A stretch of 64,000 nt of DNA, from positions 124,001 through 188,000 of the forward strand of contig NZ_RJMV01000004.1 of assembly GCF_003943735.1 (NCBI RefSeq), given 5' to 3'. This stretch comes from Streptococcus sanguinis (lineage in GTDB: Bacteria > Bacillota > Bacilli > Lactobacillales > Streptococcaceae). The translations under genes and the position numbers were made by a program. The notes beneath the pieces were generated by a model. The model was not told the origin of the DNA. It did not search any database and was given only the letters and a program-made list of their open reading frames with translations. The stretch's first letter is position 1; each line of letters starts with the position of its first letter. Positions 1 to 64,000 of this stretch are shown piece by piece.

Positions 1-349
1 TGAGAATATGTCGGTTCCCTACTGGAATTCGACGGCCTGGTAGAGTCACATCCAAGGATTCCTCAGCCAGTTTCAGAGCTACTAATTGCTCTTCCATCTC
101 TTGAGCAGTCTTTTCAAAGGCTGCTGTCAGAATATCACGCGCTTCATTGACATGCTTCCCGATAATCGGCCGCATTTCAGCTGAAATGTCCTTCATCCCT
201 TTCAGGACTTCAGTCAGCGAACCCTTTTTCCCCAAGACAGCTACACGCAAATCTTGCAGTTCCTTTTGATTCTCAGCCTTGAGCTGCTTAAGAGAAGCTA
301 GAGTCTCTTCACGCAGGCTTTTCAGTTGTTCTTCAATCGTTTTCGTCAT
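1..349 (-). CDS. pheS: phenylalanyl-tRNA synthetase alpha subunit, N-terminal part (truncated by window edge)
   Basis: The first 116 codons are present and the 3' part lies outside the window. The protein opens MTKTIEEQLKSLREETLASL and continues as charged helices ending near PGRRIPVGNRHIL. This matches the N-terminal coiled-coil arm of bacterial PheS, which contacts tRNA(Phe); the linker into the catalytic domain begins with the PGRR segment. With PheT it would form the alpha2-beta2 enzyme that charges tRNA(Phe) in the cytoplasm. The ATG at 349-347 is preceded by a GGAGGG ribosome site directly after a terminator hairpin. The T-box leader just upstream with a UUC specifier independently supports the assignment. 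Confidence 0.95.
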   Translation of the reverse strand, partial: MTKTIEEQLKSLREETLASLKQLKAENQKELQDLRVAVLGKKGSLTEVLKGMKDISAEMRPIIGKHVNEARDILTAAFEKTAQEMEEQLVALKLAEESLDVTLPGRRIPVGNRHIL

Positions 350-566
350 TTTCCCTCCAAAATAAAAAGCGCGCCAATCTCCATAAGCGGAGCGTTGACA
401 CGCGGTACCATCCGTTTTTTATCTGGCAAGCCAGACCTTACTTATCAATCCTAGAGCAAGTGAATTCGCCTAGCTTTCATCTAGAGAGCTTTCAGTCGCT
501 GGCTCCCCTCCCTGTTAAACTTCCCCTAGGTTACTGGTCTTGCGGATTGCTATTTAGTTATATTTC
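350..566 (-). promoter_or_regulatory. T-box leader of pheS (phenylalanine-type)
   Basis: The transcribed strand carries the T-box core GGATGGTACCGCGT (about 400-414). It is followed by a GC-rich hairpin (about 365-401) and a T-run directly before the pheS ribosome site, as in a terminator/antiterminator switch. Further upstream, a GAA-UUC-A stretch puts a candidate UUC (Phe) specifier at 464-462. By established T-box logic, uncharged tRNA(Phe) pairing with the specifier and the T-box allows read-through into pheS. The core and terminator are seen directly; the specifier assignment is inference from position and the downstream gene. Confidence 0.88.
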
Positions 567-595
567 ATTCTAACAGATTTCTAAATATTTCGCAA
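567..595 (-). promoter_or_regulatory. promoter of the pheS T-box transcript
   Basis: A -35 TTGCGA (595-590) and a -10 TAGAAT (572-567) are separated by 17 nt. They sit upstream of the whole T-box leader and downstream of the ABC permease stop codon, so pheS has its own transcript. Confidence 0.6.
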
Positions 596-630
596 GCTAA
601 TCCAGCTGAATTCTAGATTGAACTAAACCT

Positions 631-1371
631 CTACCCTTTCATCCTCTTTTTGAAAATCCAGACAGAAGGGATAAAGAATAGGAAAGCATAAAGCAAAACC
701 CAAAACAGATGAGGCAAAAGTGAATTCAAATCTTGAGCCAATGCTAGCTGAACAGCCTTGGCTGCATGGGCAAATGGCAAAGCATTGCAAAATGCTTCAA
801 AACCACCTCCTATCATCTCAATCGGAAGCACTGCTCCACTGAGAAAAACCGTGGCATTGACAAGAATAGTTCCAAAACCACTGACTGCATTACTGCTAGA
901 GAAAGCTGAGCCTAAAAGTAAGCCCAACGAAATAAAGAGCAGAGCTACTGGAATCAAAACCAAGAGTGCGTAAAAAGTTCCCAGATTTAAGGATAAGCCA
1001 AAAATCATTGCAGTTGCAAAACTAGCTATGCCCTGTAAAAGAGCCAGAGGCAGAACTGGAATCGAATACCCTAAGATATAATCCACACTTCTAAGCGGTG
1101 TAGATAGCAGCCGCATGAGAAAAGAGCTATTGCGGTCTGTTGTCATTAGACTGCCAACAAAAATAGTTAGCCAGGAAGCACCAAACACCATCATACTTGG
1201 AGCAAAATTTTCAATGGAAAATATAGCTGGCATCCCTTTGAGGCTCTGTTTCATAAGGGACAGGGCGATAATCAGAAAGACAGGAAAACCAATTCCCATC
1301 AGACTGCTGACATAATCACGCATGATTTCTTTGAAATTGCGCTTTGCAAAAATGAAGGCTCTCATGCTCAT
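631..1371 (-). CDS. ABC-2 type transporter permease
   Basis: A 246-residue integral membrane protein with about six hydrophobic segments (roughly residues 25-45, 55-80, 100-125, 130-155, 160-185 and 220-240). The Arg/Lys-rich N-terminus (RAFIFAKRNFKEIMRDY) and the overall pattern fit the ABC2_membrane permease family used for drug, bacteriocin or polymer export. The start codon overlaps the stop of the upstream ATPase gene (ATGA), and a strong GGAAGGAGGGG site lies inside the ATPase's last codons, so the two are translationally coupled partners. The substrate cannot be deduced. The gene ends close to the pheS promoter. Confidence 0.85.
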   Translation of the reverse strand: MSMRAFIFAKRNFKEIMRDYVSSLMGIGFPVFLIIALSLMKQSLKGMPAIFSIENFAPSMMVFGASWLTIFVGSLMTTDRNSSFLMRLLSTPLRSVDYILGYSIPVLPLALLQGIASFATAMIFGLSLNLGTFYALLVLIPVALLFISLGLLLGSAFSSSNAVSGFGTILVNATVFLSGAVLPIEMIGGGFEAFCNALPFAHAAKAVQLALAQDLNSLLPHLFWVLLYAFLFFIPSVWIFKKRMKG

Positions 1372-2093
1372 TCCCCTCCTTCCGTATAGGACAAAAAGGC
1401 CTCTTCAAAATCCTTCTTACCGGAAGCTTGGATAATTTCCTCGGCTGTCCCCAAGATCTGCACCACTCCCTTATCCATAATGCAAAGTCGGTCGGCCAAA
1501 GCCTCGGCTTCTTCTAGATAATGTGTGGTCAGAATCACTGTAACTTTTCCCTTTAGTTGCTCAATATTCTTCCATAACTCCCTTCTAGCCCGTACATCTA
1601 GTCCCAAGGTCGGTTCGTCCAGAAACAAAATCTTGGGCTGACTGATTAGAGCCATTGCAATACTGAGCTTGCGCTGCCAGCCACCTGACAAGGATTTGGC
1701 CTGATCATGCTGTTTATCCGTCAGGTCAAATGTCTCCATCAGATGCTCTGTCTTTTGCACCGCTTCTTCCTTAGAAAATCCATATAAACGAGCAATCATC
1801 TCCAGATTTTCCTTGACTGTCAGCTTGGGAGCAACAGCTGTTTCCTGAGGCGAAACATTAATCATTTCCTTGACAGCATCTTCCTCCTTGCGAATGCTAT
1901 AGCCTAGCATTAAGGCATCTCCTGCTGTCGGCTCAACTAGACAGGACAGCATCTTAATCGTTGTTGTTTTCCCCGCACCATTAGAGCCCAGCATGGCAAA
2001 GAATTCACCCTCTTCAATTTTTAGATTCAAACCATCAACAACCGTCTTTGAGCCGTATTGCTTGGTCAAATCTTGCATCTCAACTGCATACAT
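1368..2093 (-). CDS. ABC transporter ATP-binding protein (ABC-2 exporter family)
   Basis: A 241-residue ATPase with Walker A GSNGAGKTT, signature LSGGWQRKLSIAMAL, Walker B ILFLDEPTLGLD and switch histidine TTHYLEEAE. It is the CcmA/DrrA type that energises ABC-2 permeases, here the protein encoded directly downstream. The frame is open for six more codons upstream, but that ATG overlaps the ribosome site AAAGGAGAT; the ATG at 2093 (MYAVEMQDLTKQYG) sits correctly behind it. Transcription probably starts at the TATAAT box at 2267-2262, whose start region carries an operator-like palindrome. Confidence 0.88.
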   Translation of the reverse strand: MYAVEMQDLTKQYGSKTVVDGLNLKIEEGEFFAMLGSNGAGKTTTIKMLSCLVEPTAGDALMLGYSIRKEEDAVKEMINVSPQETAVAPKLTVKENLEMIARLYGFSKEEAVQKTEHLMETFDLTDKQHDQAKSLSGGWQRKLSIAMALISQPKILFLDEPTLGLDVRARRELWKNIEQLKGKVTVILTTHYLEEAEALADRLCIMDKGVVQILGTAEEIIQASGKKDFEEAFLSYTEGGE

Positions 2094-2234
2094 AAGGACA
2101 TCTCCTTTCATCAGATATGAGGAACTAAAAAACGAAATGTAATTTAAAGATATGAGTTTAACATCTAAAGTTAATCACAACTTACTCATTTAGCTAAAAA
2201 CTGAGCTATTCTAACTCAATCTCGAAAGAGTTTG

Positions 2235-2290
2235 GTATAAGTTGTATAACTTCTTATACTTATTATACACTCATTCATTAGTAGTAGCAA
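2235..2290 (-). promoter_or_regulatory. promoter and operator-like palindrome of the ABC-2 exporter pair
   Basis: A -35 TTGCTA (2290-2285) and a perfect -10 TATAAT (2267-2262) are 17 nt apart. Directly downstream, over the expected transcription start, lies a 25-bp interrupted palindrome at 2235-2259 with outer arms GTATAAG/CTTATAC and inner AAGTT/AACTT. The placement is typical of repressor operators. No regulator gene of a fitting type (such as TetR, PadR or GntR) is adjacent, apart from the AbrB-like gene upstream. Confidence 0.6.
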
Positions 2291-2300
2291 ATAAAAGCAA

Positions 2301-2325
2301 AAGAAAAAATCTGCTTAAGCAGATT
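2301..2325 (-). terminator. rho-independent terminator of the AbrB-like gene
   Basis: A perfect palindrome AATCTGCTTAAGCAGATT (2308-2325) is followed on the minus strand by a run of six T. It lies a few bases after the AbrB-like stop codon and separates that transcript from the ABC exporter promoter. Confidence 0.8.
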
Positions 2326-2331
2326 CCGATT

Positions 2332-2562
2332 TTATAAATCACTTTTTGAACTTTTGTCTCCATTGAAGGTCTGATTAAATAGATCTTCATAGAGTTCGTA
2401 ACGCTGGATGGCAATGCCTTGCTGGGCATCTGCAAAGAGGACCAGAGCATCCCCAGGTTGAATTTCAAACATATCTCTCACTTCTTTGGGAATGACAATC
2501 TGCCCCTTGGGGCCAACCTTGACCGATCCCATATAGCGGTTTTTTTGAATATCTTCTTCCAT
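2332..2562 (-). CDS. AbrB/SpoVT-type DNA-binding protein (possible antitoxin or regulator)
   Basis: A 76-residue protein. Residues about 11-52 (GSVKVGPKGQIVIPKEVRDM, then FEIQPGDALVL) match the SpoVT-AbrB swapped-hairpin domain that dimerises and binds DNA. Such proteins act as transition-state regulators or antitoxins, but no toxin gene lies next to it. The short C-terminal tail (FNQTFNGDKSSKSDL) is not conserved. It has its own promoter and terminator, and a 7-bp inverted repeat in its leader could be an autoregulatory site. A role in controlling the divergently phased exporter promoter downstream is possible but unproven. Confidence 0.85.
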   Translation of the reverse strand: MEEDIQKNRYMGSVKVGPKGQIVIPKEVRDMFEIQPGDALVLFADAQQGIAIQRYELYEDLFNQTFNGDKSSKSDL

Positions 2563-2613
2563 TCTTTCTTGACTAACTCCCTTTCCGCTTCTATCTCTTC
2601 GTAAAATCTACTG

Positions 2614-2690
2614 GAGCAAACTGCACTTCATTTGCTCTTCTCATTCACTTGAGCCAATTCTATTATACAACTGCGGGAAAGGTTTTACAA
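2614..2690 (-). promoter_or_regulatory. promoter and leader inverted repeat of the AbrB-like gene
   Basis: A -35 TTGTAA (2690-2685) and -10 TATAAT (2667-2662) with a 17-nt spacer. In the leader, GAGCAAA (2614-2620) and TTTGCTC (2631-2637) form a 7-bp inverted repeat with a 10-nt spacer, a candidate protein-binding site or weak hairpin. Confidence 0.6.
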
Positions 2691-2704
2691 GAAGAGACTA
2701 TCGA

Positions 2705-2732
2705 GAAAAAGAAGTCTGTAAAACAACAGACT
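2705..2732 (-). terminator. terminator of the trpX-like gene
   Basis: AGTCTG (2713-2718) pairs with CAGACT (2727-2732). On the minus strand the stem is followed by a T-rich run, shortly after the stop codon at 2743. Confidence 0.7.
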
Positions 2733-2742
2733 CCCTTTCTTT

Positions 2743-3750
2743 CTATTTAATCACTTGTCCTGCTTCTTTCAAAACATCTTCTGGCACAGTAATGCCAAGT
2801 TCTTTGGCATTTTTGGTATTGATAACAGATTTACCAGTATCAAAAATATCTACTGCAGTATCAGCAGGTTTAGCACCTTTTAAGACTTTAGCTGCCATTT
2901 TACCAGTCGCAACACCTAGGTCATACTGGTCTACAACGACAGAGGCAAGACCACCTTCTTCTACCATGGCTGTTGCACTTGGATAAATCGGTTTCTTAGC
3001 TTCTTTATTGCTGGACACAACTGTCGCAAAAGCTGATGCAATGGTATTGTCAATTGGAATCCAGATAGCGTCAACCTTGCCAGTCATGACATTCATGGTT
3101 GATGCAATTTCATTGGTTGAAGGAATAGAGTATTCCTCTACCTTGTAGCCTGCCTCTTCAGCCAATTTTTTGAACTCTTCTACCTGAGCTTTGGAGTTGT
3201 CTTCGCTGCTAGAGTATAGCGCACCTATAGTCTTAACATCTGGAGTTAATTTTTTAATCAGCTCTAACTGTTGCTTGGCTGGATTGCGGTCAGAGACACC
3301 CGTGATATTGCCACCTGGCTTGTCCAGATTTTTCACTAGGTTTGCTCCGACTGGATCTGTGATAGCTCCCATGACAATAGGCTTGTCCTTAGTAGCTGCA
3401 GCCAGTCCTTGGGCAGACGGAGTTGCAATCCCAATCAGCACATCATTTTCATTGGAAACCAGCTGTTTGCTCATAGTAGAGACCTTACTCTGATCGCCCT
3501 CAGCATTCATAAAGTCAATCTTAATCTTGTCGCCCTTATAGCCTTCCTCAGCCAGACCATCCTGAATCCCCTTGTAAATCAAATCCAGCGAAGGGTGGCT
3601 GACATACTGCAGCACGCCTACCTTGACTGTCTGACTGTCGCCACTAGTCTTAGTGGTGTTTCCTTTGCTGTTCAAGCTGGAATAGACAATCCCACCGATT
3701 GCCAAAATGGCCAGAAGGCCTAAGATAGTTATTAATCGTTTATTTTTCAT
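2743..3750 (-). CDS. trpX: tryptophan-type ABC transporter substrate-binding protein (TrpX-like)
   Basis: A 335-residue protein of the ABC_sub_bind family. It has an N-terminal membrane segment (about residues 7-25), a Ser/Thr/Lys linker, and a two-lobed periplasmic-binding fold starting at VKVGVLQYVSHPSLDLIYKG. There is no lipobox cysteine, so it is probably held by an uncleaved N-terminal anchor. Family members of this type in streptococci (TrpX) are linked to tryptophan uptake, and the leader upstream is a T-box with a UGG-compatible specifier, which supports tryptophan. The permease and ATPase partners usually found next to trpX are missing: the following genes are a terminator and an AbrB-like gene. 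The ribosome site GGAGAAAG precedes the ATG. Confidence 0.85.
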   Translation of the reverse strand: MKNKRLITILGLLAILAIGGIVYSSLNSKGNTTKTSGDSQTVKVGVLQYVSHPSLDLIYKGIQDGLAEEGYKGDKIKIDFMNAEGDQSKVSTMSKQLVSNENDVLIGIATPSAQGLAAATKDKPIVMGAITDPVGANLVKNLDKPGGNITGVSDRNPAKQQLELIKKLTPDVKTIGALYSSSEDNSKAQVEEFKKLAEEAGYKVEEYSIPSTNEIASTMNVMTGKVDAIWIPIDNTIASAFATVVSSNKEAKKPIYPSATAMVEEGGLASVVVDQYDLGVATGKMAAKVLKGAKPADTAVDIFDTGKSVINTKNAKELGITVPEDVLKEAGQVIK

Positions 3751-3845
3751 GTTCTTTCTCCATTTCTATGTTTTATATTTTTTCTGTTTAATCCCTAGGG
3801 ACGCCATCGTTTAAACATAGGCAGTTCTCCTTGTTTTTTATAATA

Positions 3846-4096
3846 AGCAACAAAAAACCTCACACAGGTATTCTGTGTGAGGGCGAAAATCGCGGTGCCA
3901 CCTCAATTATGGAAAATAGCTAATATTCCCATATCTCTATCTTGTCATCAAACAAGCTGCACTGTAAGGTGTGCCCACCGAATTCTTATTGTTTCAAATT
4001 CATTTTATCAATTAGCCCAACTTCGTAAAGATTTGCTGCTCATTTCCACCAACCACAAGCTCGCTAAAAACAAATTCATCTACTACTTTTCTAATT
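3846..4096 (-). promoter_or_regulatory. T-box leader of the trpX-like gene (tryptophan-type)
   Basis: On the minus strand the T-box core GAGGTGGCACCGCG (about 3890-3904) is followed by a terminator hairpin, CCTCACACAG pairing with CTGTGTGAGG (3859-3882), and a T-run. Upstream, a GAAGUUGGGC stretch offers UGG at 4019-4017 as the Trp specifier, and an AGUA-type motif sits near the start of the leader. Established T-box behaviour predicts read-through when tRNA(Trp) is uncharged. The core and terminator are seen directly; the specifier is inferred. Confidence 0.88.
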
Positions 4097-4102
4097 TCCT
4101 AT

Positions 4103-4131
4103 ATTTTAAGTTTTTCCTGAAAAGATGTCAA
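4103..4131 (-). promoter_or_regulatory. promoter of the trpX T-box transcript
   Basis: A consensus -35 TTGACA (4131-4126) and a -10 TAAAAT (4108-4103) with a 17-nt spacer, immediately upstream of the T-box leader. It lies just after the end of the ABC permease at 4174, where no terminator is visible, so read-through from the sigma-factor block is possible. Confidence 0.75.
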
Positions 4132-4173
4132 GACCTTTTTGAAAATTTTTATAAAATGTTCGGATTTGACTAC

Positions 4174-5358
4174 TCAAGCAAATTTCCAATTTTTAGCATG
4201 AAAATAAGATATTATCTTCAATGCAAAAGCCAAACCGATTAGAAAACTAAAAACGAAGAGACTATTTATGATAAAATCTTGAAAAAAATATTCCTTATTC
4301 GAAGCAAACAGTCCTAATAGTTTTCCGACTGACTGCTGATTGATTGGAAAAAGATAAAGTAGTTTTTGAGCAACTCCTTCTCGAAAAATCTGAGCTAAAA
4401 AATAGGGCAACAAATACAGACTAATAGAAAATGACAAGACAGACAAAGGAGAGTTTAGCAGAGAGGACATCAATAATGTTACTCCCGCTGTAAAAAGAAG
4501 CCCTGTAAATTGTAAGCACAAAAACCAAAAGTAAACTTGTAGATGATTCCACTCCAATGGAAAACTGAATAACCCCAAATCTAAGTTAGTCTGAATACTA
4601 GAACTCCATCCACTAGTATCATACATACTAGAAAATACAAAATAAGTGACCATTTGAAAAACTATAAATAGTACAAAAGTCAAGAGGAAAGCCACTCCAA
4701 TCTTGGCCCTTATCAGTTTATTACGGCCATATTTAGTTGTCAACAATACTTGATTCATATTTTTAGCCTTATCGTCTGAAAAAATCAAAGAACAAACTAA
4801 AATGACTAGAATAGAAACTAAAATCGAAACATTTCCCTGAACTTTATATAAATCAAGCCAAGGTGCATAATTGCCAATTTTTAGAGGTTTCCCAAACTCT
4901 TTAAAACCAAGATCCTTAATGCTACGTACTTCTATGTCTTCAATCGTCAACATTTTTCCTTTTTTCACACGTTCCATCTGCTTTTCATAAAGATGACGTG
5001 CGTCTTTGACAAAAACATCACTTATCTGTTCTGTAAAGAGATAAAATGGATGAAAGAGCCAAGGTTCTCCTTTCTCTTTCCAACTTCCATCATCAGAAAG
5101 TTCTCTCTCTTGAAATTTTTTGAGATCGTCTGCTATAATCCCTCGAATTTTATCATCTGTAAACTCCCCTCTATAACTCTGTTCAATATCTTTGGAATAG
5201 CCATGTGCAACATTGTCTCTCGCTGCAAATTGATACTGAGAATAATGATAGCCTATGAAAAAAATACCAGCAAGTAGAAATAAACTTGCAACAAAACTTC
5301 CCAAAATCGTTTTGTTCTTTAGAATTTTTTGAAATTCAAATCTAATAAGTGTCTTCAT
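4174..5358 (-). CDS. ABC-2 family permease with large extracytoplasmic loop
   Basis: A 394-residue membrane protein. The first membrane segment (about residues 18-36) is followed by roughly 130 hydrophilic residues (YSQYQFAARDNVAHGYSKDI onward) that should lie outside the cell. Five more segments follow between about residues 175 and 385. This layout is typical of ABC-2 permeases related to bacteriocin-immunity or lantibiotic-type exporters. Its start overlaps the end of the ATPase gene by 17 nt. It is the last gene of the sigma-factor block and shares its low GC content. The substrate is unknown. Confidence 0.8.
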   Translation of the reverse strand: MKTLIRFEFQKILKNKTILGSFVASLFLLAGIFFIGYHYSQYQFAARDNVAHGYSKDIEQSYRGEFTDDKIRGIIADDLKKFQERELSDDGSWKEKGEPWLFHPFYLFTEQISDVFVKDARHLYEKQMERVKKGKMLTIEDIEVRSIKDLGFKEFGKPLKIGNYAPWLDLYKVQGNVSILVSILVILVCSLIFSDDKAKNMNQVLLTTKYGRNKLIRAKIGVAFLLTFVLFIVFQMVTYFVFSSMYDTSGWSSSIQTNLDLGLFSFPLEWNHLQVYFWFLCLQFTGLLFTAGVTLLMSSLLNSPLSVLSFSISLYLLPYFLAQIFREGVAQKLLYLFPINQQSVGKLLGLFASNKEYFFQDFIINSLFVFSFLIGLAFALKIISYFHAKNWKFA

Positions 5359-6226
5359 CCCGCATCTCCTCTCTAAAATAATAGAGATACAAATCTTCTA
5401 AAGTTGGGCTAACCAAGGAAGCCTTCGGGATTGGAGCTTGTTCAGAAACAATTCTCATCACGATATGTTGACCATCCTGGCGGCGATTGCTCACAAGAAA
5501 AGTCTCTTCTAATTTATTAGCCTCACATTCTGTTACTTCACATTCCCAAACCTTGTCAGATATTTCAGAAACTAATTGATTAACCGTTCCTCTATCTCGT
5601 AAACGCCCATTTTTTAAAATCAAAATTTCGTCAGCGATACTTTCGACATCTGATACAATATGGGTCGATAAAAGAATGATTTTTTCCTTTGATAAACTAC
5701 TTAATAACTTTCGGAATTTAACCCGTTCTTTAGGATCTAGTCCAACTGTTGGCTCATCTAACACAAGAACTTGAGGATCGTTTAAGAGCGCTTGTGCAAT
5801 TCCTAATCTCTGCTTCATTCCACCAGAAAGTTTTCTAATTTTTTTATTTTTGATAGCAGATAAGCCAAGCAAATCTAATAATTCATCGCTTGTTGTAGAA
5901 GCATTTTTTCGACTCAACCCTTTTAAAGAGGCAATATAGAGTAGAAAATTTCTAGCAGTAAAGTCAGGATAATATCGAAAATCCTGTGGTAAAAAACCTA
6001 AAACATCTCTAAAATTTTCTGCTTGATTAACTATATTTTTTCCGTTAAAGAAAACAGCTCCCTGAGTAGGCTTCATGAGACCACAAATAATCCGAAAAAG
6101 CGTCGTCTTTCCTGATCCATTCGAACCTAAAAGTCCGTAAAGTCCTGGTTTTAATGAAATGGAAACATAATCTAATACCAACTTGTTTCCATATTCTTTT
6201 TTAATGTTTTTAAGACTGAGTTCCAT
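5342..6226 (-). CDS. ABC transporter ATP-binding protein of the sigma-factor block
   Basis: A 294-residue ATPase with Walker A GSNGSGKTTLF, signature LSGGMKQRLGIAQAL, Walker B VLVLDEPTVGLDP and switch histidine LLSTHIVSDVESIADE. The C-terminal ~80 residues after the nucleotide-binding domain are family-typical for ABC-2 exporter ATPases. The start codon lies inside the last codons of the membrane-protein gene behind GGAGGAATG, so translation is coupled. It presumably powers the permease encoded next. Base composition is clearly more AT-rich than that of fbpA or the genes beyond. Confidence 0.87.
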   Translation of the reverse strand: MELSLKNIKKEYGNKLVLDYVSISLKPGLYGLLGSNGSGKTTLFRIICGLMKPTQGAVFFNGKNIVNQAENFRDVLGFLPQDFRYYPDFTARNFLLYIASLKGLSRKNASTTSDELLDLLGLSAIKNKKIRKLSGGMKQRLGIAQALLNDPQVLVLDEPTVGLDPKERVKFRKLLSSLSKEKIILLSTHIVSDVESIADEILILKNGRLRDRGTVNQLVSEISDKVWECEVTECEANKLEETFLVSNRRQDGQHIVMRIVSEQAPIPKASLVSPTLEDLYLYYFREEMRDEDTY

Positions 6227-6959
6227 TCCACATTCCTCCTGCTGTCAATTTTTTTAATTGTTTAAAGAACAAAAGTACGAGAATCAAAAGAGATATTAAA
6301 TAAGTTAGGAACCAATAAATAACAGCCATACGATAAGGATTGAATAGATTCAAAGCTACAAATAGAATTAAAAGAGCCATACCCAAAACGAACCATGCAC
6401 TACGATGATTGCCAGAATTTCTCCAACAAGAGAGAGAATAAAACAAAACAATACAAACAATATTATAGGGGACTAACAAATACAGTAACATACTAAAAAA
6501 AGAAAATCCAAAGAGTAAGTTTGTTAATATAGAAAAGCTCAGAACAATCAAAAAATCAATAAAGCCAAAAATAAAGAGTTTCACTAATACATGCTGGCGT
6601 AAATCGTACTTGAAAGTTTGCTCTAATTCCCACATTCCAGATGTAAAACTTTTAAATAATTCCTCCATAAAGAAAAGTAGAGAGATTATTAGCAATCCTG
6701 TTAAATTTTTTATTAGAGTATAAACGAGACCGAGCGGATTGTTTAATATAACTAATAAGCTGATTCCCAATACTGCGAACTGAATCAACCAAGTTTTTAA
6801 ACTAATAAACCGAATAGTAAAAAGAGCCAATTCCAGATAAGAAATCATCTTTTTCTGACTTTTCAGATGAGCAACACCGAGTAAAAGAACCTCTTTTTTT
6901 CTAGATTCATCAACTTCTAATTGATAATTTTTTAAACGTTCAATAACTTTTTTCGTCAT
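6210..6959 (-). CDS. integral membrane protein encoded between an ECF sigma factor and an ABC exporter (possible anti-sigma factor)
   Basis: A 249-residue protein I cannot assign to a named family. The first ~45 residues are charged and cytosolic (TKKVIERLKNYQLEVDESRK). Six hydrophobic segments follow (about residues 65-82, 85-105, 135-160, 160-178, 188-205 and 210-232), then a short basic tail. Its start overlaps the sigma-factor gene by 20 nt (ATG at 6959 behind GAGG; an upstream in-frame TTG is a poorer start). A membrane protein coded directly after an ECF sigma gene with a cytosolic N-terminus is the usual layout of an anti-sigma factor, but no zinc-binding anti-sigma motif (HxxxCxxC) is visible. 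It could instead be a third transporter subunit. Confidence 0.55.
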   Translation of the reverse strand: MTKKVIERLKNYQLEVDESRKKEVLLLGVAHLKSQKKMISYLELALFTIRFISLKTWLIQFAVLGISLLVILNNPLGLVYTLIKNLTGLLIISLLFFMEELFKSFTSGMWELEQTFKYDLRQHVLVKLFIFGFIDFLIVLSFSILTNLLFGFSFFSMLLYLLVPYNIVCIVLFYSLSCWRNSGNHRSAWFVLGMALLILFVALNLFNPYRMAVIYWFLTYLISLLILVLLFFKQLKKLTAGGMWNGTQS

Positions 6960-7500
6960 AAGCAAATGCCTCTTTATCTAAGAACTTTGACAGTTTTACA
7001 AGCCCTTGATGAATTCGGGACTGAGCAGTTGGAACACCTACACCTGTAATCTTTGCAATATCCTTAACCTTTAAATCATGGTAATATCTCAAAATAATAG
7101 CCTCTCTTTGAGAATTTGACAACTGATTTAAGGCGTGTTGAATTACCTTATTTTCTTCGTTAACTACTAAATTTGTCATACCATCGCTTTCGTGAGAAGA
7201 TAAAACACTTTCGTTGAATTCAACTTTTTCTATTTCTTTCTTTTTATAATGGTTATTACAATGATGAACAGCAATTGTGAATAGATAATTATGAAATTTC
7301 CCTGTAAAACGATAGTTTTTGATATTTTCTATCACTTTAAGAAAAATATCTTGCGTCAAATCTGCTGCTAACTGGACATTACCATAACATCTGCGTACAC
7401 AGTAAAAATAGATAGAGTGATAATACTTCTCAATCACCCTTTCCCACGCATTTTGGTCTCCATTTTTTATCTTTTGAATTAAAATATAATCTTCAAACAT
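6940..7500 (-). CDS. RNA polymerase sigma factor, ECF (sigma-70 region 2/4) family
   Basis: A 186-residue protein with sigma region 2 (ADLTQDIFLKVIENIKNYRF, about residues 45-70) and region 4 with helix-turn-helix (LSNSQREAIILRYYHDLKVK, about residues 130-175). No regions 1 or 3 are present, which fits the extracytoplasmic-function class. An in-frame ATG 11 codons upstream exists, but GATGGAG lies 7 nt before the ATG at 7500 (MFEDYILIQKIKNGD), so that start is preferred. It heads a four-gene overlapping block with a membrane protein and an ABC exporter. Streptococci rarely carry ECF factors; the low GC content suggests acquisition. The signal and regulon are unknown. Confidence 0.85.
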   Translation of the reverse strand: MFEDYILIQKIKNGDQNAWERVIEKYYHSIYFYCVRRCYGNVQLAADLTQDIFLKVIENIKNYRFTGKFHNYLFTIAVHHCNNHYKKKEIEKVEFNESVLSSHESDGMTNLVVNEENKVIQHALNQLSNSQREAIILRYYHDLKVKDIAKITGVGVPTAQSRIHQGLVKLSKFLDKEAFAYDEKSY

Positions 7501-7620
7501 TCTAGCTCCATCTATATTTAAATTCCTTCTCACTACTATATTAACAATTTTTATATAAAAATCATTTAATTTTTTAAAAATTTTTTGTCAAAAAATTTAG
7601 AAGCTTTTAGCTTGGTTTTT

Positions 7621-7629
7621 TGTTATAAT
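7621..7629 (+). promoter_or_regulatory. extended -10 promoter of fbpA
   Basis: TGTTATAAT, an extended -10 (TG-n-TATAAT) 29 nt upstream of the fbpA start, with AAGGAG as ribosome site. The remaining divergent gap (7501-7620) is very AT-rich. It contains a TTGACA on the minus strand at 7591-7586 that may serve the sigma-factor gene, without a convincing partner -10. Confidence 0.6.
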
Positions 7630-7658
7630 TTTCTTTAGCAAGTTTCAAGGAGAAAAAC

Positions 7659-9308
7659 ATGTCTTTCGACGGATTTTTTTTACACCACATGACAGAGGAG
7701 CTCCGCCGCGAATTGCTGGGCGGCCGCATTCAGAAAATTAATCAGCCCTTTGAACAGGAGCTAGTTTTACAGATTCGCAGCAACCGTAAAAGCCACAAGC
7801 TGCTCCTGTCAGCCCACTCGGTCTTTGGGCGCGTCCAGCTGACAGATACCACGTTTGAAAATCCAGCTGTTCCCAATACCTTTATCATGGTCATGCGCAA
7901 ATACCTGCAGGGCGCCGTCATTGAAGCAATCCAGCAAGTGGAGAATGACCGGATTTTGGAAATCAGTGTTTCGAATAAGAATGAAATCGGCGACAGCGTG
8001 GCTGTGACTTTGGTCATCGAAATCATGGGCAAGCACAGCAATATCATTCTCTTGGACAAGGCTAGCGGTAAGATTATTGAAGCCATCAAACATGTCGGAT
8101 TTTCACAAAATAGCTATCGAACGATCCTGCCAGGCTCAACCTATGTCGCACCGCCTCAGACAGGCAGCCTCAATCCTTTCACTGTGGGTGATGAAAAGCT
8201 CTTTGAAATCCTGCATACTGAAGACATAGAGCCCAAACGCCTGCAGCAGATTTTTCAGGGATTGGGTCGGGATACAGCTACTGAACTCAGTGGCCGTCTG
8301 GCAGCTGACAAGCTCAAAACTTTCCGTGCATTTTTTTCCAGTCCGACCCAGCCTAGCCTGACCGAAAAATCCTTCTCTGCTCTGCTATTTTCCGACAGCA
8401 AGACCCAAATGTCCACGCTATCCGAGCTTTTGGACACTTTCTATAAGGACAAAGCAGAGCGCGATCGGGTCAACCAGCAGGCCAGCGAACTCATTCGCCG
8501 AGTAGAAAATGAGTTGGAAAAGAACCGGAAAAAGCTGGGCAAGCAAGAGGAAGAGCTCCTAGCAACGGAGAATGCAGAAGAATTCCGCCAAAAAGGGGAG
8601 CTCTTAACTACCTTTCTCCATCAGGTACCTAACGATCAGGACCAGGTTGAGTTGGATAATTACTATACAGGTGAGAAGATTATTATCTCGCTTGACAAGG
8701 CCCTGACTCCCAACCAAAATGCCCAGCGCTATTTCAAACGTTACCAGAAGCTCAAGGAAGCCGTCAAACACCTGACCAGCTTGATTGAGGAGACACGGAC
8801 TACGATTCTCTACCTAGAGAGCGTGGAAATAGCTCTTGCTCAGGCCAGCCTGACTGAAATTGCAGAAATACGAGAGGAACTAATCCAGACTGGATTTATC
8901 CGCCGACGCCAGAGAGAGAAAATCCAAAAAAGGCAGAAACCGGAGAAATATTTGGCAACAGATGGCCAAACCATTATCCTGGTTGGACGTAACAATCTAC
9001 AAAATGATGTGCTGACGTTTAAGATGGCCAAGAAGGACGAGCTTTGGTTTCACGCCAAGGATATTCCAGGCAGTCATGTGGTCATCACAGGCAATCTTCA
9101 GCCTAGCGATGAGGTCAAGACAGACGCTGCCGAGCTAGCGGCCTACTTCTCCAAGGCCAGACTCTCCAATCTGGTCCAAGTAGATATGATTGAGACTAGA
9201 AAACTCAACAAACCAACCGGTGGAAAGCCAGGATTTGTCACCTATACGGGCCAGAAAACCTTGCGCGTCACACCAGATGAAGAGAAAATTAAAAGCATGA
9301 AGATATAA
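7659..9308 (+). CDS. fbpA: fibronectin-binding/ribosome quality control protein FbpA (PavA/RqcH family)
   Basis: A 549-residue NFACT protein. It has an NFACT-N domain (residues 1 to ~200), helical and coiled-coil segments (about 260-320 and 360-420, with runs such as ELEKNRKKLGKQEEEL), and an NFACT-R domain (about 440-545, KKDELWFHAKDIPGSHVVIT). The DR pair needed for C-terminal alanine tailing by RqcH is at D97-R98 in VENDRILEI. Streptococcal homologues (PavA, FbpA) were described as fibronectin-binding surface proteins without signal peptide or LPXTG, as here; the conserved intracellular role is alanine tailing of stalled nascent chains on 50S subunits. It stands alone on the plus strand, next to the fibril genes. 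Confidence 0.93.
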   Translation: MSFDGFFLHHMTEELRRELLGGRIQKINQPFEQELVLQIRSNRKSHKLLLSAHSVFGRVQLTDTTFENPAVPNTFIMVMRKYLQGAVIEAIQQVENDRILEISVSNKNEIGDSVAVTLVIEIMGKHSNIILLDKASGKIIEAIKHVGFSQNSYRTILPGSTYVAPPQTGSLNPFTVGDEKLFEILHTEDIEPKRLQQIFQGLGRDTATELSGRLAADKLKTFRAFFSSPTQPSLTEKSFSALLFSDSKTQMSTLSELLDTFYKDKAERDRVNQQASELIRRVENELEKNRKKLGKQEEELLATENAEEFRQKGELLTTFLHQVPNDQDQVELDNYYTGEKIIISLDKALTPNQNAQRYFKRYQKLKEAVKHLTSLIEETRTTILYLESVEIALAQASLTEIAEIREELIQTGFIRRRQREKIQKRQKPEKYLATDGQTIILVGRNNLQNDVLTFKMAKKDELWFHAKDIPGSHVVITGNLQPSDEVKTDAAELAAYFSKARLSNLVQVDMIETRKLNKPTGGKPGFVTYTGQKTLRVTPDEEKIKSMKI

Positions 9309-9410
9309 AGTTACCCTCTTTAACTATCAAACTGACTTAGGAGCAGGACAGTCATTAGCCAGCTGAAGCATTCTATTATCTCCATCACTTTCAAGAATTT
9401 TTTGATAACA

Positions 9411-9442
9411 AAACAGGTAGAACATAAGTTCTACCTGTTTTT
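9411..9442. terminator. bidirectional terminator between fbpA and the first fibril gene
   Basis: AAACAGGTAGAAC (9411-9423) pairs perfectly with GTTCTACCTGTTT (9428-9440) around a 4-nt loop, with T-runs on both strands. It closes fbpA (plus) and the CshA-like gene ending at 9495 (minus). It is unrelated in sequence to the hairpins after the other two fibril genes. Confidence 0.9.
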
Positions 9443-9494
9443 GAGCTTTTCCGAAATTCTTCTAGTTTATTAACGGAATTTCTTCAAGCCTATG

Positions 9495-12400
9495 TTAGTC
9501 TTCAGACTTTTTCTTCCTCTTCTCTAAGCCAAACAGTCCCAAACCTGATACTCCCGCAAGCAAGCTTGCTGCTAAATATGAGGTTTCTTCTGTACCAGTC
9601 TTAGGAAGGGATTTTGCATCCTCACTCTTAGAAAGAGATGGTGGTGCAGGCGTAATCGTCCGCTCTGGCTGAACAGGATTTTCTGTCACAGTCGGAACAT
9701 AAACTGCTGAAATAGTTTGACCATTACGGTCTTTGCGAATCACTGTCACACCATCAGCTTGGCCGACAAAGCCAGTTTCCGGTACAAAGGTCACAGTGCC
9801 ATCTGGCGCAATCGTATAAGTACCTTGACCTGGAACAATCTTTTCGGTGCTGCCATCCTCGAATGTTGGCGGAACAGTTGGATCCACGTCGCCTTCAAAG
9901 ATAGGCTTGCCGGTTTGAGACTGGCCTTTGAGACCGGTGCTGCCGGTATCTTCTGTAGCAGTGCTTCCCAAAACAGTTGGGGTATAGGTAGCCATCACGG
10001 CATTGCCATAAATATCTGAACGCTTCACGACGACTCCACGAGCAGTTCCGACAAAGTCGGCTTCTGGCACAAAGGTTATTGCTCCCAGAACGGTAAATCT
10101 ATACGTTCCCTCACCTGGGACAACCTTTTCGGTGCTGCCATCCGCAAAGGTTGGTGCCACCGCCTGATCGATCGCCCCTTCAAAGGTTGGCGTGCCCGTT
10201 TGAGCTTGGCCCTTGCGGCCGCTAGATACACTGTCCTGACTGGTTGATGGTTCAACTACGGTCGGAATATAGCGAGCCGTCACTGAGCTACCGTTCTTAT
10301 CACGACGGACAAGAGTCACACCAGTACCCTGACCAAGGAAATCAGCATCTGGAGTGAAGGTCACTGTACCGTCTGGTGTGATGGTATAAGTTCCTTGACC
10401 TGGAATTGTTTTTTCCTTACTTCCATCTTCGAAAGTTGGCGCAATTGTTTCATCAATTGGAACTAGTGGATCACCTGCTTCGAAGATAGGTTTGCCAGTT
10501 TGAACATGGCCCTTGATATTTGTAGATGTAGCATCTTTACCAGTTGGAGTTACCTTGGCGAACTCTGGACTGTATGTCGCAGTTACTGGAGTGCCATTCT
10601 TATCAACACGTTTTACAGTGATTGGATCTGGCTTGCCTACAAACTGCTTATCTGGCGTGAAAGTGACTGCTCCATCTGGAGCAATCGTGTAAGTTCCTTG
10701 ACCTGGAATGGTCTTCTTCTTGCTGCCATCTTCGAAGCTTGGCTCTACTAGGTCATCAATTGGAACCAGTGGGTCACCACCTTGGAAGGTTGGGGTACCC
10801 ATTTGAGGAACACCTTGAGGACCAGTGCTGGTCGCATTGGCACCTGTAGGAATCACTTCTTTCACTACTGCTTGGTACTTGACGGTAACAGCGGTGCCAT
10901 TGGCATCAGTGCGTGTCAATTCGAGTTCTGGTGTTTCACCCTTGAACTGTTTATCTGGGGTAAAGGTTACCTTGCCATTTGCATCCACTTCGAACTTACC
11001 GACATTCGGTACTTCTTTGACAGAAGAACCATTGTCAAATAACGGAGTTGAACCAGCTGGGAATGGAACAGAGTCATGGCCTGGGGTGAAGGTGACTTTT
11101 CCTTCTTGAACCTGACCCTGCAGGCCTTCTGTCTTCTCACCAGTTCCTGTAGGAATCACTTTCGTAAACTCTGGACTGTAGGTCGCTGTCACTGGTGTGC
11201 CGTTCTTGTCAACACGTTTCACAATTACTGAATCTGGCTTACCTACAAACTGCTTGTCTGGCGTGAAAGTCACTGCGCCATCTGGAGTGATGGTGTAAGT
11301 GCCCTGGCCTGGAATCTTCTTCTCCTTACTTCCATCTTCGAAAGTTGGCTCTACTGAGCCATCAATTGGAACCAGTGGATCGCCGCCTGCGAAGGTCGGT
11401 GTGCCAGTTTGAGGGACACCTTGAGGACCGGTGCTTGTTGCATTGGTGCTGGTTGGCGTAACCTTAGTAAACTCTGGACTGTAAGTCGCAGTCACTGGTG
11501 TGCCGTTCTTATCAACACGTTTCACAGTGATTGGATCCGGTTTACCTACATACTGCTTGTCTGGGGTGAAGGTCACTACGCCATCTAGAGCAATCGTGTA
11601 TGTTCCTTGACCTGGAATGGTCTTCTTCTTGCTTCCGTCGTCGAAGCTTGGTTCAACGATTTCATCGATTGGAACTAGTGGATCGCCTCCTTGGAAAGTT
11701 GGGGTGCCAGTTTGCGGAACACCTTGAGGACCAGTGCTCGTTGCATTGGTACCCGTTGGAGTTACCTTGGTAACAGTCGGCGTATAACTAGCAGTCACTT
11801 CCGTGCCGTTCTTATCAACACGTTTCACAGTGATTGGTTCTGGTGTACCAACATATTGTTTTTCAGGTGTGAAAGTCACTGCGCCATCCGGAGTGATGGT
11901 ATACGTTCCTTGACCCGGAAGTGTCTTCTTCTTGCTTCCATCTTCGAAAGTTGGCTCAACTGTTTCATCAATTGGAACTAGTGGATCACCACCCGCAAAG
12001 GTTGGAATGCCAGTTTGAGGGACACCTTGAGGACCTGTGCTAGTCGCATTGGTGCTGATTGGAGTTACCTTGGTAACGGTCGGTGTATAAGTAGCAGTAA
12101 CTTCAGTACCATTCTTATCCACACGTTTCACAGTGACTGGTGTTGGTGTACCAATATACTGTTTCTCTGGAGTAAAGGTAACAGAACCATCTGAGTTGAT
12201 AGTGTATTCCCCTACTCCCTGAACAGTCTTCTTAGACTGACCGTCTTCGAAGGTCATCGGACTATCCATATCAATTGGAACAGCAGAATCGCCAGGAGTG
12301 AAGGTAGGTGTCCCCTTTTGTGGTTGACCTTGAAGGCCAGTTGATTCAGCATTGGTGCCAGTTGGAGTTACCTTGGTAACTTCTGGGGTATAGGTAGCAG

Positions 12401-15400
12401 TTATTTCTGTACCGTTAGCATCGACTCGTTTAACCGTAACAGGTGTCGCCTTGCCAGTGAATTGCTTATCCGGAGTGAAGGTAATGGAACCATCTGAATT
12501 AATGGTATAAGTTCCTTGATTAGCCACTACCAAAGTATCAGTCCCATTTTCAAAGGTCATTGGCTTGGTCATATCGATTGGAACCGCTTGGTCACCTGGA
12601 CTGAAAGTTGGCTTGCCACTTTGCGGTTGACCTTGAAGGCCAGTTGATTCAGCATTGGTGCTAGTAGGCATTACCCGTGTTACCGTTGGCGTATAGGTAG
12701 CAGTCACTTCTGTTCCGTTTTTATCTACACGTTTAACAGTAACTGAAGCTGGGGTCCCCACATACTGTTTGTCTGGGGTAAAGGTGATAGTACCATCTGA
12801 GTTGATGGTATATTCCCCTACTCCTTGAACCGTCTTCTTAGGTTGACCATCTTCAAATGTCATTGGAGAATCCATATCAATCGGAACAAGTGGATCACCA
12901 CCTTGGAAGCTTGGGCTACCTGTTTGCGGAACGCCCTGAGGACCTGTGCTAGTCGCATCGGTGCCTCTTGGAACCACTTCTTTCACTACTGCTTGGTATT
13001 TGACTGTAACAGGAGTGCCATTGGCATCGGTGCGAGTCAATTCAAGCTCTGGTGTTTCCCCCTTAAACTGCTTGAGTGGGGTAAAGGTAACCTTACCATC
13101 AGAGTCCACTTCAAACTTACCGACATTTGGCACTTCTTTCACTGTTGAATTATTATCAAATAGCGGAGTCGAACCAGCAGGGAACGGAACAGAGTCGTGC
13201 CCTGGGGTGAAGGTCACTTTACCTTCTTGAACTTGACCTTGCAGGCCTTCTGTCTTGTTTCCAACACCAGTTGGCTTTACAGCCGTTACTGTTGCTTGAT
13301 ATTTTGCCTTAGCAAGGGTACCGTTGACATCTGCACGACTGACTTCAATTTCTGGCGTTTTACCTACGAATGTCTTAACCGGTGTAAAGGTAATATTACC
13401 ATCAATATCCACTTCAAACTTGCCAACATTTTCAATTTCTTTCACATTAGTACCAGTGTCAAAAACTGGGGAATTATCTGCTGAAAAACCAACTTCTGGT
13501 CTTCCGGCTTCAAAAGTAATCTTACCATTCTGAACCAATCCTTGTGGACCTTCAGTCTGATCGCCAGTTGCGTTTGGAATAACTTCTTCAACAGTAGGAG
13601 TATATTTAGCTGTCACTTCGGTTCCATTCGCATCTACACGTTTGACCGTGACTGGTGTTGCCTTACCAGTAAATTTCTTCTCCGGCTTAAAGGTAATGGA
13701 ACCATCTGAATTAATCGTATAAGTTCCTTGATTAGCTACTACCAATGTGTCAGTCCCATTTTCAAAGGTCATTGGCTTGGCCATATCGATTGGGACTGCT
13801 TGGTCACCTGGGGTAAAGATCGGCTTGCCGCTTTGTGGTTGTCCTTGCAGGCCTGTTGACTCAGCATTGGTGCTAGTTGGTGTGACCCGTGTTACCGTTG
13901 GCGTGTAAGTAGCAGTAACTTCAGTGCCATTCGTATCTACACGTTTAACTGTAACTGGTGTTGGTGTGCCCACATATTGCTTTTCTGGAGTGAAAGTAAT
14001 CGAACCATCTGACTCAATGACATAAGTACCGACCTTATCTACCTTCTTAGTTGTTTGATTATCTTCAAAGGTCATTGGTTGGGCTATATCAATCGGCACA
14101 GCTTTGTCACCCGCAGTAAAAGTAGGTGTACCTGATTGTGGTAGACCTTGAAGACCAGTGCTAGTCGCATTGGTACCTGTAGGAACCACTTCTTTCACCA
14201 CTGCTTGGTATTTGACTGTAACAGGAGTGCCATTCACATCTGCTCGAATCAATGTCAGCTCAGGAGTGGTTCCCTTAAACTGCTTGTCTGGCGTGAAAGT
14301 AACCTTACCATTAGCATCCACTTCAAATTTACCAACGGTTGGAATCTCTTTTACAGTCAAACCATTGTCAAAGAGCGGAGTTGTTTCAGCTGGGAATGGT
14401 ACAGAGGCATGACCTGGGGTGAAGATAACATGACCTTCTTGAACCTGACCTTGCAATCCTTCTGTCTTATCACCAGTACCAGTCGGAGTTACCTTGGTAA
14501 CAGTTGGCGTATAGGTTGCTCTTACTTCTGTGCCATTTTCGTCAACTCGTTTGACCGTCACCGCGGCTGGGGTACCCACATATTTCTTATCTGGAGTAAA
14601 GGTAATAGATCCATCTGAATTGATGGTGTATTCTCCCACGCCCGCAACAATCTTCTTAAGTTGATCATTGTCAAAGGTCATTTGCTTGTTATAGTCAATT
14701 GGGACCGCTGGGTCGCCTTCCTTGAAGACCGGCGTTCCTGTTTGTGGCACCCCTTGAGGACCTGATGAAGTAGCAGATGTGCTGGTTGGTGTGACCTTGG
14801 TCACGTTAGGTGTATAGGTAGCAGTCACTTCTGTGCCGTTGGCATCTACGCGTTTAACCGTAACTGGTGTCGCCTTGCCAGTGAATTGCTTAAGCGGCTT
14901 GAAGGTAATGGTATCATCTGAATTGATAGTATAAGTTCCTTCATTGGCTATTTCCAAGGTATCCGTCCCATTTTCAAAAGTCATGGCTTTGCTCATGTCA
15001 ATTGGGATTTGTTGGTCACCTGCAGTGAAAGTTGGCTTACCACTTTGTGCTTGACCTTGAAGACCAGTTGATTCAGCATTGGTACTTCTTGGCGTTACTT
15101 GGGTTACCTTAGGTTGATAACGTGCTCGGTGTGCTTTACCGTCGGTATCACTGACTTGAACTACCACTGGGTCTGGCGTGCCATAAAAAGTCTTGATAGG
15201 CTTGAAGGTCACTTGGCCGGTATTTGGATCCAATTCATAGGTTCCCACTTGCTGGCCATTGGCCATGGCAGGCACCGTATTTTCTGTTACCAGTCGTCCA
15301 TTCGCATCCACAAAGCTAGCCGGACGAGTAGCTTCTGGCATGACAGGGGTCGTATTCGCATCATCATCATTAAAGACTAGCGTTTTATTTTGTTCCAGTC

Positions 15401-17807
15401 CCTGAAGACCACTTGATTCGTAGTTTGGAATCTTACGGACTGTTGGCACATAACGGCCGTCCATGTTATTCAACTGATCATTTTTATTAGGGTCAGAAGC
15501 ATCCGTCGAAGTCCAACCAGTCGAGGTGCCATTGCTGTCAGTCCAACGAATATTAATTCCGTCAGCAGTTCCAGAAAAGGCAGCATTTGGTGTGAAGGCA
15601 ACTTGCACGTCATTGTCCTTGATGGTCAAGCGATAGGTCCCTTCTGGACGAATATAGTTGCCATCAACGGCTGTCAGAACTTGGCCTTGCTTATCCAAAA
15701 CCTGAGGCGCTTGGGTGCTCATAACTGCATTGATACTATCGTCTGAGCGATCCGTTCCTTTAGGTGTGAAGTGAAGGACAGCAGTTTGAGTCTCACCTGT
15801 AAAGCCGTCCGTAGTCTGCTTCTCCCCCTTAGGAGGATAAATGCGGTGTAAGAGCATATCTTCTACTTCACCACTAAAGGCAATACCGGTTGGTTGTTCA
15901 ATATCACCTTTATTAGTCGCAATTCGGAAACGCATACCCAATTTGTCCACTTGGCCACCAATAATATTTGGGTTGGCATTGAAGGTCAAGGTATAGTCAC
16001 CAGCAGCTGTAATCTCTTGTAGGTTGCTACCTTCGCTTTCATTAAAGACTCCATCATTATTGAAGTCTATCCATGCCTTGACATAAGATTTAGCATTGCC
16101 ATTTGGGTTAGCTTTGATTTTAATTGTGTAAGTTCCATTTTTTGCTTTGTCTAAATCAAGCAAATCATTAGAAGCACTTAATTGATCGTCCGCTAGTAAT
16201 TGGCTTGCCCCCTCGTCCTTGTGTTCCTTTTTATCATCCAGAACCCAATTATTAGCTGTATCAACATCAATGTCTGCTGGAGTAGTCCCTAAGTAAGGCT
16301 GATTAATTAACTTACCAGTCAGAGAATCACGACCTGAAATGGTATGGAAGGCTTCGCCATAAGTCGCTGGCGCATCACTGCCATCCACCACTAAGAATCC
16401 CATCATCATAGCCTGTTGCCCAGATGATGCTACATAGAAACCTACTTCAGATGCCCCACGCGTCATCACCACAGGAACCGTCCGTTCGTTAGAGCGGTTT
16501 GGCCCAAAGACCTGAGTCCCCAAGCCACCTGTCACTGTATCCGGACTGAGGTATTTATACCAGTCTACGCTTGTATCTCTTAAGATTAAGAGACCTCTTC
16601 TCTTTACATTTTCATCATCCAACATTTGCTTGGTAATAACGGTATAGGCTTCTTTGGCAGTACTCTTATTCTTCCATTCACCGAGATATTCCCATCCTTC
16701 TCCGTTAGTAGTGAAGATAGCAAATTCACCTGGGTTGGCATCTTCACCATCGGCCATAACCACCGTAGGGGCTACGCGCTTGCCTAGATAGGTAGCTTCA
16801 ATTTGGAATTTTACTCCCCAGTTGGTTGAGTTCTCTGGGTAAACCAGCTGGGTCTTTCGTCCTTGCGTATTGAACCCTTGATCACGAATGGCAGTCCATT
16901 GATTCTGAATAGCTCCTGTCACCGAAGGAGGGGTTTGACCATACTTTGCTGCAGACTTTAAATATCCATTCTGAGCATTTGGGTCATAAGTATTTGCTGT
17001 CGGTGTTCCTTCAACCCGTTTTCTATAAGTTTCAGTCGAGTTAAAAGGTTTAAGCTCAGTGACCGTCAGGGTTACTTCATAGCCCGGTGAAATTTCCTTT
17101 TTGAAGGTAGTTCCTACTTGGAGTCCGCCTCGTGAATCCAATCCTTTCCAACTTGCAGTATCCGAAAAATCAAGCCAAGTAATCTGTTTGGCTAATTGGG
17201 TACTATCTTTCTTGACAGATTCCTCCAAGCTTGGTTTAGGTACTCGTGGCGTAGAGGTAGCATCATCTGCCCCAGCTGGTCCAGTACCTATCGTAACTCC
17301 TGTTGTTACGCTGTTCTGTTGTCCAGTAGGTGTAGCATCCCGTCTCACACGACGAGAGCGATTAGGCTGAGATACATCTGCTATTGCTTCTGACTTTTCA
17401 GCCACGACAGCCGCGTTAGATATTTCTGGGTGAACAGTGATTGGTTGAGTATTCTCAACTGGTTTAGTTGCTGTAGATTCAGTAGATTCTCCAACTTTCT
17501 CAGACTCTGAGCTTCTGGGACTAGGATTATCATCTGATTGAGGAATCTCAGTAGCAAAAGCAAGTGCTGAACTTTCTTTTGCTTGTATATGTTCAGAAGC
17601 AACAGTTTCAGCAGAATTCACTGATGATTCGGCTATTCCTGTTTGCGAAACTTCGTTTTGGACACCAGAATCACTAGCTTCGTCAGCACTAACTTGTGCC
17701 GCTGCTCCCAAAAGAAGCAGGGTTGACAAGAGCACAGAACAAACACCGACGTTTAGTTTTCGAATCGAAAACTTACGCAGGTGAGGATTAAATAAATCTT
17801 TTCCCAT
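9495..17807 (-). CDS. CshA-family fibrillar surface adhesin, 2770 residues (csh copy 1)
   Basis: A giant LPXTG protein. Residues 1-42 are an FSIRK-type signal peptide (KFSIRKLNVGVCSVLLSTLL). A disordered Ser/Thr/Glu-rich stretch follows to ~170, ending in the basic motif RSRRVRRD. A non-repetitive region (~200-650) has a lectin-like part and a GEVED domain (DFNNDGVFNESE, then FSGEVED). Two divergent and then 18 regular ~101-residue CshA fibril repeats run from ~656 to ~2705. A sorting signal SLPKTGTEE (~2732), membrane segment and KRKKK tail close it. CshA of S. gordonii (about 2500 residues) forms peritrichous fibrils binding fibronectin and other bacteria through its non-repetitive N-terminus; the same role is inferred here. 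ATG behind GGAGATT; own promoter and terminator. Confidence 0.95.
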   Translation of the reverse strand: MGKDLFNPHLRKFSIRKLNVGVCSVLLSTLLLLGAAAQVSADEASDSGVQNEVSQTGIAESSVNSAETVASEHIQAKESSALAFATEIPQSDDNPSPRSSESEKVGESTESTATKPVENTQPITVHPEISNAAVVAEKSEAIADVSQPNRSRRVRRDATPTGQQNSVTTGVTIGTGPAGADDATSTPRVPKPSLEESVKKDSTQLAKQITWLDFSDTASWKGLDSRGGLQVGTTFKKEISPGYEVTLTVTELKPFNSTETYRKRVEGTPTANTYDPNAQNGYLKSAAKYGQTPPSVTGAIQNQWTAIRDQGFNTQGRKTQLVYPENSTNWGVKFQIEATYLGKRVAPTVVMADGEDANPGEFAIFTTNGEGWEYLGEWKNKSTAKEAYTVITKQMLDDENVKRRGLLILRDTSVDWYKYLSPDTVTGGLGTQVFGPNRSNERTVPVVMTRGASEVGFYVASSGQQAMMMGFLVVDGSDAPATYGEAFHTISGRDSLTGKLINQPYLGTTPADIDVDTANNWVLDDKKEHKDEGASQLLADDQLSASNDLLDLDKAKNGTYTIKIKANPNGNAKSYVKAWIDFNNDGVFNESEGSNLQEITAAGDYTLTFNANPNIIGGQVDKLGMRFRIATNKGDIEQPTGIAFSGEVEDMLLHRIYPPKGEKQTTDGFTGETQTAVLHFTPKGTDRSDDSINAVMSTQAPQVLDKQGQVLTAVDGNYIRPEGTYRLTIKDNDVQVAFTPNAAFSGTADGINIRWTDSNGTSTGWTSTDASDPNKNDQLNNMDGRYVPTVRKIPNYESSGLQGLEQNKTLVFNDDDANTTPVMPEATRPASFVDANGRLVTENTVPAMANGQQVGTYELDPNTGQVTFKPIKTFYGTPDPVVVQVSDTDGKAHRARYQPKVTQVTPRSTNAESTGLQGQAQSGKPTFTAGDQQIPIDMSKAMTFENGTDTLEIANEGTYTINSDDTITFKPLKQFTGKATPVTVKRVDANGTEVTATYTPNVTKVTPTSTSATSSGPQGVPQTGTPVFKEGDPAVPIDYNKQMTFDNDQLKKIVAGVGEYTINSDGSITFTPDKKYVGTPAAVTVKRVDENGTEVRATYTPTVTKVTPTGTGDKTEGLQGQVQEGHVIFTPGHASVPFPAETTPLFDNGLTVKEIPTVGKFEVDANGKVTFTPDKQFKGTTPELTLIRADVNGTPVTVKYQAVVKEVVPTGTNATSTGLQGLPQSGTPTFTAGDKAVPIDIAQPMTFEDNQTTKKVDKVGTYVIESDGSITFTPEKQYVGTPTPVTVKRVDTNGTEVTATYTPTVTRVTPTSTNAESTGLQGQPQSGKPIFTPGDQAVPIDMAKPMTFENGTDTLVVANQGTYTINSDGSITFKPEKKFTGKATPVTVKRVDANGTEVTAKYTPTVEEVIPNATGDQTEGPQGLVQNGKITFEAGRPEVGFSADNSPVFDTGTNVKEIENVGKFEVDIDGNITFTPVKTFVGKTPEIEVSRADVNGTLAKAKYQATVTAVKPTGVGNKTEGLQGQVQEGKVTFTPGHDSVPFPAGSTPLFDNNSTVKEVPNVGKFEVDSDGKVTFTPLKQFKGETPELELTRTDANGTPVTVKYQAVVKEVVPRGTDATSTGPQGVPQTGSPSFQGGDPLVPIDMDSPMTFEDGQPKKTVQGVGEYTINSDGTITFTPDKQYVGTPASVTVKRVDKNGTEVTATYTPTVTRVMPTSTNAESTGLQGQPQSGKPTFSPGDQAVPIDMTKPMTFENGTDTLVVANQGTYTINSDGSITFTPDKQFTGKATPVTVKRVDANGTEITATYTPEVTKVTPTGTNAESTGLQGQPQKGTPTFTPGDSAVPIDMDSPMTFEDGQSKKTVQGVGEYTINSDGSVTFTPEKQYIGTPTPVTVKRVDKNGTEVTATYTPTVTKVTPISTNATSTGPQGVPQTGIPTFAGGDPLVPIDETVEPTFEDGSKKKTLPGQGTYTITPDGAVTFTPEKQYVGTPEPITVKRVDKNGTEVTASYTPTVTKVTPTGTNATSTGPQGVPQTGTPTFQGGDPLVPIDEIVEPSFDDGSKKKTIPGQGTYTIALDGVVTFTPDKQYVGKPDPITVKRVDKNGTPVTATYSPEFTKVTPTSTNATSTGPQGVPQTGTPTFAGGDPLVPIDGSVEPTFEDGSKEKKIPGQGTYTITPDGAVTFTPDKQFVGKPDSVIVKRVDKNGTPVTATYSPEFTKVIPTGTGEKTEGLQGQVQEGKVTFTPGHDSVPFPAGSTPLFDNGSSVKEVPNVGKFEVDANGKVTFTPDKQFKGETPELELTRTDANGTAVTVKYQAVVKEVIPTGANATSTGPQGVPQMGTPTFQGGDPLVPIDDLVEPSFEDGSKKKTIPGQGTYTIAPDGAVTFTPDKQFVGKPDPITVKRVDKNGTPVTATYSPEFAKVTPTGKDATSTNIKGHVQTGKPIFEAGDPLVPIDETIAPTFEDGSKEKTIPGQGTYTITPDGTVTFTPDADFLGQGTGVTLVRRDKNGSSVTARYIPTVVEPSTSQDSVSSGRKGQAQTGTPTFEGAIDQAVAPTFADGSTEKVVPGEGTYRFTVLGAITFVPEADFVGTARGVVVKRSDIYGNAVMATYTPTVLGSTATEDTGSTGLKGQSQTGKPIFEGDVDPTVPPTFEDGSTEKIVPGQGTYTIAPDGTVTFVPETGFVGQADGVTVIRKDRNGQTISAVYVPTVTENPVQPERTITPAPPSLSKSEDAKSLPKTGTEETSYLAASLLAGVSGLGLFGLEKRKKKSED
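9672..15840 (-). repeat. fibril repeat array of csh copy 1 (2 divergent + 18 regular units, ~303 bp each)
   Basis: Units open with a GLQG or GPQG turn (e.g. TGTNATSTGPQG) and end with a strand such as VTATYTPTVTKVTP. Two sequence classes alternate. One has VPIDETVEPTFEDGSK then VTVKRVDKNGT; the other has VPFPAGSTPLFDNG then GKFEVDANGKVTFTP. The last three units are shorter and more diverged (QTGTPTFEGAIDQAVAPTF). I counted the units by eye from the translation. Confidence 0.85.
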
Positions 17808-17845
17808 AATAATCTCCTAAATAATCATCTAGTTACAATAGTTTT

Positions 17846-17885
17846 ATTATACAACATTCCATTTTGGTTAGCTATATATATAACT
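17846..17885 (-). promoter_or_regulatory. promoter of csh copy 1 with shared 20-bp palindrome
   Basis: TATAAT (17851-17846) lies 38 nt upstream of the start codon. Exactly 14 nt further upstream is GGTTAGCTATATATATAACT (17866-17885), the copy-1 version of an imperfect palindrome found at the same distance in all three fibril genes. It covers the expected -35 position, and no good TTGACA is present. The rest of the 346-bp gap to 18153 is AT-rich, with a short perfect palindrome TAAAGTACTTTA (17918-17929), the terminator of csh copy 2, and nothing gene-like. Confidence 0.7.
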
Positions 17886-18082
17886 ATAATTATATAAATT
17901 TTTTTAAAAAATGGACATAAAGTACTTTAAAGTCTAATTTTTTAAAACAAAAGAAAAAATAAACCATAGAAAAATCCTTATAAATTAAATAAATCTAAGG
18001 ATATTTCAGATTCTACTTTAATATTTAATATTTTAGAAATGCTATTATTATGAAGTTTTTAAGAGTTTTTCTCTTTGGATAT

Positions 18083-18112
18083 AAAGAAAAAAGATTCACT
18101 AACGAATCTTTT
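18083..18112 (-). terminator. terminator of csh copy 2
   Basis: AAAAGATTC (18089-18097) pairs with GAATCTTTT (18104-18112); on the minus strand a T-rich run follows. The stem (AAGATTCGTT side) resembles the hairpins at 24200-24225 and 34584-34607. Confidence 0.8.
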
Positions 18113-18153
18113 CCCTTTTATTTTAATATCTAAGAAAGCCAAATTCTTAAATT

Positions 18154-21100
18154 TTAGCCTTCAGACTTTTTCTTTCTCTTCTCTAAACCAATCAGTCCCA
18201 AACCTGATACTCCCGCAAGTAAACTTGCAGCTAAGTATGAGGTTTCTTCTGTACCGGTCTTAGGAAGAGCTTTTGCACCCTCACTCTTAGAAAGAGACGG
18301 CGGTGCAGGCGTAATCGTCCGCTCTGGCTGAACAGGATCTTCTGTCACAGTCGGAACGTAAACCGCTGAAATCGTCTGGCCATTGCGGTCTTTGCGAATC
18401 ACTGTCACACCGTCTGCTTGACCGACAAAGCCCGTTTCCGGTACAAAAGTCACGGTGCCATCTGGCGCAATCGTGTAGGTTCCTTGGCCTGGAACAACCT
18501 TTTCGGTGCTGCCATCCTCAAAAGTTGGCGGAACGGTTGGATTCACGTCGCCTTCAAAGATTGGTTTACCAGTCTGCGGCTGGCCTTTGAGACCCGTGCT
18601 GCCAGTATCTTCTGTGGCAGTGCTTCCCAAAACAGTTGGGGTATAGGTAGCCGTCACGGCATTGCCATAAATATCTGAACGCTTCACGACAACTCCACTG
18701 GCAGTTCCGACAAAGTCAGCTTCTGGTACGAAGGTCACTGCCCCCAGAACGGTAAACCTATAAGTTCCCTCACCCGGAACAACCTTTTCGGTGCTGCCGT
18801 CCGCAAAGGTCGGTGCTACCGCTTGGTCAATCGCCCCTTCAAAGGTAGGCGTGCCTGTTTGAGCTTGACCCTTGCGACCGCTAGACACACTGTCCTTGCT
18901 GGTTGATGGTTCAACCACGGTTGGAACATAGCGAGCTGTCACTGAGGTGCCATTTTTATCACGACGGACAAGGGTCACACCGCTTCCCTGACCAAGGAAA
19001 TCAGCTTCTGGAGTGAAAGTAACTGTACCGTCTGGTGAGATAGTGTACGTTCCTTGACCTGGAATGGTCTTTTCCTTACTTCCATCTTCGAAGCTTGGTG
19101 CAATCGTCTCATCAATTGGCACAAGTGGATCACCTGCTTCAAAGACAGGTTTGCCAGTTTGAACATGACCTTTGATATTCGTAGAGGTCGCATCTTTACC
19201 AGTTGGACTTACCTTGGTAAACTCTGGACTATAGGTAGCCGTTACTGGTGTACCGTTCTCATCAACACGTTTCACAGTAACTGGATCTGGCTTGCCTACG
19301 AATTGCTTCTCAGGAGTGAAGGTCACTGCCCCATCTGGAGAGATAGTGTAAGTTCCTTGGCCTGGAATGTTCTTCTCTTTACTTCCATCTTCAAAGGTAG
19401 GCTCTACTGTTTCATCAATTGGTACAAGTGGATTACCACCTGTGAAGGTTGGGGTACCGGTTTGTGGAACGCCCTGAGGACCAGTGCTAGTTGCGTTAGT
19501 GCCAGTTGGCGTTACCTTAGTAAACTCTGGACTGTAAGTGGCAGTCACTGGTGTGCCGTTCTTATCAACACGTTTCACAGTAACTGGATCTGGCTTCCCT
19601 ACAAACTGCTTCTCTGGGGTGAAGGTCACTGCGCCATCTGGAGCAATCGTGTATGTTCCTTGACCTGGAATAGTCTTCTCCTTACTTCCATCTCCGAAAG
19701 TTGGCTCAACTGTTTCATCAATTGGAACTAGTGGATCACCACCTGTGAAGGTTGGGGTACCGGTTTGTGGAACGCCCTGAGGACCAGTGCTAGTTGCGTT
19801 AGTGCCAGTTGGCGTTACCTTAGTAAACTCTGGACTGTAAGTGGAAGTCACTGGTGTGCTGTTCTTATCAACACGTTTCACAGTAACTGGATCTGGCTTG
19901 CCTACGAATTGCTTCTCAGGAGTGAAGGTCACTGCCCCATCTGGAGAGATAGTGTAAGTTCCTTGACCTGGAATGTTCTTCTCTTTACTTCCATCTTCAA
20001 AGGTAGGCTCTACTGTTTCATCAATTGGTACAAGTGGATTACCACCTGTGAAGGTTGGGGTACCGGTTTGTGGAACGCCCTGAGGACCAGTGCTAGTTGC
20101 GTTAGTGCCAGTTGGCGTTACCTTAGTAAACTCTGGACTGTAAGTGGAAGTCACTGGTGTGCCGTTCTTATCAACACGTTTCACAGTAACTGGATCTGGC
20201 TTGCCTACGAATTGCTTCTCAGGAGTGAAGGTCACTGCCCCATCTGGAGCAATCGTGTAAGTTCCTTGACCTGGAATGTTCTTCTCTTTACTTCCATCTT
20301 CAAAGGTCGGTTCAACTGTTTCATCAATCGGAACTAGTGGGTCACCGCCCGCAAAGGTTGGAGTGCCCGTTTGTGGAAGACCTTGAGGGCCAGTGCCAGT
20401 CGCATTAGTACCTACCGGCGTTACCTTAGTAACAGTTGGCGTGTAAGTTGCAGTCACTTCCGTGCCATTTTTATCAATACGTTTTACTGTAACTGGTGTT
20501 GGTGTGCCAACATACTGTTTCTCAGGAGTAAAAGTGATAGAACCATCTGAGTTAATAGTGTATATCCCCACTCCCTGAACAGTCTTCTTAGGCTGACCAT
20601 CTTCGAAAGTCATTGGAGAATCCATGTCAATTGGAACAGCTGAGTCGCCAGGAGTGAAAGTGGGCGTCCCCTTTTGCGCTTGACCTTGGAGGCCGGTTGA
20701 TTCAGCATTGATGCTAGTTGGAGTTACTTGCGTAACGTTTGGCCAATAAACTGCATCTGCAGTAGAACCGTTCTTATCCCTTACACGAAGATGTGCAGGA
20801 GTAGGCGTTCCGTAGAAATCAGGAGCAGGTTGGAAGCTAATATCTCCATTAGCTTGAACAGTGTAAGTTCCTTGTAGCTTGCCACTTGCGTCGCTAACTG
20901 CCAAGGTATTACCCTGTTGAACCTGCCCATCCACAACGAATTGTGGTCCTGCTGGGTTTAATGGGACTGTTTGTGTTTGGTTATTAACAGTTGCTTGACC
21001 TGGAGTAAAGTTTAGGTGACTCGTTTGAAGTTTCCCTTGGAGGCCAGTAGTCTGTGTATCTTGACCTGTTGGGGTCGCAGCCTTAACTTCAGCTTGATAA

Positions 21101-24054
21101 GTTGCGGTTACTTCTGTCCCGTTCATATCAACACGTTTAACAGATTCAGCACTTGGACGGCCAGTGTAGCTAGGAACTGGCTGGAAGGTTACACGACCTG
21201 CGTTATCAACCATATAAGTTCCAACATTCGGAACAACCTTAGTTGTTTGACCGTTATCAAAAGTTGGAGCAACTGCCTCATTAATTGGCACACGATTATC
21301 ACCTGGCGTAAAGATCAAATTACCAGATTGTTCAGCACCTTGAATACCTTCAGAGTTTGCTCCTTGTGCTGTTGGAACAACACGAGTTACTGTCGGTTGA
21401 TAGGTTGCACGGTGCTCTGTCCCATCGGTATCATGCAATTGTAGATTGACTGGGTCAACTGTCCCCACAAACGACTTATTCGGAGTGAAAGTCACACGCC
21501 CAGTAGCTGGATCTAACTCAAAGGTTCCCACTTCTTGGCCTTGCGAGGTTGCCTTCGCGCTTGTTCCAACAATACGATTGCCATCAGCATCCAAGAAAGA
21601 GACAGGATTCGTTGCAGATGGTTGAGCAGGTGTCTTAGCAGGATTGCCATCATTAAAGACAATATCTTGCACTTGAGGCAAACCTTGTGCGTCCGTCGAA
21701 CGATGTTCCGTGAAATTCAAAACAGTCGGAATATAGCGAGCATCCATATTATTCAACTTATCGTTGATAACAGGTTCTCCATTATTCTTCGCAATCCAAT
21801 CTGTACTTGCACCATTAGTATCAACACGGCGGATATTAATTCCTTGAGTAGTACCGATAAAGCCAGTGCTAGGTTCAAATATCACATCCACATTTGCACC
21901 CTTGGCTGTTACTTTATATCGTCCCTCAGCAGTACTGTACCAACCGTCGCCATCTGCTGTTAATGTATGACCTGCATTGTCCAAAACGACAGGTGCTACA
22001 GTTGTATCAATAGCCGCTTTCTTGCTTTCATCATTTTGATCAATACCTTGAGGTGTAAACTGAAGAGTAGCTTTCTGAGGCTGGCCGATTATTCCCGTAC
22101 TTTCCTTCTTTTCACCCTTTGGCGGATAGGTCAAGATGACTTCTAAGTCTTCAACTTCCCCACTAAAGGCTGTTCCAGTAGGTTTTTCAATATCTCCCTT
22201 ATTCAGGGCAATGCGGACCCGCATTCCCAGCTTGCTAACTGCAGGATTGGTCATCGCTGGATTATTCTTAAAATTAACAGTATAGTCACCAGCCGTTGTT
22301 ACTTCAGTAAATTCGCTGGCCTCATTTTCATCAAAAACACCGTTTTGATTGAAATCAATCCAAGCACGAATATAGGCCTTGCTATTGCCATTGGCAGATG
22401 CTTGGAGACGAACTGAGTAGTCACCATTTTGAAGACGATTAACTCGGAAAAGGTTATTTGTCTTACCAGTCAAATCAGAAGGCAAGAGCTGATCAACCCC
22501 TTCGTCTGCGTGATCAGTATCGTCATCATGTCTCCAGTCATTACCCGAAGTAGTATCAATATCAGCTTCAACTCGACCCAAGAATGGCTGAGGAGTTCTT
22601 GCACCTGTATTGGCATCATAACCAGAAATAGCATGAACAGCATTTCCATAAGAAGCTGGTGCATCTCCTTCATCAACTACCATAAAACCAATCATAGCAG
22701 CTTGCTGACCAGAAGAAGCAATATAAATTCCAACTTCTGAAGCACCTCGTGTCATCACAATCGGAACTGTGTGATCTTTAGAAGTATTAGGACCAAAGAC
22801 CTGGGAGCCTAAGCCTCCTGTTTTTTGATCTGGATTAGTAAAAGCAGTCCAGTCGATTACAGGTATAGTCGCATTATCTCCTATATATTGACCATATCTG
22901 TTAGGGTTCATTGGGGCATAAGTTTCGGTAATTACAGACCCATCTGTCCGAACACGTTTCCATTCTGCCAAGTGTTCCCATCCTTGGCCATTGGTCGTGA
23001 AGATAGCATACTCCCCTGGGTTGGCTTCTTCTCCATCAGACATGATAACCGTTGCTTTTACAGGTTTTCCAAGGTAAGTCGCTTCTACCTTGAATTTTAT
23101 ACCGTAGCTAGCACCATTTTTAGGGACTTGTAATTGAGTCTTTCGACCATTGGTGTTAATCCCTTGGTCTCGGACGGCTGTCCATTGATTCTGTTCCGCT
23201 CCTATAATTTTCGGTCTAGCTGAATCTCCTTCGGCTTCTTGCTTTTTATAGTCTTCATTTACATATCTGAACCAAGTGTTTTTCGCATTCGGATCATAGC
23301 TGTTTTCATACTCAGTACCCTTGACGCGGTCACGATAAATCTCTGTTGAGTGGAAAGGTTTTAATTCCGTCACTGTCAGTTTAATACGATAGCCTGGAGA
23401 AATTTCTTTCTCATAGACAGTACCAACTTTAAAGGAATCATCCGTATCTAAGTTACTAATGGCAGTTTTATCGCCAAGATCCAGCCAGTTGATTTGCTTC
23501 ATCAACTCCGTGGGGTTCTTTTTTTCAGAGTCAGCCAAAGTAGGCTTCTCAATGGTGTTGTTAGGATCACCATCTCGAAGACCAGTAGGTGCCGCATCCC
23601 GTCTTACGCGACGAGAGCGACTAGGCTGAGCAGTCTCTGTAGTTCCTGCCGGTTGAGCAGGAGCTGGTTGGGCATTATCTTCAGTCTTAACTTCTGCAGG
23701 AACAACAGCTGGTGCAAAGGTAGTTTCTGTCGCTGGCTGCTCACTTGTTGACTTATCAACTGAATCATGCCTTGCAGTAGCTACCGCAGACGCATCTTCT
23801 GCTTGAACTGCAATAGTGTCAGGCTTATTTTCCTCAGCTGGTGAATTTACTGATTCTGCAGTACTTACTGAGGAATCAGCTATGCCTGTTTGAGAAACCT
23901 CGCTTTGAGTCCCAGAAGAAACAGTTTCATCAGCACTAACCTGCGCAGCTGCTCCCAAAAGAAGCAGGGTTGATAAGAGCACAGAACAAACACCGACGTT
24001 TAGTTTCCGAATCGAAAACTTACGCAGGTGAGGATTAAATAAATCTTTTCCCAT
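18154..24054 (-). CDS. CshA-family fibrillar surface adhesin, 1966 residues (csh copy 2)
   Basis: The shortest of the three fibril proteins. The signal peptide and first ~40 residues are almost identical to copy 1. The disordered region (~45-150, rich in Pro, Ala, Glu) again ends in RSRRVRRD. The non-repetitive region shows ISPGYRIKLTVTELKPF, an RGASEVGIYIASSGQQA segment and a GEVED domain (DFNQNGVFDENEASEF). From ~642 come two divergent and ten regular ~101-residue repeats; repeats 5 to 7 are nearly identical even in DNA. The end is ALPKTGTEE, membrane segment, KRKKK tail. Cell-wall anchoring by sortase A and fibril-mediated adhesion are inferred from the CshA family. It lies between copies 1 and 3 with its own promoter and terminator. 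Confidence 0.95.
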   Translation of the reverse strand: MGKDLFNPHLRKFSIRKLNVGVCSVLLSTLLLLGAAAQVSADETVSSGTQSEVSQTGIADSSVSTAESVNSPAEENKPDTIAVQAEDASAVATARHDSVDKSTSEQPATETTFAPAVVPAEVKTEDNAQPAPAQPAGTTETAQPSRSRRVRRDAAPTGLRDGDPNNTIEKPTLADSEKKNPTELMKQINWLDLGDKTAISNLDTDDSFKVGTVYEKEISPGYRIKLTVTELKPFHSTEIYRDRVKGTEYENSYDPNAKNTWFRYVNEDYKKQEAEGDSARPKIIGAEQNQWTAVRDQGINTNGRKTQLQVPKNGASYGIKFKVEATYLGKPVKATVIMSDGEEANPGEYAIFTTNGQGWEHLAEWKRVRTDGSVITETYAPMNPNRYGQYIGDNATIPVIDWTAFTNPDQKTGGLGSQVFGPNTSKDHTVPIVMTRGASEVGIYIASSGQQAAMIGFMVVDEGDAPASYGNAVHAISGYDANTGARTPQPFLGRVEADIDTTSGNDWRHDDDTDHADEGVDQLLPSDLTGKTNNLFRVNRLQNGDYSVRLQASANGNSKAYIRAWIDFNQNGVFDENEASEFTEVTTAGDYTVNFKNNPAMTNPAVSKLGMRVRIALNKGDIEKPTGTAFSGEVEDLEVILTYPPKGEKKESTGIIGQPQKATLQFTPQGIDQNDESKKAAIDTTVAPVVLDNAGHTLTADGDGWYSTAEGRYKVTAKGANVDVIFEPSTGFIGTTQGINIRRVDTNGASTDWIAKNNGEPVINDKLNNMDARYIPTVLNFTEHRSTDAQGLPQVQDIVFNDGNPAKTPAQPSATNPVSFLDADGNRIVGTSAKATSQGQEVGTFELDPATGRVTFTPNKSFVGTVDPVNLQLHDTDGTEHRATYQPTVTRVVPTAQGANSEGIQGAEQSGNLIFTPGDNRVPINEAVAPTFDNGQTTKVVPNVGTYMVDNAGRVTFQPVPSYTGRPSAESVKRVDMNGTEVTATYQAEVKAATPTGQDTQTTGLQGKLQTSHLNFTPGQATVNNQTQTVPLNPAGPQFVVDGQVQQGNTLAVSDASGKLQGTYTVQANGDISFQPAPDFYGTPTPAHLRVRDKNGSTADAVYWPNVTQVTPTSINAESTGLQGQAQKGTPTFTPGDSAVPIDMDSPMTFEDGQPKKTVQGVGIYTINSDGSITFTPEKQYVGTPTPVTVKRIDKNGTEVTATYTPTVTKVTPVGTNATGTGPQGLPQTGTPTFAGGDPLVPIDETVEPTFEDGSKEKNIPGQGTYTIAPDGAVTFTPEKQFVGKPDPVTVKRVDKNGTPVTSTYSPEFTKVTPTGTNATSTGPQGVPQTGTPTFTGGNPLVPIDETVEPTFEDGSKEKNIPGQGTYTISPDGAVTFTPEKQFVGKPDPVTVKRVDKNSTPVTSTYSPEFTKVTPTGTNATSTGPQGVPQTGTPTFTGGDPLVPIDETVEPTFGDGSKEKTIPGQGTYTIAPDGAVTFTPEKQFVGKPDPVTVKRVDKNGTPVTATYSPEFTKVTPTGTNATSTGPQGVPQTGTPTFTGGNPLVPIDETVEPTFEDGSKEKNIPGQGTYTISPDGAVTFTPEKQFVGKPDPVTVKRVDENGTPVTATYSPEFTKVSPTGKDATSTNIKGHVQTGKPVFEAGDPLVPIDETIAPSFEDGSKEKTIPGQGTYTISPDGTVTFTPEADFLGQGSGVTLVRRDKNGTSVTARYVPTVVEPSTSKDSVSSGRKGQAQTGTPTFEGAIDQAVAPTFADGSTEKVVPGEGTYRFTVLGAVTFVPEADFVGTASGVVVKRSDIYGNAVTATYTPTVLGSTATEDTGSTGLKGQPQTGKPIFEGDVNPTVPPTFEDGSTEKVVPGQGTYTIAPDGTVTFVPETGFVGQADGVTVIRKDRNGQTISAVYVPTVTEDPVQPERTITPAPPSLSKSEGAKALPKTGTEETSYLAASLLAGVSGLGLIGLEKRKKKSEG
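18337..22128 (-). repeat. fibril repeat array of csh copy 2 (2 divergent + 10 regular units)
   Basis: The block at 19441, 19744 and 20047 begins with the same string (TGTGAAGGTTGGGGTACCGG on the plus strand) at exact 303-bp steps. About 100 bp after each start I see no difference. One unit here (about 20745-21050) is longer, with a VNNQTQTVPLNPAGPQF insertion. Repeat number is likely to vary by slippage or recombination. Confidence 0.88.
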
Positions 24055-24091
24055 AATAATCTCCTAAATAATCATTTAAATTGCAGCTTTT

Positions 24092-24131
24092 ATTATACAC
24101 TATTCTATTTTAGTTATCCATATATATAACT
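24092..24131 (-). promoter_or_regulatory. promoter of csh copy 2 with shared 20-bp palindrome
   Basis: TATAAT (24097-24092) and, 14 nt further upstream, AGTTATCCATATATATAACT (24112-24131). In this copy the arms AGTTAT/ATAACT pair perfectly, making it the clearest operator-like version. It overlaps the expected -35. Confidence 0.7.
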
Positions 24132-24165
24132 ATTATTGTAACAAACTAACATTGTAATTAGACAC

Positions 24166-24194
24166 TTTGTTAAAAATAGTCTATTTTTAACAAA
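24166..24194. repeat. 14-bp perfect inverted repeat upstream of csh copy 2
   Basis: TTTGTTAAAAATAG (24166-24179) and its exact complement CTATTTTTAACAAA (24181-24194) flank a single base. It lies between the terminator of copy 3 and the copy 2 promoter. No clean T-run follows on either strand, so it is more likely a structural or protein-binding element than a terminator. Confidence 0.7.
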
Positions 24195-24199
24195 AAATA

Positions 24200-24225
24200 G
24201 GAAAGATCCATAAACGAATCTTTCC
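24200..24225 (-). terminator. terminator of csh copy 3
   Basis: GGAAAGAT (24200-24207) pairs with ATCTTTCC (24218-24225), with TATTTTTTG following on the minus strand. It is related in sequence to the hairpins at 18089-18112 and 34584-34607. Confidence 0.8.
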
Positions 24226-24263
24226 TCTTTCAATCTAGAGTCTGAAACCTAAGCTCTCACCAT

Positions 24264-27200
24264 TTAATCTTCAGACTTTTTCTTTCTCTTCTCTAAGCCA
24301 ATCAGTCCCAAACCTGATACTCCCGCAAGTAAACTTGCAGCTAAGTATGAGGTTTCTTCTGTACCAGTCTTAGGAAGGGATTTTGCACCCTCACTCTTAG
24401 AAAGAGACGGTGGTGCAGGTGTAATCGTCCGCTCCGGCTGAACAGGATTTTCTGTCACAGTCGGAACGTAAACCGCTGAAATCGTCTGACCATTGCGGTC
24501 TTTGCGAATCACTGTTACGCCGTCAGCTTGACCGACAAAGCCCGTTTCCGGTACAAAGGTCACAGTACCATCTGGCGCAATCGTGTAAGTACCTTGGCCT
24601 GGAACAGCCTTTTCGGTGCTGCCATCCTCGAAAGTTGGCGGAACGGTTGGATCCACGTCGCCTTCAAAGATAGGTTTACCAGTCTGAGGCTGCCCTTTAA
24701 GCCCAGTGCTGCTGGTATCTTCTGTATCAGTGCTTCCCAATACAGTCGGAGTATAAGTCGCTGTTACGGCATTGCCATAAATATCTGAACGCTTCACGAC
24801 AACTCCGCGAGCAGTTCCGACAAAGTCGGCTTCCGGCACAAAGGTCACTGCTCCCAGCATATTGAACCTGTAAGTTCCCTCACCTGGGACAACCATTTCG
24901 GTGCTGCCGTCCGCAAAGGTCGGTGCTACTGCCTGGTCAATCGCCCCTTCAAAGGTTGGCGTGCCCGTTTGAGCTTGACCCTTGCGACCGCTGGACACAC
25001 TGTTCTTGCTGGTTGATGGTTCAACCACGGTTGGAACATAGCGAGCCGTCACTGAGCTGCCATTCTTATCACGACGGACAAGGGTCACACCGCTTCCCTG
25101 ACCAAGGAAATCAGCTTCTGGAGTGAAGGTGACTGTACCATCTGGTGCGATAGTATAAGTTCCCTGACCCGGAATAGTCTTTTCCTTGCTTTCGTCTTCG
25201 AAGGTTGGCTCTACTAACTCATCAATTGGAACCAATGGATCACCTGCTTCGAAGACAGGTTTGCCAGTCTGAACATGCCCCTTGATATTTGTAGAGGTCG
25301 CATTTTTACCAGTTGGGACTACTGCTTTCACTATTGCTTGATATTTGACAATAACAGGAGTTCCGTTAGTATCTAAACGAATCAATCCCAGTTCTGACGT
25401 TTCACCCTTGAATTGTTTTATTGGAGTAAAGGTCACCTTGTTATCCGCATCCACTTCGAACTTACCAACATTTGGCACTTCTTTAATATTCTTTCCGTTA
25501 CCAAAGAGTGGAGTCGAACCTGCTGGGAATGGAACTAATTTATGTCCTGGCGTGAAAGTCACTTGACCTTTTTGAACCTGACCTTGCAGACCTTCTGTCT
25601 TAGTGCCAGTACCAGTCGGAGTTACCTTAGTGAACTCTGGACTGTAGGTCGCAGTTACTGGTGTACCATTTTTATCTACTCGTTTCACAGTGATTGGATC
25701 TGGTTTGCCCACAAACTGCTTGTCGGGAGTGAAGGTTACTGCGCCATCCGGAGTAATGGTATAAGTTCCCTGACCTGGAATGGTCTTCTTCTTGCTTCCA
25801 TCTTCGAAAGTTGGCTCTACTGTCTCATCGATCGGAACTAGTGGGTCTGCACCTTTGAAAGTTGGAGTGCCGGTTTGCGGAAGACCTTGTGGGCCAGTGC
25901 TCATTACGGTTGTGCCTGTTGGAGTCACCTCTTTCACTACCGCTTGGTACTTAACTGTAACAGGGGTGCCATTGACATCAGTGCGAGTTAATTCGAGTTC
26001 TGGTGTCTCACCCTTGAATTGTTTGTCGGGAGTGAAGGTCACCTTGCCGTCTGCGTCCACTTCAAACTTACCAACATTTGGTACTTCTTTAACTGTGGAA
26101 CCATTGTCAAATAACGGAGTCGAATCCGCTGGGAATGGAACTGAATCATGACCAGGCGTGAAGGTCACTTTGCCTTCTTGGACTTGGCCTTGAAGCCCTT
26201 CTGTCTTGACACCAGTACCAGTTGGAGTTACCTTGGTGAACTCTGGACTGTAGGTCGCTGTTACTGGTGTGCCATTCTTGTCCACTCGCTTGACTGTGAT
26301 TGGGTCCGGCTTACCTACAAACTGCTTGTCCGGTGTGAAGGTCACTACGCCATCTGGAGTAATGGTGTAAGTTCCCTGACCTGGAATATTTTTCTCTTTG
26401 TTTCCATCTTCGAAGATTGGCTCAACTGTTTCGTCAATCGGAACTAGTGGGTCACCACCTGTGAAGGTTGGAGTACCCGTTTGAGGAAGGCCTTGTGGGC
26501 CAGTGCTAGTTGCAGTAGTACCTATTGGGGTCACTTTCTCAACAGTTGGTGTGTACTTAGCCGTCACTGGTGTACCATTCTTATCTACCCGCTTAACAGT
26601 TACCGGATCTGGTGTACCAACATATTGCTTGTCAGGTGTGAAAGTAACAGATCCATCTGGCGTTACTTCGAAGATTCCGACATTTGGAACTTCCTTGCGT
26701 TTGCTTCCATCATCGAATGTCGCTGGAGTATCATTATCCAGTGGTACATTCGGGTCGCCACCGACAAAGTTTGGTTTACCCGTTTGTGGTCGGCCTTGTG
26801 GACCAGTGCTAGTTGACGTAGTAGCTGTTGGAGTTACCTCTCTCACTACTGCTTGGTACTTGACAGTTGCTGGTGTTCCATTAGCATCAGTCCGAGTCAA
26901 TTCGAGTTCTGGCGTTTCACCCTTGAATTGTTTGTCTGGAGTGAAAGTAACCTTGCCATCCGCATCCACTTCAAACTTACCAACATTCGGCACTTCTTTG
27001 ACAGAAGAACCATTATCGAACATCGGAGTTGAACCTGCCGGGAATGGAACTAATTTATGCCCTGGCGTGAAGGTAACTTTCCCTTCTTGAACTTGGCCTT
27101 GAAGTCCTTCTGTCTTAGTACCGGTTCCTGTCGGAGTTACAGCAGTCACAGTCGCTTGATAGTTAGCCTTAGCTACTGTACCATTGGCATCGGCACGGCT

Positions 27201-30200
27201 GAGTTCGATTTCTGAAGTTTTGCCTACAAAGGTTTTGACTGGAGTAAAGGTGACATTACCCTCTCCGTCTACTTCGAACTTACCAACTTTGGCAATTTCT
27301 TTGACATTTGTGCCAGTATCAAAGACTGGCGTACTGTTTTCTGGGAAGCCGACTTGCGGATTTCCTGCTTCAAAAGTAATCTTACCTTTTTGAACTTGGC
27401 CTTGAAGCCCCTCTGTCTGAGCACCTGTGGCTCTTGGAGTGACTTTTTCAACAGTTGGTGTGTACTTAGCCGTCACTGGTGTACCATTCTTATCTACCCG
27501 CTTAACAGTTACCGGATCTGGTGTACCAATATATTGCTTGTCAGGTGTGAAAGTAACAGATCCATCTGGCGTTACTTCGAAGACTCCGACATTTGGAACT
27601 TCCTTGCGTTTGCTTCCATCATCGAATGTCGCTGGAGTATCATTATCCAGTGGTACATTCGGGTCGCCACCAACAAAGTTTGGTTTACCTGTTTGAGGGC
27701 GGCCTTGTGGGCCTGTACTGGTTGAGGTGGTGCCTGTTGGAGCTACCTCTTTCACTACCGCTTGGTACTTGACGGTTACTGATGTTCCATTGGCATCAAT
27801 GCGAGTCAATTCGAGTTCCGGTGTTTCACCCTTGAATTGTTTGTCTGGAGTGAAAGTCACCTTGCCGTCCGCATCCACTTCGAACTTACCAACATTTGGC
27901 ACTTCTTTAACTGCGGTACCATTATCGAATAATGGAGTTGAACCTGCTGGGAATGGTACAGAGGCATGACCAGGTGTGAAGCTAACATGACCTTCTTGAA
28001 CCTGACCTTGCAATCCTTCAGTCTTATCACCAGTACCAGTTGGAGTTACCTTAGTAAACTCTGGACTGTAAGTTGCCGTCACTGGAGTGCCGTTCTTATC
28101 CACTCGCTTCACTGTGATTGGGTCCGGTTTACCTACAAACTGCTTGTCTGGTGTGAAGGTCACTGCGCCATCTGGAGTTATGGTGTAAGTGCCCTGACCT
28201 GGAATCTTCTTCTCCTTACTTCCATCTGCGAAAGTTGGCTCAACGGTTTCATCGATTGGAACCAGTGGATCTCCACCCTCAAAGGTTGGGGTACCAGTTT
28301 GTGGAAGGCCTTGAGGACCGGTGCTGGTTGCATTAGTACCTGTTGGAGTTACTTTAGTAAATTCTGGGCTGTAAGTTGCCGTTACTGGAGTGCCATTCTT
28401 GTCCACTCGCTTCACTGTGATTGGGTCCGGTTTACCTACAAACTGCTTGTCCGGTGTGAAGGTCACTACGCCATCTGGAGTAATGGTGTAAGTTCCTTGG
28501 CCTGGAATCTTCTTCTCCTTACTTCCATCTGCGAAAGTTGGTTCAACTGTTTCATCAATCGGAACTAGTGGGTCCGCAGCTTTGAAGATTGGAGTTCCTG
28601 TTTGTGGGATACCTTGTGGACCGGTGCTCGTAACGGTAGTACCTATCGGAGTTACTTCTTTCACTATCGCTTGGTACTTGACTGTTACTGGAGTTCCGTT
28701 GGCATCCACACGAATAATTCCTAATTCTGGTGTTTCACCCTTGAACTGCTTGTCTGGAGTGAAAGTTACACTGCCATCAGCATCTACTTCGAACTTACCG
28801 ATATTTGGTACTTCTTTAATATTTTTTCCGTTACCAAATAGCGGAGTCGAGCCTGCTGGGAATGGAACTAATTCATGACCTGGTGTGAAGGTGACATGAC
28901 CTTTTTGAACCTGACCTTGCAAGCCCTCTGTCTTGTCACCAGTACCTGTCGGAGTAACAGCGGTCACAATCGCTTGGTAATTGGCTTTTGCTGCTGTACC
29001 GTTGATATCTGTACGGCTGAGTTCAACTTCTGGTGTCTTACCGACAAACGATTTGACTGGTGTGAAAGTAACATTCCCCTCTGTATCAACCTCGAACTTA
29101 CCGACTTTGGCAATTTCTTTTACAGTAGTACCAGTATCAAAGACCGGTGTGCTGTCGGTTGGGAAGCCGACTTGCGGACTTCCTGCTTCAAAAGTAACCT
29201 TGCCTTTTTGAACTTGGCCTTGAAGCCCCTCCGTCTGAGCACCTGTCGCTCTTGGAGTCACTTTCTCAACAGTTGGCGTATACTTGGCTGTCACAGGAGT
29301 GCCATTTTTGTCCACTCGCTTAACAATAACCGGATCTGGTGTGCCAACAAATTGCTTATCTGGGGTAAAGGTGACAGAACCGTCTGGTGCCACTTCAAAG
29401 ATACCGACATTTGGAACAACCTTGCGCTTGCTTCCGTCATCGAAAGTAGCCGGAGTATCATTATCCAGTGGAACTCCCGGAGTGCCGCTCACGAAGTTTG
29501 GCTTGCCTGTTTGTGGACGGCCTTGCTCACCAGTGCTGGTGATATTTGTTCCCGTTGGAACCACTTCTTTCACCACTGCTTGGTATTTGACGGTAACAGG
29601 AGTGCCATTCACATCTGCTCGAACCAATGTCAGCTCAGGAGTGATTCCCTTAAACTGCTTGTCTGGCGTGAAAGTCACCTTGCCATTCGCATCCACTTCA
29701 AATTTACCAACGGTTGGAATCTCTTTAACAGTCAAACCATTGTCAAAGAGCGGAGTTGTTTCAGCTGGGAATGGAACTGAGGCATGACCAGGTGTGAAGG
29801 TAACATGGCCTTCTTGAACCTGACCTTGCAATCCTTCTGTCTTATCTCCAGTACCAGTTGGAGTGACTTTAGTAAACTCAGGACTGTAAGTCGCAGTGAC
29901 TGGTGTACCATTCTTATCAACACGTTTCACTGTCACTGAATCTGGCTTTCCTACAAACTGCTTCTCTGGTGTGAAGGTAACTGTGCCATCTGGTGCAATG
30001 GTGTAAGTTCCCTGACCTGGAATAGCCTTTTTCTTACTGCCATCTTCGAAAGTTGGCTCTACTGCTTCATCAATTGGAACCAGTAGATCACCACCTTGGA
30101 AAGTTGGGGTACCCGTCTGAGGAAGACCTTGTGGACCGGTGCTAGTCACATTAGTTCCTGTTGGAGTTACTGGTGTAACTGTCGCGATATAAGTGACTTT

Positions 30201-33200
30201 CGCGGCAATACCATTTGCATCTTTGCGAGAAATGCTAATTTCTGGTGTTTCACCTACAAAGCGCTTGTCTGGCGTGAAGGTGATATTGCCCTCCGCATCT
30301 ACTTCAAACTTACCGACTTTGGCAATTTCTTTTACATTGGTGCCGGTGTCAAAGACTGGTGAACTGTCAACTGGGAATCCTACTTTAGGATCTCCAGCTT
30401 TAAAAGTTACACGTCCTTTTTGAACTTGGCCTTGCGGACCTTCTGTCTGATCTCCAGTTCCCGTCGGAGTCACAGCAGTCACAGTCGCTCGATATTTGGC
30501 CTTAGCTACTGTACCGTTGACATCTGTACGGCTGAGTTCGATTTCTGGTGTCTTACCTACAAATGTTTTGACTGGAGTAAAGGTGACATTCCCCTCTCCG
30601 TCCACCTCGAACTTACCGATTTTGGCAATTTCTTTCACATTCGTGCCAGTATCAAAGACTGGAGTGCTGTTTTCTGGGAAACCAACCTGAGGACTTCCTG
30701 GTTCAAAAGTAACCTTGTCTTTTTGAACTTGACCTTGAGGGCCTTTTGTCTGAGCGCCTGTGGCTCTTGGAGTCACTTTCTCAACAGTAGGCGTGTACTT
30801 AGCCGTCACAGGAGTGCCATTCTTATCTACACGCTTAACAACAACCGGATCTGGTGTGCCAACATATTGCTTGTCCGGTGTGAAAGTAACAGATCCATCT
30901 GGTGCCACTTCAAAGATTCCGACATTTGGAACCACCTTGCGCTTGCTTCCATCTTCGAAAGTCGCTGGAGTATCATTATCCAATGGTACATCTGGGTTGC
31001 CACTGACAAAGTTTGGCTTACCTGTCTGTGGACGGCCTTGTTTACCAGTGCTGGTGATGTTTGTTCCTGTTGGAGTTACAGCAGTGACTGTTGCCTTGTA
31101 GATAGCTGTAGCTGTGCTGCCATTCGTATCTGTACGAGTAATCCTGATGTCAGGTGTAAGGCCTTTAAATTGTTTCTCTGGAGTAAAGGTTACATTTCCA
31201 TTCACATCCACTTCAAACTTACCAACAGTAGGCACTTCTTTAACAGTCGAACCATTGTCAAAGAGCGGAGTTGAGCCAGCCGGAAAGACCACTGTTTGTT
31301 TTTGACCGTTGACTTGCGCAGAACCTTCTGTGAAGCTGACTTTCCCTTGCTGCACTTGGCCTTGTATACCACTGGTTTCAGCATTCGTCGCACTTGGTGC
31401 TGCTGCTTTTACATCAGCCTGATAGGTAGCTGTTACTTCTGTTCCATTGACATCTACTCGCTTGATAGTCTCTGCTGCTGGACGTCCAGTATAAGTCGGC
31501 AGTGGAGTAAAGGTAACTAGACCTTGATTATCAACCTGATAGGTACCAACACCAGCAACTATTTTAGTCTGGCTGCCATTATCAAAGGTTGGCAACTTCT
31601 TGCTATCAATAGGCACACGATTATTGCCCGGATTGAAGGTCAGCTGTCCTGTCTGAACTGCACCTTGAATGCCCTCACTGCTGGCACCTTGAGCAGATGG
31701 TCTAACAGGAGTCACCTTTGGCTGATAAACAGCTTGATGCGGAATACCTTTGCCATCAAGCATTTGAACAGACACAGGGTCAACAGTACCAACGAAGTTT
31801 TTGTTTGGTTTGAAAGTAATCTTACCTGTTGAAGGCTCGACTTCAAAACGACCAATTTCCTGACCATTTGATAAAGCTGGAACTCTAGTATCATCTGTAG
31901 TCGTTCCATCTGCTCTCACAAATTTTACAGGATTTGTTGTACTTGGACTTGCAGGAGTTTTGCCAGCATCTCCATCATTAAAGACAGGTGTCTTTTCTTG
32001 CGTTAGTCCTTGAGCATCCCTTGTTTCATACTTAGGAACATTCAGCACGGTTGGCACATAGCGTCCATCCATAGTGTTGAGCTGATCGTTGATGACTGCT
32101 TCAGCTTGATTCTTAGCAACCCAGTCTGTGCTTGCACCATTAGTGTCAAAGCGACGGATGTTAATCCCCTGAGCTGTGCCGATAAAGCCAGCCTTAGGCT
32201 CATATACCACGTCTACATCAGCACCATTTGCTGTTACTTTATAACGGCCTTCAGCAGTGTTGTACCAGCCTGCTGCATCAGCAGTCAGGGCATTTCCTCT
32301 CGCATCTAATACAATCGGATCTTTAGTAGTATCAATCGCTACTCTCTTGTTTTCAGTATTTTGAGCAATCCCCTGTGGAGTGAAATGAAGAGTGGCTGTC
32401 TGTCTCTGATCACGGATTCCAGTACTTTCCTTCTTCTCTCCTTTTGGTGGATAGGTCAGTTCAACTTCTAGGTCTTCCACCTCACCGCTGAATGCTGTTC
32501 CAGTAGGTTTCTCAATATCTCCCTTGTTCAAGGCAATCCGAACCCGCATTCCCAGTTTGCTAAGTTCAGGATTGGTCATGGCTGGGTTCTTCTTAAAGTT
32601 AACAGTATAATCTCCCGCAGTTGTTACTTCGGTAAATTCACTGGCTTCATCTTCATCGAAGACACCATTATTATTGAAGTCAATCCAGGCACGGACATAG
32701 GCTTTTTCGTATCCGTTAGCTGAAGCATGGATGCGGAGAGAATAATCTCCGTCGTGCAGACGGTTTACTGGAAAAAGACCATTGGTTTTCCCGACTAAAT
32801 CATCAGACAAGAGCTGATTAATACCTTCATCGGCTAAATCATTCTGATCGTCATGCTTCCAGTTGTTTCCAGATGTGGTATCAATATCAGCCGCAACACG
32901 GCCCAAGAATGGCTGTGGATTTTGACCGCCAGTTTCTGCATTGTATCTTGAAATAGCATGGATAGCTTTTCCATAGGAATCCGGTGCATCACCTTCATCG
33001 ATTGCCATAAAACCAATCATCGCAGCCTGCTGACCAGAAGAAGCTATGTAAATACCAACCTCTGAAGCACCACGAGTCATGACAAGCGGAATTGTATTGT
33101 TTCTAGAAACGTTCGGTCCAAATACTTGACTTCCCAGTCCGCCAGTCTTTTGGTCAGGACTGACATAGGCCTGCCAATGAACACCAGTACCGTCATCTCC

Positions 33201-34442
33201 AATAAATTGGCCTTCTGTGGTAGGTTTCATTGGCTTATAGGTTTCTGTAATCTCAGTAGTCACACCATTTGCGTCTGTAACTGTACGCTTCCACTCGGCT
33301 AAATGTTCCCAACCCTTACCATTGGTTGTAAAGATAGCATACTCACCAGGGTTTGCCTCTTCGCCATCAGCCATGACAACTGTTGCTTTAACTGGCTTCC
33401 CACGATATCTAGCTTCAACTTTGAACTTCACGCCATAGTTGGCTTCATCTTTAGGAACCTGCAGTTGGGTTTTACGCCCTTTAGTATCAATTCCCTCTGA
33501 CTTAATAGCTGAATATTGATTCTGAGCTGCACCAGTAATTTTAGGACGGTAATCATCACCATACCAATACTGATAAGCATAATTATTACTATTGTTATAT
33601 TGAAGCCAAGTATTTTTTGCATTGGGATCATAACTGCTTTCGTACTCAGTTCCCTTTACTCGATCACGATAGATCTCTGTCGCATAGAAAGGTTTCAATT
33701 CCGTCACGGTCAGTTTGACCACATAGCCCGGCGAAATTTCCTTTTCATATACTGTTCCAACTTTAAAGGAGCCATCTTTATCTAGATTTCTCAGTGATTT
33801 AGTATCACCAAAATCTAGCCAGTTTACCTGCTTCATCAACTCATCAGAGCGTTTCCTCACTGATTCTTCCAGTGTTGGTTTAGAAACTGTAGGATTAGCT
33901 GTTGCATCTTGTATAGCAGAGCTAGCTTGACCAGCAGGACTGGTAGTACGAAATGATGTTCCTGTCTCCATTGGCTGGCCATTACGCTCAGACCTCGGCA
34001 TAGCTGCAGAACTTGGTTTTGGCGTATATTGCACTGAATAAGAGCGAGTCTGACTAGCTTCAGCAGGTCTTGCTTCATTAGAGGTCTCAGCTGTCTGATT
34101 AGCTTCTTGTGGCTTTTCAGGTGTCGCTTGCTCTAGAGCTGCAGCTGGACTAACCAGCTGATTTTGATTAACACTTGCTTCTGAGTTAGCTGTTTCAGAA
34201 ACAGCAGATGTTGCTGTATTCTCAAGAGCAGGCTGACTGACTGGCTGACTCACAGCAGAGTCCGTCGGTTTTTCTGGCAGTGAGATATTATCATCTACAG
34301 ATCCGCTGGCAGTTTCATCTGCATTGACCGTAGCCGCAGTACCTAAAAGGAAAACGGTAGATAATAATACCGAGCAAACTCCGACATTTAATTTTCGAAT
34401 TGAAAACTTGTTTAAATGGGGATTAAATAATTCTTTTCCCAT
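24264..34442 (-). CDS. CshA-family fibrillar surface adhesin, about 3392 residues (csh copy 3)
   Basis: The largest protein of the window. The frame is open 10 codons further upstream, but TAGGAGA lies 7 nt before the ATG at 34442 (MGKELFNPHLNKFSIRK), the start matching copies 1 and 2. FSIRK signal peptide; disordered region to ~180 without the RSRRVRRD motif of the others; non-repetitive lectin-like region (~190-500); GEVED domain (DFNNNGVFDEDEASEF); then from ~663 two divergent and 24 regular fibril repeats, with modules arranged in recurring groups of three. C-terminus SLPKTGTEE, membrane segment, KRKKK tail. It is probably the longest fibril on the cell surface and contributes adhesion to host fibronectin or partner bacteria by analogy with CshA. 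First of the three genes in transcription order, with its own promoter. Confidence 0.95.
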   Translation of the reverse strand: MGKELFNPHLNKFSIRKLNVGVCSVLLSTVFLLGTAATVNADETASGSVDDNISLPEKPTDSAVSQPVSQPALENTATSAVSETANSEASVNQNQLVSPAAALEQATPEKPQEANQTAETSNEARPAEASQTRSYSVQYTPKPSSAAMPRSERNGQPMETGTSFRTTSPAGQASSAIQDATANPTVSKPTLEESVRKRSDELMKQVNWLDFGDTKSLRNLDKDGSFKVGTVYEKEISPGYVVKLTVTELKPFYATEIYRDRVKGTEYESSYDPNAKNTWLQYNNSNNYAYQYWYGDDYRPKITGAAQNQYSAIKSEGIDTKGRKTQLQVPKDEANYGVKFKVEARYRGKPVKATVVMADGEEANPGEYAIFTTNGKGWEHLAEWKRTVTDANGVTTEITETYKPMKPTTEGQFIGDDGTGVHWQAYVSPDQKTGGLGSQVFGPNVSRNNTIPLVMTRGASEVGIYIASSGQQAAMIGFMAIDEGDAPDSYGKAIHAISRYNAETGGQNPQPFLGRVAADIDTTSGNNWKHDDQNDLADEGINQLLSDDLVGKTNGLFPVNRLHDGDYSLRIHASANGYEKAYVRAWIDFNNNGVFDEDEASEFTEVTTAGDYTVNFKKNPAMTNPELSKLGMRVRIALNKGDIEKPTGTAFSGEVEDLEVELTYPPKGEKKESTGIRDQRQTATLHFTPQGIAQNTENKRVAIDTTKDPIVLDARGNALTADAAGWYNTAEGRYKVTANGADVDVVYEPKAGFIGTAQGINIRRFDTNGASTDWVAKNQAEAVINDQLNTMDGRYVPTVLNVPKYETRDAQGLTQEKTPVFNDGDAGKTPASPSTTNPVKFVRADGTTTDDTRVPALSNGQEIGRFEVEPSTGKITFKPNKNFVGTVDPVSVQMLDGKGIPHQAVYQPKVTPVRPSAQGASSEGIQGAVQTGQLTFNPGNNRVPIDSKKLPTFDNGSQTKIVAGVGTYQVDNQGLVTFTPLPTYTGRPAAETIKRVDVNGTEVTATYQADVKAAAPSATNAETSGIQGQVQQGKVSFTEGSAQVNGQKQTVVFPAGSTPLFDNGSTVKEVPTVGKFEVDVNGNVTFTPEKQFKGLTPDIRITRTDTNGSTATAIYKATVTAVTPTGTNITSTGKQGRPQTGKPNFVSGNPDVPLDNDTPATFEDGSKRKVVPNVGIFEVAPDGSVTFTPDKQYVGTPDPVVVKRVDKNGTPVTAKYTPTVEKVTPRATGAQTKGPQGQVQKDKVTFEPGSPQVGFPENSTPVFDTGTNVKEIAKIGKFEVDGEGNVTFTPVKTFVGKTPEIELSRTDVNGTVAKAKYRATVTAVTPTGTGDQTEGPQGQVQKGRVTFKAGDPKVGFPVDSSPVFDTGTNVKEIAKVGKFEVDAEGNITFTPDKRFVGETPEISISRKDANGIAAKVTYIATVTPVTPTGTNVTSTGPQGLPQTGTPTFQGGDLLVPIDEAVEPTFEDGSKKKAIPGQGTYTIAPDGTVTFTPEKQFVGKPDSVTVKRVDKNGTPVTATYSPEFTKVTPTGTGDKTEGLQGQVQEGHVTFTPGHASVPFPAETTPLFDNGLTVKEIPTVGKFEVDANGKVTFTPDKQFKGITPELTLVRADVNGTPVTVKYQAVVKEVVPTGTNITSTGEQGRPQTGKPNFVSGTPGVPLDNDTPATFDDGSKRKVVPNVGIFEVAPDGSVTFTPDKQFVGTPDPVIVKRVDKNGTPVTAKYTPTVEKVTPRATGAQTEGLQGQVQKGKVTFEAGSPQVGFPTDSTPVFDTGTTVKEIAKVGKFEVDTEGNVTFTPVKSFVGKTPEVELSRTDINGTAAKANYQAIVTAVTPTGTGDKTEGLQGQVQKGHVTFTPGHELVPFPAGSTPLFGNGKNIKEVPNIGKFEVDADGSVTFTPDKQFKGETPELGIIRVDANGTPVTVKYQAIVKEVTPIGTTVTSTGPQGIPQTGTPIFKAADPLVPIDETVEPTFADGSKEKKIPGQGTYTITPDGVVTFTPDKQFVGKPDPITVKRVDKNGTPVTATYSPEFTKVTPTGTNATSTGPQGLPQTGTPTFEGGDPLVPIDETVEPTFADGSKEKKIPGQGTYTITPDGAVTFTPDKQFVGKPDPITVKRVDKNGTPVTATYSPEFTKVTPTGTGDKTEGLQGQVQEGHVSFTPGHASVPFPAGSTPLFDNGTAVKEVPNVGKFEVDADGKVTFTPDKQFKGETPELELTRIDANGTSVTVKYQAVVKEVAPTGTTSTSTGPQGRPQTGKPNFVGGDPNVPLDNDTPATFDDGSKRKEVPNVGVFEVTPDGSVTFTPDKQYIGTPDPVTVKRVDKNGTPVTAKYTPTVEKVTPRATGAQTEGLQGQVQKGKITFEAGNPQVGFPENSTPVFDTGTNVKEIAKVGKFEVDGEGNVTFTPVKTFVGKTSEIELSRADANGTVAKANYQATVTAVTPTGTGTKTEGLQGQVQEGKVTFTPGHKLVPFPAGSTPMFDNGSSVKEVPNVGKFEVDADGKVTFTPDKQFKGETPELELTRTDANGTPATVKYQAVVREVTPTATTSTSTGPQGRPQTGKPNFVGGDPNVPLDNDTPATFDDGSKRKEVPNVGIFEVTPDGSVTFTPDKQYVGTPDPVTVKRVDKNGTPVTAKYTPTVEKVTPIGTTATSTGPQGLPQTGTPTFTGGDPLVPIDETVEPIFEDGNKEKNIPGQGTYTITPDGVVTFTPDKQFVGKPDPITVKRVDKNGTPVTATYSPEFTKVTPTGTGVKTEGLQGQVQEGKVTFTPGHDSVPFPADSTPLFDNGSTVKEVPNVGKFEVDADGKVTFTPDKQFKGETPELELTRTDVNGTPVTVKYQAVVKEVTPTGTTVMSTGPQGLPQTGTPTFKGADPLVPIDETVEPTFEDGSKKKTIPGQGTYTITPDGAVTFTPDKQFVGKPDPITVKRVDKNGTPVTATYSPEFTKVTPTGTGTKTEGLQGQVQKGQVTFTPGHKLVPFPAGSTPLFGNGKNIKEVPNVGKFEVDADNKVTFTPIKQFKGETSELGLIRLDTNGTPVIVKYQAIVKAVVPTGKNATSTNIKGHVQTGKPVFEAGDPLVPIDELVEPTFEDESKEKTIPGQGTYTIAPDGTVTFTPEADFLGQGSGVTLVRRDKNGSSVTARYVPTVVEPSTSKNSVSSGRKGQAQTGTPTFEGAIDQAVAPTFADGSTEMVVPGEGTYRFNMLGAVTFVPEADFVGTARGVVVKRSDIYGNAVTATYTPTVLGSTDTEDTSSTGLKGQPQTGKPIFEGDVDPTVPPTFEDGSTEKAVPGQGTYTIAPDGTVTFVPETGFVGQADGVTVIRKDRNGQTISAVYVPTVTENPVQPERTITPAPPSLSKSEGAKSLPKTGTEETSYLAASLLAGVSGLGLIGLEKRKKKSED
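24447..32453 (-). repeat. fibril repeat array of csh copy 3 (2 divergent + 24 regular units) with 909-bp higher-order period
   Basis: Four module types are visible: G (TGTGDKTEGLQGQVQ), P (STGPQGRPQTGKPNF with VPLDNDTPATF), Q (RATGAQTEGLQGQVQ with VFDTGTNVKEI) and N (STGPQGLPQTGTPTF with VPIDETVEPTF). The order G-P-Q recurs. The plus-strand string AACAGTTGGTGTGTACTTAG starts at 26541 and at 27450, 909 bp (3 x 303) apart, followed by about 250 bp with only a few differences. Confidence 0.85.
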
Positions 34443-34477
34443 AGAATCTCCTATATTAATATTTAATAGCAACTGGT

Positions 34478-34517
34478 ATTATACAACATTTATATTTAGT
34501 TAGCCATGGATATGACT
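34478..34517 (-). promoter_or_regulatory. promoter of csh copy 3 with shared 20-bp palindrome
   Basis: TATAAT (34483-34478) and, 14 nt further upstream, AGTTAGCCATGGATATGACT (34498-34517), aligned base for base with the elements of copies 1 and 2. It covers the -35 position. Confidence 0.7.
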
Positions 34518-34532
34518 GTAGTTGAGGGCTAT

Positions 34533-34552
34533 TGTGTCCAAAAATGGACACA
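34533..34552. repeat. 8-bp perfect inverted repeat upstream of csh copy 3
   Basis: TGTGTCCA (34533-34540) and TGGACACA (34545-34552) flank AAAA. It lies 15 nt upstream of the 20-bp palindrome. No T-run follows on the minus strand, so it is not an obvious terminator; it could be an additional regulator site. Confidence 0.6.
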
Positions 34553-34578
34553 TAAAAAAAAAGCTCCATTTTTATAGT

Positions 34579-34607
34579 AAAAAAGAAGATCCGCAAACGA
34601 ATCTTCT
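34579..34607 (-). terminator. terminator of the flavodoxin-like reductase gene
   Basis: AGAAGAT (34584-34590) pairs with ATCTTCT (34601-34607), followed on the minus strand by CTTTTTTACT. It is the same kind of hairpin (GATTCGTTT loop side) as the terminators of csh copies 2 and 3. Confidence 0.8.
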
Positions 34608-34612
34608 CACTT

Positions 34613-35104
34613 TTAACCTTCTGATAAAACCTTATCTAACTTTTCCTGCAGGGCTGCTAATTCCCAACCTTCGATTTCTTTCAGTTCATGAGTGGTTACT
34701 GCCAGCCCCTCATATTTGAGTCCGCAGTTCCGGCAAAAACGGCTCATTACGTAGTCCAGCATTTCAATTTCTTTGCTAGGCTGAGAACCTTGCAAGAGAA
34801 AGAATACCTTTTTGCCCTTAAGTGCTTCCTGCGGCTCATGCACATCAGCCACTCGGTCCAACAGAGTTTTTAGCAAGCCTGAAAAAGACCACCAATAAAT
34901 AGGACTGGTAAATACCAAAACATCGGCTTGGCTCAGCTGCTCATAGACTTGAAAGAACTGATCGTTTTCTGCCGACTGGCCATATTGCTCAATATGGTAA
35001 TCCACTAATTGAAGAGACTCATAATCTCTATCTCGCAGAAAAAAGTGCCCCAGCTTAAAACTATTGCCATTCCTATTTGGACTGGCGTTTACCAAATAAA
35101 TCAT
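34613..35104 (-). CDS. NAD(P)H-dependent FMN reductase / flavodoxin-fold oxidoreductase
   Basis: A 163-residue flavodoxin-like protein. MIYLVNASPNRNGNSFKLG carries the phosphate-binding turn for FMN, and VLVFTSPIYWWSFSGLLKTL is the typical flavin-ring contact segment of this family. A small RFCRNCG cysteine pair lies near residue ~123. It probably reduces quinones, flavins or similar electrophiles with NAD(P)H in the cytoplasm; the precise substrate is not predictable. An in-frame TTG ten codons upstream is possible, but the GAGGAGAAG site fits the ATG at 35104. It follows the acetolactate decarboxylase gene on the same strand by about 75 nt. Confidence 0.82.
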   Translation of the reverse strand: MIYLVNASPNRNGNSFKLGHFFLRDRDYESLQLVDYHIEQYGQSAENDQFFQVYEQLSQADVLVFTSPIYWWSFSGLLKTLLDRVADVHEPQEALKGKKVFFLLQGSQPSKEIEMLDYVMSRFCRNCGLKYEGLAVTTHELKEIEGWELAALQEKLDKVLSEG

Positions 35105-35178
35105 AGCTTCTCTTCTCCTCTGTTCTTTTTCCAATTATATCAAAAAAAGAGGCAGCAAACAATGCTAGCCCCTGCTAT

Positions 35179-35898
35179 TTATTCCGACTTTTCCATATCT
35201 TCTTTCATCTCATCCATATTAAACTTAGCAAAGAGATACTTGCGATCTTGTACTGGGAAACGCTGATCCAGCTGGTCTACAGCACCCAACTCGACGACAC
35301 CTTCTTTGATAACAAAATCCATAACATGTCCGCCAAAAGTCAGATCATCCGATACAAAATGCAGATGATAACCTGCCAGACTGACTCCGTGGAAAATCTC
35401 TGGCGTCCAGATACCGACGATGGTGCCTGAGATATTTTCCTTACAGTACTCAGGCTGATTAACCGCTACTTCTGCAAACTTCCGCTCCGTTGTAGACTTG
35501 GGAATCATCCGAACATGCATGCGGGCGAAATCACCATGAATCTTGATAGAGCGGAAAAGATTTTCCCCATCATAATAAGACTCAATCCGCTTTTCCAGCT
35601 CCTTGTCGTCCATCTCAAAGCGCTGACGGAAAATGACCTCCGCTTGGTGAGGAACCACTGCCGCATAAGGCACAGTCATATCCGGTGACACTTCAACCAC
35701 TTCTGGCACCTCTCCAGATCCCTTTGCCTGATAAGCCTTACCATCGAGAATAATGAGCTCTCCATCAATAGAGTCCAACGTTCCCAAGCCCAAATCTCCA
35801 TACTGCAGCAGCTCTCCAACAGTCATACTGCCGTCGTAAAGACCAGCCATCAAAGCTCCCAAAGTATTATATTGAAATAATTTGATTGGTTCTGCCAT
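35179..35898 (-). CDS. alsD: alpha-acetolactate decarboxylase
   Basis: A 239-residue protein that matches the family length. It converts 2-acetolactate to acetoin, relieving pyruvate excess and balancing branched-chain amino acid supply. The zinc-ligand region LAGYHLHFVSDDLTFGGHV (about residues 178-196) gives the HxH and further His ligands, with the catalytic Glu/Arg region before it (RMHVRMIPKS). LFQYNTLGALMAGLYDG is the typical start. No acetolactate synthase gene is adjacent. A TATAAT preceded by TG (36000-36008) about 100 nt upstream is the likely promoter. Confidence 0.93.
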   Translation of the reverse strand: MAEPIKLFQYNTLGALMAGLYDGSMTVGELLQYGDLGLGTLDSIDGELIILDGKAYQAKGSGEVPEVVEVSPDMTVPYAAVVPHQAEVIFRQRFEMDDKELEKRIESYYDGENLFRSIKIHGDFARMHVRMIPKSTTERKFAEVAVNQPEYCKENISGTIVGIWTPEIFHGVSLAGYHLHFVSDDLTFGGHVMDFVIKEGVVELGAVDQLDQRFPVQDRKYLFAKFNMDEMKEDMEKSE

Positions 35899-36048
35899 TC
35901 TTTTTCCTTAATCTTTCTCTTCCTAAAAATATTATTACCCATCCAGCTAAGCTTTTTTCATCCTTATTACATGTGCTTACTGAATTTCTACCGCCAATCA
36001 TTATACCATAAATTGCGGGAAAGGGCTGAGCAAGTTCTTCCTCAACTT

Positions 36049-37278
36049 TTACAAGTTTTCATAAAGCTCCTCCATGGCACCATCATCAGGTACCAATCTC
36101 AGGTAAGAAGCTGCAGCCTTTTTAGCTTCTTCAAATCGACCTAATTCTCGAAGGAGATAGACATACTGCTCTAGAAACTCTGGATTGTCCTGCAGTTCAC
36201 GAGCCAGTTGATTATAGAGTTCCTCTGCTTTTTCCAGATTTTCCAAAGCCTGATAAGCACGCGCTAGATTCCAGCGGGTCAAGGCATTATCGACTTCTTG
36301 CTCTGCAAATTCTAAAATATCCTCATAGCGCTCCTGCTCCAAATAAAGAGTAGTCAGTCGCAAGGAAATCTCTTCCAAATCATCCGCATCTTCCTGAGCC
36401 TGCAAGAGGTAATGTTCAGCCGCTTCCTCATCATGAAGTTCATAAGAAAGCTGCGAGGCTAAGAGCAAGAGCCGAGTCTCAAAAGGATTCTTAGCCAAGC
36501 CCTGCTGGGCAAGAGTCAGGGCTTCAGCTGTTCGATGCTCCGCATGAAGAGATAGTGCATAGCTATATTCGTAGCCTTCAAAATCCGGCGACAGAGTATC
36601 AAGCTGCTTGAAATAAAGATTGGCCTTCTGGTATTCTTCCTGATCCGCTAATATAGTTGCCAGCTCATAAACCGCAGCATCGTCATACTCCAGCTCAACA
36701 GCTTTCTCCAAAAACTCAATGGCCGCTGCAAATTTTCCAAGACTGGCATAGCAGACCCCAATCCGCTGATAGGTCGAAACACCTGTCTGCTCAAAGATTG
36801 TACGATTGTCTAGCTGAGCGTATTCCTTAATCGCCTGAGAAAAATCCCCTAGCTCCAAATCTATCTCAGCCAGACCAAAGGTTACCAAAGGCTCATCAGT
36901 CAGCGCCGCTGCCTGAGCCAGTTTTTCTCGAGCGACATCAGGCAGCCCCTCTAGCTGATAGAGGTCAGCCTTAGCCAAGAGAGCAGCAACATACCAGTCA
37001 CTGTCCGGCTGAATCTCCTCCAGATAGGCAAAAGCCTGCTCCAAGTCCCCATCGTCACTGGCAATAGCTGCCAGACTGATATAAGAAGCCGGATAGTCAG
37101 GAGCCAACTTTTCAAAAATACGCTTGGCCTGAGGGAAAAAGCCGATACTCTCTAAGTAATCGGCCAAATCCAATAATTCTTCTTCGCTGTCTGTAGTCAG
37201 GGCTTGCTCGAAATAGCGGTCAGCCAGAGCTAGGTCCTGCTCCTGTATAGCTGCCAACATTTGCTCACTCTTGCTCAC
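36049..37278 (-). CDS. tetratricopeptide repeat (TPR) protein
   Basis: A protein of about 409 residues built almost wholly of TPR helices (e.g. AIEFLEKAVELEYDDAAVYE, NLEKAEELYNQLARELQDNP), with very acidic composition and no signal peptide. It is probably a cytoplasmic scaffold; its partner is unknown. The preferred start is GTG at 37278: AAGGAG stands 6 nt before it, and the resulting SKSEQMLAAIQ matches related streptococcal proteins as I recall them. An upstream in-frame ATG at 37320 has no ribosome site. It overlaps the end of the AI-2E-family gene by 14 nt, so the two are coupled. Confidence 0.8.
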   Translation of the reverse strand: MSKSEQMLAAIQEQDLALADRYFEQALTTDSEEELLDLADYLESIGFFPQAKRIFEKLAPDYPASYISLAAIASDDGDLEQAFAYLEEIQPDSDWYVAALLAKADLYQLEGLPDVAREKLAQAAALTDEPLVTFGLAEIDLELGDFSQAIKEYAQLDNRTIFEQTGVSTYQRIGVCYASLGKFAAAIEFLEKAVELEYDDAAVYELATILADQEEYQKANLYFKQLDTLSPDFEGYEYSYALSLHAEHRTAEALTLAQQGLAKNPFETRLLLLASQLSYELHDEEAAEHYLLQAQEDADDLEEISLRLTTLYLEQERYEDILEFAEQEVDNALTRWNLARAYQALENLEKAEELYNQLARELQDNPEFLEQYVYLLRELGRFEEAKKAAASYLRLVPDDGAMEELYENL

Positions 37279-38443
37279 TGATTTCTCCTTCTTGTTCAAA
37301 ATCGGCTTCGTAAAGGCCACTTACTTTCTGATACCACTTAAAGATGGCCGCAATGGCAACCTTGGCCGAAGCGTAGGCAGGAATTCCCAGGAAAACGCCC
37401 CAAATGCCAAACATAGTACCGGAAGTTAATAATACGAATAAAATCGTAATTGGATGAATGCTGAGCTGACTGCCCAAGACCAGAGGAGAAACAAAACGCC
37501 CCTCGATAGTCTGCTCAATGATGAAAACGACAATGACTTTAGCCAGCATCACTGGACCGCCAGCAATCAAACCGATTGCCAGAGCCGGAAGCATAGCCAA
37601 AAAGCTGCCCAGATAAGGCACCAGATTGAGAACGCCCGCAATGACTCCAAGAGTGACACCATAGCGCAGGCCAATAATCTTGAAGAAAACAATAAACATT
37701 AGAGCTACAATGATAGCAACCGTCACCTGACCTCGCACATAGTTGGCCAGCTGGCTGTTGATATCTGTCATCACTTGACCAAAAGATTCTCGGAATTTAG
37801 TCGGCAGAAACTGAGTCACATAGCCTTTCAGATTTTTCCCATCTCTCAGCAGGTAAAAAAGGATAAACGGCATGATGATAATAGCCACGACAATCTGCGA
37901 AGTTGTACTGATTAAGTTCCCCGCCCAATTGACTGCCCTAGATGAAAAATTGCTGGCCCAATCGGTAATCTGGCTAGACAGATTGCTAGTGTATTCTTCA
38001 ATCTGCGGCTTGAAATCTGCCGAAATATACTTAGTCACGACATCATCGATGAACTTGTCAGCCTGCTTTAGATAAGCCGGAACATTTCTGACAAAGGCCA
38101 TGACCTGATGCTGTAAGCTAGGAATAGCAACAGCCAAGCCCCAGATAATCAAAAAAGCAATTAAAACAAAGACAATGGTAATAGCAATCAGTCGATTAAT
38201 CTTGTGCTTTTCCATCCAGTCAACAATCGGATTTAACAGATAATAAAGCAGACCAGCCAAAATAACCGGCAACATGATTACTCCCAAAAATTCAATGACT
38301 GGACTAAAAATAAAACTGATTTTACTAAGTATAAAAATATTCAGTCCCATCAAAAGGGTTACTAGAAATACTGTAATGGCCTTGTTATCTAAAAACCATT
38401 TAAAAAACCAAGATAGGCTAAAATCTTTTTCTTTGTGCTCCAT
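37265..38443 (-). CDS. AI-2E transporter family (PerM/YdiK-type) membrane protein
   Basis: A 392-residue protein with paired N-terminal membrane segments (about 20-60), a segment at ~72-95, a long extracytoplasmic stretch with amphipathic helices (~100-190), and then several further segments. It contains the family hallmark LRYGVTLGVIAGVLNLVPYLG near residue 265. The family includes the proposed AI-2 exporter TqsA and sodium/proton antiporters; the substrate cannot be told. It starts behind AAAGGAGGAG and is coupled to the TPR gene. Confidence 0.85.
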   Translation of the reverse strand: MEHKEKDFSLSWFFKWFLDNKAITVFLVTLLMGLNIFILSKISFIFSPVIEFLGVIMLPVILAGLLYYLLNPIVDWMEKHKINRLIAITIVFVLIAFLIIWGLAVAIPSLQHQVMAFVRNVPAYLKQADKFIDDVVTKYISADFKPQIEEYTSNLSSQITDWASNFSSRAVNWAGNLISTTSQIVVAIIIMPFILFYLLRDGKNLKGYVTQFLPTKFRESFGQVMTDINSQLANYVRGQVTVAIIVALMFIVFFKIIGLRYGVTLGVIAGVLNLVPYLGSFLAMLPALAIGLIAGGPVMLAKVIVVFIIEQTIEGRFVSPLVLGSQLSIHPITILFVLLTSGTMFGIWGVFLGIPAYASAKVAIAAIFKWYQKVSGLYEADFEQEGEISEQE

Positions 38444-38469
38444 ATTCTCCTCCTTTAACTTGTCATTTC

Positions 38470-38500
38470 ATTGTAACATTTTTCAGAGAAAAATTCTCTG
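38470..38500 (-). promoter_or_regulatory. extended -10 promoter with inverted repeat, AI-2E/TPR operon
   Basis: TGTTACAAT (38478-38470) is an extended -10. Overlapping the -35 position, CAGAGAA (38484-38490) and TTCTCTG (38494-38500) form a 7-bp perfect inverted repeat with a 3-nt spacer, a possible operator. Confidence 0.5.
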
Positions 38501-38518
38501 CTCAGCTATAGGGAGACG

Positions 38519-38580
38519 CAAAAAAAAGAGAGGAGCCAGAAGACTTGTATTTTTCACAAAATACAGCTTCTGACTTCTCT
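38519..38580 (-). terminator. long-stem terminator of the two-component/ABC operon
   Basis: AGAAG-CTGTATTTT and AAAATACA-GTCTTCT arms form a long, slightly bulged hairpin (38528-38580), followed by eight T on the minus strand. It lies 35 nt after the kinase stop codon. Confidence 0.85.
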
Positions 38581-38614
38581 CTTCGGCTCCTGCAGGGCCA
38601 GCTAGAATGCAAGG

Positions 38615-39988
38615 CTATTTCTCGACAGCCGGCAGAGAAATGCTAAAGCGCATCTTCCGCCCATCAACGGCTTCAAACTGATATCGCAGACCATGCTTGT
38701 CCAAAATCTGCTGAACGATAAAGAGTCCCAGACCAGTCCCGCCATCCTTGCGATTGCGACTGTAGTCTGGCCGGTAGAAAGGCTGAAAAATCTGCTGGAT
38801 TTGGTCTTTGTTTAAGACGCGTTCTGCTTCATTTTCGATGACTAGCTTACGCTCTTCCAGTCTGAGTAGGATCTCTCCGCCTTCTACTGTGTAATGAAAG
38901 GCATTGTCCAGAAGATTCTTGATAGCCTTGAGCAGATAGGTGCGGTTACCCTTGACCTTCGCTTCTGCCAGCTCAACTTGAAAATGGTAGTGTCTGACAT
39001 CTGCTAAAACTCGATAGGTGCTCAGATTTTCCTCCAAGACCTGCTTGAGTGAAAAGACTTCCTGTTCAGTTTCAGTCTTCATCTCCAGTTTAGAAATGGC
39101 TAAGATAGACTGGACTAACTCCGACTGCTCCTCTAGGATTTCTCGGCACTTCTGCAAATACTTGTCTCGATCCTTGAACTCTCCTACACCATAAATCATG
39201 CCATCAACCATCCCCATCATGCTGGTAATGGGTGTCTTGAGCTCATGCGATGTCATCCGCAAAAACTCAGCTTTTTCCCGCTCGCTTTCTGCTACCTTTT
39301 CATTTTCTAGGCGCAGAGCCTCAATACTGGTCAGTAGATTAGCATAGAGATGATTGATGTCTTGGGCCAACTCAGCAATCTCATCACGCCCCTTAACCTG
39401 ACATGTCACATCCGGAGCCAGACTCGTCATTTGACGGGTGCTCTTAGAGATGGCTTTGATACGCTGACTGGAAGTCCGGCTATAGAGATAGGCAGCTAGA
39501 CCACCCAGACTCAGAGACACAAGCAAGACAAATGGATAGAGATTGAGCAAAATCCGACTAGCATCAGAAACAGGCTGTAAGGAATATTCGCCTCTCAGGA
39601 CAACTTCTTTACCATCTGAAGTTCGAAAACTTTCTGATAAACTCTTGCTCTCATAGTCGCTGTTGGCAATCGTTGGAACGATGGTCAGCTGTAGAGAACT
39701 TTCATCGCCAGCTTCGAGTGAGGGATAGAGAATCGTATTATCTTTCGCCAGCAAGGTAAACCAAATCAGATTGCTCTTTTTACTATAATCACTCAACAGC
39801 TCGCCGATTTCCTGACTGGACTTTCCCTTGACTTGCTTGGAAACTTGGTCAAATTCTCGCTGAGCTTCTCCGCTCTTAACCTGCTGATAGTACACCGGCA
39901 TGGCAAAGTAAAGACTGGCTAGAACGATAGTCACCACCACGAAAATGATGGACGAGGTCAAGAGAAAGTTCTTTTTGACAATTTTCAC
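38615..39988 (-). CDS. sensor histidine kinase (HAMP, HisKA, HATPase_c)
   Basis: A 457-residue kinase with two membrane segments (about 9-30 and 148-168) enclosing a ~115-residue sensor domain. A HAMP domain (~170-225) follows, then the phosphoacceptor region FLRMTSHELKTPITSMMG with the H-box His near residue 248, an N-box LLDNAFHYT and a G-box GGTGLGLFIVQQI. It phosphorylates the response regulator encoded just upstream, with a 4-nt overlap. The operon also encodes a MacAB-like efflux system, suggesting that the kinase senses an envelope-active compound or the transporter's state; this is inference from context. Confidence 0.92.
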   Translation of the reverse strand: MKIVKKNFLLTSSIIFVVVTIVLASLYFAMPVYYQQVKSGEAQREFDQVSKQVKGKSSQEIGELLSDYSKKSNLIWFTLLAKDNTILYPSLEAGDESSLQLTIVPTIANSDYESKSLSESFRTSDGKEVVLRGEYSLQPVSDASRILLNLYPFVLLVSLSLGGLAAYLYSRTSSQRIKAISKSTRQMTSLAPDVTCQVKGRDEIAELAQDINHLYANLLTSIEALRLENEKVAESEREKAEFLRMTSHELKTPITSMMGMVDGMIYGVGEFKDRDKYLQKCREILEEQSELVQSILAISKLEMKTETEQEVFSLKQVLEENLSTYRVLADVRHYHFQVELAEAKVKGNRTYLLKAIKNLLDNAFHYTVEGGEILLRLEERKLVIENEAERVLNKDQIQQIFQPFYRPDYSRNRKDGGTGLGLFIVQQILDKHGLRYQFEAVDGRKMRFSISLPAVEK

Positions 39989-40641
39989 TTGTCTTCTCCT
40001 CCAAGCTGATAACCCATACCCGTAATGGTTTTCAGCGGCACACCAGGAATCTTTTTACGGATGTTCTTGATATGATTATCCAGCACCCGGCTATCCAGCT
40101 CGCTGTAGCCCCAAATGGTATTCATCAGCTGATCACGGGTCACCAAGTGGCCCTTCCTCTTAGCCAGAGTCTGCAAGATTTCATATTCTTTCTTGGTCAG
40201 AGGCATCTTCTCACCCTGCCAGTAAACCGTGCAGTCATCAATCGAAACCGTCAGGTCGCCAACAGCAATCTCTGAAGCAAGAGTATTTCTGCGCAGAATA
40301 TTCTCAATCCGTTTGACCAAGATTAGCGGTGAAAAAGGCTTGGTTACATAATCACTGATGAGATGGTTAAAGCTGACCAGCTGGGTATACTCGTCATCAA
40401 GTGCTGTTAAAATCATGACCGGAATCTGAGAAGTCTTGCGAATTTCCTTCAGTACTTCCAGACCGCTCTTGGTAGGCAGCATCATATCTAAGATGACCAG
40501 ATCAAAGGGTTCTTCTTCAAAAGCCTGCAAAGCATCGCCTCCGTCAAATACTGGCCTCACCTCATACTGACTTTCCTTTAAAAACTCGCAAATCACTTGA
40601 TTAATCGTCGTATCATCTTCCACCACTAGAATCTTGTGCAT
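39985..40641 (-). CDS. response regulator, OmpR/PhoB family
   Basis: A 218-residue regulator. The receiver domain has the acidic pair EDD near the N-terminus, the phosphoacceptor Asp in LVILDMMLP (about D52) and the YVTKPF lysine loop. A winged-helix domain (~125-215) follows, with GHLVTRDQLMNTIWGY and DNHIKNIRKKI recognition segments. The first gene pair of the operon codes for a lipoprotein and an efflux adaptor whose promoter carries two 11-bp direct repeats, the kind of site this family binds. Autoregulation of the whole operon is therefore likely. Confidence 0.92.
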   Translation of the reverse strand: MHKILVVEDDTTINQVICEFLKESQYEVRPVFDGGDALQAFEEEPFDLVILDMMLPTKSGLEVLKEIRKTSQIPVMILTALDDEYTQLVSFNHLISDYVTKPFSPLILVKRIENILRRNTLASEIAVGDLTVSIDDCTVYWQGEKMPLTKKEYEILQTLAKRKGHLVTRDQLMNTIWGYSELDSRVLDNHIKNIRKKIPGVPLKTITGMGYQLGGEDK

Positions 40642-40662
40642 ACTTAGATTTTTCTCCTTTAC

Positions 40663-41880
40663 CTATTCAAATCGCAGGGCCTCGATTGGATCCAGCTTGG
40701 ATGCTTTTACAGCTGGCAGGAGCCCAAATACTACTCCTATTATACAACAAAAGATCAAACTTACAAAGACAGAAAAGAGGGATAGAATATACGGATAGGC
40801 TAGAGACTGGGTGATGGCAAAGCCCGAGGCGATACCAGCCACCACGCCAATAATCCCTCCCATCAGAGTCAGGATAACTGCCTCAATCAGGAACTGCTTG
40901 AGAATAATCTTCCGCCGAGCTCCCAGGGCCTTTTTAATCCCGATTTCACGAGTCCGCTCTGTCACTGAAACCAGCATGATATTCATAACACCGATACCTC
41001 CGACTAGGAGGGAGATACTGGCAATACCTGCTAGCAAGACGAAGTTAGACTTGTTGAGATTGTCCAGCTGCCGTTCAAATTCCTGCAGGTTGAGCACACC
41101 AAACATATAGTCTGACGGTGGCATTTGCTGATTGAGATAATCACTGACCTTCTTGGCCACCTGCTTCAAATCATCAGCCTTGTGGGTTTGGACAGTCACT
41201 TCAGAACTGACATTAATGGTATCAAAAATCCGATGCCACTGCTGCAGGGGAATATAGGCCACCTTTTCCGCACCAGCTGTTAAGCCACTCTGCTCAGTCG
41301 ACTCAAACACGCCAATGACCTTGAAAGGATTGCCTAAGACTTCAACATATTTGCCGATACCATCACCCTTTGGAAAAAGACTGTCATAAAGTGACTTTTC
41401 CAGATAGGTCACCTGCTCTTGATTTTTAAAGGCTTCTGAGTCAAATCCTTCACCTTCTAGCAGACGTTGCTGCTTGATATCAGCGGCTGTCTGCGAAACA
41501 GCTTGAATCTTCCCAGATGACTTTTGGCTCAGGTAGTAAATCTTCTCATCTGTACCATAGGTCAGCAGAGCATTCTTGACCCCAGAGATTTCCTTAATCT
41601 TGCTCAACACATCCTCTCCCATAAATGGGATATAAGAAGGCTTCTGAGCTTGAGATTTCTCTGGAATGGTTGGATCGATGGCGCTTTTCTTGTCATAGAC
41701 GACCTTGATTGTGTTATTGTTGCCACCGATAAGCTGACGCTTGGTATTTTCCGTATTTCCCTCAATGATGGAAAAGATAGCGATGATAGCGCCTATCCCT
41801 ATGATGATCCCCAACATAGTTAGCATAGAGCGCATTTTATGCGACAAGATTGAATTCAGAGCTACAAAAATATCTTCCAT
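40663..41880 (-). CDS. MacB-like ABC transporter permease (FtsX superfamily)
   Basis: A 405-residue permease with MacB topology: membrane segment ~18-40 (MLGIIIGIGAIIAIFSIIEG), an extracytoplasmic MacB core domain (~45-265), and three more segments with the FtsX-type motif NIMLVSVTERTREIGIKKAL. It works with the ATPase and the adaptor encoded directly before it. Gram-positive systems of this form act as mechanotransmission-type exporters for peptides, antibiotics or envelope compounds. Confidence 0.9.
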   Translation of the reverse strand: MEDIFVALNSILSHKMRSMLTMLGIIIGIGAIIAIFSIIEGNTENTKRQLIGGNNNTIKVVYDKKSAIDPTIPEKSQAQKPSYIPFMGEDVLSKIKEISGVKNALLTYGTDEKIYYLSQKSSGKIQAVSQTAADIKQQRLLEGEGFDSEAFKNQEQVTYLEKSLYDSLFPKGDGIGKYVEVLGNPFKVIGVFESTEQSGLTAGAEKVAYIPLQQWHRIFDTINVSSEVTVQTHKADDLKQVAKKVSDYLNQQMPPSDYMFGVLNLQEFERQLDNLNKSNFVLLAGIASISLLVGGIGVMNIMLVSVTERTREIGIKKALGARRKIILKQFLIEAVILTLMGGIIGVVAGIASGFAITQSLAYPYILSLFSVFVSLIFCCIIGVVFGLLPAVKASKLDPIEALRFE

Positions 41881-41892
41881 ACAGCTTCCTTT

Positions 41893-42567
41893 CTATCCTA
41901 TCGCTTTGCTCTCTATATTACCGTCCCGCAGGATAACCGTCTGCTTGCAGAGTTGTGCTACTTCCGGCTCATGGGTAATGATGACAATGGTCTTACCCTC
42001 ATCATTAAACTGCTTAAAGAGGTCCATAATCTGCACACTGGTCCTGGTATCCAGAGCCCCCGTTGGTTCGTCACCAAGGATGAAGCTGGGATTGGTTACC
42101 AAGGCTCGTGCAATGGCTACCCGCTGCTTTTGACCACCGGACAGCTCCATAGGCTTGAAATCACTTCTTTCTTCCAGCCCGACCAATCGTAACATTTCTA
42201 GAGCCCGTTCCCGTCTCTCTTTTTTAGGAATTTTCATGTAAGTCAGAGGCAGTTCTACATTTTGGCAGGCAGTTAGCTTGGGCATGAGGTTAAAATTTTG
42301 AAAAACAAAGCCAATCTTCTGATTGCGCAAATCGGACAGCTGATTGTCGGACAGCTCAGACACATCGGTTCCTTCAATATGATAAGTCCCTGAACTTGCC
42401 TTATCCAGACAGCCGATAATGTTCATCAGAGTGGACTTGCCAGATCCAGAAGGTCCCATGATAGCCAGAAAATCCCCCTCTTTCACATGCAGATCAATTC
42501 CTTTTAAAATTGGAAATTCCTGACTGCCCTGCTGATAAGATTTGTGGATATCCTTAAGCTTTAACAT
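41893..42567 (-). CDS. MacB/LolD-type ABC transporter ATP-binding protein
   Basis: A 224-residue ATPase with Walker A GPSGSGKSTLMN, the family signature LSGGQKQRVAIARAL, Walker B FILGDEPTGALD and switch IITHEPEVA. GDEPTGALD is typical of the MacB/LolD/FtsE branch. Its start overlaps the end of the adaptor gene by 14 nt and it precedes the permease by 12 nt. Confidence 0.93.
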   Translation of the reverse strand: MLKLKDIHKSYQQGSQEFPILKGIDLHVKEGDFLAIMGPSGSGKSTLMNIIGCLDKASSGTYHIEGTDVSELSDNQLSDLRNQKIGFVFQNFNLMPKLTACQNVELPLTYMKIPKKERRERALEMLRLVGLEERSDFKPMELSGGQKQRVAIARALVTNPSFILGDEPTGALDTRTSVQIMDLFKQFNDEGKTIVIITHEPEVAQLCKQTVILRDGNIESKAIG

Positions 42568-43819
42568 GCTGTCCTACCTCCATCCCTTCTTCCATACCTG
42601 CTCTTGGGGTCGAAATGGTATCTTGCATAGTCAAACCTTCTGTAATCTCCACCAAACGGTCAGAAACTTTCTTGGTCTTGACTTCATGCATTTTCAGAGT
42701 CTTGCCCTCTACTTTCCAGACATAGGTCTTGCCATTTTTACTGAAAGTATAAGCTTTATTGACGACTACCTTTCCTGCCTCGGGAGCATTCTCCACGATG
42801 TTGACATAGGAATGGGAGCCCACCAGTGGCATTTCACCACCCTGATCCAGCTCAACTGTATAAGGATACTTACCTTGGTTGGGATTTTCCTGTTGCTTAT
42901 TCCCACCATTATTATTGGAAGTATTTTCTGCTGTCAGACTGCCGACCTGAGTTACTGTACCACTCCAGCGTTTCTTAGGATCCTTGCGATCCACCACTTC
43001 CACTTTCTGGCCAACACTCAGCTTTTCACGGTCAAATTCACTGACAGTCCCTTTGACAAGAGTTTTGGACTTGTCCATAATCTCAATAAAGTTTTCTTCT
43101 TCCTTTTTGGCCTTGGACTGATTGGGCAAATCTTCATTCATAGAGGTAATTGTTCCTGCTGTATCGGCAGTCACAGTATCATACTTCATCCGATCTGATT
43201 CTGTCTGGGCTGTCACCTGAGCCTTTTCAGCCTCAATCTGAGCTGTCGTTACTTCATTATCCGCAGTCTTAGCATCGCTCAGCGCTTGAGCCAACTCGTC
43301 TTCAGCTGACTTTATCTGCTCCAGCAATGACTCATCCTGACTGGAATTGTATTTGTCCTTGAGAGCGTTGAGGCTGGCCAGCTTGCGGTTATAAGTTTCC
43401 CATTTAATCGCAGCGCTATTTTGAGCGGCTGTAATGCCATTAGCCTTGGACTGGGCATCATATTGAGCCGACTGGGCTGTCAATTGCTGCTCTGTCGCAT
43501 AGGAAAAGAGCGGCTGTCCTTGTGTAACGGTATCACCATTTTTGACAAATACTTCCTTGACTTCCCCTTTAGACGGGTCAATCTTGACCTTACTGCTATT
43601 GTTGGCAACTACTTCCCCAGATAAAACCAGGCTTGTTTTTTTGCTGTTATTGACAGCTTCTTGGACTGTCAGCGAATCAATCGTCTTATCTACCATTTTC
43701 ATGGCCTGTTGTTGATTGATCTGTCTAAAATACAGATAGCCTCCCAGCCCAGCACAAGCGAGAATGACCGTGCTGCCCAATAGAATGGTCTTACGATTCA
43801 TTTTTTTTCTTCGAAACAT
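42554..43819 (-). CDS. MacA/HlyD-like efflux adaptor (periplasmic-adaptor type, Gram-positive)
   Basis: A 421-residue protein with a single N-terminal anchor (~11-29) and a split lipoyl/biotinyl-like domain (LSGEVVANNSSKVKIDPSKG ... VTADTAGTITSMNE). A coiled-coil hairpin between them (~125-200) is rich in Ala, Gln and Glu. A beta-barrel part (GTVSEFDREKLSVGQKVEV) and a C-terminal domain with a Gly/Asn-rich insertion (TSNNNGGNKQQENPNQ) follow. It links the ABC permease to the extracellular side. The ATG follows GGAGGCAAT directly. Confidence 0.9.
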   Translation of the reverse strand: MFRRKKMNRKTILLGSTVILACAGLGGYLYFRQINQQQAMKMVDKTIDSLTVQEAVNNSKKTSLVLSGEVVANNSSKVKIDPSKGEVKEVFVKNGDTVTQGQPLFSYATEQQLTAQSAQYDAQSKANGITAAQNSAAIKWETYNRKLASLNALKDKYNSSQDESLLEQIKSAEDELAQALSDAKTADNEVTTAQIEAEKAQVTAQTESDRMKYDTVTADTAGTITSMNEDLPNQSKAKKEEENFIEIMDKSKTLVKGTVSEFDREKLSVGQKVEVVDRKDPKKRWSGTVTQVGSLTAENTSNNNGGNKQQENPNQGKYPYTVELDQGGEMPLVGSHSYVNIVENAPEAGKVVVNKAYTFSKNGKTYVWKVEGKTLKMHEVKTKKVSDRLVEITEGLTMQDTISTPRAGMEEGMEVGQHVKA

Positions 43820-43847
43820 ATTGCCTCCAACCTACATGTTTTAATCT

Positions 43848-44120
43848 TTATTCAGCTTCTGAGCTAGATCCTGATCCATCTTCTGGAATTTCCTCACCAT
43901 CTGCTGGGATTTGGATAACGTTCCCATCAGGCATTGTGTATTCAGTCACTTCTTTGCCATCGACTGTCTTAGTCTTCTTATCAACAGCATCCTTCTGGAA
44001 GTCCACTTGTTTGCCATCCTTAATTTCTGAGTTATCAGCTTCTTTATTTCCGCATGCGGCTAAAAAGAATCCTGACATTCCGATAAGGGCAACGAGCATA
44101 GCAATTTTTTTAACGTTCAT
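43848..44120 (-). CDS. small secreted lipoprotein at the head of the efflux/two-component operon
   Basis: A 90-residue protein with a lipoprotein signal peptide; the lipobox LAAC puts the lipidated cysteine at about residue 23. The mature part is small, acidic and Lys/Asp-rich (VDGKEVTEYTMPDGNVIQIP) with a Ser/Glu tail. I do not recognise the family. As first gene of the operon and membrane-tethered, it may bind the compound that the MacAB-like system handles or present it to the kinase; that is speculation from position. Confidence 0.75.
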   Translation of the reverse strand: MNVKKIAMLVALIGMSGFFLAACGNKEADNSEIKDGKQVDFQKDAVDKKTKTVDGKEVTEYTMPDGNVIQIPADGEEIPEDGSGSSSEAE

Positions 44121-44144
44121 TTGATTTCTCCTTTGTTTGACAAG

Positions 44145-44165
44145 CAGGAAGTTTGTTGCTTCCTG
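44145..44165 (-). promoter_or_regulatory. 5'-leader hairpin before the small lipoprotein gene
   Basis: CAGGAAG (44145-44151) pairs with CTTCCTG (44159-44165) around a 7-nt loop within the leader, about 15 nt before the ribosome site. No T-run follows, so it is not a simple attenuator; it may stabilise the mRNA or bind a regulator. Confidence 0.45.
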
Positions 44166-44192
44166 ACAGTAATTGTTTTTTTGAACAATTCT

Positions 44193-44250
44193 ATTCTAAC
44201 AAAGCCATCTATCCCCTTCCTACCCGCTATCTGTTTTTTATCTGTTTTTT
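44193..44250 (-). promoter_or_regulatory. promoter with 11-bp tandem direct repeats (candidate response-regulator site)
   Basis: A -10 TAGAAT (44198-44193) lacks a good -35. Just upstream of the -35 position stand two direct repeats, TATCTGTTTTT at 44228-44238 and 44239-44249 on the plus strand. Direct repeats at 11-bp spacing at this place fit OmpR-family activator binding. Confidence 0.6.
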
Positions 44251-44316
44251 CGAATCAATACTATTCTTTTGAAAATCAGGCAAATCCTTCGCTCTAAGAC
44301 CTATCATCTGCTTTTA

Positions 44317-44325
44317 TGATATAAT
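44317..44325 (+). promoter_or_regulatory. extended -10 promoter of the lactonase gene
   Basis: TGATATAAT, an extended -10, 36 nt upstream of the ATG at 44362, with GAGGTAAT as ribosome site. Confidence 0.6.
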
Positions 44326-44361
44326 AGTAGCAAGTAATCTAAATATATAAGAGGTAATGGA

Positions 44362-45372
44362 ATGACACAAACAGTTTACTTTGGAACCTATACTCGCAGA
44401 GATTCCAAGGGAATTTACAAGGCAGATTTTAATTCTAACAAAGAAACTTTAGAAAACTTAACCTTGGTTGCTGAAGAGTCCAGTCCAACCTACCTAGCCT
44501 TTGACAAGGCTGGACATCTCTATTCTGTTGGAGCAGAGAAGGGGCAGGGAGGTATTGCAGCCTTTGACAAGGCAGGTCAGCTCCTCAACCATGTCGTTGA
44601 AGAAGGAGCTCCGCTCTGCTATGTGGCAGTTGACGAAGAACGCGACTTGGTTTACGGTGCCAATTATCATAAGGGACAAGTCTTGGTCTACAGACGACTG
44701 GCTGATGGCAGACTGGAACTGGCTGACTCAGCTAGCCATCAAGGTCAAGGACCACACGCTAATCAGGCCTCTGCTCATGTCCACTATGCTGACCTTACAC
44801 CAGATCAATACCTAATCACCTGCGACTTGGGAACTGATGAAGTAACCACCTATGATGTTGCTGCAGATGGAAAGATTACTCCTCTGGATACCTACAAATG
44901 TGCCGCTGGAGCTGGTGCCCGCCATATCGTTTTCCACCATCATTACAAAATCGCCTATTTAATCTGTGAGCTTAATTCTACTATTGAAGTCCTAATTTAC
45001 GATGGAGTCGGCCATTTTGAACACCTGCAAACTATCTCCACCTTGCCAGAGGACTTTGAAGGAGCCAATGGAACAGCTGCTATCCGTCTGTCTGCTGATG
45101 GCAAGTTCCTCTACGGTTCCAACCGTGGCCATGACTCTCTTGCCGTTTACAAAATCTTAGCTGACGGCAGCTTGGAGTTAATCCAGATTGCACCTACCAA
45201 TGGTCAAAATCCGCGGGATTTCAACATCACACCAGATCAAAACCATATCATCGCCGTCCATCAAGACTCTGATAATGCAACTATTTTCAAACGAGATGCA
45301 GAGAGTGGAAAATTAACAGAAATCTCCCACGATTTCTACGTTCCCGAAGCTGTTTGTGTGACCTTTAAATAA
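44362..45372 (+). CDS. pgl: lactonase / 6-phosphogluconolactonase family (YbhE-type beta-propeller)
   Basis: A 336-residue seven-bladed propeller protein with family segments YFGTYTRRDSKGIYKADF, QGPHANQASAHVHYADLTPD and ARHIVFHHH, and a closing blade near SDNATIFKRDAESGKLTEIS. The family hydrolyses 6-phosphogluconolactone in the oxidative pentose phosphate pathway. In streptococci, whose oxidative branch is often incomplete, the true substrate may be another lactone. It is monocistronic on the plus strand, followed 68 nt later by a small gene. Confidence 0.85.
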   Translation: MTQTVYFGTYTRRDSKGIYKADFNSNKETLENLTLVAEESSPTYLAFDKAGHLYSVGAEKGQGGIAAFDKAGQLLNHVVEEGAPLCYVAVDEERDLVYGANYHKGQVLVYRRLADGRLELADSASHQGQGPHANQASAHVHYADLTPDQYLITCDLGTDEVTTYDVAADGKITPLDTYKCAAGAGARHIVFHHHYKIAYLICELNSTIEVLIYDGVGHFEHLQTISTLPEDFEGANGTAAIRLSADGKFLYGSNRGHDSLAVYKILADGSLELIQIAPTNGQNPRDFNITPDQNHIIAVHQDSDNATIFKRDAESGKLTEISHDFYVPEAVCVTFK

Positions 45373-45440
45373 GCAGAATTCTTGTCTTTCTATTAGAAAT
45401 TTGATTAAATGGTATAAAAAATTACTAAGGAGCAACAACC

Positions 45441-45626
45441 ATGAATTCAGTAGATTTATTAAATCAAGTAAAAGAAATGATTGAAAAGAAAGACTTTGAT
45501 GGCGCTAAAAAGTTTATCGAAGAAAACAAAGACAAACTCGGTGAATACCTAGATCAAGCTAAAAAATTAGTAGCTGGAAATAAAATGGCCAGCGGTGCAA
45601 TTGATAAAATTAAAGGTTTGTTCTAA
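45441..45626 (+). CDS. small helical protein of 61 residues, function unknown
   Basis: The start follows AAGGAGCAACAACC, a good ribosome site, and a terminator stands 12 nt after the stop. The sequence is an amphipathic, Lys/Asp/Glu-rich helix pattern (VKEMIEKKDFDGAKKFIEEN, then LDQAKKLV) with no cysteine, membrane segment or signal peptide. It is probably a genuine small cytoplasmic protein co-transcribed with the lactonase gene. I do not recognise a family. Confidence 0.75.
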   Translation: MNSVDLLNQVKEMIEKKDFDGAKKFIEENKDKLGEYLDQAKKLVAGNKMASGAIDKIKGLF

Positions 45627-45637
45627 GTAAACATAAC

Positions 45638-45666
45638 AAAAACGCTTGAAAAATCAAGCGTTTTTT
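45638..45666. terminator. bidirectional terminator
   Basis: AACGCTTGA (45641-45649) and TCAAGCGTT (45654-45662) form a perfect hairpin with A- and T-runs on both sides. It serves the small gene (plus) and mgtE (minus). Confidence 0.9.
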
Positions 45667-45674
45667 ATTCTTTT

Positions 45675-47015
45675 TTATAAAATCAATGGTAAGAAAATTT
45701 GTGCTAAGCCTAGAAAAGCTAGATAACCTAACACATCTGTTGCTGTGGTAATGAAAATGGTCGAGGCTAGAGCCGGATCCTGATTCAGTGTCTTGATAAT
45801 CAGCGGTACAAAGTAACCAAATAGAGCGCCACATGCTAGATTAATCATCATAGCCAATACCACAATAACAGACAGATAGAAATTTTGATAGAAGACAAAC
45901 ATGACAATCGCTGCAATCAAGCCAGTAAAGAAACCATTAACCAAAGCTAGCACGATTTCTTTGAATACTAAATTCTGATCTTCTTTCAAATCCAGTTTCC
46001 CCAAGGCAATTCCCTGGATAACCAAAGCAAGTGTCTGAGAGGCAGAATTTCCTCCCATTCCCGTAATAATAGGACTAATCGCTGCTAATGCTACAACTTT
46101 TGAAATCGTATCATCAAAAAGTGCCACTGTCGCAGAAGCTAGAAAGGCTGTCACTAGGTTAATCATCAACCAAGGTAAGCGTTTCTTGAGTGATTCTTTG
46201 AAAGGTCCTCCAATTTCTTCACTTTCTTGGACACCCCCCATCCGCAAGATATCTTCTTGATACTCTTCTTGCAAAACATCGACGATATCGTCAATAGTGA
46301 TGATTCCTAACAATACCTGCCGATGATTGACGACCGGTACGACAGATAAATTATATTTGGCAGAAAGCTGTGCCACTTCCTCTTGGTCAACCTCTGGCGT
46401 TACACTCACTATCTGAGTATTCATAAATTCGCTGAGTTTCATCTCCGCATCATGAATAAACAAATCACGAATATCAATCCAGCCAACTAGCGAATGATGC
46501 ACATTTCTAATAAATAAGGTATCAATAACTTCCGTATTGGGCGAAATCTCCCTCAATTTATTGAGAGTTGCTGAAACGGTCAGATTTTCATTTAAGGTAA
46601 TGAATTCTGTCGTCATCAGACCACCAGCTGTCTGAGGATCGTAAGCCAACATAGCTTTCAAATTCTCTTGACTGGTATTTTTCATCATACTTAAGTATTG
46701 CTTACGCAGGTCCACACTCAAGTACCCCAAAATATCTACCACATCATCATCTGGCATAAGATGAAAAAGAGTGCTGGTACGTTTGAAAGAAATCGATTGG
46801 ATAATCTGTCGTTGCAACTCCGGCTCGGCTTCTTTTAAAATCTCTACCAATTGATCATCACTAGCCATTTCCGTAAAGGTTTTGAGGAGATTTCCTTCCT
46901 CATCCTCCAAAGCCTCCAAAGAAAGAGCAATATCAATGGGATAGTAATCGTCAAATATCTGATTGAAAACCTCACTATCCTGTGATAGTAAGACCTGATT
47001 TAATAATTCTTCCAT
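45675..47015 (-). CDS. mgtE: MgtE-family magnesium transporter
   Basis: A 446-residue protein. The N-terminal superhelical domain covers ~1-130 and a pair of CBS domains ~130-255 (MTTEFITLNENLTVSATLNK; VVPVVNHRQVLLGIITIDDI). Five membrane segments follow (~285-445), including the pore region SPIITGMGGNSASQTLALV with its conserved GGN. Established function: a Mg2+ channel gated by cytosolic Mg2+ through the N and CBS domains. The leader is too short for a magnesium riboswitch. Confidence 0.93.
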   Translation of the reverse strand: MEELLNQVLLSQDSEVFNQIFDDYYPIDIALSLEALEDEEGNLLKTFTEMASDDQLVEILKEAEPELQRQIIQSISFKRTSTLFHLMPDDDVVDILGYLSVDLRKQYLSMMKNTSQENLKAMLAYDPQTAGGLMTTEFITLNENLTVSATLNKLREISPNTEVIDTLFIRNVHHSLVGWIDIRDLFIHDAEMKLSEFMNTQIVSVTPEVDQEEVAQLSAKYNLSVVPVVNHRQVLLGIITIDDIVDVLQEEYQEDILRMGGVQESEEIGGPFKESLKKRLPWLMINLVTAFLASATVALFDDTISKVVALAAISPIITGMGGNSASQTLALVIQGIALGKLDLKEDQNLVFKEIVLALVNGFFTGLIAAIVMFVFYQNFYLSVIVVLAMMINLACGALFGYFVPLIIKTLNQDPALASTIFITTATDVLGYLAFLGLAQIFLPLIL

Positions 47016-47038
47016 TGTACTCCTCCTTCCACTTTGCT

Positions 47039-47049
47039 AGTATACCATA
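47039..47049 (-). promoter_or_regulatory. extended -10 promoter of mgtE
   Basis: TGGTATACT, an extended -10, with a short leader and the ribosome site GGAAGGAGGAG before the ATG at 47015. Confidence 0.55.
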
Positions 47050-47097
47050 AAAGACTGATTTTGATACAAGAAAGCTATAAAATCTTCAGTAAATCGC

Positions 47098-47302
47098 TCA
47101 CTTTTTCAAGCATGTAGTCACAAGGAAACGCAGGGAACTTTTAATTTTATTTTCCGAAATAAAAACCGTCATCTTGTCCTCAAATTTTTCAAGGGAAAGA
47201 GCATGACCAGCCCCACACAGTACTTCTAGTCAATTTTCTAGGAAAAGATGATAAATCACCCTCTCATCAACTAGGGTGGTTCCTAAATCAAAAAATATCC
47301 AT
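47098..47302 (-). pseudogene. remnant of a HAD-superfamily hydrolase gene (N-terminal ~65 codons)
   Basis: On the minus strand one frame reads WIFFDLGTTLVDERVIYHLF, then FLEN, a TGA stop, and onward LEVLCGAGHALSLEKFEDKM and TVFISENK before a final stop at 47098. FFDLGTTLVDE resembles HAD motif I (FDLDGTLxDE), and the part after the stop fits the start of a cap domain. The only nearby ATG (47302) is out of frame by one base within a run of six T. A frameshift, a nonsense codon and loss of the remainder together indicate a decayed gene. The rest of the 350-bp gap holds the mgtE promoter and the eno terminator. Confidence 0.45.
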
Positions 47303-47321
47303 TGTTATATCTTTACACATC

Positions 47322-47347
47322 AAAAAAGCTAGGACTAAGTCCTAGCT
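47322..47347 (-). terminator. terminator of eno
   Basis: AGCTAGGACT (47327-47336) and AGTCCTAGCT (47338-47347) form a perfect hairpin, followed by six T on the minus strand. Confidence 0.9.
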
Positions 47348-47366
47348 CCTCTTATAGGTTGTTAGA

Positions 47367-48674
<1,308 letters not shown>

Positions 48675-48710
48675 TTACTCTCCTTATTATTTAAAATTAT
48701 TTACTAGTCT

Positions 48711-48739
48711 ATGATACCTCAAAAACGCTTTTTTTTCAA
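48711..48739 (-). promoter_or_regulatory. promoter of eno
   Basis: A -35 TTGAAA (48739-48734), 17-nt spacer and -10 TATCAT (48716-48711), about 40 nt upstream of the ATG, with AAGGAGAG as ribosome site. Confidence 0.7.
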
Positions 48740-48864
48740 GGAAAAATAGAGAATCTAAGCAAATTTGAGAATTTTTGCACAAGAAAACGATTCCAAACTT
48801 ACTATATAAATGTTTTTCCAGCGAGCCAGAACGAATATTCAACCTTTTAGAATTTCTCCTTTTA

Positions 48865-48873
48865 TGGTACAAT
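48865..48873 (+). promoter_or_regulatory. extended -10 directly before the YueI-family start codon
   Basis: TGGTACAAT ends 6 nt before the ATG at 48880. Transcription starting at the usual 6-8 nt from the -10 would begin at the start codon itself. No ribosome site lies between. Confidence 0.6.
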
Positions 48874-48879
48874 TTTATT

Positions 48880-49329
48880 ATGACTGATATTAATAAAGTA
48901 ATCATGGAAAAAGCCCAGGGCGGAGTCAAGCTCAATCCTGATGAACAGCGTAGATTTTTAGGGACTTTTGAGGAGCGAGTGCTAGCCTCCTGCTCTATTG
49001 AGCAAGCCAACGAGACCCTCATTCGCAGTCATTTCAAGGAAATGCTCAGCAGCATCATGAAAAACTGCCAACCTGTAATTGTTAAAATTTCCCCAGAAGT
49101 CGAGTCTGGCAATCAAATCTTTTATCTAAAAACCTCCAAGGAACTGGGCTGCGAGGCTACTATCGTCTCAAGTGATTACCAGTCTTCTCCATTTGGCCTG
49201 ATTGTCCATAGCGACCATCTTGTCCAAGTAGATGACAAGGACATGAGCCAACAGTTTGCAAGCCTCCTTCAGCCAGCAGAAAAACCAGCAAAAGAAAAGC
49301 GCTCTCTCTGGAAAAAATGGTTTGGGTAA
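48880..49329 (+). CDS. YueI-family (DUF1694) protein
   Basis: A 149-residue cytoplasmic protein of unknown function. The family core is recognisable in LNPDEQRRFLGTFEERV and SSPFGLIVHSDHLVQVD; a Lys/Trp-rich tail (KEKRSLWKKWFG) ends it. The frame is open 35 codons upstream, but that extension would cross a promoter-like TGGTACAAT and lacks a ribosome site, so the ATG at 48880 (MTDINKVIMEKAQGG) is chosen. The mRNA is then leaderless by sequence. The next gene starts one base after the stop. Confidence 0.82.
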   Translation: MTDINKVIMEKAQGGVKLNPDEQRRFLGTFEERVLASCSIEQANETLIRSHFKEMLSSIMKNCQPVIVKISPEVESGNQIFYLKTSKELGCEATIVSSDYQSSPFGLIVHSDHLVQVDDKDMSQQFASLLQPAEKPAKEKRSLWKKWFG

Positions 49330-49330
49330 G

Positions 49331-49669
49331 ATGACAAATTTAGAAAAACTTTTCGCCTTCTTTGAAGCAGAAAATCAGCGAGATTGGCAAACCTATCAGA
49401 CCTTTCTTTCTGATCATGTTAGCTGGGAATTAGAAGGTGACACAATTGAAATCATCAAAGGTAAAGCGGACTACCTGACTAAAATTCAAAAAGTCTACCA
49501 TAAGAACCCCGTCTAATTTTCTTGCACTTATTATCAGCTTAGTCCCGACCAGAATCGGATTGTGACCATTTTAGAAAATGACTTTGGTGACCTGTCTTGT
49601 GACATCTTCTTCTTTGAGAAAGGCATAATAGTCAAAGAAATTGAATATCTACTAAAAAAAGCGGACTAA
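49331..49669 (+). pseudogene. SnoaL/NTF2-like gene interrupted by one in-frame TAA
   Basis: The frame begins MTNLEKLFAFFEAENQRDWQ at 49331 and reaches TAA at 49514-49516. It then continues in the same frame with FSCTYYQLSPDQNRIVTILE and IFFFEKGIIVKEIEYLLKKA to a second stop at 49667-49669. The joined 112 residues form a complete NTF2/SnoaL-like fold, a family of small ligand-binding or isomerase-like proteins. A single C-to-T change (CAA to TAA) would explain the break. Translation is coupled to the YueI gene. Only the first 61 residues would be made unless read through. Confidence 0.75.
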
Positions 49670-49680
49670 CCGCTTTTTTT
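49654..49680. terminator. terminator shared by converging genes, overlapping both coding ends
   Basis: GCGG (49661-49664) pairs with CCGC (49670-49673) between an A-run and a T-run. The stem contains the last codons of the NTF2-like gene (plus) and of the glycerate kinase gene (minus), which overlap by 4 bp. Confidence 0.75.
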
Positions 49681-50784
49681 CATTTTTAGTACATTGCCAA
49701 TATTTCTGGCTGTGCGAATCAAATTTTGCTCCGCCTGCTCTAGAATCCTATCCAAACTATCTGCTCGCGCAATAATCGGAAAAGCTGCCTGGATATTCTC
49801 AACTGGGAAATCCGGTAAATCATCTGCCAGGCTGCCGCAAATAGCCAGTACAGGAATGCCTTCAGGTGTTCGTCTTGCGACCCCGACTGGTGCCTTGCCC
49901 GCCAAAGACTGACGGTCCAGCCGTCCTTCGCCCACTACGACCAAGTCCGCTTTTTTAACTCTGTCATCAAAATCCAGTAAATCTAGACAGGTTTCAATAC
50001 CCGAAACAATTTTTCCTCCAGCAAAAGCAACCAGTCCTGCTGCCATTCCGCCTCCGGCCCCAGCTCCATCCATATCAATCACCTGAGAATCGACCAACTG
50101 ATAGAAGCTTGACATGGCTTGATCCACTTGAGAGAATAATAAGGGAGCTAGACCTTTCTGACCTCCGAAAACAGTTGTCGCACCGCGCTCACCACAAAGA
50201 GGATTGTCAACATCCGTCAAAATCTCAATCTCAACTTCTTTCAAGAAAGCAGGAACCTGCTCAGCCGATATTCGAGCTACCTTTCCCAAAGACGAGCCAA
50301 TGGGGCGCAGTCTATGGTTATCCGCATCGAAAAATTCATAGCCAAGGCCATCTGCTAGTCCAATCCCACCGTCGTTGCTGGCCGAACCTCCAACACCAAC
50401 TAAAATCTTTCTGACACCGTCTTCAGCCAGACGCAAAATTAATTCTCCCAATCCTCTGGTTTCTATGGCCAAGGGATTTCTTTTTTCCTTAGGAATAGAG
50501 GCAAGTCCTACCAAGTCAGCCATTTCAAAAAGCGCTTGCTGACCATTTCTGGCGTAGGGCATTTTTACTGGCTGGCCAAAGGGTCCAGTCACAGTGTGAT
50601 GAAATTCAGCCCAGCCCAAGGCCGCTGTCAGCGCAGCCATTGTCCCCTCGCCGCCGTCACCGACCGGTAGCAAGTCAAAGCTGGCATCTGGCATGGCCTG
50701 AGAAAAGCCCGTCTGCAGAGCTTGAGCAACCTGAGCCGCTGACAAACTTTCCTTGAAAGAATCCGGTGCAATTAGAATATGCAT
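49666..50784 (-). CDS. glxK: glycerate kinase (GarK/GlxK family)
   Basis: A 372-residue protein matching the family length. It phosphorylates D-glycerate with ATP to a phosphoglycerate feeding glycolysis or serine synthesis. Conserved parts are IAPDSFKESLSAAQVAQAL, LPVGDGGEGT, GVGGSASNDGGIGLADGLG and VVGEGRLDRQS. It follows serB by 9 nt on the same strand, so the pair may serve serine/glycerate metabolism. Confidence 0.93.
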   Translation of the reverse strand: MHILIAPDSFKESLSAAQVAQALQTGFSQAMPDASFDLLPVGDGGEGTMAALTAALGWAEFHHTVTGPFGQPVKMPYARNGQQALFEMADLVGLASIPKEKRNPLAIETRGLGELILRLAEDGVRKILVGVGGSASNDGGIGLADGLGYEFFDADNHRLRPIGSSLGKVARISAEQVPAFLKEVEIEILTDVDNPLCGERGATTVFGGQKGLAPLLFSQVDQAMSSFYQLVDSQVIDMDGAGAGGGMAAGLVAFAGGKIVSGIETCLDLLDFDDRVKKADLVVVGEGRLDRQSLAGKAPVGVARRTPEGIPVLAICGSLADDLPDFPVENIQAAFPIIARADSLDRILEQAEQNLIRTARNIGNVLKMKKSG

Positions 50785-50793
50785 ATTACTCTC

Positions 50794-51441
50794 CTATGCT
50801 TTTCTATTGTCTAAAAGATCAATGACCCGATAGAGATTACATTCTTGAATCTGATAAGGAGCCTGCTCTCGCACAATTGGCTTGGCCATAAAGGCAATTC
50901 CTATTCCTGCTGCCTGAATCATAGGCAGATCATTGGCGCCGTCCCCCATAGCAATCGTTTGATTTAATTCCAACTTATTTTCAGCCGCCCATGCTTTTAG
51001 CATGGCGAGCTTGGTATCCTTAGTGACAATCTCTCCTAAGACTCGGCCTGTCAAAAAGCCATGTTGAATTTCCAAACGATTTGCCTTGACGTAGTCAATT
51101 CCAAGCTGCTCAGCCAGTCTGTCCACCGTCTCATGAAAACCACCTGACACCAAGCCTACTTTATAACCACGTTTATGCAACTCATCGACCAGTTCCTCGG
51201 CTCCCGGAGTGAAGTGAATCTTTTCTGCAATTTGAGTAAAAATATCCTCTGGCAGCCCTTTTAAAAGACCGACCCGCTCACGTAAGGCAGCTTCAAAGTC
51301 CAATTCACCTCGCATGGCGCGCTCTGTAATAGCCGCAACCTGAGCACCTACACCCGCCTCCTCTCCTAGCAGGTCAATCCCCTCTTCCATGATTAAGGTG
51401 CTGTCTACATCCATGACTAATAAGCCTTTGACAGTTTTCAT
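50794..51441 (-). CDS. serB: phosphoserine phosphatase
   Basis: A 215-residue HAD phosphatase with motif I MDVDSTLIMEE (nucleophile Asp in DVD), motif II VSGGFHETV, and motif III/IV region TKLAMLKAWAAENKL followed by AMGDGANDLPMIQAAGIGI. It hydrolyses L-phosphoserine in the last step of serine synthesis. Related streptococcal enzymes have the same length. First gene of a two-gene unit with glycerate kinase. Confidence 0.94.
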   Translation of the reverse strand: MKTVKGLLVMDVDSTLIMEEGIDLLGEEAGVGAQVAAITERAMRGELDFEAALRERVGLLKGLPEDIFTQIAEKIHFTPGAEELVDELHKRGYKVGLVSGGFHETVDRLAEQLGIDYVKANRLEIQHGFLTGRVLGEIVTKDTKLAMLKAWAAENKLELNQTIAMGDGANDLPMIQAAGIGIAFMAKPIVREQAPYQIQECNLYRVIDLLDNRKA

Positions 51442-51471
51442 TGTCCGACCTCATTCTTTCTATTTTTTTGT

Positions 51472-51500
51472 ATTATACAGGAAATTCTATTTCAAAACAA
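51472..51500 (-). promoter_or_regulatory. promoter of serB-glxK
   Basis: A -35 TTGTTT (51500-51495), 17-nt spacer and -10 TATAAT (51477-51472). Confidence 0.65.
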
Positions 51501-51564
51501 GCTGGGAAAAATTGAAGTCTCAGAATCCTTGTTACTGACTGTTCTCTAGCGTTCCCTTTGTAAA

Positions 51565-51588
51565 AGAAAAAAGTTCCCGAAGGAACTT
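51565..51588 (-). terminator. terminator of ezrA
   Basis: AAGTTCC (51571-51577) pairs with GGAACTT (51582-51588) around CGAA, with a T-rich run on the minus strand. It lies directly after the ezrA stop codon. Confidence 0.8.
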
Positions 51589-51591
51589 CTT

Positions 51592-53316
51592 TTAAAAACG
51601 AATATTCTCGCGTGTTTTTTCATAGGACGTCACAAAGCGCTCTGTCACGCCTGGCTCGACAAGATCCAAAGCTTTTGAAATGATTTCCAAGGATTGAGCA
51701 TAGTCGTAGTCATGTTCAAAGACATACAAGGACTTGTTGAAAGCTGCTTGTACATTATCATCAAAGGAACGATAGCGGTTTGAATACTGCAGCAGCTGCT
51801 CAGTCAAGGTAGCATCTTGGACGATACGATAGGTTTCTTCTTCCAATTGCTCCATATCATTTCCTAGAATTTCCAGCCAACGGTTAACTGATTCGATATT
51901 GACTCGTGTAGCTTCCAATTCCTTCACCAACTCTTCAATATTGTTGCTGGTTGAGAAGAAAATTTCTAAGAAAGAGTCTGGAATCCCTGGCAAATTGCGT
52001 TTTTCCATATATCTCTTAATGGTATGCAATTTGTTAGCATAGATATTGACTTTCTGACGAGCATTAGCATCATCTTTTTCAATCTCTGCCAGTGCTTCGC
52101 CAAGAGAAATCTGTTCATCTTCGATTTCTTTCAAACGCTCTTGGATAGCTTCCAACTCTTCCTGAACCACAGAATAAGCTTGCTTGGTTTCAGAAGAATC
52201 TTCTACCGCGCTAAGTACCACATCTTCCTGGGCAGAAAGCTCGGCCTGCAACTCCTTGACATGAGAAGTTTCTGTATCAGAGATAAGGAAGGTTTGGGAT
52301 AAACGTTCTATCTCTTTTTGGAGTTGCTGGTTGTTTTCCTTTGTATGAGCCAGATAGCTAGGCAAGTTTTTAATCAGCTTCTCCACTACTTTGTGGGCTT
52401 CAATTTCCCGCGTAAAAATTTCATAGAGAGCGTTAATCTCTTCTTGCGCCTGCTCATTTTCATACTCAGCATTATCCAGCTCTAACGCTGAAATGTTGGC
52501 TTCATTGCGTTTGAGGCTTGCATGAAGCTGCTGGAAGCGAGACTCTATATCTGTTTCGATAAAGTGATAACCAGATTCCAAGAGCTTACGATGACCAGAT
52601 TCTAAGTCTTCCAACTGATCTGGCAGTTTCACAGTCAACTCTTCAACAATGGCAGGAACTTTCTCAACGATATGTGTCAGAGCAAGGATATGATCCTCTG
52701 CCTTATCCAAGATTTCAGCTGCCTCAACCGGGTCGCCTGAAGAATTAAGGGTCACAAACTGAGAAAACTCTGACTGGATATTTTCCAGCTGTTTTTCAAT
52801 CTCAGCTAGGGCTTGCCCATATGAGTCCGCATTCTCCGCAACCTGGGTTTGCAGTTTTTCAAACAAATCCAAGGCATGAAGCACACGACCGCTGTTTTTA
52901 GACTCTTGCTCTTTAAGATCTTCCAAGGCAGCACGAATCATCTTGATATCTTCTTCAATCAAATCAATCTGACTCTCAATATTGCCGATAGCATGCTTGG
53001 CTTTTATGAAACGAAAAGAATTATTGTAGCCTTCTGCTTCAAATAGATTATTTTCGATATCAGCAAATGAATTTAAGGACAGGTCTACCCATTTTTGATT
53101 CCATTCACGGAAGGCTACCTGACTCTGTCCAATCAAATGCATATTTTTTACTTCTTCAACTTCATCATTCACAGGGAGATTATAGAGTGCTTCTTTTCTC
53201 TCCTCCAAATTTTGAAGTAAAGCTTCATTTCTCTTTCTCATCAGAACTGCAGTACCATAGCCGACAACCAAAAGCAGAGCTACCACAGCAACGAGAATAA
53301 CTAGTCCAATAGACAT
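51592..53316 (-). CDS. ezrA: septation ring formation regulator EzrA
   Basis: A 574-residue protein. One N-terminal membrane segment (~3-22, SIGLVILVAVVALLLVVGYG) is followed by a long spectrin-like coiled-coil cytoplasmic domain. EzrA modulates FtsZ assembly and links the Z-ring to peptidoglycan synthesis. The frame is open 11 codons upstream, but GAAGGAG precedes the ATG at 53316, giving the length usual for streptococcal EzrA. It follows gyrB on the same strand, the conserved streptococcal order as I recall it. Confidence 0.95.
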   Translation of the reverse strand: MSIGLVILVAVVALLLVVGYGTAVLMRKRNEALLQNLEERKEALYNLPVNDEVEEVKNMHLIGQSQVAFREWNQKWVDLSLNSFADIENNLFEAEGYNNSFRFIKAKHAIGNIESQIDLIEEDIKMIRAALEDLKEQESKNSGRVLHALDLFEKLQTQVAENADSYGQALAEIEKQLENIQSEFSQFVTLNSSGDPVEAAEILDKAEDHILALTHIVEKVPAIVEELTVKLPDQLEDLESGHRKLLESGYHFIETDIESRFQQLHASLKRNEANISALELDNAEYENEQAQEEINALYEIFTREIEAHKVVEKLIKNLPSYLAHTKENNQQLQKEIERLSQTFLISDTETSHVKELQAELSAQEDVVLSAVEDSSETKQAYSVVQEELEAIQERLKEIEDEQISLGEALAEIEKDDANARQKVNIYANKLHTIKRYMEKRNLPGIPDSFLEIFFSTSNNIEELVKELEATRVNIESVNRWLEILGNDMEQLEEETYRIVQDATLTEQLLQYSNRYRSFDDNVQAAFNKSLYVFEHDYDYAQSLEIISKALDLVEPGVTERFVTSYEKTRENIRF

Positions 53317-53402
53317 ATAGAACTCCTTCACATTGTTACTATAAAGCAAACATAATGATTATATCATATTTTTGCCCATAATGGTTGATTTTTCTGATTT
53401 TT

Positions 53403-55352
53403 TTAGACGTCGAGCGTACTGTATACAGCATTTTCTTCGATAAATTCACGACGAGGTTCAACGCGATCCCCCATCAGCATGTCAAAAATCTTGTCAGCTT
53501 CCGCTGCATCATCAACTGAAACCCGTGCCATCAAGCGATGTTCAGGATTCATAGTCGTCTCCCAAAGCTGATGGTCATCCATCTCTCCGAGACCCTTGTA
53601 GCGTTGAATGGTTGGCTTGGAGCGACCTTCACTGTAACGAGCCAAAGCAGCTTGAAGCTCTTCTTCTTGGTTGGCACCTGGCTGGATGTATTCTTTGACT
53701 TCACTTCCGACCTTGACACCATAGATTGGCGGCTGAGCGATATAGACAAATCCAGCTTCCAGAACCGGCTTCATATAGCGGTAAATCAAAGTCAAGAGCA
53801 GGGTCCGAATGTGAGCACCGTCTACATCGGCATCGGTCATGATGACTAATTTTTGGTAGCGGGCCTTGCTGACATCAAAGTCAGCACCGAAGCCAGTTCC
53901 CATAGCAGTAAAGAGACTGCGGATTTCTTCATTGGCCAAAATCTTATCCATGCTGGCTTTTTCAACATTGAGAATCTTACCACGAATTGGCAAAATTGCC
54001 TGAAATTCACGGTTACGGCCGGACTTAGCTGAACCACCCGCTGAATCCCCCTCCACGATGAAGAGTTCAGTTTCCTGCGGATTATTGGACGAACAATCAG
54101 CCAATTTACCTGGCAGATTGGAGATTTCCAAGCCAGACTTCTTGCGGGTTACTTCCCGAGCTCGCTTGGCAGCAATTCTAGCCTTAGAAGCCAAAATTCC
54201 CTTCTCAACGATTTTTCGAGCCACCGCAGGATTTTCCAAAAGAAAATCTGAGAAAGCTTCACTAAAGAGGCGATTGGTAATCTTGACTACTTCACTATTG
54301 CCCAGCTTGGTCTTGGTCTGACCTTCAAACTGAGGATTGGGGTGCTTGACAGAGATGACCGCTGTCAGTCCTTCACGAACATCTTCCCCAGTCAGATTGT
54401 CCTCATTTTCTTTGAGAAGCTTATTTTTCTTAGCGTAGTCATTGATAACCCGTGTCAGGGCTGTCCGGAAGCCTTGCTCATGCGTTCCACCCTCGTGGGT
54501 ATGGATGTTATTGGCAAAGCTCATGACTGTTTCATGGTAGCCAGTCGTATACTGCATAGCTACTTCAACTGTAATGTCGTCCATTTCGCCGTCGGTATAA
54601 ATCGGCGTTTCAAAGATTACATCCTTATTTTCATTGATGTATTGTACATAGCTGGCAATCCCACCCTCATAGTGGTAGTCCTTGACCTGCTCCATTCCGT
54701 CTCGCTTATCGGTGATGGAAATTCTGAGGCCACGATTGAGGAAGGCCAGTTCTTGTACCCGCTTATTGAGCTTTTCAAAGTCAAATTCTACTGTTTCAGT
54801 GAAAATCTCTGGATCTGGTGTAAAGTGAACTGTCGTACCAGTACGGTCTGTCTCACCGATGATTTCTAAATCAGCGACTACATGACCGCGACGGTATTCT
54901 TGGTAATGAATCTGACCGTTCTTATAAACGCGAACATCCAGCTGAGTGGACAGGGCATTTACAACGGAAGAGCCCACACCGTGCAGACCTCCGGATACCT
55001 TGTATCCGCCACCGCCGAATTTTCCTCCGGCATGGAGTACAGTAAAGACGGTTTCTACGGCCGGCCGGCCTGTTTTCTCCTGAATATCAACCGGAATTCC
55101 CCGACCGTTATCTACTACTGTGATGGAATTGTCTTTTTCAATAAAGACCTGAATGTGGCTAGCAAAACCAGCCAACGCCTCATCAATTGAGTTGTCAACA
55201 ATTTCCCATACTAAATGGTGAAGACCTTCCTTGGAGGTCGAACCGATATACATTCCTGGACGCATACGAACGGCTTCTAGGCCTTCTAAGACCTGAATCT
55301 GACTGGCATCATATTCTTGGGCCTGTATATCTTGTTGCTTTTCTTCTGTCAT
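53403..55352 (-). CDS. gyrB: DNA gyrase subunit B
   Basis: A 649-residue protein. The GHKL ATPase domain shows [21 protein letters not shown] and [14 protein letters not shown]. The TOPRIM domain shows [19 protein letters not shown] and [16 protein letters not shown], and [20 protein letters not shown] closes it. With GyrA it introduces negative supercoils using ATP. It starts 12 nt after the HAD phosphatase gene, so it is probably transcribed from the same leaderless-type promoter as well as any internal one. Confidence 0.98.
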
Positions 55353-55364
55353 AGTGTTCCTTTT

Positions 55365-55931
55365 CTAATCAATATCTATAAATTCTTCAAGATGCTGCAT
55401 ATTATCAAAGAGATAGGTGTCAAAGCCAGCTGCCTGCCCTGCTTCAATATCCAGCGGACGGTCACCAATGACCAAGCCAGAGGCAATCTGATACTTGTCT
55501 TTTAGATAGAGCATGGAGTCTGGAGAGGGTTTCCTTGGAAAACCATTCGCCGATGTCACCACTTCTGTAAATGCTGATGCAATCGCAGTTTTCTCCAAGA
55601 TTTCCAGCACTTGATTGTCCCGGTGGGAGACCAGAAAGTTCCGACCACCCTTGTCCACAATCCGCCTAAGCAAGTCTGCCGCTCCGTCAAATAAAACAGG
55701 GTGACTCAACTCTTCTGCTTCATTGGCCTTATAAAACTTTAAAAAGTCTTTTTCTTGGGGAGCAAACTGCTGGACTGCATAGTCCGTAGACACCTTGAGG
55801 GCCTTATAAACTTCGTCGTGACCAGCTTGCAGACCAAACTCTTTCAAGGTTTGAACAAAAGCTGCAGTCGAAGTTTCATAATTATCCAAGAGTGTTCCAC
55901 CTAAATCCCAGATGTAATCTTGATAATTCAT
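55365..55931 (-). CDS. HAD-family phosphatase upstream of gyrB
   Basis: A 188-residue HAD hydrolase with motif I WDLGGTLLDNYE (nucleophile Asp in WDLGGT), motif II FLVSHRD, and motif IV GDRPLDIEAGQAAGFDTYLF. A helical cap lies between. Substrates in this subgroup are mostly small phosphorylated metabolites. The ATG at 55931 is preferred over one three codons upstream because that one lies inside the TATAAT box. The transcript then starts at or next to the ATG. Confidence 0.88.
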   Translation of the reverse strand: MNYQDYIWDLGGTLLDNYETSTAAFVQTLKEFGLQAGHDEVYKALKVSTDYAVQQFAPQEKDFLKFYKANEAEELSHPVLFDGAADLLRRIVDKGGRNFLVSHRDNQVLEILEKTAIASAFTEVVTSANGFPRKPSPDSMLYLKDKYQIASGLVIGDRPLDIEAGQAAGFDTYLFDNMQHLEEFIDID

Positions 55932-55938
55932 ACCTTTC

Positions 55939-55947
55939 ATTATACCA
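55939..55947 (-). promoter_or_regulatory. extended -10 directly before the HAD phosphatase start codon
   Basis: TGGTATAAT (55947-55939) is followed by GAAAGGT and then the ATG at 55931. With the usual 6-8 nt distance, transcription begins at the start codon. Confidence 0.65.
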
Positions 55948-56128
55948 TAATTTTCATGAAAAAGGGGCTAATATTTGCCCGAACCCAGCACTTTTCCGAC
56001 TTTTTTCAACCCTTTTTCTAAACAAAATATCTCAAAGAATCTAAAATTTAAAAATGGCTGCTAATTTCGTCCATTCCAACATCTCTGAACCCGTTCCATA
56101 TAGAGGAGCGCAAATGTAAATTATACTT

Positions 56129-56160
56129 CAAAAAAGCTGGGACACATTATGAATCCCAGC
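56129..56160 (-). terminator. terminator of the DJ-1/PfpI gene
   Basis: GCTGGGA (56136-56142) pairs with TCCCAGC (56154-56160); six T follow on the minus strand. Confidence 0.85.
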
Positions 56161-56166
56161 ATATTT

Positions 56167-56715
56167 TTAATTCCCAAATACATCTGTGTATAGCATGGCA
56201 TCAGCCAACTGGTCAGCGTCTCCGCCCAGCTGACGAACCAGCTCATAGGCGAAAGCCAAGGCAGTTGATGGACCGCGGCTAGTAATCAGCTTCCCATCAA
56301 CAAGAACTGTTTCTTTACGGTAAGTTCCATTTTTAATATTGTCTTGAGCACCATCATAGCAAGTGAAATACTTACCAGTCAAGATACCTGCGCGGTCAAG
56401 AGCAATGGGAGCGGCACAAATGGCAGCGATGAATTTGCCCTCCTGCTGAAAGTCCTGCAAAAGCTGCATCAGGCGGTCATCATCGCGAAGATTAGCTGAT
56501 CCCGGCATCCCCCCTGGCAAGATGACCATATCGTAGTCATCCAGTCTGCCCTTCCAGACCTGATCCGCCTGAACAGTGATAGCGTGAGAGCCAGTCACTG
56601 ATTCATCAAAACCAATCATATCACAGACAAGACCTGCACGGCGCAAGACATCCACAACCGTCAGGGCCTCGATTTCTTCAAAGCCGGGAGCTAAGAGTAA
56701 AGCTGCTTTTTTCAT
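56167..56715 (-). CDS. DJ-1/PfpI (YajL-like) family protein
   Basis: A 182-residue protein with the family start KKAALLLAPGFEEIEALTVV and the nucleophile elbow FIAAICAAPIALDRAG, whose Cys (about residue 103) is the reactive residue; a catalytic-type Glu is in GFEEIE. Members act as deglycases or chaperones protecting against glyoxals and oxidative stress, which is disputed, and the activity here is unproven. The ATG at 56715 follows AGAAAGGA; a longer reading from 56742 lacks a ribosome site. It lies 69 nt after rodA. Confidence 0.9.
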   Translation of the reverse strand: MKKAALLLAPGFEEIEALTVVDVLRRAGLVCDMIGFDESVTGSHAITVQADQVWKGRLDDYDMVILPGGMPGSANLRDDDRLMQLLQDFQQEGKFIAAICAAPIALDRAGILTGKYFTCYDGAQDNIKNGTYRKETVLVDGKLITSRGPSTALAFAYELVRQLGGDADQLADAMLYTDVFGN

Positions 56716-56784
56716 GAAAATATCCTTTCTGATATGAGCCAATCACAAAAACACATCTGATTTGTGAGTCAAAAACTTGCTTTT

Positions 56785-58017
56785 TTATTTTAATTTCTTC
56801 AGTACGACTTTTTTACGGACAGCTGGAATTCGCTCCTTCTTTTCATCCGTCAGGCTGTTCTGATAGGAGACGGACAGTAGGAGACCAACACCGATAAGAT
56901 TACTGATGATAGAAGAGCCACCCTGTGAGATAAAGGGCAGCGGAATCCCTGTCAGAGGTAGAATCCCTGTCACCGCTCCAATATTTTCAAAGATATGGAA
57001 GAGCAGCATCATGATAAAGCCAGTTGAGATATAAGTATAAAACTGATTATTGGATTTAATCGTAATCTTGAGCATGCGGTAAATCAGCAATAAATAGAGC
57101 ATGATAACCAAGGTTGAGCCCAAAAAGCCAAAATCTTCTGCAATGACGGTGAAAATCATATCGCTTTCCCGAACAGGCACCAAGAGATTCGAAACATTAA
57201 AGCCTTGACCAGTCAGACCGCCGCTTCCGACAGCGATTTGTCCCTGTGCTTGCTGGAAGGTGGTAGTCTGAGCGTAGTCAAAGGGATGAAGCCAAGCCAA
57301 AATCCGATTGATTTGGTAGGTTGGCATGCCTAGATTATGCAGAAAGGCACGGCCGCCATCGGAAATAAAGATAAAGAGAAATCCTCCCAACAGCAGTACT
57401 CCCGTCAGAAAGACCGGCAGAATAATCTTCCAAGAAACACCTGACAGTAGAACGATACCGCCATATATAGCAACAAAAACTAAAGCTGTCCCCAAATCAC
57501 TCTGAAGGGTTAACAGAACCAGAACAGGCACTGTGTAGAGCCCAAGCTTCAGAATCAGAAAAAAGTCTAAAGCCAAGGTTCGCTCATCCTGCTTGTGCTG
57601 CTGGAGAAAATGAACCACCAGCCGCGACAGCATGAGAATATATGAAATCTTCATGAACTCCGAGGGCTGAAAGAGGGTCACACCACGAATAGCAATCCAG
57701 TTTTTGGCACCAGTTGAGGCTACCAGAGATTGGCTGTAAAAAATCAGAGGCAAGACCATGAGGCCAAGACCAAAAACATAGAGATAAGGCGTAATTTTCC
57801 AGAGAAACTTGGTGTTAAAAAACATGAGGATAAAGCTGAGCAGGAAGCCCACCGCAATCCAGGCAATCTGCTGACCAACCATGGGCCAGGCATTGTCAGG
57901 ATAATCATGACTAACAGCAATGTAAATAGCCACAACACCGATTGAGAGCAGCATCAAAACAGGCAAAATTAAACTATAATCAATCCGAGACTCAAACGTC
58001 CGTCTTTGATAGGGCAT
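56785..58017 (-). CDS. rodA: rod shape-determining / cell-wall polymerase RodA (FtsW/RodA/SpoVE family)
   Basis: A 410-residue SEDS protein with about ten membrane segments and the family signature PLTGIPLPFISQGGSSIISN near residue 355. The segment GAKNWIAIRGVTLFQPSEFMKI is also diagnostic. It is a peptidoglycan glycosyltransferase working with a class B PBP, in ovococci for peripheral wall growth. I assign RodA rather than FtsW from its place near gyrB and ezrA, which I recall from pneumococcus. A GGAGGG site precedes the ATG. Confidence 0.9.
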   Translation of the reverse strand: MPYQRRTFESRIDYSLILPVLMLLSIGVVAIYIAVSHDYPDNAWPMVGQQIAWIAVGFLLSFILMFFNTKFLWKITPYLYVFGLGLMVLPLIFYSQSLVASTGAKNWIAIRGVTLFQPSEFMKISYILMLSRLVVHFLQQHKQDERTLALDFFLILKLGLYTVPVLVLLTLQSDLGTALVFVAIYGGIVLLSGVSWKIILPVFLTGVLLLGGFLFIFISDGGRAFLHNLGMPTYQINRILAWLHPFDYAQTTTFQQAQGQIAVGSGGLTGQGFNVSNLLVPVRESDMIFTVIAEDFGFLGSTLVIMLYLLLIYRMLKITIKSNNQFYTYISTGFIMMLLFHIFENIGAVTGILPLTGIPLPFISQGGSSIISNLIGVGLLLSVSYQNSLTDEKKERIPAVRKKVVLKKLK

Positions 58018-58029
58018 AGTCCCTCCTTT

Positions 58030-59004
58030 TTAGAAAAAATACTGGATAATCAAGCTAGAAACAGCGACGCAAAACCAAGCGAAGGCACCAGTCAGCAAAG
58101 GCGCCGCTCCTGCTTGCTTAAACTGCTTAAAGGAAACCTTCGCGCCAATAGCTGCCAAGGCCATAGCCATCAGCCACTGAGAAATGAATTTTGTATAGGG
58201 GATGACAGCAGCCGACAGAAACCCAAGACTGCTGATAAGTGAAGCTAGGACAAACCAAGCTATAAACCAAGGAAAAATCTGTTTCAAGTTTGTCTTTTGT
58301 GATGACTGCTTAGACTTGATATAGCGATAAGCTGCGAAGATCAAGCAGGCCGGTACAATCATCAGAGCCCGACTAAGCTTAACAATGGTCGCCAAGTCTC
58401 CAGCTGACGAGCTATATGTATAGCCTGCTGCCACTACTGACGAAGTATCATTGATGGCTGTTCCAGCCCAAGTCCCGAAAAATGCATCCGACATCTGCAG
58501 CAAATGCCCTAAAAAAGGGAAAATGAATACTGCTAAAATATTGAAAAAGAAAATAGTGGAGATAGACAGAGCGATTTCCTCTTCATCAGCTTCCAAGATT
58601 GGTGATGCGGCCGCAATGGCAGAACCGCCGCAGATGGCTGTTCCAAAACCAATTAAAATAGTCAAGACGCGGTTCATCTTAAAGAAACAGCCAGCCAGAT
58701 AAGCCGCCAGAAAGGCTATCACAATCGTGATAAGACTGATACGAAGAGAAGAAATCCCCGTCTCAGAAACCTGACCTATGGACATAGAAAATCCTAAAAA
58801 GATAATGGAATACTGCAGCAATTTTTTCCCCGAATAGCTGAGTCCTTCCTGAAAAGCAGCCGGCAGCTTCATGCTGTTATTCAAAACAATCCCAAAGACA
58901 ATAGCCAAAACACTAGAGCCTATCAAGGGAAACAAACCGCCTAAAAAGATAGAAACAGCCGCTATGCCAAAGGATAACAGAATTCCTGGTAAATATTTTT
59001 TCAC
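58030..59004 (-). CDS. YeiH-type (UPF0324) putative sulfate exporter family membrane protein
   Basis: A 324-residue protein with about ten hydrophobic segments and the family core LIGFGTAICGGSAIAAASPILEADEEEIALS plus GTAINDTSSVVAAGYTYSS. Two starts are GTG: the one at 59004 (KKYLPGILLSFG) has AGAAGGGG at proper spacing, while the one at 59010 is too close to it. An extended -10 TGTTATAAT lies at 59040-59032. The stop is 12 nt before rodA, so the two are probably co-transcribed. The substrate is not experimentally established for most of the family. Confidence 0.85.
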   Translation of the reverse strand: MKKYLPGILLSFGIAAVSIFLGGLFPLIGSSVLAIVFGIVLNNSMKLPAAFQEGLSYSGKKLLQYSIIFLGFSMSIGQVSETGISSLRISLITIVIAFLAAYLAGCFFKMNRVLTILIGFGTAICGGSAIAAASPILEADEEEIALSISTIFFFNILAVFIFPFLGHLLQMSDAFFGTWAGTAINDTSSVVAAGYTYSSSAGDLATIVKLSRALMIVPACLIFAAYRYIKSKQSSQKTNLKQIFPWFIAWFVLASLISSLGFLSAAVIPYTKFISQWLMAMALAAIGAKVSFKQFKQAGAAPLLTGAFAWFCVAVSSLIIQYFF

Positions 59005-59068
59005 GAACACCCCTTCTTTCCTATGCCTCTCATTATAACAAATTTTATCCTAAAAATCTGAATGAATT

Positions 59069-59100
59069 TAAAAAATCAGCCGATAAAACTCAGCTGATTT
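59069..59100 (-). terminator. terminator of dinG
   Basis: AATCAGC (59074-59080) pairs with GCTGATT (59093-59099), followed by TTTTTTAAA on the minus strand. Confidence 0.75.
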
Positions 59101-59109
59101 CAGATAGTT

Positions 59110-61554
59110 TCAGTCAAAAAAGTCTCGTAACTCCTTCATAATGGCTGCCTCCGGCAGAATATCCAAAGAAGCCAATTGTGACAGATGATGCTGAATCTGC
59201 TTGCCATAGCGTTTACTAGAAATGCGATTGTCCAAAAGAATAACAGCTGACTTCTGATGTTCATTGCGCCGGGTCCGGCCAATAGCCTGCTTAAGCCGTA
59301 AGATGGCAAGAGGCAGTTGATAATCATAAAAGGCATTCTTACCTTCCCCTTTCAGGCGGCTGTTAATCTTTTGAACAAAGAAATCCTTTGGATTGTCAAA
59401 TGGAATCCGAGTAATCAGCTGAATAATCTGGTCTTGCTCAGCAAAATCCGCCCCCTCCCAAAAGCTGCCAGAGCCCAAAAGAATACCTGCCTCTCCTCTA
59501 TCAAAACGCCGCTTGATATTGCCAGCATCGCCATTTTTATATTGGGCCAAATGCGGCAGAGCCAGCAAGTCCGAAACAGTCAAAAGCAAGTCTTTAGAGG
59601 TGAAGAGGACGACAATAGGCAGACCAAGTTCTGCCACTTCTTGCAGGCAAGTAACAATCTCTTGCGCAAAATCCTCAGTTGACAAATCCACTACTGCTGG
59701 AAAATTCTCATCTAAAAAGAGCTTCTGCAGTGGTTTCTTCTTGGTTTTCAGCTTGTAAAAGTGATAACTTTCAAAGCCTAGCAACTGCGCCAGATTGACC
59801 TTTGAGCTGATTTCCAGAGTGGACGAAACCAAGATAACCTTAGCCCTTTCAGTTAAAAAGTCTGTGAAATGCAGTAATTCTGAACGGCCAGCATGCAGTG
59901 TCATCAAGCGTTGGTCTGCCAAAACTTCATCAACCAACCAATAATACTGGTATTTGCCACTGAACAAGTGCTGCAGCTCAGGCAGGGCACTAGTCTTTAA
60001 CTCGGACACATCCTGAAGCAGTCGGGCAATCTTTTCCGGACTTAGCTCAGATGCTTTCTTGCGATGCTTCTCTGCGGCATCAGCCAGCTCAAACTGAATG
60101 CTTTGCAAAAGCCGTTGCTGCAGAAGTTCCCCTTCTTCCTGAAGGAGATGATTTATCTGCTGCAGGGTTTTAGATAGATTTATACTGGACTGAGAGAAGC
60201 TTTCCAAGGCGAAAAACATCTTCTGGGCTTCATCAACTACCAGAATACGATTGTCCAGCAAAGACTGGTCATCCTCTAAACGCGTCAGCAGGTAAGCATG
60301 ATTGGTAATCACGACTCGACTGGTGGCCGCCTTGACCTGTCCCAGCCGCCAAAAATCTTCCTCATAAAAAAGAGAATGTTTGCTTAGCTTGCCATCATGA
60401 CGGATTTCATTGAAGTAGCTTGAAAAGCGATGAGCCTGCCCGATTTCACTCAAATCACCTGTTTTAGTTTCTGTCAGCCAGACTAAGAGTTGTAGCTTGC
60501 AGCGATTAATCAGACGGTTGTCATATTCCCTGTCTAGTGTCTGATAGAAATGGTCAAGCTTGAGATAATTCTCCGGACTCTTTAGACTGTGAAAGGAAAT
60601 ACCAAAGACTTCCTCCAACAATCGTCCTTCCTTTTGCAACAGCTGGTCCTGCAGAATCTTAGTCGGAACCGTCACTAGTACTTTTTCCCGGCCTCTAGAC
60701 AGAATGGGCAGCAAATAGCCAAAGGTCTTGCCCAAGCCTGTCTGTGCCTCTAAAAAACTAGGGACCTGCTGGTCCAGAGCTTCCTCCATAAAACGAGCAA
60801 ATTTGAGCTGTTCAGACCGCTCTTCTAAGCCCAGCAGGTATAGATTGGTGAGGAAATCCTGCGACAGTTTCTTTTCCGAAGTCAGCTTTTGGGGAAGTCG
60901 CAGGAAAATACCATGGCAGGATTGCAGTTCCTTATCTTGCTGATCCGGCATCGTCTGATAAACTTCCTCGATAGCCAAGCGAGACTCATAGATAATGCTG
61001 TCCGCCAAAGTTAGCATTTTCTCAACCAAGGCCTTGGATAGACTCTTGATTTTGTCTTGTATTTTTAAAAATAGCTGAGCCGTTGCTTGAGCATCTGCCA
61101 GAGCAGTGTGGGCATTTTCCAAAGAAATATCCAGCAAATTACAGAGATTGCCCAAGGAATATTTATCAAAGGTCGGGTAAAAGACCTGAGCCAACTCCAC
61201 CGTATCCACACGCGGTGTCAGCAAGTCAAACCCTTCCCAGAAAAGAGACTCTGCTAGTAGATTGGCGTCAAACTTAACATTATGAGCGACAAAAATCGCG
61301 TCCTGAATCAGCTCATATACCTCAGCTGCTACCTGAGAAAACTCCGGGGCTTTGCCAAGCCGCTCATCATTCAATCCCGTCAGCTCTTTGATATGCTCAT
61401 CCAGTTCCTCATGAGGATTGACATCTGTTTCATAAGTCTTGGTAATGATTCCATTCTCAATCAGAACAATGCCAATCTGGATAATCTTTGCACTGCTGCC
61501 CGTTCCTGTAGCCTCCAAGTCCACAACGGCATACTTATAATCATTTTGTGTCAT
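59110..61554 (-). CDS. dinG: DinG-family exonuclease/helicase
   Basis: An 814-residue protein. An N-terminal DEDD exonuclease (~1-165) has AVVDLEATGTGS, VAHNVKFDANLLAE and the helical HTALADAQATA motif. An SF2 helicase part has Walker A TGLGKTF (~275), the box-II-like VVDEAQK, LVSSTLE, SGSFWEGADF and QAIGRTRRNEH. The segment between Walker A and box II holds only one clear cysteine, so the iron-sulfur cluster of E. coli DinG is absent, as in Gram-positive DinG fused to an exonuclease. In S. aureus that type was reported to act mainly as a 3'-5' exonuclease. Its role is in DNA repair; only 9 nt separate TATAAT from the start codon. Confidence 0.92.
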   Translation of the reverse strand: MTQNDYKYAVVDLEATGTGSSAKIIQIGIVLIENGIITKTYETDVNPHEELDEHIKELTGLNDERLGKAPEFSQVAAEVYELIQDAIFVAHNVKFDANLLAESLFWEGFDLLTPRVDTVELAQVFYPTFDKYSLGNLCNLLDISLENAHTALADAQATAQLFLKIQDKIKSLSKALVEKMLTLADSIIYESRLAIEEVYQTMPDQQDKELQSCHGIFLRLPQKLTSEKKLSQDFLTNLYLLGLEERSEQLKFARFMEEALDQQVPSFLEAQTGLGKTFGYLLPILSRGREKVLVTVPTKILQDQLLQKEGRLLEEVFGISFHSLKSPENYLKLDHFYQTLDREYDNRLINRCKLQLLVWLTETKTGDLSEIGQAHRFSSYFNEIRHDGKLSKHSLFYEEDFWRLGQVKAATSRVVITNHAYLLTRLEDDQSLLDNRILVVDEAQKMFFALESFSQSSINLSKTLQQINHLLQEEGELLQQRLLQSIQFELADAAEKHRKKASELSPEKIARLLQDVSELKTSALPELQHLFSGKYQYYWLVDEVLADQRLMTLHAGRSELLHFTDFLTERAKVILVSSTLEISSKVNLAQLLGFESYHFYKLKTKKKPLQKLFLDENFPAVVDLSTEDFAQEIVTCLQEVAELGLPIVVLFTSKDLLLTVSDLLALPHLAQYKNGDAGNIKRRFDRGEAGILLGSGSFWEGADFAEQDQIIQLITRIPFDNPKDFFVQKINSRLKGEGKNAFYDYQLPLAILRLKQAIGRTRRNEHQKSAVILLDNRISSKRYGKQIQHHLSQLASLDILPEAAIMKELRDFFD

Positions 61555-61563
61555 ACTGCTATG

Positions 61564-61572
61564 ATTATATCA
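61564..61572 (-). promoter_or_regulatory. extended -10 directly before dinG
   Basis: TGATATAAT (61572-61564) ends 9 nt before the dinG ATG. The leader would be 0-3 nt and no ribosome site can fit. Confidence 0.6.
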
Positions 61573-61689
61573 TAAAAGCCATTCTGAGACATCTGAAAAT
61601 TTTCAGCCATAGTCTATGAAGCAATTCTGTGCAAAAAATTCTCTTTTCTGTTACACTCAATAGCAGAATACATTTTCCGAGGAAATCAA

Positions 61690-62328
61690 ATGAAGATTCA
61701 TAAAATTATCAACCTTGTTGCATTTGAAAACACCTATATATTAGAAAATAATCAGGGCCTCCTAGTCGTCGATCCTGGCAGTGACTGGAAAAAGATTGAA
61801 CGCAAGCTAGAGGAATTAGCTAAGCCTCTGATTGCTATTCTCTTGACCCACACCCATTATGACCATATTATGAGCTTAGAAAAGGTTCGAGAGCACTATG
61901 CGGCCCCACCTGTCTATGTGGCTGAGAGCGAAAGCAGCTGGCTCTATACACCGACAGATAACCTATCTGGTCTGGCGCGCCATGCTGATATGGATGATAT
62001 TATCTGTCGACCAGCAGAAGAGTTTTTCTCCTACGAAACAGACTATGATCTTAGAGGCTTTCACTTCTATGTGCTTGCAACACCTGGCCACTCCATCGGA
62101 GGTGTCTCTCTAGTCTTTCCAGATGACCGCCTTGTTTTGACAGGTGATGCCCTCTTTCGGGAAAGCATTGGACGAACGGATCTTCCTACAGGAAACATGG
62201 AGCAATTACTGACGTCTATTCGTGAGAAACTTCTGGTCCTACCTAAAGACTATGCTGTTTATCCTGGACATGGTCATGATACCACTATTTCACATGAAAA
62301 AATCTTTAATCCATTTTTAGCTCAGTAG
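61690..62328 (+). CDS. metallo-beta-lactamase-fold hydrolase (glyoxalase II-like)
   Basis: A 212-residue protein with the metal motif LLTHTHYDHIMSL (HxHxDH form), a further His in LATPGHSIGGVSL, Asp in VLTGDALFRESIGRTDLP and a final His in YPGHGHDTT. It resembles small hydroxyacylglutathione-hydrolase-like proteins. Streptococci often lack glutathione pathways, so the substrate may be another thioester. GAGGAAAT precedes the ATG. Confidence 0.9.
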   Translation: MKIHKIINLVAFENTYILENNQGLLVVDPGSDWKKIERKLEELAKPLIAILLTHTHYDHIMSLEKVREHYAAPPVYVAESESSWLYTPTDNLSGLARHADMDDIICRPAEEFFSYETDYDLRGFHFYVLATPGHSIGGVSLVFPDDRLVLTGDALFRESIGRTDLPTGNMEQLLTSIREKLLVLPKDYAVYPGHGHDTTISHEKIFNPFLAQ

Positions 62329-62351
62329 CTATTAAAGCAATTACCTATAAC

Positions 62352-62388
62352 AAAAACAGAGTTTGAAAATCTTCAAACTCTGTTTTTT
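62352..62388. terminator. bidirectional terminator
   Basis: CAGAGTTTGAA (62357-62367) pairs with TTCAAACTCTG (62372-62382), with A- and T-runs on both sides. It serves the hydrolase (plus) and ftsX (minus). Confidence 0.9.
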
Positions 62389-62396
62389 ATGATTTG

Positions 62397-63323
62397 TTAA
62401 ATCTTCAAGAAGCGTCTCATAGAGATGATAGATCCCAATGATCCGATAAGAATTCCCAACACAAAGAGTGCTGCTATCATAATTGGACTAAAGAGTTTTG
62501 GATCAATCATAGAAAGCCCTTGACCTACCAAGCTCTTATTCATAGTCTGGAAGGCTATACCATATGTCAAATATACTACAAGTGACGGAACTGTTGCTCC
62601 TAGCAAGCCAATCCATGCTCCTTCAAACAGGAATGGTCCACGGATATAGCTATTCTTGGCACCAACCAAGCGCATGATTTGAATCTCGCGACTGCGGGAA
62701 ATAATGGTAATCCGAATAGTATTGGAAATGAGGAGGATAGCAATGAAAATCAGAAGCGCTGTCCCAATCAATCCCCATGTTTGGATGAAATTAGAAAACG
62801 CAAAGAGATTTTTGGTATTGGTACCACCATTTTGAACCTCAGAAACACCATCAATCTTACGAGCATCTTTTGTAACAGATTCAACATACTTAGGTGCCTT
62901 GGTCTCAACAATATAAGCATCGTAAAGAGGATTATTTTCTTCATCAAAAACATCCCACTCACTACCCATGGTCTCTGTTAGCTTATTATACTGCTCTTGC
63001 TTGCTAGAAAAAGTAACCTTCTCTACATTTTTCATAGAAGTCAGAGCATCATAGACCTTGTGGTAGTCTTCATTCTGAACTGTTTGGCCTTCTTTTACAA
63101 TCGTTTCGCTATTGTCGGCAACATCCTTACGCATGTATACCATAACGCGGACATTATTGGAAATATCATTTGCCAACTTGGCTGTATTTAAAATTACTGA
63201 AGCAAAGACAGCCACTAAGCTCAAGGTAATCATAACCGAGCTGACAGCCGCTACAGTCATCCAACCATTCCGCGTAAGACTCTTAAGCGACTCAATCAAA
63301 TGACGAAAAAATCTTCTAATCAT
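62397..63323 (-). CDS. ftsX: cell division protein FtsX
   Basis: A 308-residue permease-like protein. The first membrane segment (~21-45, NGWMTVAAVSSVMITLSLVA) is followed by an extracytoplasmic loop (~45-180) that in pneumococcus binds and activates the hydrolase PcsB. Three more segments follow, with TIISRSREIQIMRLVGAKNS. The ATG at 63323 (MIRRFFRHLIESLKSLTRNG) overlaps the ftsE stop and gives the usual streptococcal length; longer readings run through ftsE. With FtsE it couples ATP hydrolysis to peptidoglycan cleavage at septation. Confidence 0.95.
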   Translation of the reverse strand: MIRRFFRHLIESLKSLTRNGWMTVAAVSSVMITLSLVAVFASVILNTAKLANDISNNVRVMVYMRKDVADNSETIVKEGQTVQNEDYHKVYDALTSMKNVEKVTFSSKQEQYNKLTETMGSEWDVFDEENNPLYDAYIVETKAPKYVESVTKDARKIDGVSEVQNGGTNTKNLFAFSNFIQTWGLIGTALLIFIAILLISNTIRITIISRSREIQIMRLVGAKNSYIRGPFLFEGAWIGLLGATVPSLVVYLTYGIAFQTMNKSLVGQGLSMIDPKLFSPIMIAALFVLGILIGSLGSIISMRRFLKI

Positions 63324-64000
63324 CGTATCCGTATTCTCCTTCCGCTTCATCACGTACCACACGGCCATTTTCAATGGCAATAACGCGGTGACGCAGAGTA
63401 TTTACAATCTGGCTGTTGTGGGTTGCCATCAGGACAGTTGTTCCCTGAAGGTTAATCCGCTCCAGCAGGTTCATAATCTCCCAAGAATTATCTGGGTCCA
63501 AGTTTCCTGTCGGCTCATCCGCAATCAGGACTTTAGGGTTGTTGGCAATCGCACGCGCAATGGCAATCCGCTGCTGCTCACCACCGGAAAGCTCATTAGG
63601 GAATGAACGAACCTTGTGCTTCAGACCAACCAGATCCAGCACTTCCATAACCCGTTTTTTAATATTGCGGCGACGCTCACCGATAACTTCCATGGCGTAG
63701 GCAATATTCTCATACACTGTCTTTTTAGGAAGAAGTTTATAGTCTTGGAAGACGACTCCAACCTGACGGCGCAGCATTGGAACATCACGCTTCTTAATCT
63801 TAGCTAAGTCAAAATCAGCTACTTTCAGACTTCCCTTATCCAGCTTTATCTCCCGGTAAAGCAAACGAATAAAGGTTGACTTTCCTGCTCCTGAAGGACC
63901 TACAATATAGGCAAACTCCCCAGGTTCTACATTAATAGACACACTACGAAGGGCAGTGGTCCCGTTGCCATACTTCTTGACAACATCTTTCATTTCAATT
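63316..64000 (-). CDS. ftsE: cell division ATP-binding protein FtsE (5' end cut by window edge)
   Basis: About 228 residues are visible: Walker A GPSGAGKSTFIR, signature LSGGEQQRIAIARAI, Walker B VLIADEPTGNLDPDNSWE and switch LMATHNSQIVNTLRHR. The window ends inside the gene: codons for Ile-Glu stand before the first visible Met (63993), and related FtsE proteins begin a few residues earlier, so that Met is not the start. It works with FtsX, whose gene overlaps its end by 8 nt. Confidence 0.95.
   Translation of the reverse strand, partial: IEMKDVVKKYGNGTTALRSVSINVEPGEFAYIVGPSGAGKSTFIRLLYREIKLDKGSLKVADFDLAKIKKRDVPMLRRQVGVVFQDYKLLPKKTVYENIAYAMEVIGERRRNIKKRVMEVLDLVGLKHKVRSFPNELSGGEQQRIAIARAIANNPKVLIADEPTGNLDPDNSWEIMNLLERINLQGTTVLMATHNSQIVNTLRHRVIAIENGRVVRDEAEGEYGYDD

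Follow-up and report, generated by a model that had tools for sequence, protein, structure and literature searches.

In Bacillus subtilis, the ECF sigma factor SigY is encoded by the first gene of the autoregulated operon sigY-yxlC-yxlD-yxlE-yxlF-yxlG, in which genes for an ABC ATPase and a permease follow those for the negative regulators. In Bce-type modules, which work with a histidine kinase and a response regulator, the exporter may act as the sensor for its own regulation. Hardly any ECF sigma factor is known from streptococci. YxlC, YxlD, and YxlE are listed as the sigma-Y anti-sigma factor, component, and negative regulator, respectively (PMC4326333). In the Streptococcus mutans LytTR systems SMU_433/434 and SMU_1070c/1069c, a regulator is followed by a membrane inhibitor and cotranscribed with ABC transporter genes, and DUF3021 or DUF2154 is present in four of the five S. 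mutans LytTR inhibitors (PMC6193735). About 65% of class I anti-sigma factors have at least one transmembrane (TM) segment, and for CnrY two short helices can suffice (PMC7406223).

Here, we analyzed a window of 64,000 nucleotides from Streptococcus sanguinis (contig NZ_RJMV01000004.1, positions 124,001 to 188,000 of the forward strand), in which an operon on the minus strand (window positions 7500 to 4174) consists of four overlapping open reading frames, all intact, for an ECF sigma factor, a membrane protein (mem), an ABC ATPase, and an ABC-2 permease. Like the SigY operon, it combines an ECF sigma factor, a candidate membrane negative regulator, an ABC ATPase with a permease, and predicted autoregulation, mem being comparable to YxlC, YxlD, and YxlE by operon position only. 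Unlike that operon, it has a single protein with six predicted TM segments in place of the three small B. subtilis proteins, and its sigma factor scored 100 bits against PRK09638 (SigY), its second-best NCBIfam match, with an equivalog cut-off of 194. The exporter as a possible sensor recalls Bce-type modules, but the regulator here is a sigma factor and flux sensing is a proposal of this study. Autoregulation kept off by a membrane protein and ABC genes within the operon would be shared with the LytTR systems as described (PMC6193735); however, a sigma factor takes the place of their regulator, and DUF3021 and DUF2154 were absent from all 41 mem proteins in a profile search, which places the locus outside these systems. 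Class I and II anti-sigma factors (RsiW and RseA; CnrY) likewise have a cognate ECF partner and are often membrane bound (PMC7406223), whereas mem has no recognized anti-sigma domain, six predicted TM segments, and linkage to an ABC exporter.

Results

The sigma factor gene (window 6940 to 7500, minus strand; frame 7533/7500 to 6940) encodes 186 amino acids when read from the ATG at 7500 and 197 if the GTG at 7533 is used. The ATG is probably the real start, because it is preceded by GGAG and the GTG lies just downstream of the predicted promoter. In the 197-residue frame, the Pfam domains Sigma70_r2 (8.9e-12, residues 34 to 99) and Sigma70_r4_2 (1.2e-14, residues 131 to 181) were matched and no sigma3 model was, and TIGR02937 scored 87.3 bits (cut-off, 42.9), which identifies the product as an ECF sigma factor. 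Its nearest PDB sequence was SigW (5wuq, 2e-23), and in its own genome its sole match at an E value of ≤0.001 was itself.

The mem gene (6210 to 6959, minus strand, ATG at 6959; TTG at 6965 is also a possible start) encodes 249 amino acids, of which approximately the first 52 form a basic N terminus; from the hydropathy profile, we read six TM segments. Window mem matched no Pfam or NCBIfam family at an E value of ≤1. None of the 41 mem proteins compiled below matched an anti-sigma model of Pfam or NCBIfam at an E value of ≤0.01, and the same library recognized zf-HC2 or RskA_C in two proteins adjoining other ECF genes, which served as a positive control. Class I anti-sigma factors carry a recognizable domain of at least 50 amino acids, often with HxxxCxxC; mem falls outside this definition by the model searches, and residues 1 to 52 of window mem contain no cysteine and therefore no HxxxCxxC. 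DUF5985 was matched in 3 of the 41 proteins (best, 5.4e-5). A PDB sequence search with mem returned nothing credible, and an AlphaFold2 prediction from two sequences only (window and Streptococcus gordonii) was too poor for use (pLDDT, 49.4; pTM, 0.26). We read mem as a candidate six-TM anti-sigma factor from an unnamed membrane family.

The ATPase (5342 to 6226, minus strand, 294 amino acids) matched PF00005 (ABC_tran) at 2.3e-32 and is DrrA-like (TIGR01188 drrA, 198.9 bits, under the cut-off of 312.45); it also resembles the lantibiotic-protection model TIGR03740, below cut-off. The permease (4174 to 5358, minus strand, 394 amino acids) scored 32.5 bits for PF12679 (ABC2_membrane_2; cut-off, 27.2), so that with PF00005 and PF12679 both above cut-off the two genes encode an ABC-2 exporter. 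A PDB sequence search with the permease gave no match, and PADLOC returned just generic-looking matches of the ATPase and the sigma factor. The four overlapping gene types given in a preliminary description of this DNA were thus confirmed by reading frames and Pfam (mem having no family), as was its portrayal of mem as a six-segment protein with a charged N terminus and no known motif; the large outer loop that it assigned to the permease is consistent with the sequence (between TM1 and TM2, about residues 43 to 175).

Upstream of the operon lies a predicted autoregulatory ECF promoter, TTAAATGATTTT-N12-GTTAAT (window 7540 to 7569, minus strand), an exact match to the consensus TTAAATGATTTT-N12-GTTMAT. 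With at most one mismatch, this consensus stands at the head of all 13 operons from the order to which the window belongs (before the sigma factor gene in 10 and before an acyltransferase gene leading the operon in 3), a count made on the same loci from which the motif was derived, several of them from close relatives. The only exact copy in the window's own genome is the one at this operon (G000:C4:131540-131569). Across 13 genomes with the system, all nine exact sites were located at the system, and 13 control genomes without it had none. When two mismatches were allowed, 81 sites were found in the system genomes versus 32 for the reversed pattern, compared to 45 versus 41 in the genomes without the system; further, weaker targets may therefore exist. 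Related box pairs were seen by inspection in many loci of other classes. An unsupervised two-box search of 40 upstream regions scored spacings of 11 to 14 nearly equally (14.2 to 14.4 bits, versus 13.7 for a spacing of 10) in a run that lacked a shuffled control; beyond the order, the promoter's form therefore rests on inspection. This conserved bipartite site, genome specific when exact, is the predicted sigma target; it is likely autoregulatory and would be recognized by the cassette's own sigma factor, which fits the earlier view of a self-contained module. As the promoter heading this operon family, it is new here.

The operon is also present elsewhere in the order and in further classes of the Bacillota. 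In 41 compiled loci (39 genomes), the sigma factor gene precedes mem in 40, the ATPase gene follows in 40, and a permease gene in 39; of the four gaps, three coincide with the end of a contig. In those 40 of 41 loci, the sigma factor gene immediately precedes mem in the same orientation, and it adjoins mem wherever sequence exists on that side; this gene order is conserved beyond chance. Locus L031 (G680; stops, no neighbors) was left out, and the partial matches G930 L038 and G1038 L084, as well as G733 L100 and a Subdoligranulum locus, were outside the compilation. If the mem start codon closest to the end of the sigma frame is assumed, which biases the count toward overlap, the two frames overlap in 36 of 40 loci. 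In addition to mem, 11 of the 41 loci contain at least two permease genes. Between the window and S. gordonii DD07, in which the promoter is identical, dN/dS was 0.13 to 0.15 for sigma, mem, and permease, and computation thus shows purifying selection on the cassette. Raw distances gave partial correlations of 0.43 for sigma-mem (5 to 95% of subsamples, 0.31 to 0.53), 0.72 for mem-permease, and 0.45 for mem-ATPase, with other pairs within 0.1 of zero. Ranked distances weakened this pattern (sigma-permease, 0.29 to 0.37; mem-permease, 0.18 to 0.25; sigma-mem, 0.42 to 0.50), and Kimura distances gave 0.27 for sigma-mem. The sigma factor correlated less with the mem N terminus (0.58 to 0.80) than with its TM part (0.71 to 0.87). 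In the literature covered, no description of a comparable ECF/ABC operon in streptococci was found; the principal classification of ECF factors lies outside it and may list the neighborhood. The earlier suggestion of an undescribed, acquired system is modified in that the operon is specific neither to this strain nor to streptococci; mem has no known family.

Within the genus, the block was found in 4 of 197 genomes, with a GC content of 0.326 versus 0.444 in 16,640 flanking bases; the ubiquity and normal composition that the preliminary description had set against its own reading were thus not found, and its observation of AT richness was borne out. The inserted cassette extends approximately from 4172 to 7595, between a T-box/TrpX-like gene and rqcH/fbpA. 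Three close relatives (G008, G009, and G017) have an empty site, joining window positions ~4167 to 4171 to ~7578 to 7596 with 26 to 50 bp between. Six further rqcH regions were compared: the block is missing between the two neighbors in these three and in G024, a more distant genome (flanks, 72%), and in G021 and G019 other genes adjoin rqcH, which makes them uninformative on the empty site. In comparison with S. gordonii DD07, the block is less diverged than its flanks; the DD07 ATPase gene is broken into two frames. Another copy lies between relaxase and serine recombinase genes on a Subdoligranulum variabile plasmid record, which was the sole plasmid match with the L066 mem and the best with sigma; plasmid searches with window mem or the L062 mem gave no match, nor did searches of viral contigs with relatives of mem. 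Among the best 20 of 41 matches in phage records, only sigma factors were found, at <60% identity. The empty site, the GC shift, the DD07 distances, and the copy beside mobile-element genes argue for acquisition by transfer, and the cassette has apparently moved between bacteria.

Discussion

We consider it probable that the block is an autoregulated ECF-sigma/membrane anti-sigma/ABC-exporter cassette that works like B. subtilis SigY-YxlCDE-YxlFG. At rest, mem, made together with sigma from overlapping frames, would hold sigma at the membrane, presumably through its basic N terminus (some 50 residues). Once the membrane complex encounters its substrate or envelope damage, mem would release sigma, which would bind RNA polymerase and transcribe the cassette's own promoter; more exporter would then remove the substrate and reset the switch. 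Elsewhere in the order, this predicted promoter also heads a membrane acyltransferase gene in some genomes. The sigma-mem binding, the role of the exporter in sensing, the signal, and the cargo are what we infer here. That mem is the keeper of sigma, as proposed earlier, stands as the best reading, and the evidence for it consists of the fixed order, the overlapping frames, and the partial codivergence.

It is unlikely, by our estimate, that mem acts chiefly as a subunit of the transporter, namely, as a diverged ABC-2-like half pairing with the permease on the ATPase, with sigma controlled otherwise, e.g., by its own expression or an unlinked protein. The best-conserved stretch of mem, GMWELEQTFKY..RQ...K (TM2 to TM3), aligns in register with the TM2-TM3 loop of the permease (NMNQVLLTTKYGRNKLIRAK), with an hhalign score of 27.6 versus a maximum of 25.1 among 252 controls (column shuffled or reversed); 39 single permeases averaged 17.0 versus 13.3 for 23 other polytopic proteins (P = 1e-5; rows related), and by raw distances mem codiverges most with the permease. 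However, the hhalign probability was just 7 to 9% (E value, 0.004), or 3% with the permease as the query (score, 24.0; E value, 0.015), ABC-2 permease models matched none of the 41 mem proteins at an E value of ≤0.01, and the window's other ABC-2 permease failed to align at that stretch (score, 14.8). The alignment of mem with an ABC permease that had been named in advance as counterevidence is thus present weakly, as a subthreshold profile match. In the 11 loci that encode at least two permeases in addition to mem, mem is therefore not needed as a second half, and a transporter subunit leaves the strict sigma-mem adjacency unexplained.

LanE/LanG-type subunits are accessory immunity proteins, and an exporter for immunity or detoxification whose use of an ECF sigma factor is incidental, with mem as such an accessory protein and not a regulator, would accord with the mobility of the cassette and with the resemblance of the ATPase to drug and lantibiotic-protection ATPases (TIGR01188 and TIGR03740, both below cut-off). 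We regard this as improbable, since no peptide-synthesis or modification gene was evident among the neighboring frames listed and sigma adjoins mem at all loci whose sequence extends to that side. A decaying, horizontally acquired block without present function, which the patchy presence in the genus and the split ATPase of DD07 might suggest, is very improbable given the four intact window frames, the dN/dS values, and the promoter shared with DD07.

Within the preferred reading of a sigma/anti-sigma/exporter cassette, a bolder form is tentative and somewhat doubtful: mem may be a transport-coupled anti-sigma factor, an ABC-2-like subunit with its TM2-TM3 loop in the exporter and a sigma-binding tail, such that the state of the exporter frees sigma, i.e., a flux-sensing ECF system spread through the Bacillota on mobile elements. 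If the exporter is the sensor, a single complex would combine sigma factor signaling with transport. The promoter string can be used directly in a reporter, and the compiled set of 41 loci constitutes a family for further work. For streptococci, the locus provides an intact, movable ECF system with a likely promoter, a candidate keeper, and an exporter as the only exact-site target in the genome, and mem may be a testable new kind of sensor.

Structure and distribution of the sigma factor operon

The minus strand at 7500-4174 holds four overlapping genes, as the preliminary description had read them, encoding an ECF sigma factor, a membrane protein without family (mem), an ABC ATPase and an ABC-2 permease, and the AT-richness reported there was borne out (GC content of 0.326 in the block versus 0.444 in the flanks). 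Values of dN/dS of 0.13 to 0.15 speak for a working operon. In its own genome the sigma factor matched only itself at E ≤ 0.001. Neither Pfam nor NCBIfam yielded a family for mem at E ≤ 1, and among the 41 members of its family only three had any match in these databases at E ≤ 0.01, all to DUF5985.

Searches for mem gave hits in 4/197 genomes at genus level (own genome counted), 4/345 at order level, 9/398 at phylum level (one of the nine spurious) and 9/105 in a second family of that order; in orders of other classes the counts were 8/73, 3/20, 1/4, 14/197 and 2/5. These sets overlap, and the queries differed from set to set. Gene order was assessed in 41 loci from 39 genomes. The sigma gene adjoined mem upstream, in the same orientation, in 40; the exception, L094, lies at a contig end. 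Downstream of mem came the ATPase in 40 (none was found in L091) and a permease in 39 (L027 and L030 extend past contig ends), and 11 of the 41 loci had at least two permease genes. Two genomes each carried two different copies of the cassette (G864, L028 and L059; G1079, L085 and L088). The cassette ATPase of S. gordonii DD07 is broken across two frames (L007 6643-7487) and is intact in the window. In a phylogeny built on concatenated sigma, mem and ATPase sequences from 37 loci, the 13 loci of the order grouped together (100/100), as did the four streptococcal loci (91/85).

Mem and its relation to the sigma factor and exporter

The hydropathy of mem was consistent with six transmembrane segments (TM) and both termini inside. 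Basic regions lie at the N-terminus, the TM4-TM5 loop and the C-terminus; the TM2-TM3 loop carries about three Lys/Arg residues, yet has no net positive charge across the family. The N-terminus is variable, and in many members from other classes a Y-x-V/I-P turn lies between two likely helices, a turn that may resemble N-termini of Firmicutes anti-sigma factors. Conservation peaked in the TM2-TM3 loop (GMWELEQTFKY). In profile comparisons with mem as the query, this loop aligned to the TM2-TM3 loop of the permease (score, 27.4-27.6; E = 0.004; probability, 7-9%), and with the permease as the query mem scored 24.0 (E = 0.015; probability, 3%); none of 252 controls reached 27 (maximum, 25.1). 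An acyltransferase family reached 13.3 against mem and 18.3 against the permease, and mem averaged 13.3 against 23 other polytopic proteins (top, 17.6) and 17.0 against 39 single permeases. A kinship between the two loops is thus suggested, not proven.

Co-divergence was assessed in the 37 loci with all four genes. With raw distances, the mem-permease pair gave the highest partial correlation (0.72; median of 300 subsamples, 0.72), followed by mem-ATPase (0.45; median, 0.45) and sigma-mem (0.43; median, 0.42), the other three pairs lying within 0.1 of zero; Kimura distances gave 0.73, 0.43 and 0.27 in the same order. Mem therefore behaves, in raw-distance co-divergence, as a putative link between sigma factor and exporter. 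With ranked distances the pattern was more blurred, at 0.42-0.50 for sigma-mem, 0.29-0.37 for sigma-permease, 0.23-0.26 for permease-ATPase and 0.18-0.25 for mem-permease. The sigma factor was no closer to the N-terminus of mem than to its TM part in these 37 loci, so co-divergence points to no particular site of contact.

A shared predicted promoter motif

Reading the regions upstream of sigma revealed TTAAATGATTTT, 12 bases, and then GTTAAT or GTTCAT. With at most one mismatch this motif headed 13/13 operons of the order, a count to be read knowing that the motif was derived from those loci and that several are close relatives. Each of these matches was set against 200 Markov-shuffled controls, none of which equalled it. 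The motif preceded sigma in 10 loci (L007-L010, L024, L061 and L063-L066) and an operon-leading acyltransferase gene in three (L023, L062 and L067), with sites ahead of both genes in L063. Where the acyltransferase leads, sigma lacks a site of its own in L023 and L062 (7 mismatches), and that in L067 is weak (3 mismatches).

A membrane acyltransferase is joined to the operon in five genomes (L023 7052-8062, L062 5948-6982, L063 5945-6985, L067 5897-6916 and L009 10763-11836) and belongs to Acyl_transf_3 (PF01757) in all four checked. The same promoter heads it in four of the five; the downstream gene of L009 had no motif site. Its family points to a possible role in envelope modification.

A genome-wide scan is the stronger test. 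All 9 exact sites in the 13 system genomes (8 genomes) lay at the system, where the remaining 5 genomes had a 1-mismatch site and G974 one further such site, and 13 genomes without the system had no exact site. Away from the system, 1-mismatch sites numbered 4 in system genomes and 1 in controls. With up to two mismatches, system genomes had 81 sites (about 15 at the system) versus 32 for the reversed pattern, and controls 45 versus 41. The resulting small excess per Mb (about 1.5, system sites excluded, versus about 1.2) makes additional, weaker targets possible. The window's genome has a single exact site, at 7540-7569, and two more with 2 mismatches, all in the GTTMAT box. By inspection, a related pair of boxes, AAA-C/T-n-A/T-TTTT and CGTTAT or GGATA with about 12 bases between them, occurs in many loci of other classes.

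Evidence of transfer

Three close relatives (G008, G009 and G017; flanks 90 to 93% identical) lack the block, window position ~4170 being joined to ~7580-7596, and lack mem from the whole genome; a more distant one (G024; flanks 72%) has both neighbours and no block. No conspicuous repeat of mobile-element type was seen at the borders. Compared with S. gordonii DD07, the window's DNA was 94.2% identical in the block, 90.8% in rqcH and 84.0% over the part of the trpX-like gene that aligned; dS was 0.19 for both sigma and permease and 0.24 for mem, versus 0.50 for rqcH and 1.16 for the trpX-like gene. Both neighbours gave 0.31 to 0.33 against G009, the closest relative compared. The two strains therefore seem to have shared the block more recently than its surroundings.

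Low GC is no trait of the family as a whole: the four streptococcal blocks lie 0.04 to 0.12 below their flanks, and 30 of 37 non-streptococcal blocks are within 0.05 (outliers include L088, -0.125; L089, -0.097; and L028, +0.102). In a Subdoligranulum variabile plasmid record (OY725840.1, L167 172-12516), typed as non-mobilizable, the operon (sigma frame, 6106-6546; mem, 6543-7316; ATPase and permease next) is flanked by a relaxase (PF03432) on one side and a serine recombinase on the other, near a CD1107-like mobile-element protein. A resolvase-domain gene lies near the operon of L085.

Beside the block, a T-box leader (3876-4109, minus strand; RF00230, 98.2 bits) precedes the TrpX-like ABC substrate-binding protein (2743-3750, minus strand), which is followed by a permease and an ATPase in S. 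gordonii DD07 (L007) and not in the window or L161-L163. Between it and pheS (named by eye), a second minus-strand cassette (631-2562) encodes a DrrAB-like ABC exporter and a small AbrB-like gene (also named by eye). L161-L163 have no such frames at this place, so the region may take up exporters repeatedly. Elsewhere, 9495-17807 (minus strand) encodes a repeat-rich surface protein of 2770 amino acids with an LPKTG end.

Proposed mechanism

The component parts are of known kinds, and the mem family is without a Pfam or NCBIfam entry; no published description of the family or its promoter was found in the literature searched, which did not include the main ECF classification. In the simplest mechanism, mem would hold the sigma factor, a signal would release it, and the freed factor would drive its own operon. 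The same regulatory logic is seen in SigY with YxlC/D/E, listed as its anti-sigma factor, component and negative regulator (PMC4326333), and in LytTR systems tied to ABC transporters (PMC6193735). For SigY, Tojo 2003 is cited in PMC3498285. In membership tests the sigma factor was not assigned to SigY, nor mem to the class I anti-sigma factors. The block likely works as SigY and class I anti-sigma systems do.
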